DNA from: Fidelibacterota bacterium
Lineage (GTDB): Bacteria > Fidelibacterota > Marinisomatia > SCGC-AAA003-L08 > D37C17
Direction of reading: 5' to 3'
Assembly (NCBI GenBank): GCA_002718585.1
Contig: PBFG01000006.1
Span: 1 to 55,195, forward strand
DNA length: 55,195 nucleotides
Part shown: in pieces, positions 1-55,195 of the stretch
How the letters are laid out: every line of letters starts with the position of its first letter
Numbering within the stretch: position 1 is the first letter of the stretch
The notes under the pieces: model-generated
Told to the model about the DNA's origin: nothing
What the model saw: only the letters and a program-made list of their open reading frames with translations
Database searches by the model: none
Position numbers and translations under genes: made by a program

Positions 1-263
1 TTAATGGTCTCTTTAACATCCTTAATATTCTTACCAAACTTTTCTTCAAACTGATAAAGTGTTTTGGATAATTCTTGTCTATTTTCTAATGAGTTTTTAT
101 TTGACTCATCTCTATTTCGAGCAATTTCATCGTGAATTGATTTAATTTTTTCATCTAATGATGTTTTAAATTGGATATTGCTATTGTTACTTGTTTTTGT
201 TTGCATCTGAAGAAAAATAACAAGAACAATTAATCCAACAGCGATAAGTAATGATTCAATCAT
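1..263 (-). CDS. rmuC: RmuC-like DNA recombination protein, N-terminal fragment
   Basis: Partial gene. It starts at an ATG at 263 and runs off the left edge of the window after 87 codons. The product opens with one hydrophobic segment (about residues 5-19), followed by a charged, Lys/Glu/Asn-rich stretch without prolines that looks like a coiled coil. This membrane anchor plus coiled coil is how RmuC proteins begin. RmuC limits recombination at inverted repeats, and its nuclease-like domain would lie outside the window. Because only the anchor and coil are visible, another single-pass coiled-coil protein is possible. The 120 bp upstream of the start, to position 383, is AT-rich and shows nothing recognisable. 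Confidence 0.55.
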   Translation of the reverse strand, partial: MIESLLIAVGLIVLVIFLQMQTKTSNNSNIQFKTSLDEKIKSIHDEIARNRDESNKNSLENRQELSKTLYQFEEKFGKNIKDVKETI

Positions 264-383
264 ATGAGTGTATTCCTAATATTTAATTTGTATTCTTTAA
301 TATAATTTAAAGTATTTTAAAATTATCATAAAAAAAATATATTAATATTTGAACTCTTTAGCAAAAATAACAACATTGTATTT

Positions 384-1223
384 TTAGTTATATGATTTTT
401 TTTTAGATAGTTCGTTCATTTGTGAAAGATTTAAGATTTTAAGATTTTTTTCTTTTAATCCTTTCAATGTAAGTTCAATCGCTTCATAATTCCACTCTCT
501 TACTCCCTTTTCAGGCATATGTATTAGGATTATAGAGCCAGGTTTAGTTTTTCTTAATATAAAGCTTGATATCCATTCTGGGTCAGGTATTGATGTATCA
601 TTTGCAAAACCATCGCACATAACGTGTTTGTAACCCTTCAAGTCTATTACCTCCATCATATTTTTAGAAACTTTTGCATGTGGCGCTCTATACCATTTTG
701 GAATAATAGATGTATAGCTTGATAGTATTTCATCAGTCATTTCAAAATCTTTTAAAAAATCATCTTTAGTAAATTTATTATAGGGCGTATCGTACATACT
801 GTGATTGGCAATTTCATGACCATCTTCTAGCAGAAGTTTAATTTCATTAGATTCTGTATGTTTGCAATGACTGCCAGATGTAAAAAATGTAGCTTTTGCA
901 TCATATTTTTTAAATAATTCTCTAATTTCCTTGGTCATATCACCATTTGGGTTATCCGCTCCGCAAAAACCATCATCTATAGTAAATGCTACAGCATCTT
1001 CAACATTAAAAAAAATAATTGTTGATTCAGGGAAGTTTAAACTTGCCATAAATCTCATACCAGGTAGGCTTAGGGTTTCCCATAAAGCTTTTTTAAAGAA
1101 TAGTGATATTGGATTAATATCATCAATAGTCTTAGGATCTTTGTTCCTCCCAAGGGGGTAATCCGAAGCATTTAAGCTAGCCGTTATAGTAAAAATCATA
1201 GCTGATACTATGAGTTTATTCAT
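384..1223 (-). CDS. Exported polysaccharide deacetylase (NodB domain)
   Basis: 279 residues with an N-terminal signal sequence (cleavage likely after ASLNA). The NodB motifs are visible: T-I-D-D-G with the catalytic/metal Asp pair at 83-84, N-H-S-M-Y-D at about 140-145, W-Y-R-A-P at 177-181 and the C-terminal I-L-I-H-M with His236. In motif 2 the second metal His is replaced by Asp145, a variant known in one chitooligosaccharide-deacetylase-like subfamily, so this is not a sign of decay. Family members remove N- or O-acetyl groups from cell-wall or other polysaccharides outside the cytoplasm. The start overlaps the end of the preceding alpha/beta hydrolase gene by 8 bp, so the two are probably co-transcribed. 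The exact substrate cannot be read from sequence. Confidence 0.82.
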   Translation of the reverse strand: MNKLIVSAMIFTITASLNASDYPLGRNKDPKTIDDINPISLFFKKALWETLSLPGMRFMASLNFPESTIIFFNVEDAVAFTIDDGFCGADNPNGDMTKEIRELFKKYDAKATFFTSGSHCKHTESNEIKLLLEDGHEIANHSMYDTPYNKFTKDDFLKDFEMTDEILSSYTSIIPKWYRAPHAKVSKNMMEVIDLKGYKHVMCDGFANDTSIPDPEWISSFILRKTKPGSIILIHMPEKGVREWNYEAIELTLKGLKEKNLKILNLSQMNELSKKKSYN

Positions 1224-1971
1224 TTGAATCGATAAAATTCTTAATTTTTATAAAGTACTCTTCCCTTGAAATTGCAATAACATTATTATGTCCAGCTCCA
1301 TTAACCTTAAACAATTCTTTATGATTAGATGGTGATTCGTGCATCATAATATCTGCCTGACTGAAGGGAATAATCTCGTCTAAATCAGCATGAATGACCA
1401 TTAGCTTACCGCTGTAATTTTTAAGCTTTTCTAGATTCATAAAACCATCAGATAAATTAAAATCAATTTCTTCCGGATTAATTTGTAGTAAGTTTAGAAG
1501 CGGATATTCTGTAACAAAGCCACTTTCTATAATACAGCCTTTGATTGAATCACTAAATGTGTCAATAATTTCAAACGCTGAGGAACTACCAAGTGATCTT
1601 CCCATTATGTATAGATTATCATCATAATTGTGTTTATTTAAATATTCTTTGGCATACTTAAAAATAGCTTTACTATCTTCATGTAGATTTTCCTTGTTTG
1701 GAGTACCAGATGATAAGCCATAGCCTCTATAATCTGCGACTATAATATTTATATCAAATTTATTATAGAATTCTGCAAGATCATCGTACTCTTGTGCAAG
1801 TTCAGCGTTACCATGAAAGAAAAGTATGGTTGGTAATTTTTTATCTTTAAGAAACAGTCTAATTCCTACTTTTTCTCCATCAAATGTACTTACAATGTGA
1901 TCTTTTTCATCCTTTGGTATATTGGATTGTCTAGGGTAAAAAATTGAGTTTATAATTAGATTTTTATTCAT
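1216..1971 (-). CDS. Alpha/beta hydrolase (ABHD13/17-like serine hydrolase)
   Basis: 251 residues without a signal peptide. The fold markers are an oxyanion H-G-N-A-E at about 53-57, the nucleophile elbow G-R-S-L-G with Ser126, an acid loop D-E-I-I-P at about 198-202 and the catalytic G-A-G-H-N with His228. Together with the Y-R-G-Y-G-x-S motif at about 81-87, this places it in the COG1073-like hydrolases related to eukaryotic ABHD13/17. Substrates in this group are poorly known (acyl esters or thioesters). It is the middle gene of three hydrolase genes joined by 8-bp overlaps (deacetylase downstream, MenH-like upstream), so coordinate expression is likely. Confidence 0.8.
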   Translation of the reverse strand: MNKNLIINSIFYPRQSNIPKDEKDHIVSTFDGEKVGIRLFLKDKKLPTILFFHGNAELAQEYDDLAEFYNKFDINIIVADYRGYGLSSGTPNKENLHEDSKAIFKYAKEYLNKHNYDDNLYIMGRSLGSSSAFEIIDTFSDSIKGCIIESGFVTEYPLLNLLQINPEEIDFNLSDGFMNLEKLKNYSGKLMVIHADLDEIIPFSQADIMMHESPSNHKELFKVNGAGHNNVIAISREEYFIKIKNFIDSNE

Positions 1972-2767
1972 ATATATTTTGGTTTAATACATCTAAAAAC
2001 ATATCAGGATTTTCTAAGTGAGTGTTGTGTCCTGCATCTTCTATGATGTATTGTTTTGTATTTTTATTTAATCGAATCATTTCCCTTCCAATTTTTATGT
2101 ATTTATCATCACCGCTTCCATTTATCACATGTATAGGAAAATTAAATTCTTGAAATGGTTTATCATAGTAAATCATATTGCTTGGGCTAAACGCCATTAA
2201 GGCTTTTGAAAGCTGTTTTGGATTATGGTTCCTTCTTTCGTTTGCCTGTATTTGCCATTCCTTAACATTGCGCTTTTTTTGATTTATAAATAAGGGATTC
2301 TCTTCCCAATTATCCATAAAGGATTTAAGGTCTTTATTTATTTCATCTGCTCTTTCAAGGTCTTTGTAGTATCTTTTGCTTCTAACTTCGCTTTCATTTA
2401 AACCCAGTGATGTACTCTCTAATAAAAGCGAGTTTATTTTCTCAGGAAACTTATGTGCAAAAGCAATACTGAGTCTTCCTCCCATTGAGTAGCCACAAAG
2501 GTTGATTTTTTTTAGGGAAAGTTCATTTAGAATCATATATAATTCATTACACCAATCATTAATTGTATATTCTGTGCTAATATCAACAAAAGTACTTTTT
2601 CCATGACCTGGAAGATCAATACTGTAAGAAAATTTATTATGCTTATTTATAATATTAATCCATGAGCTTGAAGTGCCTGAAAACCCATGTAAAAATATAA
2701 AAGGGATTTCTTTATTATTATTGTATTCTTTTAGATAAATAATAGATTTACTGGTTTTGATTTTCAT
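1964..2767 (-). CDS. menH: MenH-like alpha/beta hydrolase (possible SHCHC synthase)
   Basis: 267 residues, cytoplasmic. It has L-H-G-F-S-G at about 26-31, D-L-P-G-H-G at 51-56, the nucleophile motif G-Y-S-M-G-G-R with Ser94, and a C-terminal A-G-H-N-T-H-L-E with His near 247. The S-M-G-G-R-L extension after the nucleophile and an internal E-R-R-N-H-N-P segment are typical of MenH. MenH converts SEPHCHC to SHCHC in menaquinone synthesis by eliminating pyruvate. No other men genes are in the window, so the specific function rests on sequence character alone, and a generic C-C hydrolase is the alternative. Its 3' end overlaps the next hydrolase gene by 8 bp. Confidence 0.65.
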   Translation of the reverse strand: MKIKTSKSIIYLKEYNNNKEIPFIFLHGFSGTSSSWINIINKHNKFSYSIDLPGHGKSTFVDISTEYTINDWCNELYMILNELSLKKINLCGYSMGGRLSIAFAHKFPEKINSLLLESTSLGLNESEVRSKRYYKDLERADEINKDLKSFMDNWEENPLFINQKKRNVKEWQIQANERRNHNPKQLSKALMAFSPSNMIYYDKPFQEFNFPIHVINGSGDDKYIKIGREMIRLNKNTKQYIIEDAGHNTHLENPDMFLDVLNQNIYE

Positions 2768-2774
2768 TTATTTG

Positions 2775-3791
2775 CTACGATAAGATTATATTAATGATAA
2801 TTATTATATCTTGAATATTAAGGTTATTATCTTGATTCATATCGGATAAGAAAAATTCTAATCCTGAATTAAATTCTCCTAAAATGAAGTTAACAATTTG
2901 AACAAGGTCCAAGATATCAATTATGTTATCTTGATTTACATCACCTTGCTCGTAGTTAAAATTGTTATCATACCACTGGTCATAAAGTGATTGGAGAGTG
3001 TCAATTGGATCAATCCACAAACCAGTCTGTGCATAGTAGGGCGTTACATTGCTTACATTTAAATCCATAAAATAGTTATTTGAGTTATCATTTGGTTTAG
3101 CAACTCTTATAAAAGCAGACAGTGTAGATATACCTTCATCTAGGCATCGAGTATCAGCTCCGGGTATATTAGCTCCTTGAAGAGCTGACATAAGCTTTTG
3201 ATCTAAAGTACCATTTGTATTTAAGAAGTTAGATTCCATTTGATTTATTACATCCTCGTTAAGAAGAATATTTCCTTGAATTGAGTAAGAAATACCATTT
3301 ATACCTCCTTTCCAGTCAATACAATTATTGCCTGTGTATGATGCAGACGAAGCAGTATCTGGTTCTAAGCATTCAGCAGGGCCATCTATACTAGGATCGC
3401 CTTGCCATATAGCGTTATCAATTTCTAAACATTCATCTTCAAGAAGAAATCCATAATCAATACCTGGACTTAAACTAACAACGCCGTACTGCCTTATTCC
3501 GGGATTGTTTTGTACATCATTTTCCTCTAGAAGGCTTATGATCTCAGATGGGCTTAAACCTTGGTCCATTAGATTTGAAGCATAAGATTGGTTGGCAGAC
3601 AGCCAGTATGACTGAGTATGAATTGCACCTACACCAGGATGTATATCGCTTATTATTATAGAGTTTGCAATACAGGAACCTCCTGCGCTTCCAACTTCTC
3701 CAGTACTGACATCAACTGCTACAATAGAAAATGTAGAGTATAGTGTTGAGAAAAGTAATGAGATTAGTGATATGTAGTATTTAGTCGTCAT
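2775..3791 (-). CDS. Exported DUF1028 protein with C-terminal dockerin
   Basis: 338 residues from the ATG at 3791; a longer reading would need a GTG at 3833 with no signal-peptide logic. An N-terminal hydrophobic signal is followed directly by the DUF1028 hallmark (F-S-I-V-A-V-D, then G-E-V-G-S-A-G-G-S at about 34-42, and G-V-G-A-I-H-T-Q). The DUF1028 fold belongs to the Ntn-hydrolase superfamily, and its activity is not settled. The last 56 residues (about 283-338) are two dockerin-type calcium loops, D-V-N-Q-D-x4-D and D-M-N-Q-D-x-N-L-N, each followed by a hydrophobic helix. The ATG lies inside the end of the small zinc-ribbon ORF (11-bp overlap) with no clear ribosome-binding site, suggesting translational coupling. 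Its dockerin could dock to a cohesin such as the one in the lipoprotein at 30.4-31.3 kb. Confidence 0.8.
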   Translation of the reverse strand: MTTKYYISLISLLFSTLYSTFSIVAVDVSTGEVGSAGGSCIANSIIISDIHPGVGAIHTQSYWLSANQSYASNLMDQGLSPSEIISLLEENDVQNNPGIRQYGVVSLSPGIDYGFLLEDECLEIDNAIWQGDPSIDGPAECLEPDTASSASYTGNNCIDWKGGINGISYSIQGNILLNEDVINQMESNFLNTNGTLDQKLMSALQGANIPGADTRCLDEGISTLSAFIRVAKPNDNSNNYFMDLNVSNVTPYYAQTGLWIDPIDTLQSLYDQWYDNNFNYEQGDVNQDNIIDILDLVQIVNFILGEFNSGLEFFLSDMNQDNNLNIQDIIIIINIILS

Positions 3792-3909
3792 CAATAATAT
3801 GTGGTAAATCGTGACAATTTTCACTAAAACCACAGTTTCTACATGTGTAATGACAATTTATAATTATTACATCATGATTACATATTTTACATTCTTTTAT
3901 TTCTAGCAT
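3781..3909 (-). CDS. Small zinc-ribbon protein, 42 residues
   Basis: This short ORF starts at an ATG two bases after the yajQ stop and overlaps the DUF1028 start by 11 bp. The 42-residue product carries C-K-I-C-N-H near residue 7, then H-Y-T-C-R-N-C-G-F at about 20-28, and N-C-H-D-L after that. This spacing of Cys pairs is that of a one-zinc ribbon. Short proteins with a C-x-x-C / C-x-N-C-G-[YF]-x-x-D-C pattern recur as unnamed conserved ORFs in many bacteria. The perfect fit between two real genes and the cysteine pattern make it convincing despite its size. Function is unknown; nucleic-acid or protein binding is possible. Confidence 0.7.
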   Translation of the reverse strand: MLEIKECKICNHDVIIINCHYTCRNCGFSENCHDLPHIIDDD

Positions 3910-3911
3910 TT

Positions 3912-4403
3912 TTAGCTTTTCATATTCACAAATTGCAGAGGAATATCAAGGTTTTTTTCTTTAAGCGTATTCATAACACTTTGAAGGTCATCAATTTTTT
4001 TCCCAGTTACCCTAACATGCTCTCCTTGAATTTGTGAGTTAACTTTAAGTTTCATTTCTTTAATCATGACATTTATTTTTTTTCCATTTTCTTTTGAGAT
4101 TCCTGATTGGAGGTCAATTTTTTTTCTAAATGTCATACCTGATGCATTCTCTGTTTCATTAGATTTAAATACTTTTACAGATACCTTTCTACTGATTGCT
4201 CTATTTTGAAGCATATCAAAAATTGTATCAATTTGATATTCTACATCACCATTAATTATAATATTTTTATCAGATTTACTTAAAGTAATACTTGAAGAAG
4301 AACCCTTAAAGTCATATCGGGTCGCTATATCTCGTTTTACCATATTTACTGCGTTATCTATTTCCTGTAAATCTAATTGATTAACTATGTCAAATGAGGG
4401 CAT
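3912..4403 (-). CDS. yajQ: YajQ-family nucleotide-binding protein
   Basis: 163 residues matching the full length of the family. The start M-P-S-F-D-I-V and the internal I-A-T-R-Y-D-F-K-G-S signature are diagnostic. YajQ-type proteins have two ferredoxin-like domains; one studied member binds cyclic di-GMP and acts with a transcription factor. A strong Shine-Dalgarno sequence (AGGAG) lies 9 nt upstream of the ATG. It lies 15 bp downstream of the tricorn protease gene and 2 bp upstream of the zinc-ribbon ORF. The GGDEF-EAL protein at 16.6-18.7 kb shows that the cell makes or degrades cyclic di-GMP, so a receptor role is plausible. Confidence 0.9.
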   Translation of the reverse strand: MPSFDIVNQLDLQEIDNAVNMVKRDIATRYDFKGSSSSITLSKSDKNIIINGDVEYQIDTIFDMLQNRAISRKVSVKVFKSNETENASGMTFRKKIDLQSGISKENGKKINVMIKEMKLKVNSQIQGEHVRVTGKKIDDLQSVMNTLKEKNLDIPLQFVNMKS

Positions 4404-4418
4404 AATTATTATCTCCTT

Positions 4419-7400
4419 TTAATTTGGTAGTTTTAGGTTAGGTTTATTTTTAAAGTCAGGTTTTAGGACTGATTTTTTATTCTTAAGTTCATCTTTAACA
4501 ACCTCTAATGCTTTATCTAGCTGTGTATCAACTCCATTTCTATGATCTTCAGGCGTAATATGCACTTCTATATCAACATCAGTTCCATAATTTTCAACGT
4601 TCCAACCTACATCTTTAAACCAAAAAGAAAATTCTGGCTGAGATGTTACAGTACCATCAACTAGTGAATTGCGAGGCCATATACCAATGACCCCTCCCCA
4701 GGTTCTTTTTCCAATTAATTTCCCTAGATTCATCATTTTCCATGAATGTGAAAAAATATCTCCATCAGATCCAGCGTATTCATTTGTGATTGCCGCCATT
4801 GGACCACCAGGTGATTCAGACGGGTAAGGTTCAACTCCCATCCACCTGGTCATATCAAAGCCTAATCTTTTTTTAGCAAGCTTACTGAGTAAAATTTGAG
4901 AAACATGTCCACCTCCATTAAATCTTACGTCAACTATTAGGCCATCATACGCAATCTCCGCAAGGAAATATCGATGGAATTCAGCAAACCCGTCAGCTCC
5001 CATATCAGGAATATGCACATATCCAATTTTATTCTTAGACTTTTTATGAACATAATCTCTATTCTTTTCTACCCAGTCTCTATATAATAAATGGGATTCA
5101 CTTGAGAGAGTTTTAATCGTATGTTTTTCAATCTTTTTTCTATTTTTCTTTTGTATACTAATCTGAATAAATTTATTAGTATTATTTACAAGTAAGTGGT
5201 TAGGAGTAACCTTATTAGTCAGTTTAAAATTATTTATTTCCTTAAGCGTGTCACCAGATTTTATATTTAGACCTGCAGAATAAAGTGGTGATTGACCATA
5301 GCTCCACACGTCTCCTTTGGAAATATGTTCTATTGTATACCCTTTTAGTTTTTTATTATACTTAAATGAACAGCCAAGCATTCCAATATTATAGTACCTT
5401 CCTGGAGAATAATCACCCCCAAATTCATAGCAATGTGAGGTACCTAGTTCACCTTGCATTTCCCAAACTAAGTCTGAAAATTCGCTTCTTGAACCGACCC
5501 TATCTACAAGCATATAATATCTATTGTAAACTTTTTTCCAATTAATTTTTGACATATCTGAAACCCAGAAATAGTCTCTTTGTAATCTCCAAGCTTCCTT
5601 GAACATCTGATGCCATTCCTGATTAATGTCAATACTTAAGCCTATTCGATTGAAATCTATTCTACCTGAACTTTTTTCACATTTAGGCTTTGATAACATC
5701 TCTTTTGATATAGGTGTTTTTAAATCTAGTATTCTAACTTCCTTATTGGAAATTGTTATAATATGACCGTTTCTATTATCTATATAAAATCCTGAAACAT
5801 TATTCATATAAACTTTTTCTTCTAAAGATGTTAAATCATAATATTTAATCATACCTTTTGAGGGTTCACCTAAATCATACCATCCATCTTCTCTAGATCC
5901 TTCTACAGGCCAATCCAAATAATAAATTTTATTATTATAAAAACCAAGTGAGCTCCCAAGAATTGATTCTTTTACTGGGATTTGCATAATACGATTTTCA
6001 ATTTCGTTGAAATCAATTTTTACCTTTAGGGAATCTTTTTTATTTTTCTTATCATCTTTTTTTTGATTTTTTTCTTCACTTTCAGGACTTTTTATGAATG
6101 GCGACTTTAAATTTTTAGTTAAAGATATAATATACGGTTTTTCACTTCTGGTAAAGTTTAAATCAAACTGTAGGCTGTCATAAACTGGATTAAATGTACG
6201 TTTTGAGGTGAAAGCAAGGTATTTGCCATTATTATCAAAAACTGGTGAAAAATCACTATTTATCGCATCAGTGACTTGAAACGATTTACCCTTCTTTATA
6301 TCATAAACTTTAATAATTGATACACGATTTGTTTTGGAGCATGAATAACAAATAAAATTACCATCCGGAGACCAGTTGCATTGCATTACATGATTTGTGC
6401 TCCTATCTAATATTTTAACTGTATCTTTTTTAACATCTATTAATAAAAGTTCGTGTTTATGATTAACAATTGCTATAATATCTGAAACAGGTGATTTTTT
6501 TAATGAGATAGGTCTACCAATCTTAGCTTTGAGTGTTTTAGTTTTTCTTGATGTATCTATATTATAAATTTCTAACTTCTCTTCTCCACTCTCATCAGAA
6601 GTAGTTAGAATAGATTTATTATTAGTTAAAAACAAAGAGTGTCTATATCTGACTCCTTGCAACTTACCATGCTGAATAACTGGGCCATCCCAATTACCCA
6701 TTGTGAAGTTTTTTCCTCTAGTTATTAAATTGCAATTATTAGCATTTTTATCAATGTCTAAATGTTCTAAGTAATGAAATGCAGAAGTATACTTTCTCAT
6801 TTTATTTACAAATCCACTATTATAATCAATTTTTACTTTAGAAGAAATATTGTCTTTTTCATTAAAAATATATAAATCTGCTCCAGCATGATAAACTATA
6901 TTAGTTCCATCTGTCGATGCATTTCTAGTATAGTATTCTTTATGAAAAGTGTGTTGCTTGAGATTTTTTCCAAGTGAATTGCATGAATAAATATTACCTA
7001 TACCATCGTGATCAGAAATGAAGAAAATTTTATTTTTTATAATCATCGGACAAGCCATGTTGCCATTTAATTTTATCAATTTTGTAAATTTTTTATTTGT
7101 AGATGAACTAATCCATAATTCTCCAGCTGTTCCACCTTTGTAACGCTTCCATCTAGCTGGATCTTGTGTATTTCTACCTATGACAGTGAATTTATCATTT
7201 TTTGATATATTGGAGCATATACCAAAGTTCAATGGTTTTGATTCACCTCCATTTGTACTAATTTCTCTAAGGTCTGATATTCTACTAAATGGTTGTTTAG
7301 CATCTGATGTATAAATGATTTTATCATTCCCATCCCAAGATGCAATTTTACTAATAAAAAAACCATCATAAGTTAAACGTTTTGAAATACCGCCTTTAGT

Positions 7401-7613
7401 TGGTATTACATAAACTTCAGTGTTTCCATCTTCTTTTCCAACATAAGCAATTTGTTTTCCATCTGGTGATATTAGAGGCGATGAAATTTGACTCATATTT
7501 GCAGTGATTCTGGTTGCATAAGAATTATCAGTAGTTACTTTCCAGAGATTATCTTCAGATACAAAAAAAATTTGATTTTTATTTATTGTTGGGAATCTAT
7601 AGTAGCCTTTCAT
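4419..7613 (-). CDS. Tricorn-type protease (beta-propellers, PDZ, S41 core)
   Basis: 1064 residues with no signal peptide, beginning M-K-G-Y-Y-R-F-P like other tricorn homologues. The first about 680 residues are propeller repeats (recurring S-P-D-G-x-x-I-A-Y blades), then a mixed domain, a PDZ region (about 745-830) and an S41-type core. Catalytic residues known from archaeal tricorn are in place: S-H at 726-727, S-D at 949-950 in A-G-S-D-G-D-I-F, and Glu1007 in V-E-N-Y-G. A Lys/Ser-rich linker near 535-545 separates the propellers from the rest. It probably trims peptides released by other cytoplasmic proteases. A GGAG ribosome-binding site precedes the ATG. Bacterial tricorn homologues are known but scattered. 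Confidence 0.88.
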   Translation of the reverse strand: MKGYYRFPTINKNQIFFVSEDNLWKVTTDNSYATRITANMSQISSPLISPDGKQIAYVGKEDGNTEVYVIPTKGGISKRLTYDGFFISKIASWDGNDKIIYTSDAKQPFSRISDLREISTNGGESKPLNFGICSNISKNDKFTVIGRNTQDPARWKRYKGGTAGELWISSSTNKKFTKLIKLNGNMACPMIIKNKIFFISDHDGIGNIYSCNSLGKNLKQHTFHKEYYTRNASTDGTNIVYHAGADLYIFNEKDNISSKVKIDYNSGFVNKMRKYTSAFHYLEHLDIDKNANNCNLITRGKNFTMGNWDGPVIQHGKLQGVRYRHSLFLTNNKSILTTSDESGEEKLEIYNIDTSRKTKTLKAKIGRPISLKKSPVSDIIAIVNHKHELLLIDVKKDTVKILDRSTNHVMQCNWSPDGNFICYSCSKTNRVSIIKVYDIKKGKSFQVTDAINSDFSPVFDNNGKYLAFTSKRTFNPVYDSLQFDLNFTRSEKPYIISLTKNLKSPFIKSPESEEKNQKKDDKKNKKDSLKVKIDFNEIENRIMQIPVKESILGSSLGFYNNKIYYLDWPVEGSREDGWYDLGEPSKGMIKYYDLTSLEEKVYMNNVSGFYIDNRNGHIITISNKEVRILDLKTPISKEMLSKPKCEKSSGRIDFNRIGLSIDINQEWHQMFKEAWRLQRDYFWVSDMSKINWKKVYNRYYMLVDRVGSRSEFSDLVWEMQGELGTSHCYEFGGDYSPGRYYNIGMLGCSFKYNKKLKGYTIEHISKGDVWSYGQSPLYSAGLNIKSGDTLKEINNFKLTNKVTPNHLLVNNTNKFIQISIQKKNRKKIEKHTIKTLSSESHLLYRDWVEKNRDYVHKKSKNKIGYVHIPDMGADGFAEFHRYFLAEIAYDGLIVDVRFNGGGHVSQILLSKLAKKRLGFDMTRWMGVEPYPSESPGGPMAAITNEYAGSDGDIFSHSWKMMNLGKLIGKRTWGGVIGIWPRNSLVDGTVTSQPEFSFWFKDVGWNVENYGTDVDIEVHITPEDHRNGVDTQLDKALEVVKDELKNKKSVLKPDFKNKPNLKLPN

Positions 7614-7695
7614 TTGGTCTCCATTTTTATAAAAATTATAGTCTAAATTTAAATTATTACCCTTTTATCTAAAAACTATTTTAAATTTAAATATT

Positions 7696-7867
7696 AATAT
7701 TCGTGAGAGATTGATATTTTTCAGAACTTTCAACTTATCAATAGGGTTTCTTACTTTCTTATTCAAAAGTAGGCCTTGCTATTTAGCTGAAGGAAACTTG
7801 CGATTAAGAAGGAGTTTCCCACCGTACTTTTATTAAAGTGCTCTGAAAAATATCTCTTGCGAATATT
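7696..7867 (+). ncRNA. ssrS: Candidate 6S RNA
   Basis: The 257-bp gap between hflX and the tricorn gene folds into a long rod. Bases 7696-7710 pair with 7853-7867 (15 pairs, two of them G-U); after a 4-nt bulge, 7715-7725 pair with 7842-7852 (11 pairs). Inside lies a large open region whose 3' strand can form its own small hairpin (ACTTT-tatt-AAAGT), followed by an apical hairpin (GGAAACT ... AGTTTCC). A long closing stem, central bubble and apical stem at about 172 nt is the layout of 6S RNA, which holds RNA polymerase as an open-promoter mimic. The T7 run at 7866-7872 directly after the stem suggests plus-strand transcription ending at the hflX stop. Orientation and identity are inferred from hand folding only. 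Confidence 0.5.
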
Positions 7868-7870
7868 TTT

Positions 7871-9118
7871 TTAAGCCTCAATTTTTTTAATAATTCTGTT
7901 ATAGCTTTTTAAATCACAGGAAATTTCAAACTCGATATTTTCGTATTTGTCTATGCGTTTTCTAATGATGGAGTTTTTGTAGATATAATCAATTATTTTT
8001 AAATCTTTGTATTTAATTTCTATTTTGTAATCTTTAAAATCATTTGTTGCAATTTCATCAATTTTGTTAATAAGTGTATCTATTCTCAATTCTTTTAGTG
8101 TCGAAACCATAAGAGGATTATTGTATTTCTTATTTATTTTTTTAAAAACGTTTTGATTTTTGACAAGATCTATTTTATTAAAAACGTAGATGTAATTACA
8201 TTTATCAGCGTTTAGATTTTTTAGAGTATTATTAATTGTTGAAATATGACCATTTATATCAGAAGATGATAAATCAATAACTTTTATTATTAAGTCGGAG
8301 TCGATTATATCAGATAAAGTTGATCTAAATGAAGCTACAAGATTGTGAGGAAGTTTTCTTAAAAATCCTACAGTGTCACTTAAAACTATTTCTGTTTTAC
8401 TTGGAAGTTTTACTTTTTTTGTAGTGGTTTCTAATGTTGCAAATAATTGGTCTTTTATAAAAGCTTTATATCCAGATATTTTTTCTAAAAGAGATGATTT
8501 TCCAGCATTTGTATATCCAACCAAAGAAACCTTAAAAATATTTTTTCTTAATTTTGTTTGATTTTTTCTTTGTTTAGATACTTTTTCTAAATCTCTTTTT
8601 AGCTTTGTGATGTCTTTCCTGATTATTCTTCTATCGATTTCTATTTGTTTTTCTCCTGGTCCTCCTCTAGTGCCTACCCCTCCCATTTGCCTTTCCAAAT
8701 GTGTCCACATACCTGTGAGTCTGGGCATCATATATTGTAATGTAGCTAATCTAACTTGAGATTTTGATTCATTGGTTTTAGCATTTTGACTAAAAATATT
8801 TAAAATAAGACATGTTCTGTCAATAATTTCAATTTTATCTTTTGTTAATTTTTTTATATTTTTATAATGATTAGGTTTAAGGTCATCATTTATAAATATG
8901 GATTTTACATTTAGCATCAAGGTGTTCTCAATTACTTGATTTATCTTACCTTTTCCAAAATAAGTTGCGGGATCTATAGATCTTCTAGTTTGTGTAATTG
9001 AATCAACAATATTATAGCCAATAGTATTCGCTAAAAGCTTCATTTCTTCAATTTCTTCAAGATGGTCTTTTTTATCTGTTCCGGGAAGTATTAGTGTTAA
9101 TAAAATACTATCAATCAT
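7871..9118 (-). CDS. hflX: GTPase HflX
   Basis: 415 residues. The HflX N-terminal domain has Y-F-G-K-G-K at 53-58; the family signature runs from Q-M-G-G-V-G-T-R-G-G-P-G-E near 144-156; the G domain shows the P-loop G-Y-T-N-A-G-K-S at 201-208, D-T-V-G-F for G3 and N-K-I-D for G4. HflX binds the 50S subunit and splits stalled or hibernating ribosomes after stress. The start overlaps the end of the BatA-like gene by 8 bp (ATGATTGA). Its stop codon falls in the T-run that closes the convergent candidate 6S RNA. Confidence 0.95.
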   Translation of the reverse strand: MIDSILLTLILPGTDKKDHLEEIEEMKLLANTIGYNIVDSITQTRRSIDPATYFGKGKINQVIENTLMLNVKSIFINDDLKPNHYKNIKKLTKDKIEIIDRTCLILNIFSQNAKTNESKSQVRLATLQYMMPRLTGMWTHLERQMGGVGTRGGPGEKQIEIDRRIIRKDITKLKRDLEKVSKQRKNQTKLRKNIFKVSLVGYTNAGKSSLLEKISGYKAFIKDQLFATLETTTKKVKLPSKTEIVLSDTVGFLRKLPHNLVASFRSTLSDIIDSDLIIKVIDLSSSDINGHISTINNTLKNLNADKCNYIYVFNKIDLVKNQNVFKKINKKYNNPLMVSTLKELRIDTLINKIDEIATNDFKDYKIEIKYKDLKIIDYIYKNSIIRKRIDKYENIEFEISCDLKSYNRIIKKIEA

Positions 9119-11072
9119 TTTTAATCATACTTGATGATAGGTACATTTCCAGGGCAATTAATACAAGTAAAAGCAAAAAAGCAAATTTCCATAAATCATA
9201 ATTTGTTTTAAAATTGCTTATAGCATTTAAAGTTTCATTTGTTGTATTGAGAATTGATGAATTATTAGGAAGAAGTTTTAAAATTTCCTTTTCATTTAAG
9301 AAATTAGATTTCAATTCATAGCTATCAATATTAATTGAAAAATTATTTTTATTTAATCCTGACTCAATTTTATAAAAACCAAGTTCATTAAATGTTTTCT
9401 TGTCGTTATTTGAAATAAAAATAAACTTTTGATTGCTTGGTGTAATTAATACATTATCATTAGTTAATGAACTAGTTAAGCTAGATATATTATTTTGGTC
9501 AAAAAACTCAATTAATCTATAATCCATAATTAATGAACTAATAAAAGGTAAAATGTTACCTTTAAGAGTTAGATTAGAAGAATTCAAATCAAGTGATATA
9601 GTTGAAACTTTAATTTCTGAACTTGTATTTGAATTTGGTTTATATATTCTTAAGAAAGAATCATTATTATTAAAAGACAAATAAGTATTAGAATCACTAG
9701 GTAATGATATATAATCAAAGACTTTGATATTTCTATAAAATGAATTAGAAAACATATCATTGAATTTTTTTGATTTAATAGATTTATTATCAACCTCTAG
9801 ATATTGATTATTTCCAATAGTCTTTCTTTTAGAATTACTAAAATCATATTCCGGTAGAAGCTTTGAAACATTTTCTAGAGATTTATCTTTTATAGTTGGA
9901 AAGATTATAATATTAGTATTTTTATATTTTAAAGTTTCATTTATTTTTGACTTAATTTCATCAGTTATATTTGATAATCCATTAATAAAAAGTATATTAT
10001 TTTGATTAGAATTTGAAAGATACGAATTCGCAGTATAATAGTTTGTCTTAACAATTGTTTTATTTAAATTGAATGATTCAAAGATGTTTTTTAAAAAAAT
10101 ATTATTTTCAGAATCTATTATATCAATACCTATATTTTCTTTTAGATTTAAAACAGAGTAAAAAATATTATCTTCATTTATCTCATCATATTCTAATTTA
10201 GCATAACACAAATGTTCTCCATATTCAGGTATTATTAAATCAAAGTATATATTTTCAATAGAGTTAGCTTTAATATCGAAGTATTTTTTACCTACATTGA
10301 TGTTATTTACATACAGTTCAATTAATTGATTTTTATAATTTATATATCCATTATTTCTTACTGAAACTTTTATTTTGAAAATGTCATTAGATAATACAAT
10401 ATCTTTATTTGATTCCATATTAATTATCGAAAGATTAGTAGTATTATTTTTAATATTTATATAATTAATTATCCATTCTTTATCTAAGTACTTATATCTT
10501 TCTAAAAGATTGCTTTGTCCATCACTTATTAAAAAGAAATGTTTATTTATATAAGTGTTATATTTTAATAAAAAAGTATCTATTTCATTTTGATCATTAT
10601 AAGATAAATTAGTATCAAATATTAGATTGTTAGTTCGTAGGCTTTTAATATCTTTGTCATAGATAATAGAAAAATCTTCGGTTTTAAAAATTACAATATC
10701 AGTATTTGGATTAGAATTATCTGCTATTGTACTAATGTGTGATTTAATCTTGTCTTGATTAGTTTTCATAGACAAACTATTATCTACTGCAATTAATATA
10801 ATGGTATCTTCATTAAATCTTAAATTATAAGAAGAGTTGTAAATAGGTCTAGACATCATCAAAATAAAAGTGAGAACTATTAACGTCCTGATTATAATTA
10901 ATAAAATATTAACTAAGTTTATTTTTTTTATTGTCTTTTTGTTTAAAAAAGAGAGAAATCTAATTGAGCTAAAAACTTTGTCTTTATATTTACTTCTATT
11001 AAAAAGATAAATTAAAACTGGGATAGTAACTAAAGGGAGAAGCCATAAATATAAAGGTGTTAAAAAACTCAT
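9111..11072 (-). CDS. BatA/aerotolerance-type membrane protein with vWA-like domain
   Basis: 653 residues. The N-terminus M-S-F-L-T-P-L-Y-L-W-L-L-P-L and the following two membrane segments (within about 1-75) match the BatA N-terminal domain (TIGR02226). Then comes a von Willebrand A-like region starting I-L-I-A-V-D-N-S-L-S-M (an intact D-x-S-x-S MIDAS core near 92-96), a long beta-rich periplasmic part very rich in Asn and Ser, and a C-terminal membrane helix. Proteins with this layout occur with MoxR/Bat systems and have a poorly defined envelope role. No moxR or DUF58 gene lies next to it here. It overlaps hflX by 8 bp and the dolichol-kinase-like gene by 4 bp. Confidence 0.75.
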   Translation of the reverse strand: MSFLTPLYLWLLPLVTIPVLIYLFNRSKYKDKVFSSIRFLSFLNKKTIKKINLVNILLIIIRTLIVLTFILMMSRPIYNSSYNLRFNEDTIILIAVDNSLSMKTNQDKIKSHISTIADNSNPNTDIVIFKTEDFSIIYDKDIKSLRTNNLIFDTNLSYNDQNEIDTFLLKYNTYINKHFFLISDGQSNLLERYKYLDKEWIINYINIKNNTTNLSIINMESNKDIVLSNDIFKIKVSVRNNGYINYKNQLIELYVNNINVGKKYFDIKANSIENIYFDLIIPEYGEHLCYAKLEYDEINEDNIFYSVLNLKENIGIDIIDSENNIFLKNIFESFNLNKTIVKTNYYTANSYLSNSNQNNILFINGLSNITDEIKSKINETLKYKNTNIIIFPTIKDKSLENVSKLLPEYDFSNSKRKTIGNNQYLEVDNKSIKSKKFNDMFSNSFYRNIKVFDYISLPSDSNTYLSFNNNDSFLRIYKPNSNTSSEIKVSTISLDLNSSNLTLKGNILPFISSLIMDYRLIEFFDQNNISSLTSSLTNDNVLITPSNQKFIFISNNDKKTFNELGFYKIESGLNKNNFSINIDSYELKSNFLNEKEILKLLPNNSSILNTTNETLNAISNFKTNYDLWKFAFLLLLVLIALEMYLSSSMIKND

Positions 11073-11677
11073 AAATTTATAAATAAGAACATTGATAATG
11101 ATACACAGATTGGGACTGACATATTATCTAGTTTAGTTGGAGTCAAAGATTCTACAATCGTCGCAGTTAGAGAGACAATTAAAAGATATGTAAGGTCAAT
11201 ATCAACAACATTAAAAGTTAGTAGAATGTATATTAAAGACATACTCGAAATAAAAAATGCATAACTTCCTTCAAGTGTTTTATTATAAAAAAGTTTAATT
11301 TTTCCATATTTTTGGCCATATAAAGCAGCACAAGTATCTGAGATTGAAGCAATAAAAAGTGATGTAATTGCAATTTGCATTTCAAAAATAATAATTATAA
11401 CGAATGCAGTAAAGCAAAGCAGAGTGGCACTCATAAAATTATTCTCTTCGTAAGGCCTAATAGTATTTTTTATGTTTTTAACAAATGGAATATTGGGAAT
11501 TTTATTAAATTTCATTCTGTAAATATCTATCGATAAAACTGATAAAAATAAAAATAGAGAAAACATTATAATTGATTCTGGTAAAAAGTAATAATAAATT
11601 GGCAGTAACGAGGACATTAAGTGAAATTTTTTTCTTTTCACTTCATTTTGGTAGCTTAATATTCTGGTGTTATTCAT
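11069..11677 (-). CDS. Dolichol/phytol/diacylglycerol kinase-like membrane protein
   Basis: 202 residues from the ATG at 11677. The longer reading starts at a TTG inside rpe, while this ATG gives the 8-bp overlap (ATGAATAA) seen at many junctions here. It has several membrane segments. Motifs of the CTP-dependent lipid kinase family (SEC59, DGK1, VTE5) are present: S-D-T-C-A-A-L-Y-G, then a K-T-L-E-G-S segment, and near the C-terminus E-S-L-T-P-T-K-L-D-N. These enzymes phosphorylate polyprenols, phytol or diacylglycerol at the membrane; the substrate here is unknown. It overlaps the BatA-like gene by 4 bp (ATGA). Confidence 0.75.
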   Translation of the reverse strand: MNNTRILSYQNEVKRKKFHLMSSLLPIYYYFLPESIIMFSLFLFLSVLSIDIYRMKFNKIPNIPFVKNIKNTIRPYEENNFMSATLLCFTAFVIIIIFEMQIAITSLFIASISDTCAALYGQKYGKIKLFYNKTLEGSYAFFISSMSLIYILLTFNVVDIDLTYLLIVSLTATIVESLTPTKLDNMSVPICVSLSMFLFINL

Positions 11678-12314
11678 TAATGAGGTCAAAATATCTTTTT
11701 TTAACATCATTTGCTCCATAAAGCGCAGAACCAACAATTGTTACATCAATTCCAGTTTCGTAAATTTTATCAATTGTATCTAAGTTTACTCCTCCATCAA
11801 CAGCAAGAGTGATTTTATGATTTTTTGTTTCGTGAACAAGTTTTTCCATGCTTTCAAGGGTGGACTTTATAAATTTTTGTCCTCCAAATCCTGGAAAAAC
11901 AGACATAATTAAGATGTAGTCTAAATCATCGAAAAATGGTCTTATAAGTTTGTAGTCTGTATCTGGGTTAAAAGCAATACCAGCTTTCTTGCCTAATTTT
12001 CTAATAGTTCTTAAATCAGATTTAATATTTTTACTAACTTCATAATGAACTATAATTGTATCAGATCCAGCCTTTGCATAATCTTCTAAATATTTTTCTG
12101 CATTAGCAATCATTAAATGAGTTTCAAGATGAAGTTTAGTTGTTTCTCTTATTTGAGAAATAATGAAAGGACCAAATGTAAGGTTAGGTACAAAATGTCC
12201 ATCCATTACATCTAAATGAAGCCTAGACACACCGAGATCTTCCACGGTTTTTATATCTTTAGTTAAGTTTGTAAAATTTGCTGAAAGTAAAGATGGGGAA
12301 ATATTTCTTTTCAT
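11670..12314 (-). CDS. rpe: Ribulose-phosphate 3-epimerase
   Basis: 214 residues, the family length. It starts I-S-P-S-L-L-S-A-N-F, has H-L-D-V-M-D-G-H-F-V-P-N (metal and catalytic His/Asp), the second Asp in L-A-V-D-G-G-V-N and the phosphate-binding G-S-A-L-Y-G. It interconverts ribulose-5-phosphate and xylulose-5-phosphate in the pentose phosphate pathway. It starts 1 bp after the stop of the PASTA gene, within the order fmt-rsmB-PASTA-rpe. Confidence 0.97.
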   Translation of the reverse strand: MKRNISPSLLSANFTNLTKDIKTVEDLGVSRLHLDVMDGHFVPNLTFGPFIISQIRETTKLHLETHLMIANAEKYLEDYAKAGSDTIIVHYEVSKNIKSDLRTIRKLGKKAGIAFNPDTDYKLIRPFFDDLDYILIMSVFPGFGGQKFIKSTLESMEKLVHETKNHKITLAVDGGVNLDTIDKIYETGIDVTIVGSALYGANDVKKRYFDLINE

Positions 12315-13034
12315 TTATTCGTCCTTTGATATAGTTAAATTTATTTCTATTGGCATTGATAGCTTTTTATAAGCTGGTTGATCTTGATATATTACTGTAT
12401 TATTTAGCAAAGTATCTACAGTTTTATATTGTGTGGTTCCAAGAATTAATCCTGATTCATTAATTTTTTTTATTGCTGAATTATAGCTAAGATTTATCAA
12501 GCTAGGTACTATATAATAATCCGGAGGCTTTCCTGAACTTACAATCAGTGTTAATTTTGTCTCTTCAGTTATTTTTTTTCCTTTTTTTGGGTAATGAAAT
12601 ACTATATTGTCTTTTTTTATTGATTCGTTATATTCATAGATTGTTGTATCAATAATAATATTATTTCTATCAAATTGTAATTTGACAGTTCTGTATGATT
12701 TATCAATATAATCACCCATAATAAAGTCCTCTTTTGCAGCAGAAACAATAATTTTAACATCTCTACCCTTTTTAACTTTTGAAAAACTTCTTGGGGAAGT
12801 TTCAATTACATGACCTTCTTTGTAGTTCTTATTATTATCAACGTAAAAAATACTTAGGTTAAAGTCTTTTAGTATTTCTTTTGCCTCTTCTATATCAGAT
12901 AATCTGACATCAGGTAAAAAAACTTCATTTTTCTTTTTTGTGATAGATGGAAGAATTATAAAATCTATTGAAAGAATTGATATGATGCAAACTATCAAAA
13001 AAGAAATAAAGTATTTAGCAATATAATTAATCAT
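12315..13034 (-). CDS. Membrane-anchored PASTA-domain protein without kinase
   Basis: 239 residues: one N-terminal membrane helix (about 8-30), then three PASTA repeats, each with the usual E-A-K/S-A-I helix and a closing strand (I-I-V-S-A, L-I-V-S-S-G, L-T-I-S-K). PASTA domains bind uncrosslinked peptidoglycan or related ligands and usually sit on Ser/Thr kinases or penicillin-binding proteins. Here there is no kinase domain. The position between rsmB and rpe is where prpC-pknB-rsgA sits in Gram-positive bacteria, so this looks like the sensor half alone. It overlaps rsmB by 8 bp. Confidence 0.85.
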   Translation of the reverse strand: MINYIAKYFISFLIVCIISILSIDFIILPSITKKKNEVFLPDVRLSDIEEAKEILKDFNLSIFYVDNNKNYKEGHVIETSPRSFSKVKKGRDVKIIVSAAKEDFIMGDYIDKSYRTVKLQFDRNNIIIDTTIYEYNESIKKDNIVFHYPKKGKKITEETKLTLIVSSGKPPDYYIVPSLINLSYNSAIKKINESGLILGTTQYKTVDTLLNNTVIYQDQPAYKKLSMPIEINLTISKDE

Positions 13035-14346
13035 ATCTCTTTAATCTTGAAGCAAACATTCCTTCATATTCGTTATCTATTGGAAAAATTTTCATAGCAC
13101 CTAAATCTGTTTTGAAATTACTGGGGATTTTATAATCTTTTGATAAATTAAAATTTCCATTTTCATTTAGAAATTTAATAATATTATTTTCATTTTCATC
13201 ATTAAAAATAGAGCATGTCGAATATATCAAATATCCATTAATTTTAACGTATTTTTTTAAATTATTTAAAATTTTAAATTGTGTCTCAATATTATTTTTG
13301 AGTTTTTTTTCTGTTAATCTCCATTTAATATCAGGATTTTTTTTAACAGTTCCAAAGCTTGAGCACGGTGCATCAATTAAAATTATGTCATATAATTTTT
13401 CAGATGAAAAAGTTGATGAGTCACAATTGATAAATGAAATATTCTTGCAATTCATTTTAGATAGATTATTCTTCAGAGTTAATAATCGAGATTCATTATT
13501 GTCAATACAAGTTAGTTCTACATTATTTTTAGTAATTTGTGAAATTAGAGAAGCCTTCCCACCAGGCGCTGAGCAAGCATCCAATACCGACATTTTGGGT
13601 TTAATATCTAAAATATTTACAACATGACCTGAAGATGGATTCTGTATGTAAATCAATCCTTTTTCAATTAACTTTTTTATTATATTTTTTCTATCAAATT
13701 TTTCAATTAAAAGGAAGTATTCTAAGAATTTATCAACCTTATAGTCTATTTTATTTGTAATTAAAATTTCCTCAATGTTTTCTTTAGTAGTTTTTAATGT
13801 ATTTATTCTAATCCATATTTTTGGAATATTTAAGTTTTGAATTAGAAATTGTCTTGTTTTATCAATCCCATAATCTTTTGTAAGTTTATTTACTTGCCAT
13901 TTTCTATAGCCAAAACTTATTTTTTTTAATTTATCATAACTTGAATTTGAATCAATTTTTAAAAAATTTTTATCATTTTTTCTAAGAATTGCATTAATAA
14001 AGGATTTAGATTTCTTAGATTTGATTTTAGCCAATTCTATTGTTGTATTTACTGAAGCGTAATTGGGTATACTATCGCAGTAAATAATTTGATATAATCC
14101 TAAGTAAAGAAGACTTAATGTTTTATTATCAATAGTTTTTTGTTTAGAATGCTTAAAAATATTATAATCCAGTACACTTTTAAATCTAATTATGCCTTTT
14201 GAAACATTATTTATAAACGAAATGTCTCTCTTTGTAAAATTATTTTTTTTACACGTATAGTAATCTATAATTAATTTTAATGAAATGTCAGATTCAAGAA
14301 ATTTTAATGTTATTCTAAAGATTATATCTCTAGGGGTATTATTCAA
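13027..14346 (-). CDS. rsmB: 16S rRNA m5C967 methyltransferase RsmB
   Basis: 439 residues. The N-terminal about 140 residues form the NusB-like RNA-binding domain; the rest is the SAM-dependent RNA m5C methyltransferase with D-A-C-S-A-P-G-G-K (SAM loop), D-A-P-C-S-S-F-G-T and Y-S-T-C-S (the two cysteines needed for catalysis and release). It methylates C967 of 16S rRNA. The start codon is TTG at 14346, overlapping the fmt stop by 8 bp (TTGAATAA); no ATG lies near the conserved N-terminus. Confidence 0.93.
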   Translation of the reverse strand: MNNTPRDIIFRITLKFLESDISLKLIIDYYTCKKNNFTKRDISFINNVSKGIIRFKSVLDYNIFKHSKQKTIDNKTLSLLYLGLYQIIYCDSIPNYASVNTTIELAKIKSKKSKSFINAILRKNDKNFLKIDSNSSYDKLKKISFGYRKWQVNKLTKDYGIDKTRQFLIQNLNIPKIWIRINTLKTTKENIEEILITNKIDYKVDKFLEYFLLIEKFDRKNIIKKLIEKGLIYIQNPSSGHVVNILDIKPKMSVLDACSAPGGKASLISQITKNNVELTCIDNNESRLLTLKNNLSKMNCKNISFINCDSSTFSSEKLYDIILIDAPCSSFGTVKKNPDIKWRLTEKKLKNNIETQFKILNNLKKYVKINGYLIYSTCSIFNDENENNIIKFLNENGNFNLSKDYKIPSNFKTDLGAMKIFPIDNEYEGMFASRLKRYD

Positions 14347-15262
14347 AATAATTTGATTTTAAATTTGAGTTTAAAAAATCATTAGCTTTAATTTTTTTAG
14401 CACCTTGAACTTGTACAAATTTAGAAAGCAAGTACCCATCTGAGCACTTAATATTAAGAAAATTATCTTTTAAGAAAAAAGAACCATTTTTCTCGTCATT
14501 TGTTTTGTCACAATTATAATAAGTATCAAAAAACTTTACTCTCTTTCCGTTTATAAAGGTGTAAGCTCCAGAATATGATAAAGCTCTAATTTTATTATGT
14601 ATATTGAAAGATGTATCATCCCAATTAATAATAAAGTCCCTCTTGCTGATTTTTGGGGCAAATATTTCTTTATCTAGTTTATTTAAAATTTGTTTAACAG
14701 GCAAATTATTATTGATGATTTTTATAGTATCATAAAGTATTTTTTCTGATAGTTTGGATAATTTCTTGTAAAGTGATACAAAATCAATACGATCATCTAT
14801 TAATATTTCCTCCTGTGTAATTATTTTACCACAATCAATAAATTCGTTAATATAAAAGGTCGTGAGACCTGTTTTGTTATCACCATTTTTTAATGCATAT
14901 TGAATGGGTGATGCACCTTTATATTTAGGAAGAAGAGAAGCATGAAGATTAATAGTTCCGATTTTGGGTAATGTGAAAATTTTTTTAGGAAGAAATCTAT
15001 ATGCAACAACAATAAATAAATCTGCATTGACTTTCAAAAGAGATTGATAAAAGTCATCGCTTTTTAAATTATCGCATTCTAAAATTTTAAAAGATAAGCT
15101 TGAAGCTTTTTCTTTTACAGGGGTCATAGTCTTTTTAAGACCCCTCCCGCTTTTCTTATCTGGATTTGTTACTACAAGCTCAATACTTATGTCATCGATT
15201 TTACTAAGATAAGTCAAAGATGTGGATGCAAATTCAGGATTACCAAAGAATACAACCTTCAT
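14339..15262 (-). CDS. fmt: Methionyl-tRNA formyltransferase
   Basis: 307 residues, normal length. It starts with K-V-V-F-F-G-N-P-E-F-A, has the folate/catalytic region L-H-A-S-L-L-P-K-Y-K-G-A-S-P-I-Q, and ends with the C-terminal OB-like domain that grips the initiator tRNA. It formylates Met-tRNA-fMet for initiation. Lies 6 bp downstream of yajC and is joined by an 8-bp overlap to rsmB, the classic fmt-rsmB pair. Confidence 0.96.
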   Translation of the reverse strand: MKVVFFGNPEFASTSLTYLSKIDDISIELVVTNPDKKSGRGLKKTMTPVKEKASSLSFKILECDNLKSDDFYQSLLKVNADLFIVVAYRFLPKKIFTLPKIGTINLHASLLPKYKGASPIQYALKNGDNKTGLTTFYINEFIDCGKIITQEEILIDDRIDFVSLYKKLSKLSEKILYDTIKIINNNLPVKQILNKLDKEIFAPKISKRDFIINWDDTSFNIHNKIRALSYSGAYTFINGKRVKFFDTYYNCDKTNDEKNGSFFLKDNFLNIKCSDGYLLSKFVQVQGAKKIKANDFLNSNLKSNYFE

Positions 15263-15268
15263 TGATAT

Positions 15269-15577
15269 TTACTTAGTCTTATTGGTAGAAATATGTGTTT
15301 TAAGGATCTCTAGCTTAGTATTGCTTGAATCAATTTCAAGGATATTTTTATCTTTACCTTTTATATTTGTTATTACTCCTACAATTCCTCCGTTTGTGAC
15401 TACCCTATCGCCTTTTTTAAGATTATCTAGCATTTGATTATGTTCTTTTTGTTTTTTGGCTTGTGGTCTAATCATTACAAAATAAATTATAGCAAAAATT
15501 AAGACATAAATGGGAAGTGGACCTAGAGTTTGAAGAATGTTATTACTAAAAGTGATATTATAGATTAAATTATACAT
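15269..15577 (-). CDS. yajC: Preprotein translocase subunit YajC
   Basis: 102 residues: one membrane helix, the family motif Y-F-V-M-I-R-P-Q-A-K-K-Q-K-E-H right after it, and a soluble small beta domain containing G-D-R-V-V-T-N-G-G. YajC is an accessory subunit of the SecDF-YajC holotranslocon. It is the first gene of its minus-strand run, divergent from dusB across only 41 bp of AT-rich sequence, so both promoters must be compressed into or overlap that gap. secD and secF are not adjacent here. Confidence 0.93.
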   Translation of the reverse strand: MYNLIYNITFSNNILQTLGPLPIYVLIFAIIYFVMIRPQAKKQKEHNQMLDNLKKGDRVVTNGGIVGVITNIKGKDKNILEIDSSNTKLEILKTHISTNKTK

Positions 15578-15618
15578 GTTATATTTTAGTACAAAATAAT
15601 TAATTATAATAATTAATA

Positions 15619-16575
15619 ATGTTTAAAATAGGAAATATCAAAATAGAAAGTCCGTTGTTTCTAGCTCCTATGGCTGGGGTAACTGATCATCCATTTAGAG
15701 TAATCTGCAAAAGATTTGGTGCGGGTATGGTTTATACAGAGTTTGTTAGCGCTGACGGTATAATTAGAGAAAATGAAAAAACTTTAAATATGATTAAATT
15801 TTCAGATGAAGAACGGCCGATTGGTGTACAAATATTTGGAGATGATCCTGAAGTTATTTCTAAATCTGCCAAATATATTTATGATAACTTTAAGCCAGAT
15901 TTAATCGATATAAATTATGGTTGCCCAGTTCCTAAAGTAACTAAAAAAGGTGCTGGTTCAGCCGCACTAAAAGACTTATGTATTATGGAGGATATTACAG
16001 CTGCTGTTATTGATGCTGTGCCCCAAATTCCAATTACCGTAAAAATGAGAGTTGGATGGGATTCCGAAAATATTGTTTCAACAAAAGCAGGAATTTTATT
16101 AGAAAAATTAGGTGTCAAAGCAATTGCTCTTCACGGTAGAACATCTACTCAATTATATAAAGGAAAAGCAAATTGGGACTACATCAAAGAACTTAAAGAG
16201 GCGGTTAATATACCAGTTATTGGTAACGGCGATGTTTTAAATTATGCTGATTTTAATAATATGAGGGAGTATACTAAGTGTGATGCGGTTATGATTGGAA
16301 GAGGTGCATTAGGTAATCCATGGATTTTTAGAAATATTATAGATGAAATTTTTTCTGAAGATTATAAAATTAACAATCTAGACACTGTAAAAAAAACCTG
16401 TATAGAGCATATAAAATTGTTGATTGAGAATAAAGCCGAAAAAGTTTCAGTAGGCCTTTCAAAAAAACATTTATCTTGGTATCTAAAAGGTTTTAAAAAT
16501 TCTTCAATATACAGAAAAGAAATAATGTATTGCGAAAATGTAAATGATATAATAAAAATTTTAAAAAATATTTAA
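15619..16575 (+). CDS. dusB: tRNA-dihydrouridine synthase (DusB-like)
   Basis: 318 residues, one of very few plus-strand genes. FMN-barrel motifs: A-P-M-A-G-V-T-D at about 17-24, D-I-N-Y-G-C-P-V-P-K with the catalytic Cys, V-K-M-R-V-G-W for RNA/FMN contacts, A-L-H-G-R-T and I-G-R-G-A-L-G-N-P-W. These match DusB more than DusA or DusC. It reduces specific uridines in tRNA D-loops using NADPH. Convergent with the GGDEF-EAL gene with 9 bp between the stops. Confidence 0.93.
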   Translation: MFKIGNIKIESPLFLAPMAGVTDHPFRVICKRFGAGMVYTEFVSADGIIRENEKTLNMIKFSDEERPIGVQIFGDDPEVISKSAKYIYDNFKPDLIDINYGCPVPKVTKKGAGSAALKDLCIMEDITAAVIDAVPQIPITVKMRVGWDSENIVSTKAGILLEKLGVKAIALHGRTSTQLYKGKANWDYIKELKEAVNIPVIGNGDVLNYADFNNMREYTKCDAVMIGRGALGNPWIFRNIIDEIFSEDYKINNLDTVKKTCIEHIKLLIENKAEKVSVGLSKKHLSWYLKGFKNSSIYRKEIMYCENVNDIIKILKNI

Positions 16576-16584
16576 AAATAATTA

Positions 16585-18702
16585 TTATTTTAATAATAAA
16601 TTAAATTCTATCTCATTAACTGGTTCACTTATTAAATACCCTTGAATTTTGTCGCATGCATATTTTTTTAAAAATTCAACCTGTTTTTCTGTTTCTACTC
16701 CTTCAGCAATTACTTTTAGGCCAAGTTTGTGACCTAAATCAATTACAATATTTGCTATTGTAAGATTATCATCAGCTAAATCATTATTAATTGAAGATAT
16801 AAAAGATTGATCAATTTTTAGCGTATCAATAGGAAATTGTTTTAAATAACTAAGAGAAGAGTATCCCGTTCCAAAATCATCAATAGAGATTTTAACTCCC
16901 ATTTCTTTTAATCTTTTTAAAACTCTTATGGTTTTTTCTATATCTCTCATAAGAATTGTTTCTGTTAGTTCTAATTCTAAAAATTTTGGATCTAAACCAG
17001 TTTCATTAAGTATATTTTTTACAATATCTGCTAAATTATACTTTAAAAATTGTTTTGCAGATATATTTACTGCACATGTAAGTCTATGTCCCTTTTCATA
17101 CCAAATTTTATTTTGCTTACAAGTTTCTCTTAAAATCCACTCTCCTAAAGGGATTATTAAATCAGTTTCTTCAGCTATAGGAATGAATTGATATGGAGGT
17201 AAAATTCCTTTTTCAGGTGAATTCCACCTTACAAGTGATTCAAAGCCTGTAATTTCATTTGTTTTAAGGTCAATTTGTGGTTGAAATAATAATAAAAATT
17301 CTTGTTTCTCAATAGCTTTAAATAGATTGCTTTCATTAGAAAATCTTTCTGTTATCTCTTTATTCATTAAAGGTTTAAAGAACTTATACTGATTTTTACC
17401 ACTATCTTTAGCTTTATACATTGCGGTATCAGCATTTTTTGTAAGGGTTTCAATATCCAAGCCATCTTCTGGATAAATGGCAATTCCGATACTAGCAGTT
17501 ATTCTAAGTTCTTTATTATCAACGACCACGTTGGTTAAATCTTCATTTAAAATTCTCTTACATAGTGTTCTGATATCATTCGTATTTTTAATTTTAGGTA
17601 AAATAACAGTAAACTCATCCCCACCCCATCTTGCTATAGTATCAGTTTTTCTAAGTGATGCTTTTAATCTTTTAGATACAATTTTTAAAAGTTTATCACC
17701 AGCAGAATGCCCCATTGTATCATTAACATATTTAAAGTTATCTAAATCTAAAAAAAGTATAGCAGTTCTTGTATTATGTCTTTTGGCATCATGCATTGAT
17801 TGTTCGAGTCTATCATTAAACAATAACTTATTCGTTAATCCTGTTGTTTGATCATAATATGCTTTTCGCTCAATTTCTTGTCTATCCATTTTTCTTTTAA
17901 TAGCCATAGCAATTTGATGTGATACGAATTCTAAAATGTTTTGATCTTTTTCAGTAAATCTAATATTTTTATCATAGCTTTGTACAACTAAGGCACCAAA
18001 AGTTTCATTGAGCGTATTTTTAAGTGGTACACCCAGCCAATCAATTGATTTACTACCATTTATATTCATTTTTTTATTTTTAATAAAAGAATCATTTTGC
18101 TCTGGATTAACTAATATGGATTCTCCTGTTTTGCAAACATACTCTGTTAAACCATTAGAAATTTTTCTAGAATTAGGTTTTGGATCATTTTCATCAATAA
18201 AATATGGAAAATGTATAACATCATTTTTATTATCAACAATTGCTATATAAAAATTTTTGGTATAAACGACCCTGCTTAAAATTTTATGTATTATTGAATA
18301 AAGCTCATCCAAATTATCAACATAATGACTAGCTTCAGATATTTTAAAAATACAATTGGTAAGCTTTAATTCAGATTCAAACAAGTGATTGTCTTTTATT
18401 AAAATAAGGTCATGGGGTTTACCATCTAAGTTAATCAATGAAGATTTGAGTAAGATTTTTTGTTGATGTATATGTACATGGAAATTTGTTTTTTGAATAT
18501 TTTTAACTATTGAACATGATTTTTTAAGTTTATTTATATTACTTTCATCAAAAATATCATTTAGTCCTTTTACTTCCTTATCTATATTTAAGATAGTTTT
18601 AGCATTAGGGCTAATATTTACAATATTAAGATTATCGTCTAAAACAAAAAAAGGTTCTTCTAAATTATTTAATACTTGAAAAAAAGATTCTGGTTTATTC
18701 AT
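16585..18702 (-). CDS. PAS-GAF-GGDEF-EAL cyclic di-GMP enzyme
   Basis: 705 residues, no membrane segment. Order: PAS-like domain (about 8-110), GAF domain (about 130-270), GGDEF domain with an intact R-W-G-G-D-E-F and an upstream R-K-T-D inhibitory site five residues before it, then an EAL domain (about 455-700) with E-S-L-V-R-W in place of E-A-L, D-D-F-G-T-G-Y-S-S-L, K-I-D-Q-S-F and an E-G-V-E-T loop. Both catalytic halves look intact, so it could synthesise and/or hydrolyse cyclic di-GMP under control of the two sensor domains. It is cytosolic and joined by an 8-bp overlap to the DUF502 gene. YajQ at 3.9 kb is a possible receptor. Confidence 0.92.
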   Translation of the reverse strand: MNKPESFFQVLNNLEEPFFVLDDNLNIVNISPNAKTILNIDKEVKGLNDIFDESNINKLKKSCSIVKNIQKTNFHVHIHQQKILLKSSLINLDGKPHDLILIKDNHLFESELKLTNCIFKISEASHYVDNLDELYSIIHKILSRVVYTKNFYIAIVDNKNDVIHFPYFIDENDPKPNSRKISNGLTEYVCKTGESILVNPEQNDSFIKNKKMNINGSKSIDWLGVPLKNTLNETFGALVVQSYDKNIRFTEKDQNILEFVSHQIAMAIKRKMDRQEIERKAYYDQTTGLTNKLLFNDRLEQSMHDAKRHNTRTAILFLDLDNFKYVNDTMGHSAGDKLLKIVSKRLKASLRKTDTIARWGGDEFTVILPKIKNTNDIRTLCKRILNEDLTNVVVDNKELRITASIGIAIYPEDGLDIETLTKNADTAMYKAKDSGKNQYKFFKPLMNKEITERFSNESNLFKAIEKQEFLLLFQPQIDLKTNEITGFESLVRWNSPEKGILPPYQFIPIAEETDLIIPLGEWILRETCKQNKIWYEKGHRLTCAVNISAKQFLKYNLADIVKNILNETGLDPKFLELELTETILMRDIEKTIRVLKRLKEMGVKISIDDFGTGYSSLSYLKQFPIDTLKIDQSFISSINNDLADDNLTIANIVIDLGHKLGLKVIAEGVETEKQVEFLKKYACDKIQGYLISEPVNEIEFNLLLK

Positions 18703-19339
18703 TTATATTTAATTTTTCAGGAGAAATCATACCTCCAGAAACTATTATTTTAAGTCCTTCTTCAACGGTAAGATTTAACTTTTTTGTTTCGGTAGATTTA
18801 ATAAATAATAAATATCCAGATGTTGGATTCGGCGTGGTAGGAACGAAAATATTATAATATTTTTCATCTTTATCATCTAACGTTTCACCTGTTACCATAG
18901 CAATTGTCCAAAGGCCTTTTCTAGGGTATTCAACGAAAACTACCTTTTGAAACGCTTTACTGTTAGTGCCACTAAGAGATGCTGTGATTTGTTTTATAGA
19001 TTTATAAACTTTACTTACAAATGGAATTTTCTCAAGTAAAGATTCAAAGAGTTTATAAAGTTTTTTTCCAAAAACATTGGAAATTATTAATCCTAAAAAA
19101 TATAAGGATGCTATAGTTAAAATAAAGCCTAGTATTTTTTGGAGTATAGATAAAAGTGTAATCCCGCCAAATTCAAAATTTTGATTAATAAAATCTGGTA
19201 AGAATAAACCAACGATTATTCCACCAGGCCCAGAGAAGAAAAGGAATAGATTTTTAATTATCCAGTAGGTTAAATAAATTGGGATAATTGATATTAAACC
19301 AGTTAAAAGATATTGTTGAATTTTTTTGTCTTGTTTCAT
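18695..19339 (-). CDS. DUF502 family membrane protein
   Basis: 214 residues: about two N-terminal membrane segments (in 10-95), then a soluble C-terminal domain. The family pattern is recognisable: T-G-L-I-S-I-I-P-I-Y-L-T-Y-W near 14-27, then I-P-F-V-S-K-V-Y-K-S-I-K-Q near 135-147, and T-T-P-N-P-T-S-G-Y near 180-188. Function is unknown in bacteria; plant relatives (COV) act in membrane trafficking. It starts 57 bp downstream of mutL and overlaps the GGDEF-EAL gene by 8 bp. Confidence 0.85.
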   Translation of the reverse strand: MKQDKKIQQYLLTGLISIIPIYLTYWIIKNLFLFFSGPGGIIVGLFLPDFINQNFEFGGITLLSILQKILGFILTIASLYFLGLIISNVFGKKLYKLFESLLEKIPFVSKVYKSIKQITASLSGTNSKAFQKVVFVEYPRKGLWTIAMVTGETLDDKDEKYYNIFVPTTPNPTSGYLLFIKSTETKKLNLTVEEGLKIIVSGGMISPEKLNINE

Positions 19340-19396
19340 TTTTACTTGTTAATTTTATTAAATCTATAAATAATTGATTGATAAAGGCAATATAAT

Positions 19397-21133
19397 TTAA
19401 TGCCTTTCAAATCGATCGTCTAAATCTGATAATGTTAAGTTTACAATTATAGGTCTACCATGAGGACAATAATATGGATACTCAGTAGAAAAAAGTTGAT
19501 CTACTAATTCTTTACATTCAATTTGAGACAATTTATCTCCAGCCTTGATCGCAGCTTTGCATGCATATGTAGAGGCCATGTATTCTATAAATGTTGAACT
19601 TGTATTTTTTGTTTTTGCATAATGGTCTAAAATTTCTCTTATAATATTTTCCTCTTCGTCAGATGGTAAATTACTTGGTGTACCTTCTATTATAATTGTA
19701 TTTTCACCAAATTCTCTAAATTCAAATCCTATTTTTTGTAAATAATTAAAAATTTCCAGAAGATGTATATATTCCTCAGGGTCAAACTTAATTGTTTTAG
19801 GAAATAGTATTTTCTGGGATGATATACCATCGCCTTCAAGACTTTTCTTAGATAATTCATAAAGAATTCTTTCATGTGCGACGTGTTGATCAATAATGAT
19901 TAATCCTGAAGTAATTTCAGTGATAATATATTTGTTATGAATTTGCCATATATTATTTGAATCAATTACAACATTATTATTTTCAGTATTTTTAAGTCTA
20001 ATCTCTGCATTTTTTATATTTTGGTCATATTTATTTCCACCTGAATTAGATATAGATAACACAGAATCGTCTTTTACAAATGTGTTATCAAATGGCAATG
20101 TTCCAAGTGTAACATCTTTTATAGAATCAAAATTTTTAAAGCTTGGAATTGTTTTAAATATATCTTTCAGAGCATCTGATACAGACTTTCTAAAAATATG
20201 TTGAATTTGCATTTCGTTTCTAAATTTGACTTCTTTTTTCTTTGGATGAACATTTATGTCAACTAAATCAGGGGGTAATGTTAATGATAGAACATAAAAA
20301 GGGTGTTCTGACCTATCTATTAAATTTCTGTAAGCGTTATTTATGCTTATGTTTACTAATTGATTTTTTATGGTTCTTCCATTGATAAAAAGATATTGAT
20401 AATTCCTATTATTTTTCACAAGTGATAGATTTCCAGTATAGCCACTAATAAGATATTCATCTTTTTTAAATTGTATAGGTATAATAGATTCAGAAGTTTT
20501 TGTTCCAAAGATTGAATGGATTCTATCTTTCAAGCTAGATGACTTAAAGTTATATATTTTTTTTTCATTATTAATTAACCTAAAACCTATACTTGGATTT
20601 GAAAGCGCAAAATTTTTAAATAATGATAAAATTTTCTTATACTCGTAAGACTCTGATTTTAAAAACTTTTTTCTCGCTGGAACATTATGAAAAATATTCT
20701 TTACTTCTATATAGGTTCCATTTTCTATGTCAGATGGTTTGATAAAAACTTTTTTCCCAAAAGAAAATTTAATTGTATTGCCGGTTTCTTGTGAATATTT
20801 AGATTTTACTATTACATCTGATATAGATGCAATACTAGGAAGTGCCTCTCCCCTATATCCTAAAGTATTAATATTATTTAAATCTTCTATATCTTTAATT
20901 TTGCTAGTAGCGAATCTTTCGAAAGCGTCTGCTAATTCATCTTTAGGAATACCTATCCCATCATCAATAACAATGATGTTTGAAATACCACCATTTGATA
21001 AAATTACTTCTATAAATTTAGATTTTGCATCTATTGAATTTTCTACTAATTCTTTAAGAATCGAGGAGGGATCATCTACAACTTCACCTGCAGCAATTTG
21101 ATTTATTAAATTTGAATTTAATTTCTTTATCAT
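19397..21133 (-). CDS. mutL: DNA mismatch repair protein MutL
   Basis: 578 residues. The N-terminal GHKL ATPase shows E-L-V-E-N-S-I-D-A, D-D-G-I-G-I and G-Y-R-G-E-A-L-P-S-I. The C-terminal domain carries D-Q-H-V-A-H-E-R-x-x-Y-E (the DQHA-x2-E-x4-E endonuclease motif with Val for Ala), A-C-K-A-A-I-K-A-G and C-P-H-G-R-P. It is therefore an endonuclease-type MutL that nicks the new strand itself, as expected in bacteria lacking Dam/MutH. No mutS is in the window. It overlaps ftcD by 4 bp (ATGA). Confidence 0.96.
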   Translation of the reverse strand: MIKKLNSNLINQIAAGEVVDDPSSILKELVENSIDAKSKFIEVILSNGGISNIIVIDDGIGIPKDELADAFERFATSKIKDIEDLNNINTLGYRGEALPSIASISDVIVKSKYSQETGNTIKFSFGKKVFIKPSDIENGTYIEVKNIFHNVPARKKFLKSESYEYKKILSLFKNFALSNPSIGFRLINNEKKIYNFKSSSLKDRIHSIFGTKTSESIIPIQFKKDEYLISGYTGNLSLVKNNRNYQYLFINGRTIKNQLVNISINNAYRNLIDRSEHPFYVLSLTLPPDLVDINVHPKKKEVKFRNEMQIQHIFRKSVSDALKDIFKTIPSFKNFDSIKDVTLGTLPFDNTFVKDDSVLSISNSGGNKYDQNIKNAEIRLKNTENNNVVIDSNNIWQIHNKYIITEITSGLIIIDQHVAHERILYELSKKSLEGDGISSQKILFPKTIKFDPEEYIHLLEIFNYLQKIGFEFREFGENTIIIEGTPSNLPSDEEENIIREILDHYAKTKNTSSTFIEYMASTYACKAAIKAGDKLSQIECKELVDQLFSTEYPYYCPHGRPIIVNLTLSDLDDRFERH

Positions 21134-22797
21134 TTTAAAATTTTTTCAATTTTGATTTTAGTTTTAATAAATTGTTCATCCGCTAATTTATCAAGTTTTT
21201 GCAATTTTTTAATAAAACTTTTTTTATGATTATCTGTCAGATTATATGCATTAATCTTTACATTCATTGATGCACCTCTAGAAGTTGAATAAAGTAAATA
21301 TAAGCCAACTCCAATATCTGTAATAGAATTGGGATTCCCTATATCGCATAGTTTATCTATTAACTTAAAACTGTTAACTGATATTTCTAATATTTCCAAT
21401 GGTACTTCGGCTGCGTATATAGTTGCTTTTTCAATTTCTTTGAATCTGTAATCTATATCTTCTTGGGTTTTTTTAGGTAATCTGATAGCGGCAAGAACTA
21501 AATCATAAGAATTTGAATCAAGGTCAATTAGTTTTATTAATCTATCCTTAAATTCTTGACTTTTTTCTGCTATCTCAATATGAAGTTTATTATGTTTCTC
21601 TAAGCCTTTTTTTGCAAATGAAAGATTAGCAACCATTGAAGATAAGGCCATCGCAAAAGCACCCGCTAAGGCGCTTATACTTCCACCTCCAGGTGTTGGA
21701 GTACCCATTGATGTGAGATCTACTAATTCTTCAACTTTAAAATTTTTAAATGATTTTTGCTGTTCATCAATTCTATATTCAATTATTTTTTCATTAATAT
21801 CAAATGTAGATATATCAGAAAGACCTAAGGATTGAATAGCTATATTTAATATATCTTTTTCAGGTATTCCAGTTGACCTGTTTTGTTTCTTTAGATAGTA
21901 TTTTCCACAATCTAAAAGTGAATCCAATGGCATTAAACCAACTATTTCACTACCCGTTACTCTTGCTCCTCTTTTTCTTGCCTCGTTTCTAACCTCCTCA
22001 AAAGTTTTAAAAATTGATGTTTTTTTATAATTAGTTAGGTTTATTGAAACTTGGGCCTGATTGTATTCATCTATATACCAACCTACTGCTTTACAGAATT
22101 TAAGACTTCCTGGTTTTTTTAGTATTTTACCAGATTTGTCTCTAATAATATTACCGTTTTTATCTCTTTTTGCCCTACCCGCCTCTCTTATATCCAAAGC
22201 AATGTCTGTGGCAATTTTTTTATCAAAAGTATTTAAATTGATATTATAAGCAATTAGGAATTCTCTTGCACCAATTGCTATTGCACCATTTTTAACATTA
22301 TTTTCAGACTTTCCAAAGTCTGGCTTCCAATTATCTTTTTTGATTTTTTCAAACATGCCTTCATATTCACCTTTTCTTATATTGGCAAGATTAACTCTTT
22401 CAATATTACTTGCTGAATTTTCATAAAGGAATACAGGTATACTAAGCTCTTCTGAAACTTTCTTTGCAAGTTTTTTAGATATATCGACACACTCCTGCAT
22501 TGAAATATTTTTTACTGGTATTAGTGGGCATACATCTGTTGATCCCATTCGTGAATGTTCACCTGTATGATTTCTCATATCAATTAATTCAGATGCTTTT
22601 TTAATAAGCAGATAAGCTGCTTCTAATACAGGTTCAGGTTGTCCTACAAAAGTTATAACTGTTCGATTAGTATCAAAGCCAGGATCTATATCAAGCAGAT
22701 GTACATTAGATACCTGTTTAACTTGATTAGCTATTTCATTTATTATAGATTTATTTCTTCCCTCGCTTATGTTAGGTACACATTCTATTAACTTCAT
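21130..22797 (-). CDS. ftcD: Bifunctional glutamate formiminotransferase / formimidoyl-THF cyclodeaminase
   Basis: 555 residues from the ATG at 22797; the longer version starts at a TTG five codons earlier. The N-terminal transferase domain (about 1-330) begins L-I-E-C-V-P-N-I-S-E-G-R and has H-S-R-M-G; the C-terminal cyclodeaminase domain (about 350-555) has the G-T-P-T-P-G-G-G-S glycine loop. It moves the formimino group from N-formiminoglutamate (histidine breakdown) to tetrahydrofolate and then releases ammonia to give 5,10-methenyl-THF. The fused form is typical of animals and some bacteria. The ATG shares one base with the stop of the 41-residue ORF (TAATG). No hut genes are seen nearby. 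Confidence 0.92.
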   Translation of the reverse strand: MKLIECVPNISEGRNKSIINEIANQVKQVSNVHLLDIDPGFDTNRTVITFVGQPEPVLEAAYLLIKKASELIDMRNHTGEHSRMGSTDVCPLIPVKNISMQECVDISKKLAKKVSEELSIPVFLYENSASNIERVNLANIRKGEYEGMFEKIKKDNWKPDFGKSENNVKNGAIAIGAREFLIAYNINLNTFDKKIATDIALDIREAGRAKRDKNGNIIRDKSGKILKKPGSLKFCKAVGWYIDEYNQAQVSINLTNYKKTSIFKTFEEVRNEARKRGARVTGSEIVGLMPLDSLLDCGKYYLKKQNRSTGIPEKDILNIAIQSLGLSDISTFDINEKIIEYRIDEQQKSFKNFKVEELVDLTSMGTPTPGGGSISALAGAFAMALSSMVANLSFAKKGLEKHNKLHIEIAEKSQEFKDRLIKLIDLDSNSYDLVLAAIRLPKKTQEDIDYRFKEIEKATIYAAEVPLEILEISVNSFKLIDKLCDIGNPNSITDIGVGLYLLYSTSRGASMNVKINAYNLTDNHKKSFIKKLQKLDKLADEQFIKTKIKIEKILK

Positions 22798-22922
22798 TAA
22801 ATTGAGTTCCAATACAAATTAGTTATAACGTAAATTATGATTAAAATAAGAAAGAGGTTTCTAAGAATTAACTTCTTTGATGAAAATTTACGCCAATAAT
22901 TATGTCTTAAATTCTTATACAT
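22797..22922 (-). CDS. Small membrane protein, 41 residues
   Basis: This ORF begins with an ATG immediately after the M50 protease stop codon (TAAATG) and ends in a TAATG overlap with ftcD. The product is 41 residues: a basic N-terminal half (several Arg/Lys among the first 22) and one hydrophobic helix (about 23-37), predicting a single membrane span with the N-terminus inside. It resembles no family I can name; the shape recalls the start of DivIC/FtsB-like proteins but there is no coiled coil after the helix. The exact fit at both ends argues that it is translated. Confidence 0.5.
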   Translation of the reverse strand: MYKNLRHNYWRKFSSKKLILRNLFLILIIIYVITNLYWNSI

Positions 22923-23588
22923 TTAAATGAAAAAAAGAACTGTATTTGCAAAGAATTGGAAGATAGCGATTATTAAATTTGCTGGTGTCTGAATGAGCCA
23001 GCCAATGATTGAAATATTTGTAATTACACTAAATAAAATTATTCCTAATAAAATTTTTGGACCATACTCATTTAGCTTGTAAAAGAAATCTCTATTGTAT
23101 TTAGATATAAAATTCCCAAAAATTTGTCCACCATCTAACGGATATATTGGAAGTAGATTAAATAAACCTAAATATGTGTTGATAATGATGAAGTATTGTA
23201 AAAATATAGTATAATTTTCCTGAAGTATACCTAGCTTTGAAAGGAATGTATAAATAAATACGCTAACAAAACTTAATATAAAATTTGAAATTGGTCCTGC
23301 CGCCGCAACTTTAATAATATCCATACGAGGATTATTTAAATTAGAAGGATTAACAGGAACAGGCTTAGCATAGCCAAATCCTATAAATAAAATCATAGCA
23401 GTTCCAAATGGATCTAAATGTTTTAATGGATTTAGTGTAAGTCTACCCATCCTGTATGCAGTATCATCACCATTAATATATGCAACATACCCATGAGCAA
23501 ACTCATGAATACATAGAGCAAAAATTAATGCAATTGCAATTAGGACAAATATAACGGGGTTTGAATTTAGTATTGAAATTAGCCCCAT
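22923..23588 (-). CDS. Site-2-protease-type membrane metalloprotease (M50)
   Basis: 221 residues with about five membrane segments. Zinc site: H-E-F-A-H in C-I-H-E-F-A-H-G near 27-34, and the third ligand in N-L-L-P-I-Y-P-L-D-G-G near 140-150. This compact form lacks PDZ and CBS domains (Rip/YwhC-like group). Such enzymes cleave membrane-embedded substrates, often anti-sigma factors. It starts 1 bp after the xerD stop. Confidence 0.9.
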   Translation of the reverse strand: MGLISILNSNPVIFVLIAIALIFALCIHEFAHGYVAYINGDDTAYRMGRLTLNPLKHLDPFGTAMILFIGFGYAKPVPVNPSNLNNPRMDIIKVAAAGPISNFILSFVSVFIYTFLSKLGILQENYTIFLQYFIIINTYLGLFNLLPIYPLDGGQIFGNFISKYNRDFFYKLNEYGPKILLGIILFSVITNISIIGWLIQTPANLIIAIFQFFANTVLFFI

Positions 23589-23589
23589 T

Positions 23590-24504
23590 TTATCCTCTAG
23601 GATGATATTCTTTATGCACTTCTTTCAAAAATGTTTTATCAAGATGTGTATATATTTGTGTTGTTGATATATTTGAATGTCCTAATAGTTCTTGGACAAC
23701 TCTTAAGTCTGCACCACCTTCAAGTAAATGTGTGGCAAAACTATGTCTGAACGTGTGTGGTGAAATATTTTTTTTAATCCCTGCTTTCATAGACGTTTCT
23801 TTTATTGTAATCCATATTGTTTTTCTTGAAATTGGTAAGCCTCTATTGCTAAGAAATAGAATTCCTCTAGAATTTTTCTTTCTAGCATAGAAAGGACGTA
23901 CATTTTCTATGTAATAAATTAAATCTTTTTTAGCTATTGGTCCAATAGGAACAATTCTTTCTTTATTTCCTTTACCAAGAATTTTTATAATATCATCATC
24001 TAAGAATAAATTAGTTAAATTTAAATCAATAAGTTCGCTCACTCTCAGTCCACATGAATATAGAATTGATATTATGGCTTTATCTCTAATATTATTTTTC
24101 TTATTAATGTTAATCGAATCCAATATACTATTTATTTCAACTACAGATAAAACAACTGGTATTTTTTTTGCCTTTTTTGGAAATATTAGATCTTTTGATG
24201 GATCAGACTTTATAAGTTCATTATTAATTAAATATTTAAAAAAAGATTTTAGTGTAGAAATAGAACGATTAATTGATGAGTTTTTTCTTTCAAAAACAAT
24301 TTCATTAAAAGTATACATAGATAGAGATTTTATGTAATCTCTTAATTGTTTTGCAGTAATTGAATCATAGGTTTTAGTATTATATTTATCCTGCATGTAT
24401 TCAATAAAAAATTTTAAATCAAATAAATATGAATCAATAGTATTTGAAGATAGTTTTCGTTCGTATTGAAGATATGAAAGATAAATTTTAACCTGATTAA
24501 TCAT
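23590..24504 (-). CDS. xerD: Tyrosine recombinase XerC/XerD
   Basis: 304 residues. The N-terminal SAM-like DNA-binding domain is followed by the catalytic domain with the full active set: Arg in S-C-G-L-R-V-S-E, Lys in G-K-G-N-K-E-R, H-T-F-R-H, His in L-L-G-H-S-N-I-S-T-T and the nucleophile Tyr in Q-I-Y-T-H. Length and H-T-F-R-H-S-F-A-T-H-L-L-E-G-G-A-D-L favour a housekeeping Xer protein that resolves chromosome dimers at dif, not an integron or phage integrase. No dif-like site was recognised in the window. XerC versus XerD cannot be decided from this copy alone. Confidence 0.88.
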   Translation of the reverse strand: MINQVKIYLSYLQYERKLSSNTIDSYLFDLKFFIEYMQDKYNTKTYDSITAKQLRDYIKSLSMYTFNEIVFERKNSSINRSISTLKSFFKYLINNELIKSDPSKDLIFPKKAKKIPVVLSVVEINSILDSININKKNNIRDKAIISILYSCGLRVSELIDLNLTNLFLDDDIIKILGKGNKERIVPIGPIAKKDLIYYIENVRPFYARKKNSRGILFLSNRGLPISRKTIWITIKETSMKAGIKKNISPHTFRHSFATHLLEGGADLRVVQELLGHSNISTTQIYTHLDKTFLKEVHKEYHPRG

Positions 24505-24505
24505 A

Positions 24506-25267
24506 TTATTTCTTTTCGTTATAGATTTCTAATATTAAATCAAAAGACTTGTTTAGGCCTCTATCGGATAAGTTTATTATTCTCATGTCTGGACCTATAA
24601 GTGATATAGCAGGTATACCTGTTGGTCTAATTACTGAGTGAAGCCATTTATTACTATCAGATAAAATGGGTATAATATCTTTTGGATAAGTACTATACCA
24701 TTCCCTCGATGTCTCAATTGTAGCATCATCTCTAAATTCATCTTCATATAAGATTGTTATGAAATAAATATCACCATTATCAATTAAATCTTTTATTATA
24801 TTATATTTGTCATTCCAAAAGGGTTTATTTTTTATTTCATTCTCATCCCATGTTAGCCATGATGCTAAGGAGTGACAAGGTCCACACCAGACAGTGCCCA
24901 TTTCAACAAGTATATATTTATCATCTTTATTTGCAAAATCATAAATATCAACTTCCTCTCCAAATTGATCATAGAGTTTAATTTGTGGAAATAAATCCCC
25001 TTCTTTTAAAGAACAATAGTTGCCTTTTCTTCTTAGCTGATTTTTATTACAATTATTATTTAGACAGTCATCATTATCATCGCATTCACAACCAAGGCCA
25101 TTTGGACAATTTAAATTTGCTGAATCAAAATTTTCAGTTAGTTGTTTTTTATCTAAATTTACAGGCCAACCACCTGAATAATTAATAGTTTCTATTTTTT
25201 TTTGGGTATCAGAATTAGATGAACATATGTTTATGAAAATGAAAAAGAAAAAGTATATATTTATCAT
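24506..25267 (-). CDS. Exported thioredoxin-fold protein (TlpA-like)
   Basis: 253 residues from the ATG at 25267; a reading three codons longer uses TTG. It has a strongly hydrophobic signal (about 4-16). Between the signal and the thioredoxin fold is a Cys-rich segment (about 50-90, C-E-C-D-D-N-D-D-C pattern) that could form disulfides. The thioredoxin domain has W-C-G-P-C preceded by V-E-M-G-T-V and a cis-proline loop (P-T-G-I-P-A). Likely a periplasmic or surface thiol-disulfide oxidoreductase. Lipid attachment at Cys15 is possible but the residue before it is Ile, an unusual lipobox. Confidence 0.78.
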   Translation of the reverse strand: MINIYFFFFIFINICSSNSDTQKKIETINYSGGWPVNLDKKQLTENFDSANLNCPNGLGCECDDNDDCLNNNCNKNQLRRKGNYCSLKEGDLFPQIKLYDQFGEEVDIYDFANKDDKYILVEMGTVWCGPCHSLASWLTWDENEIKNKPFWNDKYNIIKDLIDNGDIYFITILYEDEFRDDATIETSREWYSTYPKDIIPILSDSNKWLHSVIRPTGIPAISLIGPDMRIINLSDRGLNKSFDLILEIYNEKK

Positions 25268-25278
25268 GTTAGACAAAA

Positions 25279-25932
25279 TTATTTTTTGAAGTTTGGAAGA
25301 GCTGGTAGGCTGCTATCACTTTTATCTTTTACTTTAAGAATTTCAAAATTAGTAATTTTATTGTTATTAAAAGTAAAAATCCAAGGTTCGCACCATCCAA
25401 TTTCAGTTTTAAGTATTTGTTCGGGTGTATAATCAAGCAATTTCATGACAATAGCACGAATACTGTTTCCATGAGCAGCTATTATTATAGAGTCATCTTC
25501 TAAAGATTCACTTGTAATTCTTTCAAAATAAGGTAAAGTTCTTTCACATGTCATTTTTAATGACTCTCCTCCAGGAGGGGGAATATCGTAACTTCTTCTC
25601 CAAATTTGAACTTGCTCTTTACCAAATTTTTTTGCAGCCTCGTCTTTGTTTTGTCCTATTAAATCACCATAATCTCTCTCATTTAAAGCTTTATTGAAGG
25701 TTGGAGTAAGATTTAAACTCATATTGTTTAATATAATATCAAGCGTCTTTTGAGATCTCATAAGATTAGATGCAAAAGCTTTTGTAAGGCTAATGTTTTT
25801 ACCTTTCATTATTTTTCCTGCTATGGCAGCTTCTTTTATACCAAGATCGGTTAAATCAACATCTTTCCATCCTGTGAATCTATTTTCAAGATTATATGTT
25901 GATTGTCCATGTCTAACTAATATTAATTTCAT
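25279..25932 (-). CDS. gpmA: 2,3-bisphosphoglycerate-dependent phosphoglycerate mutase
   Basis: 217 residues from the ATG at 25932 (the longer ORF begins at a TTG six codons earlier inside the HIT gene). It has the phosphohistidine motif R-H-G-Q-S-T-Y-N near 7-14, F-T-G-W-K-D-V-D-L-T, E-R-D-Y-G-D-L, and the second His in A-A-H-G-N-S-I-R. It interconverts 3- and 2-phosphoglycerate in glycolysis and gluconeogenesis. It starts 2 bp after the HIT gene stop. Confidence 0.93.
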   Translation of the reverse strand: MKLILVRHGQSTYNLENRFTGWKDVDLTDLGIKEAAIAGKIMKGKNISLTKAFASNLMRSQKTLDIILNNMSLNLTPTFNKALNERDYGDLIGQNKDEAAKKFGKEQVQIWRRSYDIPPPGGESLKMTCERTLPYFERITSESLEDDSIIIAAHGNSIRAIVMKLLDYTPEQILKTEIGWCEPWIFTFNNNKITNFEILKVKDKSDSSLPALPNFKK

Positions 25933-25934
25933 AT

Positions 25935-26276
25935 TTATCCTGGAGGCCAAGTAAATTTTCTGCCTGCAAGAAGGTGCATATGTATATGATATACAGTTTG
26001 ACCACCATCATCATTGCAGTTAAATACTAGCCTGTATCCTTTTTTATCAATTTTTAAATTTTTTGCAATTTTTTTTGCTGCGAAAACCATATCAGCAATT
26101 AAATGTTTGTTATCAATATCAATATCATTAATTGTTTCGATAATTTTTTTTGGTATGATTAATAAATGTATGGGTGCTTGAGGATTAATATCATTAATAC
26201 ATATAACATTTTGATCCTCATATACAATTTCAGATTCAACTTCTCTATCTATAATTTTTTTAAATATTGTAGACAC
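25935..26276 (-). CDS. HIT family nucleotide hydrolase (HinT-like)
   Basis: 113 residues with a GTG start. The histidine triad is H-I-H-M-H-L-L near residues 97-103, preceded by G-G-Q-T-V-Y; the front half has D-I-N-P-Q-A-P-I-H-L-L-I-I-P-K. HinT-type proteins hydrolyse AMP-linked amines, including aminoacyl-AMP by-products. It is upstream of gpmA with 2 bp between them. A 78-bp gap with no clear signal separates it from sdaA. Confidence 0.92.
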   Translation of the reverse strand: MSTIFKKIIDREVESEIVYEDQNVICINDINPQAPIHLLIIPKKIIETINDIDIDNKHLIADMVFAAKKIAKNLKIDKKGYRLVFNCNDDGGQTVYHIHMHLLAGRKFTWPPG

Positions 26277-26354
26277 TTATTAACCTATATATTGAAAATT
26301 TAACATTGTTAATCTAATCATTGGACGTAATTAAATAAAATAATTTTAAAAAAA

Positions 26355-27716
26355 TTAGCATTCTGTAACATTTACAGCTAGGCCACCCTTTGATGTTTCT
26401 TTATAAATTGAACTCATGTTTTTGCCTGTCTCCCACATTGTAGCTATAACTTCATCAAGGGATACTTTATGTTGTCCGGATTCACTTATTGCAATCCTGC
26501 ATGCATTTATAGCTTTTATAGCACCCATAGCATTTCTTTCAATACATGGAATCTGAACAAGTCCATTTATAGGGTCACATGTTAATCCTAAATTATGTTC
26601 CATAGCTATTTCAGCTGCATTTTCTACTTGTTCATTCGTTGCATTTAATGCAGATGCTAACCCCCCTGCAGCCATGGAACAAGCAACTCCGATTTCTCCT
26701 TGACAACCTGCTTCTGCGCCAGATATCGAAGCATTATTCTTATATAATAAGCCTATAGCTGATGCTGTTAGCAAAAATCTTATTACCCCTTCATCATCTG
26801 AATTCTTAGTAAATTCTTTATAATATTTAATTACAGCAGGTATAATTCCAGCAGCACCATTTGTTGGTGCTGTAACAATTTTGCCAAATGAAGCATTTTC
26901 TTCCGAAACTGCAATAGCAAAAACATTGACCCAGTCCATCACATCCAAGGGATCATATTCTCTACTATTTTTAGTAAGTTTTTTATAAAGATGATTGGCT
27001 CTTTTTTTTAAATTAAGATTATTATCTATTTTACCAGTATTTTGCATTCCATTGTAAATTGATTTATTCATTACGCTCCAAAGATCCAGGATTTTACATT
27101 TGAGGTCATCATCATTTATGCTGTGATATTGTTTTTCATTTTCTTTAATAAGTTCATAAATCTTATAACTATGTGAATTTGCAATGTCTAATAATTCTTT
27201 TGCGGAATTAAATTTAAATCTAACTTGTATTTCTTTTAAGTCTAAATCATCTGCAGACTTAACAAAGCCTCCTCCAGTAGAGTAATATATTTTACTTATA
27301 ATATTACCATTTTTATTTTCTGCAATAAACTCAATAGTATTAGAATAGTCAAAGTCATCCCTGATTTCTTTTGAAAAAATAATATTTTTTTTAATATCAA
27401 AAGGTATGTTAGAGTCAATAATTGCAAGTGCAATTTGAGATTTTTTATTTATATTTAAAATTTCTCTATTTAATAAATCTAAATTTAAATTGTCCGGTTT
27501 ATAGCCTAGTAGTCCAGCAATTATGCCCTTATGAGTTCCATGACCCAATCCAGTATACGCTAGTGATCCATATAGCTTAATTTTAAGATGCTTGATCTTA
27601 AAATTTTTATTCTTTAAATACTTTAAAAAAAATCTTGAAGCTATTGTAGGTCCAACAGTATGTGAGCTGGATGGACCAATTCCAACTTTAAATAAATTAA
27701 AAATACTTACAAACAT
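26355..27716 (-). CDS. sdaA: L-serine ammonia-lyase, iron-sulfur type, single chain
   Basis: 453 residues containing the fused beta region ([10 protein letters not shown] near 14-23) and alpha region. The Fe-S cysteines are visible in A-G-C-Q-G-E, L-T-C-D-P-I and I-P-C-I-E-R. It deaminates L-serine to pyruvate and ammonia with an oxygen-sensitive 4Fe-4S cluster. The ATG shares one base with the msrB stop (TAATG), so the two are translated together; msrB protects against oxidation, which fits with an Fe-S enzyme only loosely. Confidence 0.95.
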
Positions 27717-28207
27717 TACTTTTTTTCAAAAAGATACAAATAATCTTCATAGCCTTTTGATTTTAAATCTTTAAGAGGAATGAATTTAAGCGAGGCTGAG
27801 TTAATGCAATATCTTAAACCTTTAGGACCTGGTCCATCATCAAAAACATGTCCCAAATGTGAATTTGCTTTCTTTGATCTTACCTCTATTCTTTTATAAC
27901 CTAAATTATAGTCTTCTTTGAATGTAAAATCATCTTTATTAATTAATTCATAAAAAGAAGGCCATCCTGAACCTGAATCATATTTATGAATTGAACAAAA
28001 AAGAGGAACACCAGATATTATATCAACGTACAGTCCATCTTCTTTGTGATTCCAAAACTCATTATCAAATGGAGTTTCAGTACCACAGTTTTGCGTAACA
28101 TCGAATTGAATCTTTGTTAGATTCTTTATCTTGTCTTCCTTCACACTATCTCCTTGTACTAAAGTTAAATTTAACGCTAAGATATAAAAGCAGTATTTCA
28201 TATCCAT
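27716..28207 (-). CDS. msrB: Exported peptide-methionine (R)-S-oxide reductase MsrB
   Basis: 163 residues with an N-terminal signal sequence (cleavage near residue 19). MsrB motifs: G-S-G-W-P-S-F near 79-85, [11 protein letters not shown] near 115-125, and the catalytic Cys in R-Y-C-I-N-S-A-S-L near 133. The two C-x-x-C zinc pairs of many MsrBs are absent, as in the zinc-free subgroup. It repairs oxidised methionine in proteins, probably in the periplasm. It overlaps sdaA by one base. Confidence 0.9.
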
Positions 28208-28290
28208 AAATTAAAAATAAATTATTAATGAAAAAAGAAATTACATCATCTTGGAATAGTACAAAAAGGGATTAGTATATAAGGGAGATT

Positions 28291-28506
28291 TTATTCTTCT
28301 ACTTTAGTAACATTTTTGGCTTTTTCGCCACTATCATCTTTTTCGACTTCAAATTCAACTTTTTGACCGTCTTTAAGAGATTTATAGCCTTCTTCTACAA
28401 TATCAGAGAAATGAACGAAAATATCATCATTACCTTCAAGTTCGATGAATCCATAACCCTTTTTAGAATCAAACCATTTTACTGTGCCTGTCTTTTTATC
28501 TGACAT
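28291..28506 (-). CDS. Cold-shock domain protein
   Basis: 71 residues, a single cold-shock domain. RNP1 is K-G-Y-G-F-I-E-L near 16-23, RNP2 is D-I-F-V-H-F near 28-33, and the start T-G-T-V-K-W-F is standard. It binds single-stranded RNA or DNA and melts mRNA structure. A strong ribosome-binding site (AGGAG) lies 7 nt before the ATG, and a recognisable promoter lies upstream. The acidic C-terminus is unremarkable. The 83-bp gap to msrB shows no convincing terminator. Confidence 0.95.
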
Positions 28507-28561
28507 ATCAAGCTCCTAATTAATTAAACAAATAAGTATCAATATTGAAAACTTAAATACT

Positions 28562-28598
28562 ATTATAGATTATATCCTATATTTTTTTTAAAAATCAA
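28562..28598 (-). promoter_or_regulatory. Sigma-70-like promoter for the cold-shock gene
   Basis: On the minus strand, TTGATT (28593-28598) is followed after 18 bp by TATAAT (28569-28574). Transcription would begin near 28562, giving a leader of about 55 nt before the cold-shock ATG at 28506. The -35 element lies within the last codons of the COG2426 gene. This is the clearest canonical promoter seen in the window, but AT-rich DNA produces chance matches. Confidence 0.4.
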
Positions 28599-29082
28599 AA
28601 ATTAAGCTTACCAATTCTTTCACAAATAAAGTTATAATCAATACTATTGTAGCACTTATTATCACTCCAATAATTATTCCCAAATAGCTCTTTTTCTTTT
28701 CAAAGGATAAAAGATATGCAGCAAGAGAACCTGTCCAAACTCCTGTAAATGGAGCAGGTATACCAATAAATAGAATTAAACCAAAAAACTTATAAATTTC
28801 TATAATTTTTGATTTATTTCTAGTTCTGTTTATTATGTAATTTATAATTCTTCTAAAATAATAATTTTTTTTAAAAAAATTCATAATTGGTCCTATAATT
28901 GTTATAATTAATATACCAATAACTATATTACCAATAATTGAAATAGTAAAAACCTTTTGCCACGAAAGTTCTTCTACTAAAATAAAGTAAGGAATAGAAA
29001 ATCTTAATTCTGTAATTGGAAGCATTGAAATAATAAGTATTTCAATTAAATCAATATTAATATTTAGTATAGCGTCAAGCAA
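28588..29082 (-). CDS. Small multidrug-export family membrane protein (COG2426)
   Basis: 164 residues, about four to five membrane segments. The pattern P-I-T-E-L-R-F-S-I-P-Y near 21-31 and the later G-I-P-A-P-F-T-G-V-W-T-G-S-L-A-A are the hallmarks of PF06695 (named small multi-drug export protein, function weakly supported). The start is a TTG at 29082 overlapping the glycosyltransferase stop by 8 bp (TTGCTTGA). Confidence 0.8.
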   Translation of the reverse strand: MLDAILNINIDLIEILIISMLPITELRFSIPYFILVEELSWQKVFTISIIGNIVIGILIITIIGPIMNFFKKNYYFRRIINYIINRTRNKSKIIEIYKFFGLILFIGIPAPFTGVWTGSLAAYLLSFEKKKSYLGIIIGVIISATIVLIITLFVKELVSLIFDF

Positions 29083-29734
29083 TTATGTGTTTTAATATGA
29101 GTTCAATAAATTTAATTGTATCGGTAAATTTGTTTATATGACTAGGGCTCCCATCATAAATCAACTTTATTGGAATGTTCTTCAATTTTGATGATTTATT
29201 TACCGAGTTTAATAAAATCTCAGACTCAAAAATATAGCCATTAGATGAGTTTTCCTTAAAGTAAATTTTTTTTAAACAATACCTTCTATATCCACATTGT
29301 GAATCTCTAATTCTTTTATTAAGTATCAAAGAAATAATTTTTGATGTAATGATATTTGAAATAATTCTCAATAAAGGCATAGGTTTTCTTAATTCTCTAT
29401 ACCCAATCAAGAAATCAATATCCTGATTCTCAAGAATAAAATTATTAATTTCAGACGGATCATGCTGCAAATCTCCGTCCAAAGTTATTACATGAGTATA
29501 ATTATTTTCATTAGCATAAATAAATCCTTTTTTTAAAGCATGTCCCTTCCCTCTATTTTTATTATTTCTAATTATTTTAATATTAGTTAATTTGTTTTTC
29601 TCAAAACTAATTTTAGGTGAGGAGCCATCATCAATTATTAATATATCAGTAGAGGTATTTTTATATAAATCAGAAATAAGTTTATTTATATAAATGTGGG
29701 TGTTGTAGCAAGGTATTACTATTAATTGCTTCAA
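29075..29734 (-). CDS. Family 2 glycosyltransferase (polyprenol-phosphate type)
   Basis: 219 residues, no C-terminal membrane anchor visible. GT-A fold motifs: V-I-P-C-Y-N near 5-10, I-I-D-D-G-S-S near 34-40, N-R-G-K-G-H-A-L-K near 60-68, and the nucleotide-metal site D-G-D-L-Q-H-D-P. The D-L-Q-H-D-P form is typical of dolichol-phosphate mannose or undecaprenyl-phosphate sugar synthases. The start is TTG (29734), 3 bp after the preceding stop. It may supply a lipid-linked sugar for envelope glycans; no partner gene identifies which. Confidence 0.85.
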   Translation of the reverse strand: MKQLIVIPCYNTHIYINKLISDLYKNTSTDILIIDDGSSPKISFEKNKLTNIKIIRNNKNRGKGHALKKGFIYANENNYTHVITLDGDLQHDPSEINNFILENQDIDFLIGYRELRKPMPLLRIISNIITSKIISLILNKRIRDSQCGYRRYCLKKIYFKENSSNGYIFESEILLNSVNKSSKLKNIPIKLIYDGSPSHINKFTDTIKFIELILKHIIA

Positions 29735-29737
29735 TGT

Positions 29738-30391
29738 TTAGTCAAAAATATAACTTAGTGATACACCAAGATAAGAAAAGCTATCATCACCTTTCTTTAA
29801 TTTTTCAACATATGAAACTATGTTTGTTCCAATTGATAGATTCTTGATTCTAGAAAAAGCACCTAAGTTAAGAATAGTTTGATTATCTATTAATTCATCA
29901 TTAAAATCAACATATGATAGCTGGATGAATGGCTTAATTTCTTTTTTCCTAAATCTGAAGTGAAACGATGCTGAAGCTTCTAGAGGAGTGTATTCAAAAG
30001 AATCAAATTTTAAATTATGACTATGTAAAGATGATGTAATTCCAAATTTACGTTTATTAAAATTATATGAAATTCCATAAGACTGAGAGTTATTATCTTC
30101 AAAACCGCTTGTGCTAGATAAAATTAAACTTAAATTATCCCATTTATTATTTTTTTTAATTTCTCTTGGTTTGTAGATATCAAATTCAATTACATATCTT
30201 TTATATGATACGATATCTTCACTTTGATTAAATGTATAATACTCAGTACCATTTATTGAGAAAGAGAATTGATCATTCTCTGCAGTAATTGAAGAAGTAG
30301 GATTTATTCCAACAAATGCATTTATATTATTAGATAACAGAAATCCTGTAATCAATTTTAAATATACAATAGTTTTAAATAATGTTTTCAT
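29738..30391 (-). CDS. Exported envelope protein, probable beta-barrel
   Basis: 217 residues with a signal peptide (about 1-25, ending N-I-N-A). The rest is made of alternating polar/hydrophobic strands rich in Ser, Asn, Phe and Tyr, and it ends in an aromatic (Y-I-F-D), consistent with a small outer-membrane barrel. I recognise no named family. It sits directly upstream of the glycosyltransferase gene (3-bp gap), so it may belong to the same transcript. Confidence 0.55.
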   Translation of the reverse strand: MKTLFKTIVYLKLITGFLLSNNINAFVGINPTSSITAENDQFSFSINGTEYYTFNQSEDIVSYKRYVIEFDIYKPREIKKNNKWDNLSLILSSTSGFEDNNSQSYGISYNFNKRKFGITSSLHSHNLKFDSFEYTPLEASASFHFRFRKKEIKPFIQLSYVDFNDELIDNQTILNLGAFSRIKNLSIGTNIVSYVEKLKKGDDSFSYLGVSLSYIFD

Positions 30392-30441
30392 AAAAATAGC
30401 ACTTTAATTTAGGGATTAAAATGAATTTGTAAAACTAATAA

Positions 30442-31257
30442 TTAATCATTAGGAATCTGAGACCATTCAGTATTTGTTATTAAAAATGATAACTCTTCAG
30501 CATTCGAGTTTGCAAATGATATAGAACCATTTTGACCATAAGAAGGAATAATCTCAATCAAGCCATTAGCATTAGTATAATTACCTCTAAACGTAGCAAG
30601 TTTAATATTTGGTGAACTAGGAATGAAATTTCCTGAGTAACTAAAAATTATTGCTGATTGATTGGAATTATCATAATTTTGCATTCCTGCTTGAATTGCA
30701 TCATTACCAGGCATTACTTCAATTATATCAAAATTTAAAGCATTTAGAGAAAACTGATAAGCAGATATTGATGTATTAGAGTTTGAGCATACTGTAAAAA
30801 TAACCTGTTGACTAGATGGATATGATACTCCACAAAGAAATACTTCTAAATCATATATACAATTTTGATTTGCATCGAGAGTACAATTATTAGAATCATT
30901 AGCATCGCAATTATTACAACAGTCAATATTATATATACATTCTTGTTCACAGTTAAATAAATTATCTGGGTAATTATCAGGGAATATGCACGAGCCATCA
31001 TCAATTAAAATATTCTCATTGTAATTACATCCATCTGGATTAGTACAACCTCCTATATATGTTCCATCACAATCAATCAAATTATTAGGATAGTCTTCAG
31101 GATAAAAACAGGAATTATTATCTATTTCTGCGTTAGGCTCGTAATTACAGGCTTCAGAATTTGTGCAGCCTTCAGAAAAAGTATACTCATTATTCTCATC
31201 ACAAGAAAAAATAAATATTAAAATAAAAATTAAATAAGATTTATTAAGGTTTAATAT
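30442..31257 (-). CDS. Surface lipoprotein with Cys-rich repeats and cohesin-like domain, ATA start
   Basis: 271 residues if started at the ATA at 31257. The reading frame is open upstream of the only TTG (31080) and there encodes a clean lipoprotein signal (hydrophobic stretch, then I-F-I-F-S-C with Cys20) plus the first repeat unit. No ATG, GTG or TTG can start it, but AAGGA lies 8 nt before the ATA, which overlaps the hpf stop. The N-terminal half has repeats with G-C-T-N-x-x-x-C-N-Y and D-x-G/N-S-C. The C-terminal about 130 residues read as a cohesin-like beta sandwich (S-A-Y-Q-F-S-L-N near the start). It is probably anchored in the outer membrane and could hold dockerin-bearing proteins. 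The cohesin assignment is by pattern only. Confidence 0.6.
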   Translation of the reverse strand: MLNLNKSYLIFILIFIFSCDENNEYTFSEGCTNSEACNYEPNAEIDNNSCFYPEDYPNNLIDCDGTYIGGCTNPDGCNYNENILIDDGSCIFPDNYPDNLFNCEQECIYNIDCCNNCDANDSNNCTLDANQNCIYDLEVFLCGVSYPSSQQVIFTVCSNSNTSISAYQFSLNALNFDIIEVMPGNDAIQAGMQNYDNSNQSAIIFSYSGNFIPSSPNIKLATFRGNYTNANGLIEIIPSYGQNGSISFANSNAEELSFLITNTEWSQIPND

Positions 31258-31529
31258 GTTGATTTTCCTTTTTGGATTTGTGACTTAATATTATCTATTG
31301 CTTTAACCATTGTCTTTTCAAACACAGATGAATAACATTTTGAAATATAAGTATTTTTTTTTGATTGAACTATTAATTCAACTTTTTCTGCTCTAGATTC
31401 TTTTAGCAATACAACTTTAATACTTGAGATATTTTTATCAAATGTATCTAGCTTAAGAAGTTTCGAATTAATTAATTCAAGAAGATCTGAACTTGGAGTA
31501 AAACCTCTAGATGTTATATCAATCTTCAT
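31251..31529 (-). CDS. hpf: Ribosome hibernation promoting factor, short form
   Basis: 92 residues, the short HPF/YfiA type without a dimerisation tail. It starts M-K-I-D-I-T-S-R-G-F and has the helix L-L-E-L-I-N-S-K-L and the basic patch of the beta-sheet. It binds the 30S decoding region and inactivates ribosomes in stationary phase. AGGA lies 8 nt before the ATG. It sits oddly within a surface-protein cluster, and its stop overlaps the ATA start of the lipoprotein. HflX at 7.9 kb could reverse its effect. Confidence 0.88.
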   Translation of the reverse strand: MKIDITSRGFTPSSDLLELINSKLLKLDTFDKNISSIKVVLLKESRAEKVELIVQSKKNTYISKCYSSVFEKTMVKAIDNIKSQIQKGKSTY

Positions 31530-31545
31530 AATTTTTCCTAACTTT

Positions 31546-32583
31546 TTAATTTGTAATTCTTATGCCGACAGGTCTATGATCTGAAATATAATAATCATAA
31601 TTATTAAAACTATTAAAGAAAATTTGATCAATTCTAATAGTAGATGCATCATACTCCAAATTAAATATTTCATTGGTTATTAAAATATGATCTAAATCAC
31701 TGGGCCATGAAGGAAATGACCAGTATGGAATCATACTAGGGTCTTCTGATATATAATAATCTACAAAATAATATTCATCTGGAGATTCCAAAAAAGGATC
31801 GAATACATTATAGTTATCTACTAGTAAATCATTAAAATCACCAAGTAAAACAACTTTTTCATTAGATAAATTATTAGAAATATATTGATCTAATCTAATA
31901 GAAGATTCTAGTCTTCTTTCCTCTGAGCCATCACAGCATTTATAATGCACGTTGATGATTGTATAGTTTGTATTATTATACGAAATTCTTAAGACATATG
32001 GTAATCTCCAAGCAAACTCATACTCATATTGAGATAAAATTGTATATGGCGACTGTAAAATATTAACATTACTTGTATTAATTAAATATGAAAGCTCTCC
32101 CCAACTAGAATTATAATCAGAGCGATATGCAGTCCAATTTGCTCCAAGATTATTTTTAATTTCATTAAGTGACGAATTACTTTCTATTTCTTGAAGAGCA
32201 ATTATATCTACATATAATTCATCTATTATACTGCTCAACGTATCTACAGTATTATTATTTTTTGGGAAATTTTCTATATTCCAAGTAAGAATATCTAGAG
32301 TCTCATCACTTCCATAAGCATTATCAGAGATTGGAGGAGGATATAAAATTATATTTATGAGTTCAACAATATCAATAATATTTAAAATTTGATCATTATT
32401 TAGGTCGCCTATATAATTATAGACTTCATTTTCAAGAATAAGGTTTACAAGAACAATAACGTCTACCACATTTATTGTACCATCCTCATTCATATCACCT
32501 AAATTTCTATTAAATGAATCAAGTTCAGTTAAATAAATAAAAGAAAAAAAAGTAGTTAATATAATATTTTTAATTAATTTCAA
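31546..32583 (-). CDS. Exported endonuclease/exonuclease/phosphatase-fold protein with N-terminal dockerin
   Basis: 345 residues from the TTG at 32583, 1 bp after the previous stop; the longer ORF starts at another TTG 105 bp into the neighbouring gene. A signal peptide (1-23) is followed by a dockerin (about 29-80: G-D-M-N-E-D-G-T-I-N and G-D-L-N-N-D-Q-I-L-N, each with a helix). The EEP domain follows: T-W-N-I-E-N near 95, L-Q-E-I-E for the metal Glu, N-V-H-Y, G-D-F-N-D, and S-D-H-R-P for the catalytic Asp/His. It may be an extracellular DNase or phosphodiesterase that scavenges phosphate, or a lipid phosphatase. Dockerin at the N-terminus is less common. Confidence 0.8.
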   Translation of the reverse strand: MKLIKNIILTTFFSFIYLTELDSFNRNLGDMNEDGTINVVDVIVLVNLILENEVYNYIGDLNNDQILNIIDIVELINIILYPPPISDNAYGSDETLDILTWNIENFPKNNNTVDTLSSIIDELYVDIIALQEIESNSSLNEIKNNLGANWTAYRSDYNSSWGELSYLINTSNVNILQSPYTILSQYEYEFAWRLPYVLRISYNNTNYTIINVHYKCCDGSEERRLESSIRLDQYISNNLSNEKVVLLGDFNDLLVDNYNVFDPFLESPDEYYFVDYYISEDPSMIPYWSFPSWPSDLDHILITNEIFNLEYDASTIRIDQIFFNSFNNYDYYISDHRPVGIRITN

Positions 32584-32584
32584 T

Positions 32585-33295
32585 CTATCTGCATTCCTGA
32601 TTAGATATATTCTGCCAATCCCATGTAAAATTACTAAAATTTTCAAAACATGAAAAATTAAATTCGTTGCATAAATTATTTTTTTCAAGTTTTATTTCAC
32701 ATGAGGCATCTAAATTACATATTGAGGTTGGTAAATATTCCAAAATATTATTATTTAACCATAAAATTTTCAGACTAGATAGGCTCCCTATATTTTCAGG
32801 TAAACGAATCATACTATTGTTATTTAGGTATAATTCTTCTAAATATTGCAGATTTTCAATATTATCAGGTAAAAAAGATATATTTCCATTAGTATTAGGC
32901 TTTCCACTTAGATCTAATAGCTCTATATAATTTAAATTAGAAATAGAATGAGGTATATGGTCAATACTATTAAATTCTTCAGAAAAAAGAATAAGTTCAG
33001 TTAGCCTTCCATTATAAGACCATGATTGAATACCAATATTAATTAAATTATAATCGATGTAAAAAGAATTGCTATCTGAAAAATCTTGCAAAAACATTAA
33101 ATCTCCACAATTATACAAATTCCCTGAATAATTAATATAGTCAGAGGATGAAGAACATTGACTTAGAGACAATGATATCTGATAAGAACTATCATCATTA
33201 TCACATGAATATGTAAAAATTGATATTACTAAAAACAAAATTTTAAGATTATTTATAAAATATAGATTAGTTTTCACGATCTTCAAAATTTTCAT
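32585..33295 (-). CDS. Leucine-rich-repeat lipoprotein
   Basis: 236 residues. An N-terminal signal ends in I-F-T-Y-S-C, a lipobox with Cys31. From about residue 90 to 200 there are four leucine-rich repeats (L-x-x-L-D-L-S, L-x-x-L-Y-L-N-N-N, L-x-x-L-W-L-N-N-N and similar), followed by a short Cys-containing tail. It is probably a surface protein for binding other proteins or glycans. The start at 33295 overlaps the 35-residue ORF by 29 bp; a GTG at 33277 would shorten this to 11 bp and give a more normal signal length, so the start is uncertain. Confidence 0.7.
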   Translation of the reverse strand: MKILKIVKTNLYFINNLKILFLVISIFTYSCDNDDSSYQISLSLSQCSSSSDYINYSGNLYNCGDLMFLQDFSDSNSFYIDYNLINIGIQSWSYNGRLTELILFSEEFNSIDHIPHSISNLNYIELLDLSGKPNTNGNISFLPDNIENLQYLEELYLNNNSMIRLPENIGSLSSLKILWLNNNILEYLPTSICNLDASCEIKLEKNNLCNEFNFSCFENFSNFTWDWQNISNQECR

Positions 33296-33374
33296 TATTC
33301 TTATTTTTGTATTTATTATAAACAGAATAAATTAAAATTAAAGAAATTAATCCCCAAATTATATAGTTAATCAT
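33267..33374 (-). CDS. Small single-span membrane protein, 35 residues
   Basis: The ATG at 33374 overlaps the YbjQ-type gene stop by 8 bp (ATGATTAA), the same junction form seen many times here. The product has one hydrophobic segment (about 5-19) and a charged Lys/Asn/Glu tail. It occupies what would otherwise be a gap between two genes. No family is recognised. The junction pattern is the main support. Confidence 0.45.
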   Translation of the reverse strand: MINYIIWGLISLILIYSVYNKYKNKNNENFEDREN

Positions 33375-33687
33375 TTTGTAACTTAATAGCTGTTCCATAA
33401 GCTAACATCTCTGATGCGCCTTGCATCAACATTGAAGTCGTAAATCTTACATTGATTATAGCATCTGCACCTAGATTTTCTGCATCGTGAATCATTCTTT
33501 GTAGAGCTTGTTCTCTCGATTGTGCTTGTAGTCTTGTATATTCTTCGATTTCACCACCTACAATATTTTTAAAAGCTGCAAAAATATCTCTTCCAACGTT
33601 TCTTGCTCTTACTGTACTACCTCTTGCGATTCCAAGTATGGTATCGATTTGTTTATTTGGAATTTCTTCTGTTGTCGTAATTATCAT
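33367..33687 (-). CDS. YbjQ/UPF0145 family protein
   Basis: 106 residues, full length. Signature: I-L-G-I-A-R-G-S-T-V-R-A-R-N-V-G-R-D near 18-35, E-E-Y-T near 48-51, M-I-H-D-A-E-N-L-G-A-D-A-I-I-N-V-R-F near 65-82. The family forms pentamers and is annotated as putative heavy-metal binding, but its role is uncertain. A ribosome-binding site (AGGAAC) precedes the ATG. It follows apaG after 13 bp. Confidence 0.93.
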   Translation of the reverse strand: MIITTTEEIPNKQIDTILGIARGSTVRARNVGRDIFAAFKNIVGGEIEEYTRLQAQSREQALQRMIHDAENLGADAIINVRFTTSMLMQGASEMLAYGTAIKLQND

Positions 33688-33700
33688 TTTGTTCCTTTTA

Positions 33701-34081
33701 TTAATTTATTGAATTTGGTACTGTAAGTACAAATTCAGGTATTTTAACCTTATATTCATCTCCTGATGAATTTTCTCTAAATATATAATAACCTTTCATC
33801 GTACCAAATTGTGTTTTTAGGGGACAAAAACTATTATATGAGAATTTTTGTTTAGGCTCAATAATGGGTTGTTCCCCAACTACCCCATCTCCTTTAATAA
33901 TTTGTTTATTTTGATTTGAATCAGTTATTTCCCAATATCTTGATAATAATTGATATGCTTTAACTGATTCATTTAAAATTTGAATATTATAAACGAAAAA
34001 ATATAAATGTTTTGATTTATCAGACCTTTGTTCTAGGTAAGAGGATTTACATGAAATATTTATTTTATCTAATTTATTCAT
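33701..34081 (-). CDS. apaG: ApaG-domain protein
   Basis: 126 residues. ApaG motifs: L-L-S-R-Y-W-E-I-T-D near 43-52, G-D-G-V-V-G-E-Q-P near 62-70, the T-x-F-G-T-M-K-G-Y-Y strand near 91-100. The fold is a fibronectin-III-like sandwich; bacterial ApaG is linked to Co/Mg resistance and diadenosine tetraphosphate metabolism, without a proven biochemical role. Confidence 0.92.
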   Translation of the reverse strand: MNKLDKINISCKSSYLEQRSDKSKHLYFFVYNIQILNESVKAYQLLSRYWEITDSNQNKQIIKGDGVVGEQPIIEPKQKFSYNSFCPLKTQFGTMKGYYIFRENSSGDEYKVKIPEFVLTVPNSIN

Positions 34082-34126
34082 TTAATTAAGGTAAAATTTT
34101 CCTTAATAATTTAATAATTTTTAAGC

Positions 34127-34160
34127 AAAAAAAACCCTCTATATTTCTAAATGGGCTTTT
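34127..34160 (-). terminator. Rho-independent terminator after tRNA-Pro
   Basis: On the minus strand AAAAGCCC pairs with GGGTTTTT across a 15-nt loop, followed by a run of eight T. It lies 17 nt after the tRNA-Pro 3' end and before apaG. The stem contains only three to four G-C pairs, but the T-run is strong. Confidence 0.55.
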
Positions 34161-34176
34161 GAATTATGTGTCGGTG

Positions 34177-34250
<74 letters not shown>

Positions 34251-34256
34251 AAATTA

Positions 34257-34625
34257 TTATTTTAATTTATTAATTAGATTTAAAGTTTCTTCTAATTTTA
34301 TTTTTAGGTCAATTAGAAACTCTTTATCAAGATTGTCTGAGGATATTTTTAAAATATTAGTATTAGTCTTTTCTTTGCTGTAGTAATCTTTAAGATATTG
34401 CTTGGCACCACGTATAGTAAATTTCTTTTCATATAACAACTCTTTAATATGACGTATTATTAAGATATCTTCTTTTTTATATCTTCTATTTCCAGCTCTA
34501 TTTTTTTCTGGGTTTAAGATTTTAAATTCCGTTTCCCAATATCTTAAAACATACTGTTTTAAATCTGTCATTTTACTGACATCTCCAATAGAATAATATA
34601 ATTTTTTGATTTCTTTTAACTGCAT
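34257..34625 (-). CDS. MerR-family transcriptional regulator
   Basis: 122 residues. A winged-helix MerR domain occupies about 8-80: Y-Y-S-I-G-D-V-S-K near 10-18, then L-R-Y-W-E-T-E-F near 27-34 and a Y-K-K-E-D-I near 48-53. A short C-terminal helix replaces the usual sensor domain. It resembles the small MerR regulators found near translation genes in Bacteroidetes-type genomes; no Cys-rich metal site is present. The target is unknown. Gap to ald is 74 bp. Confidence 0.88.
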   Translation of the reverse strand: MQLKEIKKLYYSIGDVSKMTDLKQYVLRYWETEFKILNPEKNRAGNRRYKKEDILIIRHIKELLYEKKFTIRGAKQYLKDYYSKEKTNTNILKISSDNLDKEFLIDLKIKLEETLNLINKLK

Positions 34626-34699
34626 ATCACTATAACTTAAAGTATTACTTTAATTTAGAAAGGATAACTAATTATTACAAGGTTAATTTATATACTATA

Positions 34700-35794
34700 T
34701 CAAAAATTAGACAAACTAAAGTTGAATGCCTCGGAAACTCCTGAATGAGTAACTTTTCCATTGTGTATATTAACACCGCCTTTGAAGAAATTATCTTTAA
34801 GTGAATCTAAGCCCTTATTGGCAATTTCTTTAATATAGGGTAATGTAACATTTGTAAGTGCTAAAGTAGATGTATATGGAACAGCGCCAGGCATATTTGA
34901 GACACAGTAGTGTATAATATTATCGACTGTATATGTTGGGTTTTCATGAGTAGTAGGTTTACAAGTCTCAACACACCCTCCTTGATCAACAGCAACATCA
35001 ACAATTACAGAACCAGGTTTCATAATACTTAGCATTTCCTTTTTCAATAGTTTAGGTGCCTTTGCACCTGGTATTAAAACAGATCCTATTAATAAATCTG
35101 TATAAGTCAAAATATTTAAAAGATTATGTTCGTTTGAATATATAGTAGTTATATTTTTTGGCATAATTTCATCTAAATATCTTAATCTTTTAATATCTAT
35201 ATCTAAAATATTTACTTTAGCACCTAGACCAGCGGCAAGTTTTGCTGCATTAGTACCTACAATACCACCACCTAAAACGGTAACAACTGCAGGTTCAACT
35301 CCTGGAACACCACTGAGGAGTTTTCCCTTTCCACCCATACTAGCTTCTAAACACTTTGCACCATTTTGAATTGACATCCTACCTGCAACCTCACTCATAG
35401 GTACTAAAATTGGTAATGTTTTGTCTCTAGATTCAATCGTTTCGTAGGCAATGGCTGTACTTCCTGAATTAATTATACCTTCTGTTAAAGAACGATCGGC
35501 AGCAAAATGAAAAAAAGTAAAAACAAGTTGATTTTCTTTGATTAATTTAATTTCCAACTCTTGAGGTTCTTTAACTTTGACTATTAAATCAGAAAATTTA
35601 TAAACATCTTCTATGGATTCTTTAATTTCACATCCTGATTCTATATAAATTGAATTATCAAAACCACTGCCTTTTCCTGCATTATTCTCAACAATAACGT
35701 TATGGCCCATTTTAGTGAGCTCTTTAGCTCCGTATGGAGTTAAACTTACCCTTTTTTCATTATTTTTAATTTCTTTGGGTATACCAACAATCAT
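34700..35794 (-). CDS. ald: Alanine dehydrogenase
   Basis: 364 residues, family length. It starts [10 protein letters not shown], has M-S-E-V-A-G-R-M-S-I-Q near 133-143, the Rossmann motif G-G-G-I-V-G-T-N-A-A near 174-183 and V-D-Q-G-G-C near 269-274. It reversibly converts L-alanine, NAD+ and water to pyruvate, NADH and ammonia. The ATG overlaps the pnp stop by one base, so it rides on the translation-operon transcript. Confidence 0.95.
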   Translation of the reverse strand: MIVGIPKEIKNNEKRVSLTPYGAKELTKMGHNVIVENNAGKGSGFDNSIYIESGCEIKESIEDVYKFSDLIVKVKEPQELEIKLIKENQLVFTFFHFAADRSLTEGIINSGSTAIAYETIESRDKTLPILVPMSEVAGRMSIQNGAKCLEASMGGKGKLLSGVPGVEPAVVTVLGGGIVGTNAAKLAAGLGAKVNILDIDIKRLRYLDEIMPKNITTIYSNEHNLLNILTYTDLLIGSVLIPGAKAPKLLKKEMLSIMKPGSVIVDVAVDQGGCVETCKPTTHENPTYTVDNIIHYCVSNMPGAVPYTSTLALTNVTLPYIKEIANKGLDSLKDNFFKGGVNIHNGKVTHSGVSEAFNFSLSNF

Positions 35795-37863
35795 TATAAC
35801 AATGCTTTCATACTTAGGCTTATTTTACCATTTTCCATTTTAAGAACTTTTACTTTAACTTCATCGCCTTCTTTTAAGTGATCTGAAACTTTTTCAACCC
35901 TCTCCTTTTTAATTTCGGATATATGAACAAGTCCGTCTTGATTAGGTGTTAACTTTACAAATGCACCAAAATCCATTATTTTAACGACGGTTCCCTCATA
36001 CACCTCATTTACTTCTAGTTTTAAACTGTATTTCCCTATATGTTCAACAACTTCATCCATTAAAACTTGATCTTGTCCTAAAACAGTACATGATCCATCG
36101 TCTTCTATATTTATTTCACATTCATATTTTTCAGCAAGGGCTTTAATATTTTTTCCACCGGGTCCGATGAATTCACCAATGTTATCTACAGGAATTGAGG
36201 TTTGAGATATTTTTGGTGCATGTTTAGAAAGATTCTTTCTATATTCAGGTAAGGCTTTAAGCATTTCGTTAAGAATGTGAAGTCTTGCTTCTTTGGCTTG
36301 TTCCAATGCAGATTTCATAATTTCAAGTGACAAACCATCTATTTTTATATCCATTTGTATAGCCGTAATGCCTCTTTCTGATCCCGCAACTTTAAAATCC
36401 ATATCTCCAATATGATCTTCTGTTCCAAGTATATCAGTTAAGACTGCATATTCATTACCTTCTTTTATGAGTCCCATTGCAACTCCTGCTACAGGCTCTT
36501 TAATTGGAACTCCTGCATCCATTAACGCTAATATACCACCGCAAACAGTAGCCATTGAAGAAGAACCATTAGATTCAAGTATTTCTGATACCAATCTTGT
36601 AGTATACGGAAAATCTTCAAACTCAGGTAATGACTTTTTAATAGCTCTTTCAGCAAGATTTCCATGGCCAACTTCTCTCCTCGATAAGCTGAATTTTCCC
36701 CTAGCTTCACCTACTGAGAAAGAAGGAAAATTATAATGTAACATATTATTTTTGTAGGTTAATCCATCTATATTATCAAGCATTTGCTCGTCTCTTTTTC
36801 CACCAAGTGTAGTGACTGCAAGGGCTTGAGTTTCTCCTCTAGTAAATAGAGCAGAACCGTGAGCTCTTGCTAAAATTGATGTTTCAATATTAATTTCCCT
36901 TACAGTTTTTGTATCTCTTCCATCGGCCCTAATATTTAATTTTAGAGCATTCATTCTAAGGTTAGCCGAAACCTTATCATCGATGTAAGTTCTAATAAAA
37001 CTTTCATCTTCAGGATAGTCCTCAATCAATTTTGATACAATTGAATCTTTGTATTTATCAATATCTCCATATCTTTGATCTTTTACCTTTGGCTTGTTTA
37101 ATTCTTCGATTTCAGAATCAGTTATTACATGTTCAATAGAAGCTACAAGTTCTTCATTAACCTGAACTTCAACAAGTTCTCTTTTATCCTTTTTAAATGA
37201 TGATGCAATATTGATTTGAAATTCTATTAGCTCTTTTATTGTGGAGTGTGCATATTCAAGAATATTTAAAAAATCTTCTTCATTAATAAAATCACATTCT
37301 CCTTCAACCATCATAATAGAATCTGATGTACCTGAAACAACGATATTGATATCAGATTCTTCCATATCAGATTTTAAAGGATTGATTTTCAACTCACCAT
37401 TAACCCTACCTACTCTAACTGTGGCAACTGGTCCATTCCAAGGTATATCTGATATTAACAATGAAAATGATGCACCAAGCGCAGATAAAACATCAGCTTC
37501 ATTTTCTGAATCATATGATAAGACATATATATCAACTCTAGTTTCATTATTAAAACCTTTTGGGAAAAGTGGTCGTAAAGGTCTATCAGTTAATCTAGAT
37601 GCTAAAATTTCATTTTCAGTTGGTCTTGCTTCTCTTTTAAAAAATCCACCAGGAATCCTTCCAGATGCATAAAATTTTTCTCTGTATTCTACAGATAGTG
37701 GAAAGAATCCTCTATATTCTTCTATACCTTTTGAAGCTGTTACGGCAACAAGTAAAGATGTTTCACCATATGTAACTACACAAGAACCACTAGCTTGTCT
37801 TGCCATTTTTCCACTCTCGATTGTTAGGTCTCTTCCACCTAATCTAATTGTTTCTTTAATCAA
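35794..37863 (-). CDS. pnp: Polyribonucleotide nucleotidyltransferase (PNPase)
   Basis: 689 residues: two RNase PH domains ([11 protein letters not shown] near 70-80; [14 protein letters not shown] near 335-348), a KH domain ([12 protein letters not shown] near 559-570) and an S1 domain ([13 protein letters not shown] near 625-637). It degrades RNA phosphorolytically from the 3' end. TTG start at 37863, 4 bp after the rpsO stop. rpsO-pnp adjacency is widely conserved. Confidence 0.97.
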
Positions 37864-37867
37864 TTTA

Positions 37868-38101
37868 TTATTTCCTTATATTTAATTTTTCTATTAATCC
37901 TTTATATCCTTCTAAATCGGTTCTTTTTAAATATTTTAGTAATTTTCTTCTCTTAGATACTAAAATAAGAAGACCTCTTCTAGAACTATGGTCTTTTCTA
38001 TTTGCTTTAAGATGAGTGTTAATTGTATCTATTCTATCAGTTAACAATGAAATCTGGTTATCTGTTGAACCTGTATTTTTACCTACATCATTTTTTGCCA
38101 T
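37868..38101 (-). CDS. rpsO: Ribosomal protein S15, N-terminally short
   Basis: 77 residues against about 88 in most bacteria. The conserved core is all there: D-T/N-G-S-T-D-N-Q near 10-16, [15 protein letters not shown] near 32-46, and [10 protein letters not shown] near 51-60. The first helix, usually about 12 residues, is missing. The start is not misplaced: GGGAG lies 6 nt before the ATG and an in-frame TAA lies six codons upstream. S15 binds 16S rRNA helices 20-22 and is a primary binder of the 30S platform. It overlaps ribF by 14 bp. Confidence 0.93.
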
Positions 38102-39035
38102 TATTATCTCCCAATTTTATAGCTTTTAATTGTTTAATATCATTTTTTATTTGAAACTTTAAATCATCTACTTTATTAAACTTGATTTCATTTCTTATAA
38201 AATCATAAAAATCTAATTCAACTTCTTTTCCATAAAGATCTAGATTCTCTTCGTTTAATACATGTGTTTCTATTGTAAGATCAGCTTTTTTATAATAAGT
38301 CGGTTTATGACCAATATTACATATTGACATATATCTTTTAGAGCCTACAATTAAATTTACGTAATATACTCCTACTTTTGGAATAATTTGTTGTTTATCA
38401 TGTAAATTTAAATTTGCAGTGGGATAACCTAGTTTTCGTCCTTGGCCTCTTCCTTCTGTAATTATTCCAAATAATTTGAAAGGTCTACCTAAGAAAGAAT
38501 TAACTTTCTTAATATCACCAATTGATATTAAGTCTTTTATTGAACTAGACTTTATAATCTCCTTATTTAAAATAAAAGGATTATTGACTAAGACTTTGAT
38601 ATTTGTATTTTTTAGATATTCTTTCAAGTAAAAATAGTCACCTTTTCCCTTATATCCAAATTTACTGTCATATCCAATCATGATGATTTTAGGATTATAT
38701 TTTTTTAAGATTAAATTTATGAAATCGTTTGCATTTAACTTGGAAAAATTCTTATCGAAGTTTATTGTAGAGACATAATCAATATCACATTTTGAAATCA
38801 AATCTAGCTTGTAATTATGATTTGTAATTGTATTAAACTTATTTATATTAGCTAAAATTTTTTGAGTATGAGGATTAAACGTAATTATTATTTTTTTTAA
38901 ATTACCAGATAGATTGATTAGTTCGCTTACTAATGATTGGTGGCCAATATGGAAACCATCAAAATTTCCAAGTGTTAAAGCAGATGAATTAATCTTAAAA
39001 TCATCTGAAAAGCTAATTTTTTTTAAAGTACTCAT
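38088..39035 (-). CDS. ribF: Bifunctional riboflavin kinase / FAD synthetase
   Basis: 315 residues. FAD synthetase half: G-N-F-D-G-F-H-I-G-H-Q (nucleotide-binding HxGH), I-I-M-I-G-Y-D-S-K-F-G, and S-S-S-I-K/R. The riboflavin kinase half has G-R-G-Q-G-R-K-L-G-Y-P-T-A-N near 194-207. It makes FMN and FAD from riboflavin. Overlaps truB by 23 bp and rpsO by 14 bp, in the usual truB-ribF-rpsO order. Confidence 0.95.
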   Translation of the reverse strand: MSTLKKISFSDDFKINSSALTLGNFDGFHIGHQSLVSELINLSGNLKKIIITFNPHTQKILANINKFNTITNHNYKLDLISKCDIDYVSTINFDKNFSKLNANDFINLILKKYNPKIIMIGYDSKFGYKGKGDYFYLKEYLKNTNIKVLVNNPFILNKEIIKSSSIKDLISIGDIKKVNSFLGRPFKLFGIITEGRGQGRKLGYPTANLNLHDKQQIIPKVGVYYVNLIVGSKRYMSICNIGHKPTYYKKADLTIETHVLNEENLDLYGKEVELDFYDFIRNEIKFNKVDDLKFQIKNDIKQLKAIKLGDNNGKK

Positions 39036-39672
39036 TTTTTATCATAATTGAATTATTTTTATTAAAAGGACCTACAGCTTTTCTAGTTAGAGAGGTTAAG
39101 TATCCAAGTGTATTTAGATTTATTGCTATATCTTTTGCCAGTGACCTAATATATGTTCCCCTGCCACATTTTACATATATTTGTATTTTTTTAGAATTGT
39201 AGTCTAAAAGTCTAATATCGTAAATCTCTATATTTCTAGTTTTTTTCCTTATAAAAATATCATTTCTTGCATACTTATATAAAGGAACACCATTTAATTT
39301 TAAAGCAGAAAAATATGGAGCAGTTTGTTTTATTTTTCCTTTAAATTTTTGGAGAACATTATTAATTAGATTTTCATCAATATTTGGTACTTCTGAAGCT
39401 TTAATCACTTCGCCTGTTAGATCTAATGAATCAGTCTCAAGGCCAAGTGAAATCGTTGCAATATATTCTTTCTTGAGTGCCATTATACTTTCAATTTTCT
39501 TGGTTTTTGTTCCGGTACAAATTACTATAACGCCTTCGGCAAAAGGATCTAAAGCTCCACAGTGACCTATTTTTATTTTTTCTTTGTGTGATTTTTTAAG
39601 TGCACTGACAACTTCAAAAGAGGTAGGTCCAGCAGACTTCCATACAGAGAAAACTTCATTATCGTTAATCAT
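39013..39672 (-). CDS. truB: tRNA pseudouridine-55 synthase
   Basis: 219 residues; a compact form without the C-terminal PUA-type domain of the E. coli protein. The catalytic loop is G-A-L-D-P-F-A-E-G with the nucleophile Asp near 42; also K-x-G-P-T-S near 12-17 and C-G-R-G-T-Y-I-R-S-L-A-K-D. It converts U55 of tRNAs. Overlaps rbfA by 8 bp (ATGATTAA). Confidence 0.95.
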   Translation of the reverse strand: MINDNEVFSVWKSAGPTSFEVVSALKKSHKEKIKIGHCGALDPFAEGVIVICTGTKTKKIESIMALKKEYIATISLGLETDSLDLTGEVIKASEVPNIDENLINNVLQKFKGKIKQTAPYFSALKLNGVPLYKYARNDIFIRKKTRNIEIYDIRLLDYNSKKIQIYVKCGRGTYIRSLAKDIAINLNTLGYLTSLTRKAVGPFNKNNSIMIKNEYFKKN

Positions 39673-40024
39673 CTTTTAAAATTCTATTTATTTTATCATA
39701 GTATTGATAATCATCAGATAAAAAAAACTTTATTTTTGGCATATATTTCATATTTAAAGATGCACTTATTTTAAATTTAAGTGAATTTGTTTTAGATTTT
39801 ATTATCTTTAAATAATCTTTTGATTCAAAAGAATCTTCCTTGTTATAAAAACTTATAAAAATATCAGCATTACGTAAATCTTGGGATACTTTTACATCCG
39901 AAATACTCATCATTACATAATTTGGAAAAAGAGTTTCTTTTAATAGAATTTGACTTACTGTTTTTTTTATTTGATCAGCAATTCTCTGATTGCGTTTATA
40001 TGGTTTTCTAGAATTAGTTTTTAT
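39665..40024 (-). CDS. rbfA: Ribosome-binding factor A, ATA start
   Basis: 119 residues from an ATA at 40024. The first ATG (39913) would lose 37 residues that are clearly RbfA: R-I-A-D-Q-I-K-K-T-V-S-Q-I-L-L-K-E forms the first helix and F-P-N-Y-V-M-M-S-I-S-D-V-K-V-S-Q-D-L-R the KH-like strand region. No ATG, GTG or TTG lies in frame between there and the upstream TAA. The ATA has AAGGA 7 nt upstream and overlaps the infB stop, exactly where a start is expected. RbfA assists 30S maturation and cold adaptation. The position infB-rbfA-truB is canonical. Confidence 0.85.
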   Translation of the reverse strand: MKTNSRKPYKRNQRIADQIKKTVSQILLKETLFPNYVMMSISDVKVSQDLRNADIFISFYNKEDSFESKDYLKIIKSKTNSLKFKISASLNMKYMPKIKFFLSDDYQYYDKINRILKDD

Positions 40025-42393
40025 TTCAGAGTCCTTTTAACTTCTTTTTTTGCATATACTTCGATTATATCATTTTCTTTAAAATCATAGAATCCAGATA
40101 CACCAATTCCGCATTCAAATCCATTTTTAACCTCATTTACGTCTTCTTTAAATCTTTTAAGAGAAGTTAAGTTGCCTTCATAGATAATTTCTCCTTCTCT
40201 TAGTACTCTTAAAAGAGAATTTTTAATTACCTTACCTTCTTCTACATAAGAACCTGATATTATACCTACTTTAGGAATTTTAAATGATTCTTTTACTATG
40301 GCTCTGCCAACAGAGTCTTCTACAATGTCAGGATCTAATAAACCTTCTAAAGCAAGCTTAATTTCATCAATTGCCTCATATATGACAGAATAATAACGTA
40401 TTTCGATGCCATATGACTTTGCAAGCTTACGGGCATTAACTGATGAACTAACATTAAAGGCTACGATTATAGCATTTGAAGCTGAAGCTAAACTAATATC
40501 GTTTTGATTAATCATTCCTGCAGATTTTAAAACAATTTTAATTAAAACCTCATCATTTGACAAATCCATCAAAGAATCACTTAAAGCCTCAATTGAACCA
40601 TCTACGTCACCCTTGATAATAATATTTAATTCTTTTGAAGCTCCAGTTTTAATATTTTTTCCAACCTGATCTAACGTTATTTTACTATGTCTTTGGAAAG
40701 TTGCTTCTCGCTCTAACTGAGATCGTTGCAGAGCTATTTTTCGTGCCTCTCTCTCATCTTTGTAAATTTGAAATAAATCACCCGCATTAGGAACTGTTTT
40801 AAAACCTAATACTTGTACAGGATCTGAAGGACAAGCTACGTTGACAATATCACTTCTTTCATTTAAAAGTTCTCTGATTTTTGAATACTGAGCACCACAC
40901 AAGAAAATATCGCCTTTTTTTACCTTACCGTGTTGCACAAGAATAGTTGCAATTGGTCCAAGCCCTTTGTCTAGTTTTGATTCAACAATAACAGCTCTTG
41001 CATCACACTCGAAATTAGCTTTTAGATCGAGAACTTCAGCTTCAATTAATATTTTTTCAAGCAAATCATCTATTCCAGTACCTTTTTTTGCTGAAATATC
41101 TGCACTTTGATATTTTCCACCCCATTCCTCTATTAAAATATTTTTTTCAGATAATTGTTTTTTAACATTATCTGGATTAGAAGCAGGTAAATCAATTTTA
41201 TTTATTGCTATAATCATTGGAACATTTGCTGCTTGAGCATGATCGATAGCTTCTAAAGTTTGGGGTTTAAGTCCATCGTCAGCTGCAACAATAAGAACAA
41301 CTATATCAGTTACCTGAGCGCCTCTAGCTCTCATTGCCGTGAATGCAGCATGTCCAGGAGTATCTATAAATGTAATTTTTTTTCCGTTTTTAACTTTTAC
41401 CTCGTATGCACCAATATGCTGAGTAATACCGCCAGCCTCGCCTGCAATTATATTTGTATCTCTAATGTAATCGAGGAGCGATGTTTTTCCATGATCCACG
41501 TGTCCCATAATAGTAACTACAGGTGGTCTGTTTTTAAGATTCGTTGTATCTATTAAATCATCTTCTTTAGATTCATCTTTATAGATATCTAATCTTTCAA
41601 CCTCAAATGAAAATTCATCGGCTACCATCTCAATGGTGTCCATATCCAATCTTTGATTTATAGTCACCATAAGCCCTAGTCCCATACATTTCATTATTAC
41701 TTCCTGGCTAGAGACTTTCATGGTTTGTGCAAGTTCATCTACAGTTGTAAACTCTGGTACTTTTATTAAATTAGATGTAGTTTCATTTGAAAGGTCAATT
41801 AAGTCTTTTTTCTTTTTAATCTTTTTCTTAGTTTTTTTATTTATAGGTAAAGCGCTACTAGATTTTATTTCAGCTTTTTTAAACTTAGATTTTTTATTAC
41901 TGTTAATTTTATCAGCTATTGATGACATATCAATCTTTTTAAGTTTTCTCTTAGGTGGTTTAGCTTGAATAATAACAGGTTTGTTTTCTGTAACTATTTC
42001 CTCTTTTATGTCAGATTCAGTATTTTTAGGGGCAGTACTAGTTTCTTTTTGAATATCAGGAGATTTTTCGTCGGATTTTCCTAAGTCAGATTCGCTACTT
42101 ACATCTTTTAAAGATTTCTGTTCTGTTGAAATAAATTCGACAACTTGATCTTTTTTTAACTCAATGGTATCTTCCTTATTTAAGATTATTTCTTTTCTTG
42201 CTATTTCTTTTCTCTGCCTTTCAATTGAAGCCTTTTCTTTTGAAAACTCCATAAGGATAGAATCATAAATATTATTATCAACAGGAGCCATGTGGTTTGC
42301 AACTGAGATATCTTTGGATTTCAGAAATTTAATAATCTCAACATGAGAAATATTTAGCTCTTTTGCTATTTGATATATTCTTTTCTGTGCCAT
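40021..42393 (-). CDS. infB: Translation initiation factor IF-2
   Basis: 790 residues. The N-terminal IF2-N domain (about 1-55), a long charged, low-complexity linker (about 60-205), a second N-terminal segment, then the GTPase with G-H-V-D-H-G-K-T near 297-304, D-T-P-G-H-A-A-F near 344-351 and N-K-I-D near 398-401, and domains II-IV. It places initiator fMet-tRNA on the 30S subunit. It starts 3 bp after nusA. IF-2 contributes to start-codon choice, so it is of interest given the ATA starts nearby. Confidence 0.97.
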   Translation of the reverse strand: MAQKRIYQIAKELNISHVEIIKFLKSKDISVANHMAPVDNNIYDSILMEFSKEKASIERQRKEIARKEIILNKEDTIELKKDQVVEFISTEQKSLKDVSSESDLGKSDEKSPDIQKETSTAPKNTESDIKEEIVTENKPVIIQAKPPKRKLKKIDMSSIADKINSNKKSKFKKAEIKSSSALPINKKTKKKIKKKKDLIDLSNETTSNLIKVPEFTTVDELAQTMKVSSQEVIMKCMGLGLMVTINQRLDMDTIEMVADEFSFEVERLDIYKDESKEDDLIDTTNLKNRPPVVTIMGHVDHGKTSLLDYIRDTNIIAGEAGGITQHIGAYEVKVKNGKKITFIDTPGHAAFTAMRARGAQVTDIVVLIVAADDGLKPQTLEAIDHAQAANVPMIIAINKIDLPASNPDNVKKQLSEKNILIEEWGGKYQSADISAKKGTGIDDLLEKILIEAEVLDLKANFECDARAVIVESKLDKGLGPIATILVQHGKVKKGDIFLCGAQYSKIRELLNERSDIVNVACPSDPVQVLGFKTVPNAGDLFQIYKDEREARKIALQRSQLEREATFQRHSKITLDQVGKNIKTGASKELNIIIKGDVDGSIEALSDSLMDLSNDEVLIKIVLKSAGMINQNDISLASASNAIIVAFNVSSSVNARKLAKSYGIEIRYYSVIYEAIDEIKLALEGLLDPDIVEDSVGRAIVKESFKIPKVGIISGSYVEEGKVIKNSLLRVLREGEIIYEGNLTSLKRFKEDVNEVKNGFECGIGVSGFYDFKENDIIEVYAKKEVKRTLK

Positions 42394-42396
42394 AAA

Positions 42397-43644
42397 TTAT
42401 TCCTGAGATGTAGAAATAGCTTCTTTTACCACTAATAATGTTTTTTCATATGTTTTAACACCAAAACCCTTTATTTTTAAAAGATTTTCTTGTTCTGTTT
42501 TAACGAAATCCCTAGAAGTTAAAATATTATTATCAGCCAAAACATTTAGGATTTTTTCTGATAAACCTGAAATCGATTTTAAATCAATTTCTTGATTTGA
42601 TTCATAATCACTTCTTTTTTTGACATCAATGGTATAACCCGTCACATCTGAAGCCAATCTAATATTTTGCCCATTAGAACCAATGGCTATAGCTAAATCT
42701 TCATCTTCAAAAATTGCAACTGCATAAGGTTTTTCTTCATCTATTAAAAGATTGATTGGATTAGCTGGTGCAAGAGATCTTGATATTAATATTTCTGGTT
42801 TCTCACTCCAATTTATTATATCGATTTTTTCTCCATTTAATTCTCTAACAATTGATTGAATTCTATTACCTTTCATGCCAACACAAGCCCCGACAGCATC
42901 AATTCTTCTATCTGATGAGAAAACGACAACTTTACTTCTTTCTCCAGGCTCCCGAGAAATGGCTTTAATTTCTATAATACCATCATCGATTTCAGGAACT
43001 TCTAGTTCAAATAATCTTTTCAAGAAAACATTACTTGTTCTTGACAAAATAATTTCTAGACCTTTAGTGCTATAATCAACGCTCTCAATAAGACCTCTAA
43101 TTTGCTGACCACGCTTATATCTATCATTTGGAATTTGACCGGACTTAGGGAGAATTAGCTCATTTTTATTTTCATCAGAAATAAAAATTCTATTTCTTTG
43201 AATTTGATGAACATAGCCGGAGTATATATCTTCAACTTTATTTACAAACTCATCATAAACTGATTTTTTTTCAACATCTTTTATTCTATTTAACAAGTGG
43301 TGCTTAGCTGTATTAATTAATCTTCTTCCAAAAGTGCTTGGATCTAAAATATCTATACATATCTCTCCAACGGTTAAAGTATTATCAATTAAAAGAGCAT
43401 CTTTCAATAAAATTTCATTGTTTTCATCTGAAATTTTTTCCACTACAATTTTTTCTTGGAAAATTTCAATTTCACCTCTATCCATATTTACGATTACGCT
43501 AAACTTATCTTCATTTTCCTCGCCAAATTTTTTTGATATCAGTGTTAGAAATAAATCTTCTATAATTGCAGTCAAACTTATTTTGTCTATTCCTTTCTCA
43601 TTCGCTACATATGTAAATGCATCTATTATATCTTTGCTATTCAA
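42397..43644 (-). CDS. nusA: Transcription termination/antitermination factor NusA
   Basis: 415 residues: N-terminal RNA-polymerase-binding domain, S1 domain (about 130-200), two KH domains (G-M-K-G-N-R-I-Q-S-I and G-S-N-G-Q-N-I-R-L-A-S) and one C-terminal helix-hairpin-helix unit (I-K-G-F-G-V-K-T). TTG start at 43644 with AAAGGAG 7 nt upstream. It modulates pausing and termination. First gene of the translation operon; rimP, which normally precedes nusA, is missing. A strong stem-loop sits in its leader. Confidence 0.96.
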   Translation of the reverse strand: MNSKDIIDAFTYVANEKGIDKISLTAIIEDLFLTLISKKFGEENEDKFSVIVNMDRGEIEIFQEKIVVEKISDENNEILLKDALLIDNTLTVGEICIDILDPSTFGRRLINTAKHHLLNRIKDVEKKSVYDEFVNKVEDIYSGYVHQIQRNRIFISDENKNELILPKSGQIPNDRYKRGQQIRGLIESVDYSTKGLEIILSRTSNVFLKRLFELEVPEIDDGIIEIKAISREPGERSKVVVFSSDRRIDAVGACVGMKGNRIQSIVRELNGEKIDIINWSEKPEILISRSLAPANPINLLIDEEKPYAVAIFEDEDLAIAIGSNGQNIRLASDVTGYTIDVKKRSDYESNQEIDLKSISGLSEKILNVLADNNILTSRDFVKTEQENLLKIKGFGVKTYEKTLLVVKEAISTSQE

Positions 43645-43680
43645 TTTTAAGCTCCTTTAAAAATTTTTAACATAAATAAG

Positions 43681-43702
43681 AAGTGGGGATAAATCCCCAC
43701 TT
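43681..43702. terminator. Perfect stem-loop in the nusA leader
   Basis: AAGTGGGGA and TCCCCACTT pair perfectly (9 bp, five G-C in a row region) around the loop TAAA, 37 bp upstream of the nusA start and 62 bp after the stop of the YfgM-like gene. A U-rich but interrupted tract follows on the minus strand (CTTATTTATG), so it could end the upstream transcript or act as a leader element for nusA. The symmetry means either strand could use it. Confidence 0.5.
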
Positions 43703-43764
43703 TAAATCGCACTAAATTAACATTTTTTTTGAGTATAAAAAATAATTTATTTAATCATTTTTTA

Positions 43765-44442
43765 TTAATTCGAAAGGTATTCCAATTTGGCCTCAATAAA
43801 TTTTAGATTATTTTTTTCAGAATTTGATAAATTAATATCATCATCTATTTGATTTTTAAGAAATTCTAATACATTTTTTGATTCATTGATTTTAGAATTA
43901 TTTATGTAAATATCTATAAGATCAGAAGACCACTGTATTTTTAAATCATAACTAGGAACTAGTTCAATGGACTCTAAAAAAAGCCTAGAACTTTTAGATA
44001 AATTATCTGCATATAAAAATTCTGCTTTCAATCTCAAAATAAAAGCATTTAACATATCATCTTCGGATTTAAAATTATTATCAGATAAAAGATTTTTAAC
44101 ATATTCGTAATTTTCATTCTCAAATGCATTGCTCAATAGATATATAAATGACTGATTATAATCTGTCTGAGAAACGGTTTGATCTAATGATTCTTTAAAT
44201 TCTTTAACTAAAATAGAGTCACTTGTATTATTTGCAATTGATTTATTTAACAATAGTCCCATTTTAAGATTAGAATCTGCTAATTTTTTATTATTTTGAC
44301 TAGATAAATAGGTGGATAAAAATATTATCGCAACAATAAGGATAAATGCTAGCCAAACATTTTTACTGTTATCAATTAAATAATTCAAAAAATTGATTAT
44401 TTTTTCTCTAATAATATCTCTTTTAATTTCTTGTTTCTTCAT
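43765..44442 (-). CDS. YfgM-like membrane-anchored helical-repeat protein
   Basis: 225 residues: a cytosolic basic N-terminus, a membrane helix at about 31-49, then about 175 residues of helical, TPR-like repeats (pairs of amphipathic helices rich in Leu, Ser and Asn). This resembles YfgM, a helper of the SecYEG translocon, in layout, but sequence similarity by eye is weak. GAGGAAAT precedes the ATG. tRNA-Arg lies 15 bp upstream, with which it may share a promoter. Confidence 0.55.
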   Translation of the reverse strand: MKKQEIKRDIIREKIINFLNYLIDNSKNVWLAFILIVAIIFLSTYLSSQNNKKLADSNLKMGLLLNKSIANNTSDSILVKEFKESLDQTVSQTDYNQSFIYLLSNAFENENYEYVKNLLSDNNFKSEDDMLNAFILRLKAEFLYADNLSKSSRLFLESIELVPSYDLKIQWSSDLIDIYINNSKINESKNVLEFLKNQIDDDINLSNSEKNNLKFIEAKLEYLSN

Positions 44443-44457
44443 ATTTATTTCCTCAAG

Positions 44458-44531
44458 TACCCTCGCCCAGAATCGAACTGGGAGCCTTTCGCTTAGGAGG
44501 CGAACGCTCTATCCAATTGAGCTACGAGGGC
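44458..44531 (-). tRNA. tRNA-Arg (CCT)
   Basis: A 74-nt cloverleaf: acceptor GCCCTCG pairs with CGAGGGT (one G-U end pair), discriminator A, D-arm AGCTCAATTGGATAGAGC-type, anticodon stem TTCGC/GCGAA with loop CTCCTAA (anticodon CCT), T-arm with G-T-T-C-G-A-T-T-C. CCA is not encoded. It reads AGG codons. Confidence 0.95.
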
Positions 44532-44641
44532 TTATCTATGTAACCTTTATAAAACCATAAACTAAAACATCATAAATTATATACTAATTTTATTTAAAAA
44601 AAATAAATATTAAAAAAAGTATTTATATCAATAAAAATTTA

Positions 44642-45880
44642 TTATTTAAATTTTCTTAGGGCTATTATTCTATCAATAACTGGTGGATGAGTATAGTTAA
44701 GCATGACATTTAACCAATGAGGTGTCAAATTACTTAAATTTTCTTTTGACATCTTTTTCAAACCGGTTATAAGGCTATCCGGAAGTTTTGATGTTTCAGC
44801 TGAAAATGCATCTGCGGCAAATTCATTTTTTCTAGAAATATAACTAAATAAAAAACCTACTAGCATTGAAATTGGAGTATAAAGAGTTGAAAAAAATAGG
44901 AGACTAGCATACACAGATATGTTCTCCATGTAAAAAGCTGCAAAAAGCATTTCATCTAGTAAAAATAAAGATAAGATGTAAAACATTATTCCTGATTGAA
45001 TAGCACTTAGTATTATGCCTGAATGGATATGCTTTAATTTATAGTGTCCTACCTCATGTGCTATTACTGCAATAATTTCGTTATCATCCATTTGTTCTAC
45101 AAGAGTATCAAATAAAGCTATTCTTTTGTTCTTACCTAATCCACTAAAATATGCATTAGAATGGGTTGACCTTTTAGAACCATCCATGATTTCTAATTTT
45201 TTAACTGGAAAATTAACTTTATCTAAATAATTTTTTATTTTATCAAGTAAAGGACCTTCTGGCATAGGTTTAAACTTATTAAACATTGGAGCTATTAAAA
45301 TATTAAAAATTGGCTGCATAACAAGACCAAAAATTGTAATTAAGACCCATGCATAAATCCAAGAGTATTCTTTTGGGAAGGTCTCAAAAAAATATAAAAT
45401 AACTGATAGAACAGGAGCACCTATAAATATCATTAAAAAATAACCCTTTATCTTATCTAAAAGGAATGTAGAATAAGTAGTTTTATTGAATCCAAATTTT
45501 TCTTCAATAACAAATGTTCTATAAATACTAAAAGGTAATGATATAATATCAGTTATGAGAGTTAATAGTCCAAAAAATAATAGACCTATTATAATCTTAT
45601 TTTCTAAAAAACCAAGCAACCATTGATCAATAATATTATAAATACCTCCATAAATAAAAATTAATGTAATTAATAATGAAAAAGTTGATGTTATATAAGA
45701 AAATTTAGAGTTTGTTCTAGCATATTCTTGTGACTTTATATATTTATCACTATCAAACGTGTCCTTAAATTCATCAGGCAAATTAGGGTCTAGGGCCCTT
45801 AAATTTAATAACCTGACAACAGTAGATAATAAGTATTCAAAAAATAAAATAAATGGAATGATAAAAAAATAAATGTTCAT
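44642..45880 (-). CDS. M48 (Ste24-type) membrane metalloprotease
   Basis: 412 residues with six or so membrane segments, matching the CAAX-prenyl-protease-1/Ste24 group. The zinc motif is V-I-A-H-E-V-G-H-Y-K near 271-280 and the downstream ligand Glu is in N-E-F-A-A-D near 351-356. In bacteria such proteases take part in membrane-protein quality control. A ribosome-binding site (AAGGAG) lies upstream of the ATG. It follows gpsA after 50 bp. Confidence 0.93.
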   Translation of the reverse strand: MNIYFFIIPFILFFEYLLSTVVRLLNLRALDPNLPDEFKDTFDSDKYIKSQEYARTNSKFSYITSTFSLLITLIFIYGGIYNIIDQWLLGFLENKIIIGLLFFGLLTLITDIISLPFSIYRTFVIEEKFGFNKTTYSTFLLDKIKGYFLMIFIGAPVLSVILYFFETFPKEYSWIYAWVLITIFGLVMQPIFNILIAPMFNKFKPMPEGPLLDKIKNYLDKVNFPVKKLEIMDGSKRSTHSNAYFSGLGKNKRIALFDTLVEQMDDNEIIAVIAHEVGHYKLKHIHSGIILSAIQSGIMFYILSLFLLDEMLFAAFYMENISVYASLLFFSTLYTPISMLVGFLFSYISRKNEFAADAFSAETSKLPDSLITGLKKMSKENLSNLTPHWLNVMLNYTHPPVIDRIIALRKFK

Positions 45881-45930
45881 TGAATTAGTAACTCCTTCTT
45901 TTTTCTTTCAAATTCTTGATTGATTATTTG

Positions 45931-46920
45931 TTAATTCTCTATTTTCAAACTTCTTGTCATAAGGTTATATATAGACTCTTTAGGATTGGTATTACTAAAT
46001 AAAATATTATAAACCTCATTACATATAGGCATATTTAGCTTATGCTCTGTAGAGATATCGTATAAAATCTTACAAGTGTTAACACCTTCCGAAACCATAC
46101 CAACTTCTTTTTTTGATTCATGAAGCGTCTTTCCTTTACCAATTAAGTAGCCAAGTTTTCTGTTTCTGCTGTGCTTACTATAACAAGTTGCAATCAAATC
46201 ACCTAAGCCTGATAAACCATAAAGTGATTTGATATTAATTCTATAAAGATTCTTCAAAGTAGCAAGCTCATTCATACCTCTCGATACTAGTGCAGCTTGA
46301 GCATTATCTCCCAATTCTAATCCGACACATAGACCTGAAGCTATAGCAATAACATTTTTTACAGCGGCTCCAACTTGTACTCCCATTACATCTGAAGATG
46401 TATATACTCTGAAATTTCTATGAAAAAATAATTTCTGAAGATCTTTAGCTAATTTTTCATTGGTACTTGCTATAACGGCTGCGGATGGCTTATTATCAAT
46501 GATTTCCTCAGCATGATTTGGACCAGATAGAATAGAAATATTTTCAGCTAGGACCTTATATTTTACCTCTAATAATTGCGATGGTAGCCATCCACTAGTA
46601 ATATCAAAACCTTTACATGCAATAATAAATTTAGTTTTTTTTGTAAAAGAATAACTCGATAAAATATTTGATACAGCAGATGTTGGAACAGCGATTATAG
46701 TTAGGGATTCACCATCTAAATTATTAAAATTTGAAGTAAAATTAATATTTTCAGGCATTCTATGATTTGGTAGATTTTCATGTTGACGAGAAGATGATAT
46801 CATTTGAGACTTTGATTGATTTCTTTGCCAGATATTAATTTTATAATTGGGGTTATTTTTTGCAATAAGACAACCAATTGTAGTACCCCACGTCCCAGCA
46901 CCTAATATATTAATTATCAT
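45931..46920 (-). CDS. gpsA: Glycerol-3-phosphate dehydrogenase [NAD(P)+]
   Basis: 329 residues. Rossmann loop G-A-G-T-W-G-T-T near 6-13, S-G-P-N-H-A-E-E near 137-144, catalytic Lys in V-K-N-V-I-A near 188-193 and G-L-G-D-L-I-A-T. It makes sn-glycerol-3-phosphate from dihydroxyacetone phosphate for phospholipid synthesis. Overlaps purM by 4 bp (ATGA). Confidence 0.96.
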   Translation of the reverse strand: MIINILGAGTWGTTIGCLIAKNNPNYKINIWQRNQSKSQMISSSRQHENLPNHRMPENINFTSNFNNLDGESLTIIAVPTSAVSNILSSYSFTKKTKFIIACKGFDITSGWLPSQLLEVKYKVLAENISILSGPNHAEEIIDNKPSAAVIASTNEKLAKDLQKLFFHRNFRVYTSSDVMGVQVGAAVKNVIAIASGLCVGLELGDNAQAALVSRGMNELATLKNLYRINIKSLYGLSGLGDLIATCYSKHSRNRKLGYLIGKGKTLHESKKEVGMVSEGVNTCKILYDISTEHKLNMPICNEVYNILFSNTNPKESIYNLMTRSLKIEN

Positions 46921-47915
46921 TTTTCTATTACTTCGCCAATAACAAAATAATCTTCATTTAAAGCTTTCAAGTGTACCTCTAAATCTGAAAGATTATTTTT
47001 TTCAATTACTAAAATCAATCCGATTCCTAAATTGAAAGGTCTTATCATATCTTCATTAGAAATATTTCCATCTTCTTGAATCATTTTAAAAACTTCTGGC
47101 CATTCCCACGCAGACCAATCTATTGAAATATCTTGGCCTGGATTAAGAACTCTGTGAGTATTTTCAATTATTCCTCCTCCAGTTATATGAGACAAGCTTT
47201 TTAACCACGGCTTATACAAAATATCACTTAATATAGGTAAATAAGATCTATGAACTTTTAGGAGTTCATCCTCTATTGTTGAATTTAATCTTTCTATATG
47301 TTCGCCTATTTTGTACTTGGAAAGTAATACTTTCCTTGCTAGAGAGTATCCATTTGTATGAAGTCCATTTGATTTTAAACCAATTAACAAATTACCTGGT
47401 TTAGTTTTCCTATTGGGTAGCATATTTTCTTTATCTGCAATACCCACTATAGTTCCACTTAAATCGTACTTATTATTATCATAAAAGTCAGGCATTTCAG
47501 CTGTTTCCCCACCAATAAGGACACATGAATTTTCTCTACAAGCCTTCGCAAAACCCTTAACAACATCTTCTAATACATCATTATTTAACTTTCCTGCAGC
47601 AAAATAATCAAGAAAAAATAAAGGCTTGGCTCCTATAACCAAAATATCATTAACACAATGGTTTACAAGACATTGCCCAACAGTATCATGTTTATTGGAT
47701 AATGAAGCTAAAATTAGTTTTGTACCTACACCATCTACACTCGAAATTAGTACGGGATCTTTATAATTACTAATAGGTAAATTAAAGCATCCTCCAAATG
47801 AACCAATATCAGATAAAGTGTATTTGTTGAATGTTGATTTAACATGTTTTTTAATTCTGGATAGACCCTCATTAGCAACATCAATATCAACGCCTGCTTC
47901 TTTATAATCAGTCAT
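46917..47915 (-). CDS. purM: Phosphoribosylformylglycinamidine cyclo-ligase (AIR synthase)
   Basis: 332 residues from the ATG at 47915; the longer ORF reaches 54 bp further into the acyl-CoA synthetase gene and lacks homology there. It starts T-D-Y-K-E-A-G-V-D-I, has S-S-V-D-G-V-G-T-K near 60-68 and a G-G-E-T-A-E-M-P-D motif near 135-143. It makes aminoimidazole ribonucleotide in purine synthesis. This start gives an 8-bp overlap (ATGACTGA) with the upstream gene. Confidence 0.96.
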   Translation of the reverse strand: MTDYKEAGVDIDVANEGLSRIKKHVKSTFNKYTLSDIGSFGGCFNLPISNYKDPVLISSVDGVGTKLILASLSNKHDTVGQCLVNHCVNDILVIGAKPLFFLDYFAAGKLNNDVLEDVVKGFAKACRENSCVLIGGETAEMPDFYDNNKYDLSGTIVGIADKENMLPNRKTKPGNLLIGLKSNGLHTNGYSLARKVLLSKYKIGEHIERLNSTIEDELLKVHRSYLPILSDILYKPWLKSLSHITGGGIIENTHRVLNPGQDISIDWSAWEWPEVFKMIQEDGNISNEDMIRPFNLGIGLILVIEKNNLSDLEVHLKALNEDYFVIGEVIEK

Positions 47916-49716
47916 TATTTGCGTCCTTATATAAATTATTAATTTTATCTTCGAAATTTGATTCAACAACTTTTCTTACAATAGACATTTTAGGAGTCAT
48001 TTCTCCTTTTTCAATCATAAAATTTCTCGATATAAGTGCAAATTTCTTAACTTGTTCAAATCTAGAAAAATCTTTCATAGCATTCATAACTTCTTTTTCA
48101 AAAAGATTGTTAGTTTCTTTGTAATCAATTACTGCCTCATTAGATGATGCCTCTTTGCCTAATCCAGATAAAAATTCCTTTAAATTATCAAAGGCTGGAA
48201 CTATAATGCAGGAAAGGTAATTTCTATTATCACCTATAACTAAAACCTGTTCAATATATGAAGAATTTAGTAATGAGTTTTCCAATGGCGCAGGAGCTAT
48301 ATTTTTTCCACCAGATGTAACAATTATACTTTTCTTTCTATCCGTTATGGTAAGATGACCTCCTTTATCTACTATTCCTATATCACCAGTATGAAACCAT
48401 CCATCATTATCAAAAACCTCAGTGGTCGCTTGTTTATTATTATAATATCCAAGCATTATATTTGGACCTTTAGCTAAAATCTCTCCATCTTCAGCAATTT
48501 TTATATTAACATTTTCTATTGGCATACCAACCGATCCAAATTGAATGTTCCCTGGAATATTACATGTTAAAATGGGACTAGTTTCTGTTAATCCATAACC
48601 TTCGAGTATTGTTAAACCAATAGCTGCAAAAAATTCATTTACTTTTTGTGATAAAGGTGCACCCCCAGATATAAAATATTTAATTTGTCCTCCTAATCTT
48701 CCTCTTACTTTTTTATAAATTAAAGAATTCGCAATTGAATACTTAACCTTTAGAAAAAAAGGAATTTTTTGATTAGCATTCTCGAGAGTCATATGTTTTC
48801 TTCCTACATTTAACGCCCAAGAAAATAAATTTCTTTTGATTGAATTGGCATCTTTTAAACCAAAAAGAATTTTATCATGCATTTTTTCAAAAAACCTAGG
48901 TACACAGATGACAACGGAAGGAGAAGCCTCAAGCATATTTTCTCCTACTGTTTCCATATTTTCAGCGTAATAAATTTTTGATTTCAAATTCATGGGCAAG
49001 AAATGACCAACGGTTCGTTCTAAAACATGACTGAGAGGTAAAAATGATAAAAAACTCGACTGAAAAATATCTGGTACCAATTTAGAAACAGATACAATAT
49101 TTGAAATAATATTTTTATTTGATAGCATAACACCTTTAGGTGTACCCGTTGTTCCAGAAGTATAAATTAATGTTAATAAGTCATTTTCTTTACTTTTATG
49201 AACCATATCTTTGAATGATATTTCATTTGAATCTATTAGTTCTCTACTTGATGTAAGAAATGAATTAAAATTTTCAATATAGGTATCATTTCCATCAAAA
49301 GAATTATCCATTACAATAATTTTTTTTAGATTTTTGCAAGAATCAAAAATTGACTTAATTTTTTCAAGCTGCATTTGATCTTCAACAAAAATCAGTTTTG
49401 AACCAGAGTCATTTAAAATAAATTCTATCTGATCAGGCATTAGGCTAGGATACACAGTGGTTGTTACAGCTCCCATGGATATAATTCCATAATCACACAT
49501 GGACCATTTATAAGAAGTATTAGATAAAATTGCTATCTTATCTTGATATCTTAATCCGTTAACGTATAATGAAAATGAAATTTTTTCAACTAAAGATAGA
49601 ATATCTTTACCAGTTAATCCATTCCATTTATTGTTTTTTTTATAAAAAATAACTTCTTTATTTAAAGATTCATTAATATTGGTGTAGAACATTTGCGAGA
49701 CTGTTGAATAATTCAT
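47908..49716 (-). CDS. Long-chain acyl-CoA synthetase (AMP-forming)
   Basis: 602 residues. AMP-binding motif I-Y-T-S-G-T-T-G-T-P-K-G near 180-191; E-G-Y-G-L-T-E-T near 368-375; G-W-F-H-T-G-D near 437-443; and a D-R-K-K-S core motif. It belongs to the FAA1-like group of acyl-CoA synthetases, which activate fatty acids for degradation or lipid synthesis. AAAAGGAAAA lies upstream of the ATG. tRNA-Leu lies 60 bp upstream on the other strand. Confidence 0.93.
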   Translation of the reverse strand: MNYSTVSQMFYTNINESLNKEVIFYKKNNKWNGLTGKDILSLVEKISFSLYVNGLRYQDKIAILSNTSYKWSMCDYGIISMGAVTTTVYPSLMPDQIEFILNDSGSKLIFVEDQMQLEKIKSIFDSCKNLKKIIVMDNSFDGNDTYIENFNSFLTSSRELIDSNEISFKDMVHKSKENDLLTLIYTSGTTGTPKGVMLSNKNIISNIVSVSKLVPDIFQSSFLSFLPLSHVLERTVGHFLPMNLKSKIYYAENMETVGENMLEASPSVVICVPRFFEKMHDKILFGLKDANSIKRNLFSWALNVGRKHMTLENANQKIPFFLKVKYSIANSLIYKKVRGRLGGQIKYFISGGAPLSQKVNEFFAAIGLTILEGYGLTETSPILTCNIPGNIQFGSVGMPIENVNIKIAEDGEILAKGPNIMLGYYNNKQATTEVFDNDGWFHTGDIGIVDKGGHLTITDRKKSIIVTSGGKNIAPAPLENSLLNSSYIEQVLVIGDNRNYLSCIIVPAFDNLKEFLSGLGKEASSNEAVIDYKETNNLFEKEVMNAMKDFSRFEQVKKFALISRNFMIEKGEMTPKMSIVRKVVESNFEDKINNLYKDANND

Positions 49717-49776
49717 TTTATTATTATATTTTCCTTTTTAAAATTGAAGGGTTTATAGTCATGTTTTTTCATAAAT

Positions 49777-49860
49777 GCCGAGATGGCGAAACTGGTAGAC
49801 GCGCTGGATTCAAAATCCAGTGTCCTAACGGACGTGTGGGTTCGATTCCCACTCTCGGTA
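49777..49860 (+). tRNA. tRNA-Leu (CAA)
   Basis: An 84-nt class II tRNA. Acceptor GCCGAGA pairs with TCTCGGT, discriminator A; D-arm with G-G-T-A-G-A-C; anticodon stem CTGGA/TCCAG with loop TTCAAAA (anticodon CAA); an extended variable arm (TGTCC-TAAC-GGACG type); T-arm with G-G-T-T-C-G-A-T-T-C-C. CCA is not encoded. It reads TTG codons. Confidence 0.97.
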
Positions 49861-49866
49861 CTAAAA

Positions 49867-50145
49867 TTATTTAGACTCATCGATTTTGTCCTTAATTTTT
49901 TCTTTGATAAAAGCTTCACTATCCGATTTTACCGACTCAAATATTTTGTCTACATCATTGATTGTGTCTTGGTCTCCTGTATAATATAAATATCCCAAGT
50001 AAAAAATAAAAAATAATAGAGTTAGAATAAGCCATTTAATAAACTTTTTAACGGCAGAATAAACGACAATAATTGACAGCAAAACTGTAATAGCAAGGTA
50101 AATTTCGTTATTGACGATTGTGTTGTATAGGTCAAAATCATTCAT
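49867..50145 (-). CDS. Small two-span membrane protein, 92 residues
   Basis: Two membrane segments (about 15-30 and 36-55) followed by a soluble, charged amphipathic tail (about 57-92: repeated Asp/Glu and Lys). No named family was recognised. It ends 6 bp from the convergent tRNA-Leu, and its start faces the 169-bp intergenic region containing the CRP-like palindrome. Codon and base use match the neighbours. Confidence 0.6.
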   Translation of the reverse strand: MNDFDLYNTIVNNEIYLAITVLLSIIVVYSAVKKFIKWLILTLLFFIFYLGYLYYTGDQDTINDVDKIFESVKSDSEAFIKEKIKDKIDESK

Positions 50146-50204
50146 AATGTTATTGTTAAATATAAAATAAACTAAACAATTCTTTAAACATTTTTATAAA
50201 AATT

Positions 50205-50220
50205 TGTGACATGCTTCACA
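50205..50220. promoter_or_regulatory. CRP/FNR-type palindrome TGTGA-N6-TCACA
   Basis: The 16-bp sequence TGTGACATGCTTCACA matches the CRP consensus exactly in both half-sites, with AATT and CTTT flanks. It lies 60 bp upstream of the minus-strand gene (start 50145) and 95 bp upstream of the plus-strand gene (start 50315), so it could serve either. A third TGTGA at 50243-50247 forms an imperfect hairpin with the TCACA half (50216-50247). No regulator of the CRP family is in the window. Confidence 0.45.
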
Positions 50221-50314
50221 CTTTTTTTCATAAAAATGAAAATGTGATACAAGTCTATTTTTTTTAGATATTATTAAATTAAAATAGAAGTGAATTTTAT
50301 TAAGGGGTCTAAAG

Positions 50315-50506
50315 ATGAAAATAAATGAAAAAATTGAACTATTAAAATTTGCTATTAAACTTAATTTGATAATAGGTATTTATAATTTATTTCTTTTTTC
50401 ATACGGAAATACAATATTTAATTTAGTTATTGGTTCTATTAATATTGGCGTTTGGGTATTTTTTAGAGATATGAAGTTAATAAATATTTTAATGTCTAAA
50501 AAATAA
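50315..50506 (+). CDS. Small membrane protein, 63 residues, plus strand
   Basis: 63 residues with two hydrophobic segments (about 10-30 and 34-50) and basic ends. AAGGGG lies 7 nt before the ATG, a good ribosome-binding site. It runs against the strand of nearly all neighbours and converges with the MORN-repeat gene 3 bp away. No family recognised. The sequence is neither low-complexity nor a shadow of another gene, since the opposite-strand reading here is only a fragmentary ORF. Confidence 0.6.
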   Translation: MKINEKIELLKFAIKLNLIIGIYNLFLFSYGNTIFNLVIGSINIGVWVFFRDMKLINILMSKK

Positions 50507-50509
50507 AAC

Positions 50510-51235
50510 CTAAAGAGTTTTAATGAATTGGCCGTTTTGATACTTTTTAATGGATTTGATTTCGCCATTTTCGTACCATTCTGTTGAAAGTCCATTTAAT
50601 TGGTCATTTTTATAGTTCCATTTTGCTTGCATTTGCCCATTGGGATACCATTTTTTTTGAGTGCCGTCTAGCTTGCCCATATTATAAAAATAAGTTGACT
50701 TTATTTGTCCGTTTTCATACCATTTTGAACATTTACCATTCTTAATTCCATCTTTCATATTAAATTCTAAGTATAACTGATCATTTTCAAACCATTCCCT
50801 CAGTAATCCATTATAAAGTTTTGATTTATTCGTGTTATTTGAAAAATGCCCGCATATTCTAAATATTATTTCACCTTCAAAGAACTTATAATTATGACTG
50901 AAATTTATATTTGGGTTTTTCTTATTAATTAATAAATAATTATTTGATTCAATTTTATTTTTACATTCTTTATATTCAATTTTATTTTTTGATAATCCAG
51001 ATGAAATATCAAATTCAAGTTCACATAAAACGATGAGAGATTTTTTAACTTTCTCATGATTAGAACTATTAACTTTTAAAACTTCAACCTTAAAAGTACC
51101 ATTTTCTTGATTTATAAATTCTAAAATATTAACTTCATTAATATCTTTCTGTTTATAAAAATTAAATTCTTTCGTGACTATGTCTATTTGAGAATAAATA
51201 GCTGCACTGAAAATTAATATTATTAGTTTATTCAT
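50510..51235 (-). CDS. Exported MORN-type repeat protein
   Basis: 241 residues with a signal peptide (about 1-15, ending I-Y-S-Q). The first 120 residues are not recognised. The C-terminal half holds about four repeats of roughly 22 residues with the pattern W-Y-[EP]-N-G-x-[IM]-x-x-x-x-x-Y-x-x-G-x-x-x-G (MORN variant, toxin-antitoxin YwqK-like). Such repeats are widespread in exported bacterial proteins and their ligand is unknown. A 52-bp gap separates it from the enoyl-CoA hydratase gene. Confidence 0.78.
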   Translation of the reverse strand: MNKLIILIFSAAIYSQIDIVTKEFNFYKQKDINEVNILEFINQENGTFKVEVLKVNSSNHEKVKKSLIVLCELEFDISSGLSKNKIEYKECKNKIESNNYLLINKKNPNINFSHNYKFFEGEIIFRICGHFSNNTNKSKLYNGLLREWFENDQLYLEFNMKDGIKNGKCSKWYENGQIKSTYFYNMGKLDGTQKKWYPNGQMQAKWNYKNDQLNGLSTEWYENGEIKSIKKYQNGQFIKTL

Positions 51236-51287
51236 TTTCTAAACTCCTACTTTTAATATTTATTGAATTGGTAATCTGAGTTATATA

Positions 51288-52046
51288 TCAATTATTTTTC
51301 CAGTTAGGTTTTCTTTTCTCTTTGAATGATTTTAAACCTTCATCTCTATCATCTGACTTTAAAACCTTTAAATATTCTTGACGTTCTATTTTAAAACCAT
51401 GATCTATAAATGCTGAATTGATTGATTTTTTTACGCTCTTTATAGCTAAAGGTGCATTATCAATTATTTTTAAAATAAAATTATTAATAAAATCTGAATA
51501 ATTATAATTATTAACTATAAAATCTATTACGCCATATCTGAGAGCTTCATTGGCAGTGTATTTATTTGAAGAAAAAATCCATTCCATTGATTTAGATAAG
51601 CCTATCAAATTTGTGATTCTCTGAGTACCTCCAGCTCCTGGTATTATTCCAATTGATACTTCAGGAAAACTATAGATTGAATCCTCATAGCCTATTCTAA
51701 AATCACATGACAAAGCTAATTCTAGACCACCACCGAGACATGCACCATTAATAATTGAAATTGTAGGTATTTCTAAGGATTGGACTTTATGATAAAGTTC
51801 ATTTAAATCATTTAAAAATTCAATTGTTTCATCTTCATTGAATGTAGATCTTTCTTTGAGGTCAGCACCAGCACAAAAATGTTTTCTGTCAGAATTAATA
51901 ATTACAAGCCTAGTAGAGCTAGAAATCATATTATCTAATACATCATATAAATCCTTTAACATACATATTTTTATACTATTTACATCGTTTACTGAAAGTG
52001 TAATAGTCAAAACTTTTTTATTATATGATTTTAAAGTTTTAATCAT
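51288..52046 (-). CDS. Enoyl-CoA hydratase/isomerase family protein
   Basis: 252 residues from the ATG at 52046, which gives an 8-bp overlap (ATGATTAA) with the upstream gene; the longer ORF starts at TTG. Crotonase motifs: C-A-G-A-D-L-K-E near 58-65, G-G-G-L-E-L-A-L with the first catalytic Glu near 110, and F-P-E-V-S-I-G-I-I-P-G-A-G-G-T with the second Glu near 130. Both glutamates are present, so it is a true hydratase. The carboxylase/AtuA neighbours suggest a 3-methylglutaconyl-CoA or isohexenyl-glutaconyl-CoA hydratase role (LiuC/AtuE type). Confidence 0.85.
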   Translation of the reverse strand: MIKTLKSYNKKVLTITLSVNDVNSIKICMLKDLYDVLDNMISSSTRLVIINSDRKHFCAGADLKERSTFNEDETIEFLNDLNELYHKVQSLEIPTISIINGACLGGGLELALSCDFRIGYEDSIYSFPEVSIGIIPGAGGTQRITNLIGLSKSMEWIFSSNKYTANEALRYGVIDFIVNNYNYSDFINNFILKIIDNAPLAIKSVKKSINSAFIDHGFKIERQEYLKVLKSDDRDEGLKSFKEKRKPNWKNN

Positions 52047-52353
52047 CAATATCAATTTCCATCATTAGGATTGCTTGGCCAAAAGTTTTTCCTTGAGCAT
52101 CATTAATAAGAGTTTCACTTCCACCACCCTCGAGACTATCATAAAGCATGAAATTTAATGCGTTTAAATTCGGTAATTCATATCTAATAACATCACCTTT
52201 AACCATTGTCCCAAAATATGACTTTACAAATGATGAGGTTAACTTTGAAATAGCCTTATCATAATAATCCTTACTTATAAAAACAACTCCAACATTTACA
52301 TTAGCCCCCTTATCTCCAGAGCGAGCATAGGCTATATCACTTAATTTTTTCAT
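52039..52353 (-). CDS. AtuA C-terminal-type ferredoxin-fold protein
   Basis: 104 residues. It opens with D-I-A-Y-A-R-S-G-D-K-G-A-N-V-N-V-G, the signature of the C-terminal domain of AtuA-type proteins, here encoded as a separate gene directly after the AtuA main body. It overlaps AtuA by 4 bp. It presumably assembles with AtuA. Confidence 0.83.
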   Translation of the reverse strand: MKKLSDIAYARSGDKGANVNVGVVFISKDYYDKAISKLTSSFVKSYFGTMVKGDVIRYELPNLNALNFMLYDSLEGGGSETLINDAQGKTFGQAILMMEIDIDD

Positions 52354-53696
52354 AAAATAACTTTCGTCTGTATTACTTTTTTATCTATCAAAGCAGGCCA
52401 ATATGCTACAACCTCTTTTACTTTGGGCCTACCTCCAGCAAACCCAGTAATACCAGGAGGGCCTGCTGTTATAAGAGGAGCTAACTCTTTAGTAAACCTT
52501 TCAACTATATTTTTGTTTTGACTTTTTACTCCAATTCTTAATACCACTTCATTTATTATATTTGGAGTTTTTGCAATTGATTTATGACATGAAGATAAAC
52601 CTAAAAATTCTGTAGATGTTTTATCAAAGACAAGACCTATATTTTCTAATTTTTTCCATATAATTTCAGCTGATTTTTTTGCTTTTAATAAAGCATCTGG
52701 TCCAGATATGGTTAGTTGTCCAGATGATTTAAAACCATCAAAATACGATATAGAAACCTTATAAGTATCTGTAGGCATATCACCTTTTACTCCTGTTACT
52801 GTAACTACATCTTTTGAAGTTTCTTCTAAGTTAAAACTTGTAAAATCTACACAAACATCTGGAGATATATACTTCTTTGGATCACCAAGTTCATATAAAA
52901 TCTGTTCTGATACAGTGAATTTATTCACTAACCCACCTGTATTTTCGGGTTTTGTAATATCAAATGTACCATCTTCTCTTATTTGAGCAATTGGATAACC
53001 AATATTATCCATATCTTTTAAATCTTTCCATTTTGTGAAATTGCCTCCTGTGCATTGGGCTCCACACTCAATTATATGACCAGCAACTGTAGCTGAGGCA
53101 AGCATGTTAAAATTATCTTTTTCCCATCCAAATTCATAAATACATGGCGCAACAACAAGACCAGGATCTGATATTCTTCCACATAGGACAATATCTGCAC
53201 CTAGGCTTAAAGCTTTTGCTACTGAGAAACTATCAATGTAGACATTTGCTGAATAAATTTTATTTAAAATAGAAGATATGTTTTCATTTGTATCTATATT
53301 TTTAAACTTGTGATTATCTTTTATGAGATTATGTAAATCATTATAAATATCATCTCCTTCGACTATCGCAATTTTTAAATCAATATTATGTTTTTTTGAT
53401 ATTTTCATTAATTCTCTCTTGCATGCATATGGATTAACTCCTCCAGCATTTGCTATAATTTTTATATTATTATTAATTATTTCATTAATATTAGAATCAA
53501 CTAGAGCCACAAAGTCTGTAGCATAACCTCCATTTTCAGGGTCCTTCTTTTTTTGACGCTGCATTATTGACATCGTAACCTCAGCTAAATAATCAAGAGT
53601 TAAATAATCAATTTTTCCATATTTTATTAATTTTGCTGGAGCTTCTATACAATCACCCCAAAATCCTTGTCCATTAGCGACTCTAATATTTTTCAT
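52350..53696 (-). CDS. AtuA-family (DUF1446) acyl-CoA catabolism protein
   Basis: 448 residues. DUF1446 features: R-V-A-N-G-Q-G-F-W-G-D near 4-14, D-Y-L-A-E-V-T-M near 36-43, N-A-G-G-V-N-P near 82-88, G-A-D-I-V-L-C-G-R-I-S-D near 168-179 and H-I-I-E-C-G-A-Q-C-T-G-G. AtuA is required for citronellol/geraniol growth in Pseudomonas; similar genes sit with acyl-CoA carboxylases in many genomes. Its biochemical step is unproven. It overlaps the carboxyltransferase gene by 4 bp. Confidence 0.88.
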   Translation of the reverse strand: MKNIRVANGQGFWGDCIEAPAKLIKYGKIDYLTLDYLAEVTMSIMQRQKKKDPENGGYATDFVALVDSNINEIINNNIKIIANAGGVNPYACKRELMKISKKHNIDLKIAIVEGDDIYNDLHNLIKDNHKFKNIDTNENISSILNKIYSANVYIDSFSVAKALSLGADIVLCGRISDPGLVVAPCIYEFGWEKDNFNMLASATVAGHIIECGAQCTGGNFTKWKDLKDMDNIGYPIAQIREDGTFDITKPENTGGLVNKFTVSEQILYELGDPKKYISPDVCVDFTSFNLEETSKDVVTVTGVKGDMPTDTYKVSISYFDGFKSSGQLTISGPDALLKAKKSAEIIWKKLENIGLVFDKTSTEFLGLSSCHKSIAKTPNIINEVVLRIGVKSQNKNIVERFTKELAPLITAGPPGITGFAGGRPKVKEVVAYWPALIDKKVIQTKVIL

Positions 53697-55195
53697 ACTT
53701 GCAAGACTCCGTAGGTTGGTTTTGATATTTGATTTTGATTTGAAATAACATCTAGTGATCTTTTAATAAAAAACCTTGTGTCAAGTGGATTAATAACCTC
53801 ATCTACCCACATTCTTGCAGCTCCATATAAAATATCTGACTGCTTATCATAGGTATTCTTAATATCTTCGTATATTTTTTTCTTATCATCATCTGATATT
53901 TTTCCAAGTTTAGAGATTTTAATATTGTATAATACTTTTGCTGCTTGCTCTCCGCCCATTACAGCTATTTTAGCAGTTGGCCATGCAAATAAAAATCTTG
54001 GATTATATGCACGTCCGGACATTGCATAATTACCAGCACCATAGCTCCCTCCTATCACAAGAGAAATCTTGGGGACAGTAGAATTCGAAACAGCATTAAC
54101 AAGCTTAGCTCCATCTTTTGCAATACCTGACCATTCAGAGTGCTTACCAACCATAAAGCCATTAACATCATGAATAAATAAAATAGGAATATTGTCTTGA
54201 TTGCAATTCATCACAAATCTTGCAGCTTTATCTGAAGAATCATTATAAATGACACCACCTAATTGAATTTGTCCTTCCTCTCCTTTAATAACAATTCTTT
54301 GATTTGCAACTATTCCTAATTTATATCCTCCTATATTTGCATGGCCACATATTAACGTCTGCCCATAATCCTTTTTATATTCTTCGAATGCACTATCATC
54401 AACTATTCTAGCAATAATTTCATGCATATCATACATTTGATTTAAGCTAGGATCAATAATTTTCAGTAAATCTTTTTTATCAAAATGGGGATTTTTACTT
54501 TTGGTTTTTTTCTTAAATATTAAAGGCTGAAGAAAATTAATATTAGAAATAATTGTCCTCACTCTGTTTAAGGCAGCATAATCATCTTTTTCTTTGTAAT
54601 CAGCAGTACCACTTACAGCAGTATGTGTGTTTGCACCCCCAAGTGTTTCTTCATCAACTTCTTGACCAATAGCAGCTTTAACAAGTGCAGGACCAGCTAA
54701 AAACATACTTGCACCTTCAACAATTACATACTTATCGCACATAACAGGTAAATAAGCACCACCTGCAACACAAGGACCCATAACACATGCTATTTGCGGT
54801 ATCCCTTTGGATGATATCCTAGCATTATTGTAAAAAATTTTTCCAAAATGATTTTCATCAGGGAAAACCTGATCCTGCAATGGTAGAAAAACACCAGCTG
54901 AATCAACAAGATAAATTATTGGAATATTTGATTCCATTGCTATTTTTTGAGCTCTTAATGTTTTTTTAAGAGACAATTCAAAATAAGCACCAGCCTTAAC
55001 TGTCGCATCATTTGCAATAATCATACAGTCTTGGCCATGTATAATTCCAATACCAGCAACTACACCTGCAGCTGGGACAGTTCCATATTCTTTGTACATA
55101 TTGTGAGCAGCGAATTTTCCTATTTCAAGAAAAACTGTATCTTGATCAATTAAATTATCTATTCTTTCTCTGGCCGTTAATCTTCCTTTTGAGTG
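53693..55195 (-). CDS. Acyl-CoA carboxylase carboxyltransferase subunit, 5' truncated by window
   Basis: The frame is open to the window edge and continues upstream of the ATG at 55099 with R-L-T-A-R-E-R-I-D-N-L-I-D, the usual carboxyltransferase N-terminus, so the true start lies outside. Crotonase-like N and C domains: G-G-A-Y-L-P-V-M-C-D, F-L-A-G-P-A-L-V-K-A-A-I-G near 130-145 of the visible part, and G-G-S-Y-G-A-G-N-Y-A-M-S-G-R. These match the beta subunit of methylcrotonyl-CoA (or geranyl-CoA) carboxylase more than propionyl-CoA carboxylase. It carboxylates a branched enoyl-CoA in leucine or acyclic terpene breakdown. The biotin subunit is not in the window. Confidence 0.9.
   Translation of the reverse strand, partial: HSKGRLTARERIDNLIDQDTVFLEIGKFAAHNMYKEYGTVPAAGVVAGIGIIHGQDCMIIANDATVKAGAYFELSLKKTLRAQKIAMESNIPIIYLVDSAGVFLPLQDQVFPDENHFGKIFYNNARISSKGIPQIACVMGPCVAGGAYLPVMCDKYVIVEGASMFLAGPALVKAAIGQEVDEETLGGANTHTAVSGTADYKEKDDYAALNRVRTIISNINFLQPLIFKKKTKSKNPHFDKKDLLKIIDPSLNQMYDMHEIIARIVDDSAFEEYKKDYGQTLICGHANIGGYKLGIVANQRIVIKGEEGQIQLGGVIYNDSSDKAARFVMNCNQDNIPILFIHDVNGFMVGKHSEWSGIAKDGAKLVNAVSNSTVPKISLVIGGSYGAGNYAMSGRAYNPRFLFAWPTAKIAVMGGEQAAKVLYNIKISKLGKISDDDKKKIYEDIKNTYDKQSDILYGAARMWVDEVINPLDTRFFIKRSLDVISNQNQISKPTYGVLQV

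Follow-up and report, generated by a model that had tools for sequence, protein, structure and literature searches.

An apparent AUA start codon in a lipoprotein-like gene overlapping hpf and in a few further genes of a Fidelibacterota lineage

The lipoprotein-like gene and its start region

At which codon does translation begin in a gene whose frame offers no ATG, GTG or TTG from the preceding stop up to codon 60? The gene encodes a lipoprotein-like protein of 271 aa (30442–31257, minus strand) and lies in the window, the whole 55,195-nucleotide stretch of DNA that was analyzed (contig C8, bases 1–55195, in a 1.46-Mb assembly; 28% G+C; genome G000). The open frame spans 31284 to 30442 on the minus strand, and the probability of 68 stop-free codons at the base composition of the window is 0.003. 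The minus-strand letters around the start are CCAAAAAGGAAAATCAACATATTAAACCTT, and the translation of the frame begins ILNLNKSYLIFILIFIFSCDENN. The first in-frame canonical codon, TTG 31080, is codon 60 of the ATA-started protein and is internal to it. The proposed start codon, ATA (31255–31257, minus strand), is the one plausible start, and it is conserved in a sister species (G001, Candidatus Neomarinimicrobiota MAG SAT24, PANV01000052.1, loci L031/L062). We consider it likely that the gene is translated from AUA at 31257–31255, helped by an upstream AAGGA and probably by ribosomes that terminate on the preceding gene.

The preceding gene encodes an hpf-like ribosome hibernation factor (31251–31529, minus strand), which matches PF02482 with an E-value of 2.6e-8 and 34.9 bits against a cut-off of 23.7; the TIGR00741 match falls under its cut-off. 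Directly upstream of hpf is a gene for a protein of the endonuclease/exonuclease/phosphatase family that carries a dockerin type I region (31546–32688, minus strand). The original prediction placed the ATA on the hpf stop codon. The ATA overlaps the preceding hpf codons ACA TAT instead, and the stop TAA (31253–31251) lies 1 nt downstream, so that the genes overlap by 7 nt with the stop counted and the start remains within a few nucleotides of the stop. A Shine-Dalgarno-like AAGGA (31266–31270, minus strand) is located within the 3´ end of hpf with an 8-nt spacer to the ATA and is also present in G001. The coordinates originally given are correct, and the weight of AAGGA as evidence is lower than had been supposed: it is found upstream of 4% of the long genes here versus a background of 1%, and its conservation is not independent because the motif is itself part of the hpf reading frame. 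What favors AUA is thus geometry together with precedent in the lineage.

The closest competing reading is that another nearby non-canonical codon is used, for example AUC 31263–31261, or that hpf-terminating ribosomes reinitiate without a fixed start codon. This AUC, 6 nt upstream of the ATA, is kept in both species, and overlapping genes commonly show reinitiation, with variable dependence on the Shine-Dalgarno sequence (PMC6728339). However, the AUC follows AAGGA by only 2 nt, which is too near, whereas the AUA has the 8-nt spacing and is the same codon as in infC and rbfA (below); we regard this reading as unlikely.

The N-terminus, (M)LNLNKSYLIFILIFIFSC, contains one Lys, a hydrophobic run and a Cys. 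The putative signal peptide ILNLNKSYLIFILIFIFSC extends to the presumed lipidated Cys19 (31201–31257, minus strand), as judged from the translation and from the substitutions in the sister species (I to F and I to V), which retain the hydrophobicity and the Cys. The strict lipobox is [LVI][ASTVI][GAS]C, from which IFSC deviates at position -2; we infer that Cys19 is lipidated. Two Cys-rich repeats (GCTNxxxCNYxxNxxxDxxSCxxPxxYP; 30967–31170, minus strand), defined from the translation and an alignment with family paralogues, follow the signal segment, and the first of them lies upstream of TTG 31080. The translation thus shows the signal-like segment and the Cys-rich repeat that were claimed for this upstream region. 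By eye, the layout continues with a Cys-rich linker and a β-rich C-terminal domain, in which the motifs GFQF...GFSxxGxxIP are common to large proteins of the same family. A low-confidence AlphaFold model (pLDDT 30) places a helix at residues 6–17 and is too poor for fold comparison. The protein had been called cohesin-like, which is plausible by eye given its β-rich C-terminal domain, and a dockerin protein is encoded beside hpf. However, neither the protein nor the genome gives a match to Pfam Cohesin (PF00963), and the quality of the model prevents a comparison of folds, so that the name is not borne out.

Apparent non-canonical starts in the lineage

A second ATA start in the window had also been predicted and is presumed to be that of rbfA (39665–40024, minus strand; TIGR00082 56.4 bits, over the cut-off), whose apparent start at 40024–40022 is preceded by AAGGA at a distance of 7 nt (40032–40036, minus strand). 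The upstream gene is infB (IF-2; 40021–42393, minus strand; TIGR00487 776 bits), and its stop TAA shares bases with the rbfA ATA in the sequence ATAA. Among 49 rbfA loci of relatives, 17 lack a canonical start before the conserved domain; ATA stands at the junction in 13 and ATT in 4. The 13 ATA loci comprise G000, a third member of the genus (G002) and 11 more, and they are distributed over three genera (g1, g5 and g7) and family f3. The remaining 32 loci mostly have TTG, with some ATG. The AUA start of rbfA may be newly described.

The same codon recurs in infC, which encodes IF3. A canonical start is absent from 24 of the 30 infC loci across the order, and all 24 have ATA, commonly in the context ATA GCN AAR after GGAG(G). 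The apparent AUA of infC spans families f1–f5 of the order (L212–L241; G000 C21:97510-98010); in G000, a chance ATG 8 codons upstream corresponds to ATA in the sister species. Two further genes were recognized by homology. A DegT/DnrJ aminotransferase (PF01041; L161 18459-19586, plus strand, G000 C30; relatives L262–L273) has ATT in four species (G000, G001, G002 and G008) at a start that is fixed by relatives ([M]KFIDL), most of which carry ATG or TTG at the same position. A CDP-alcohol phosphatidyltransferase (PF01066; L161 8169-9026, plus strand, G000 C30; relatives L274–L287) has ATT in G000, ATA in G001 and ATG in relatives. The comparison across loci argues strongly for non-canonical starts in infC and rbfA and for an AUU start in the aminotransferase, and with moderate strength for the AUU/AUA start of the phosphatidyltransferase. 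G000 additionally contains a second rbfA (C15:6766-7086) and a partial second infC (C1:2-310) that are unlike the genus copies, and these extra homologues possibly stem from contamination of the MAG, which is estimated at 4.82%.

To gauge the frequency of such starts, stretches of about 853 kb of the 1.46-Mb G000 assembly, 715 kb of G001 and 767 kb of G002 were scanned. Four clear cases (the lipoprotein, rbfA, the DegT aminotransferase and the phosphatidyltransferase) were found among about 370–500 homology-tested G000 genes, about 0.8%, which is a lower bound because genes with a chance ATG or TTG nearby escape the homology scan; infC is additional and lies outside the sampled stretches. Ribosome profiling in Caulobacter gave 0.25% for near-cognate starts other than CTG (PMC4117421). 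The genome-wide enrichment of ATA behind ribosome-binding sites that the original prediction envisaged is not seen: ATA occurs 5–9 nt after a purine-rich site at 0.85%, versus about 0.7–0.95% for other codons and 1.03% for ATG. On the letters of the DNA, AUA start use in the lineage is real but rare. The idea that the lineage uses ATA starts thus holds for infC across the order and for rbfA in several genera, together with AUU/AUA in two other genes, and does not extend to general use.

Altered residues in IF3 had been suggested as a further sign. The IF3 of the genus departs from the order consensus at six positions, each conserved in at least 85% of the order sample, and none of these substitutions is here tied to a loss of fidelity. 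Given that the order-wide start of its own gene is AUA, IF3 probably still discriminates, as it does in S. aureus, Streptomyces and E. coli. Two CAU tRNAs were found in the examined stretches, and neither has clear initiator features. Start selection could be generally relaxed through an altered IF3 or initiator tRNA, in which case the lipoprotein would be one of many random products. The AUA/AUU starts in several unrelated genes and the IF3 substitutions fit such a change. However, such starts were detected in just about 4 of the 500 genes tested, without genome-wide enrichment, the AUA kept by infC suggests that discrimination continues, and this order-wide AUA is older than the genus, which makes a general relaxation very unlikely. 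An altered genetic code or a changed initiation system as the cause of the lipoprotein AUA start is likewise not supported, as too few genes are involved.

Comparison with the sister species

The G001 orthologue of the lipoprotein has an intact frame with 84% amino acid identity and retains the same AAGGA, spacer, ATA and TAA. Between the two species, the differences in codons 31–60 number 0/0/12 by codon position. The dN/dS is 0.072/0.585 (about 0.12) for codons 1–59 and 0.083/1.04 (0.08) for codons 19–59, which is similar to 0.083/0.475 for the remainder of the gene (whole gene 0.16); the signal-peptide stretch taken alone has too few changes to demonstrate coding constraint. The intact frame with low dN/dS and the sister orthologue indicate that the protein therefore begins upstream of TTG 31080, near the hpf stop, in both species. 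A pseudogene was rejected as unlikely on the intact frame of the sister and the dN/dS of about 0.12 before TTG 31080. The comparison rests on one orthologue with 93% DNA identity over the locus, and the gene was found in two species only. With only this single, close orthologue, the start is positioned by geometry, no relative having an ATG that would mark it. At codon 10, an in-frame ATT is replaced by TTT in G001. The original prediction that the gene must start near 31257, with ATA as the best candidate, agrees with the lack of a canonical start in two species and with the conserved ATA.

The orthologue is absent from G002, where hpf instead adjoins a pair of small genes of unrelated sequence (L096 3962-5216) whose products look by eye like secreted or outer-membrane proteins, and no further orthologue beyond G001 was found in the genome-contig collection.

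A start at TTG 31080, with the upstream frame decayed or noncoding, has in its favor that this is the first canonical codon, but the position is TTT in G001, whose first canonical start is codon 92 of its open frame. Such a start would also split the repeat region and drop the signal peptide, and the dN/dS of 0.08 in codons 19–59 speaks against it, so that it is hardly probable. A sequencing or assembly error that hides a true ATG could be suspected from the N-rich, lower-quality stretches elsewhere in the assembly. However, the sister MAG, a separate assembly, has the identical ATA stretch, and rbfA, another gene, shows ATA in 13 loci; as originally argued, error by chance becomes less likely, and we give it next to no weight. 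An odd start codon in a single MAG is not necessarily an error and can be validated by comparison with a sister species. Equally improbable is an HPF-lipoprotein fusion made by a -1 frameshift close to the end of hpf. A -1 shift from hpf would indeed lead into the lipoprotein frame, and the sequence there is rich in A, but no X XXY YYZ heptamer occurs in the hpf frame (CAA AAA GGA AAA TCA ACA TAT TAA), and the fusion would place the signal peptide behind 90 residues.

Proposed initiation at AUA and relation to known systems

In the preferred reading, initiation at the AUA, ribosomes would bind AAGGA in the 3´ end of hpf, be handed over from hpf termination, or both. fMet-tRNA would then initiate on AUA, where the initiator tRNA (CAU) would pair with the first two bases and leave the third mismatched. 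Because of this mismatch, IF3 should hold the output low, in dependence on the IF3 level and on hpf translation, and the product would be a surface lipoprotein made at a low, IF3-sensitive rate. From the features of the locus we infer the initiation at AUA, the coupling to hpf, the repression by IF3 and the low expression. The AUA looks like a real but uncommon start of an already known type, weak and sensitive to IF3.

The best-known member of this class is infC, which starts with ATT in E. coli and ATC in Streptomyces, with autoregulation by IF3 (PMC5472188). In S. aureus, infC, ccpN and citZ start with AUA, and AUA reporters of ccpN and citZ reach roughly 10% to a third of AUG (PMC13009471). 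The start shared by these infC genes, an AUH after a Shine-Dalgarno sequence that is conserved in relatives, is AUA in the infC of the present order. The lipoprotein differs from IF3 in not being a translation factor, which makes autoregulation inapplicable, and its AUA overlaps the upstream gene and has a modest ribosome-binding site. Closer in kind are ccpN and citZ (AUA) and cvfC1 (AUU) of S. aureus, which are ordinary genes where initiation is weaker but does take place (PMC13009471). These are backed by profiling, and ccpN and cvfC1 have an extended Shine-Dalgarno sequence, whereas the lipoprotein has AAGGA only and was recognized by sequence comparison. Streptomyces sigR, which has a GTC start repressed by IF3, resembles the lipoprotein gene as a non-translation gene with a conserved rare start beside a partner gene (PMC5472188), but it differs in its codon and in that mutation demonstrated its regulatory role, while that of the lipoprotein start is putative. 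The locus also resembles stop-start overlapping pairs, in which start and stop are a few nucleotides apart and a Shine-Dalgarno-like sequence lies in the upstream gene (PMC6728339). Such pairs typically have ATGA or TGATG, whereas the lipoprotein has ATAtTAA and rbfA has ATAA, without an ATG.

RbfA acts in 30S maturation and HPF in ribosome hibernation. It is conceivable, though we hold it doubtful, that AUA marks an IF3-sensitive set consisting of infC, rbfA and, in this genus, the hpf-coupled gene; the IF3 level would then adjust 30S assembly in step with the hibernation operon, and a mild change of IF3 in the lineage may permit more AUH starts. The conserved AUA at both infC and rbfA provides a natural test of whether RbfA synthesis, too, is governed by the IF3 level. 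In annotation, gene callers restricted to ATG, GTG and TTG would truncate the lipoprotein at codon 60 with loss of the signal peptide, and they would truncate or miss rbfA and infC across much of this uncultured phylum.

Several other irregular frames were observed. A formyltransferase-like gene in L154 (7738-8355, plus strand), by eye similar to purN, has its ATG in frame in G001, whereas in G000 a long A-run shifts the ATG out of frame; the cause would be a homopolymer error or slippage. In a gene of L067 (15107-16006, plus strand), comparison with G001 and G002 shows a TAA at about codon 5, directly followed by ATA (TAA ATA). Conserved in-frame TGA codons are present in open reading frames of L066 (2804-4321 and 651-995) and L082 (5385 and 3483), for example in TGG-TGA-GGA-CCA-TGT (W-U-G-P-C). 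These frames likely encode secreted, thioredoxin-like proteins with selenocysteine in a UGPC motif; one of them carries dockerin and Por sorting domains. The genome contains selA. Short frames after a conserved TGA in L072 (6317-6685) and L077 (402-593), with the sequence behind the TGA kept in other members of the genus, are possible additional selenoproteins.
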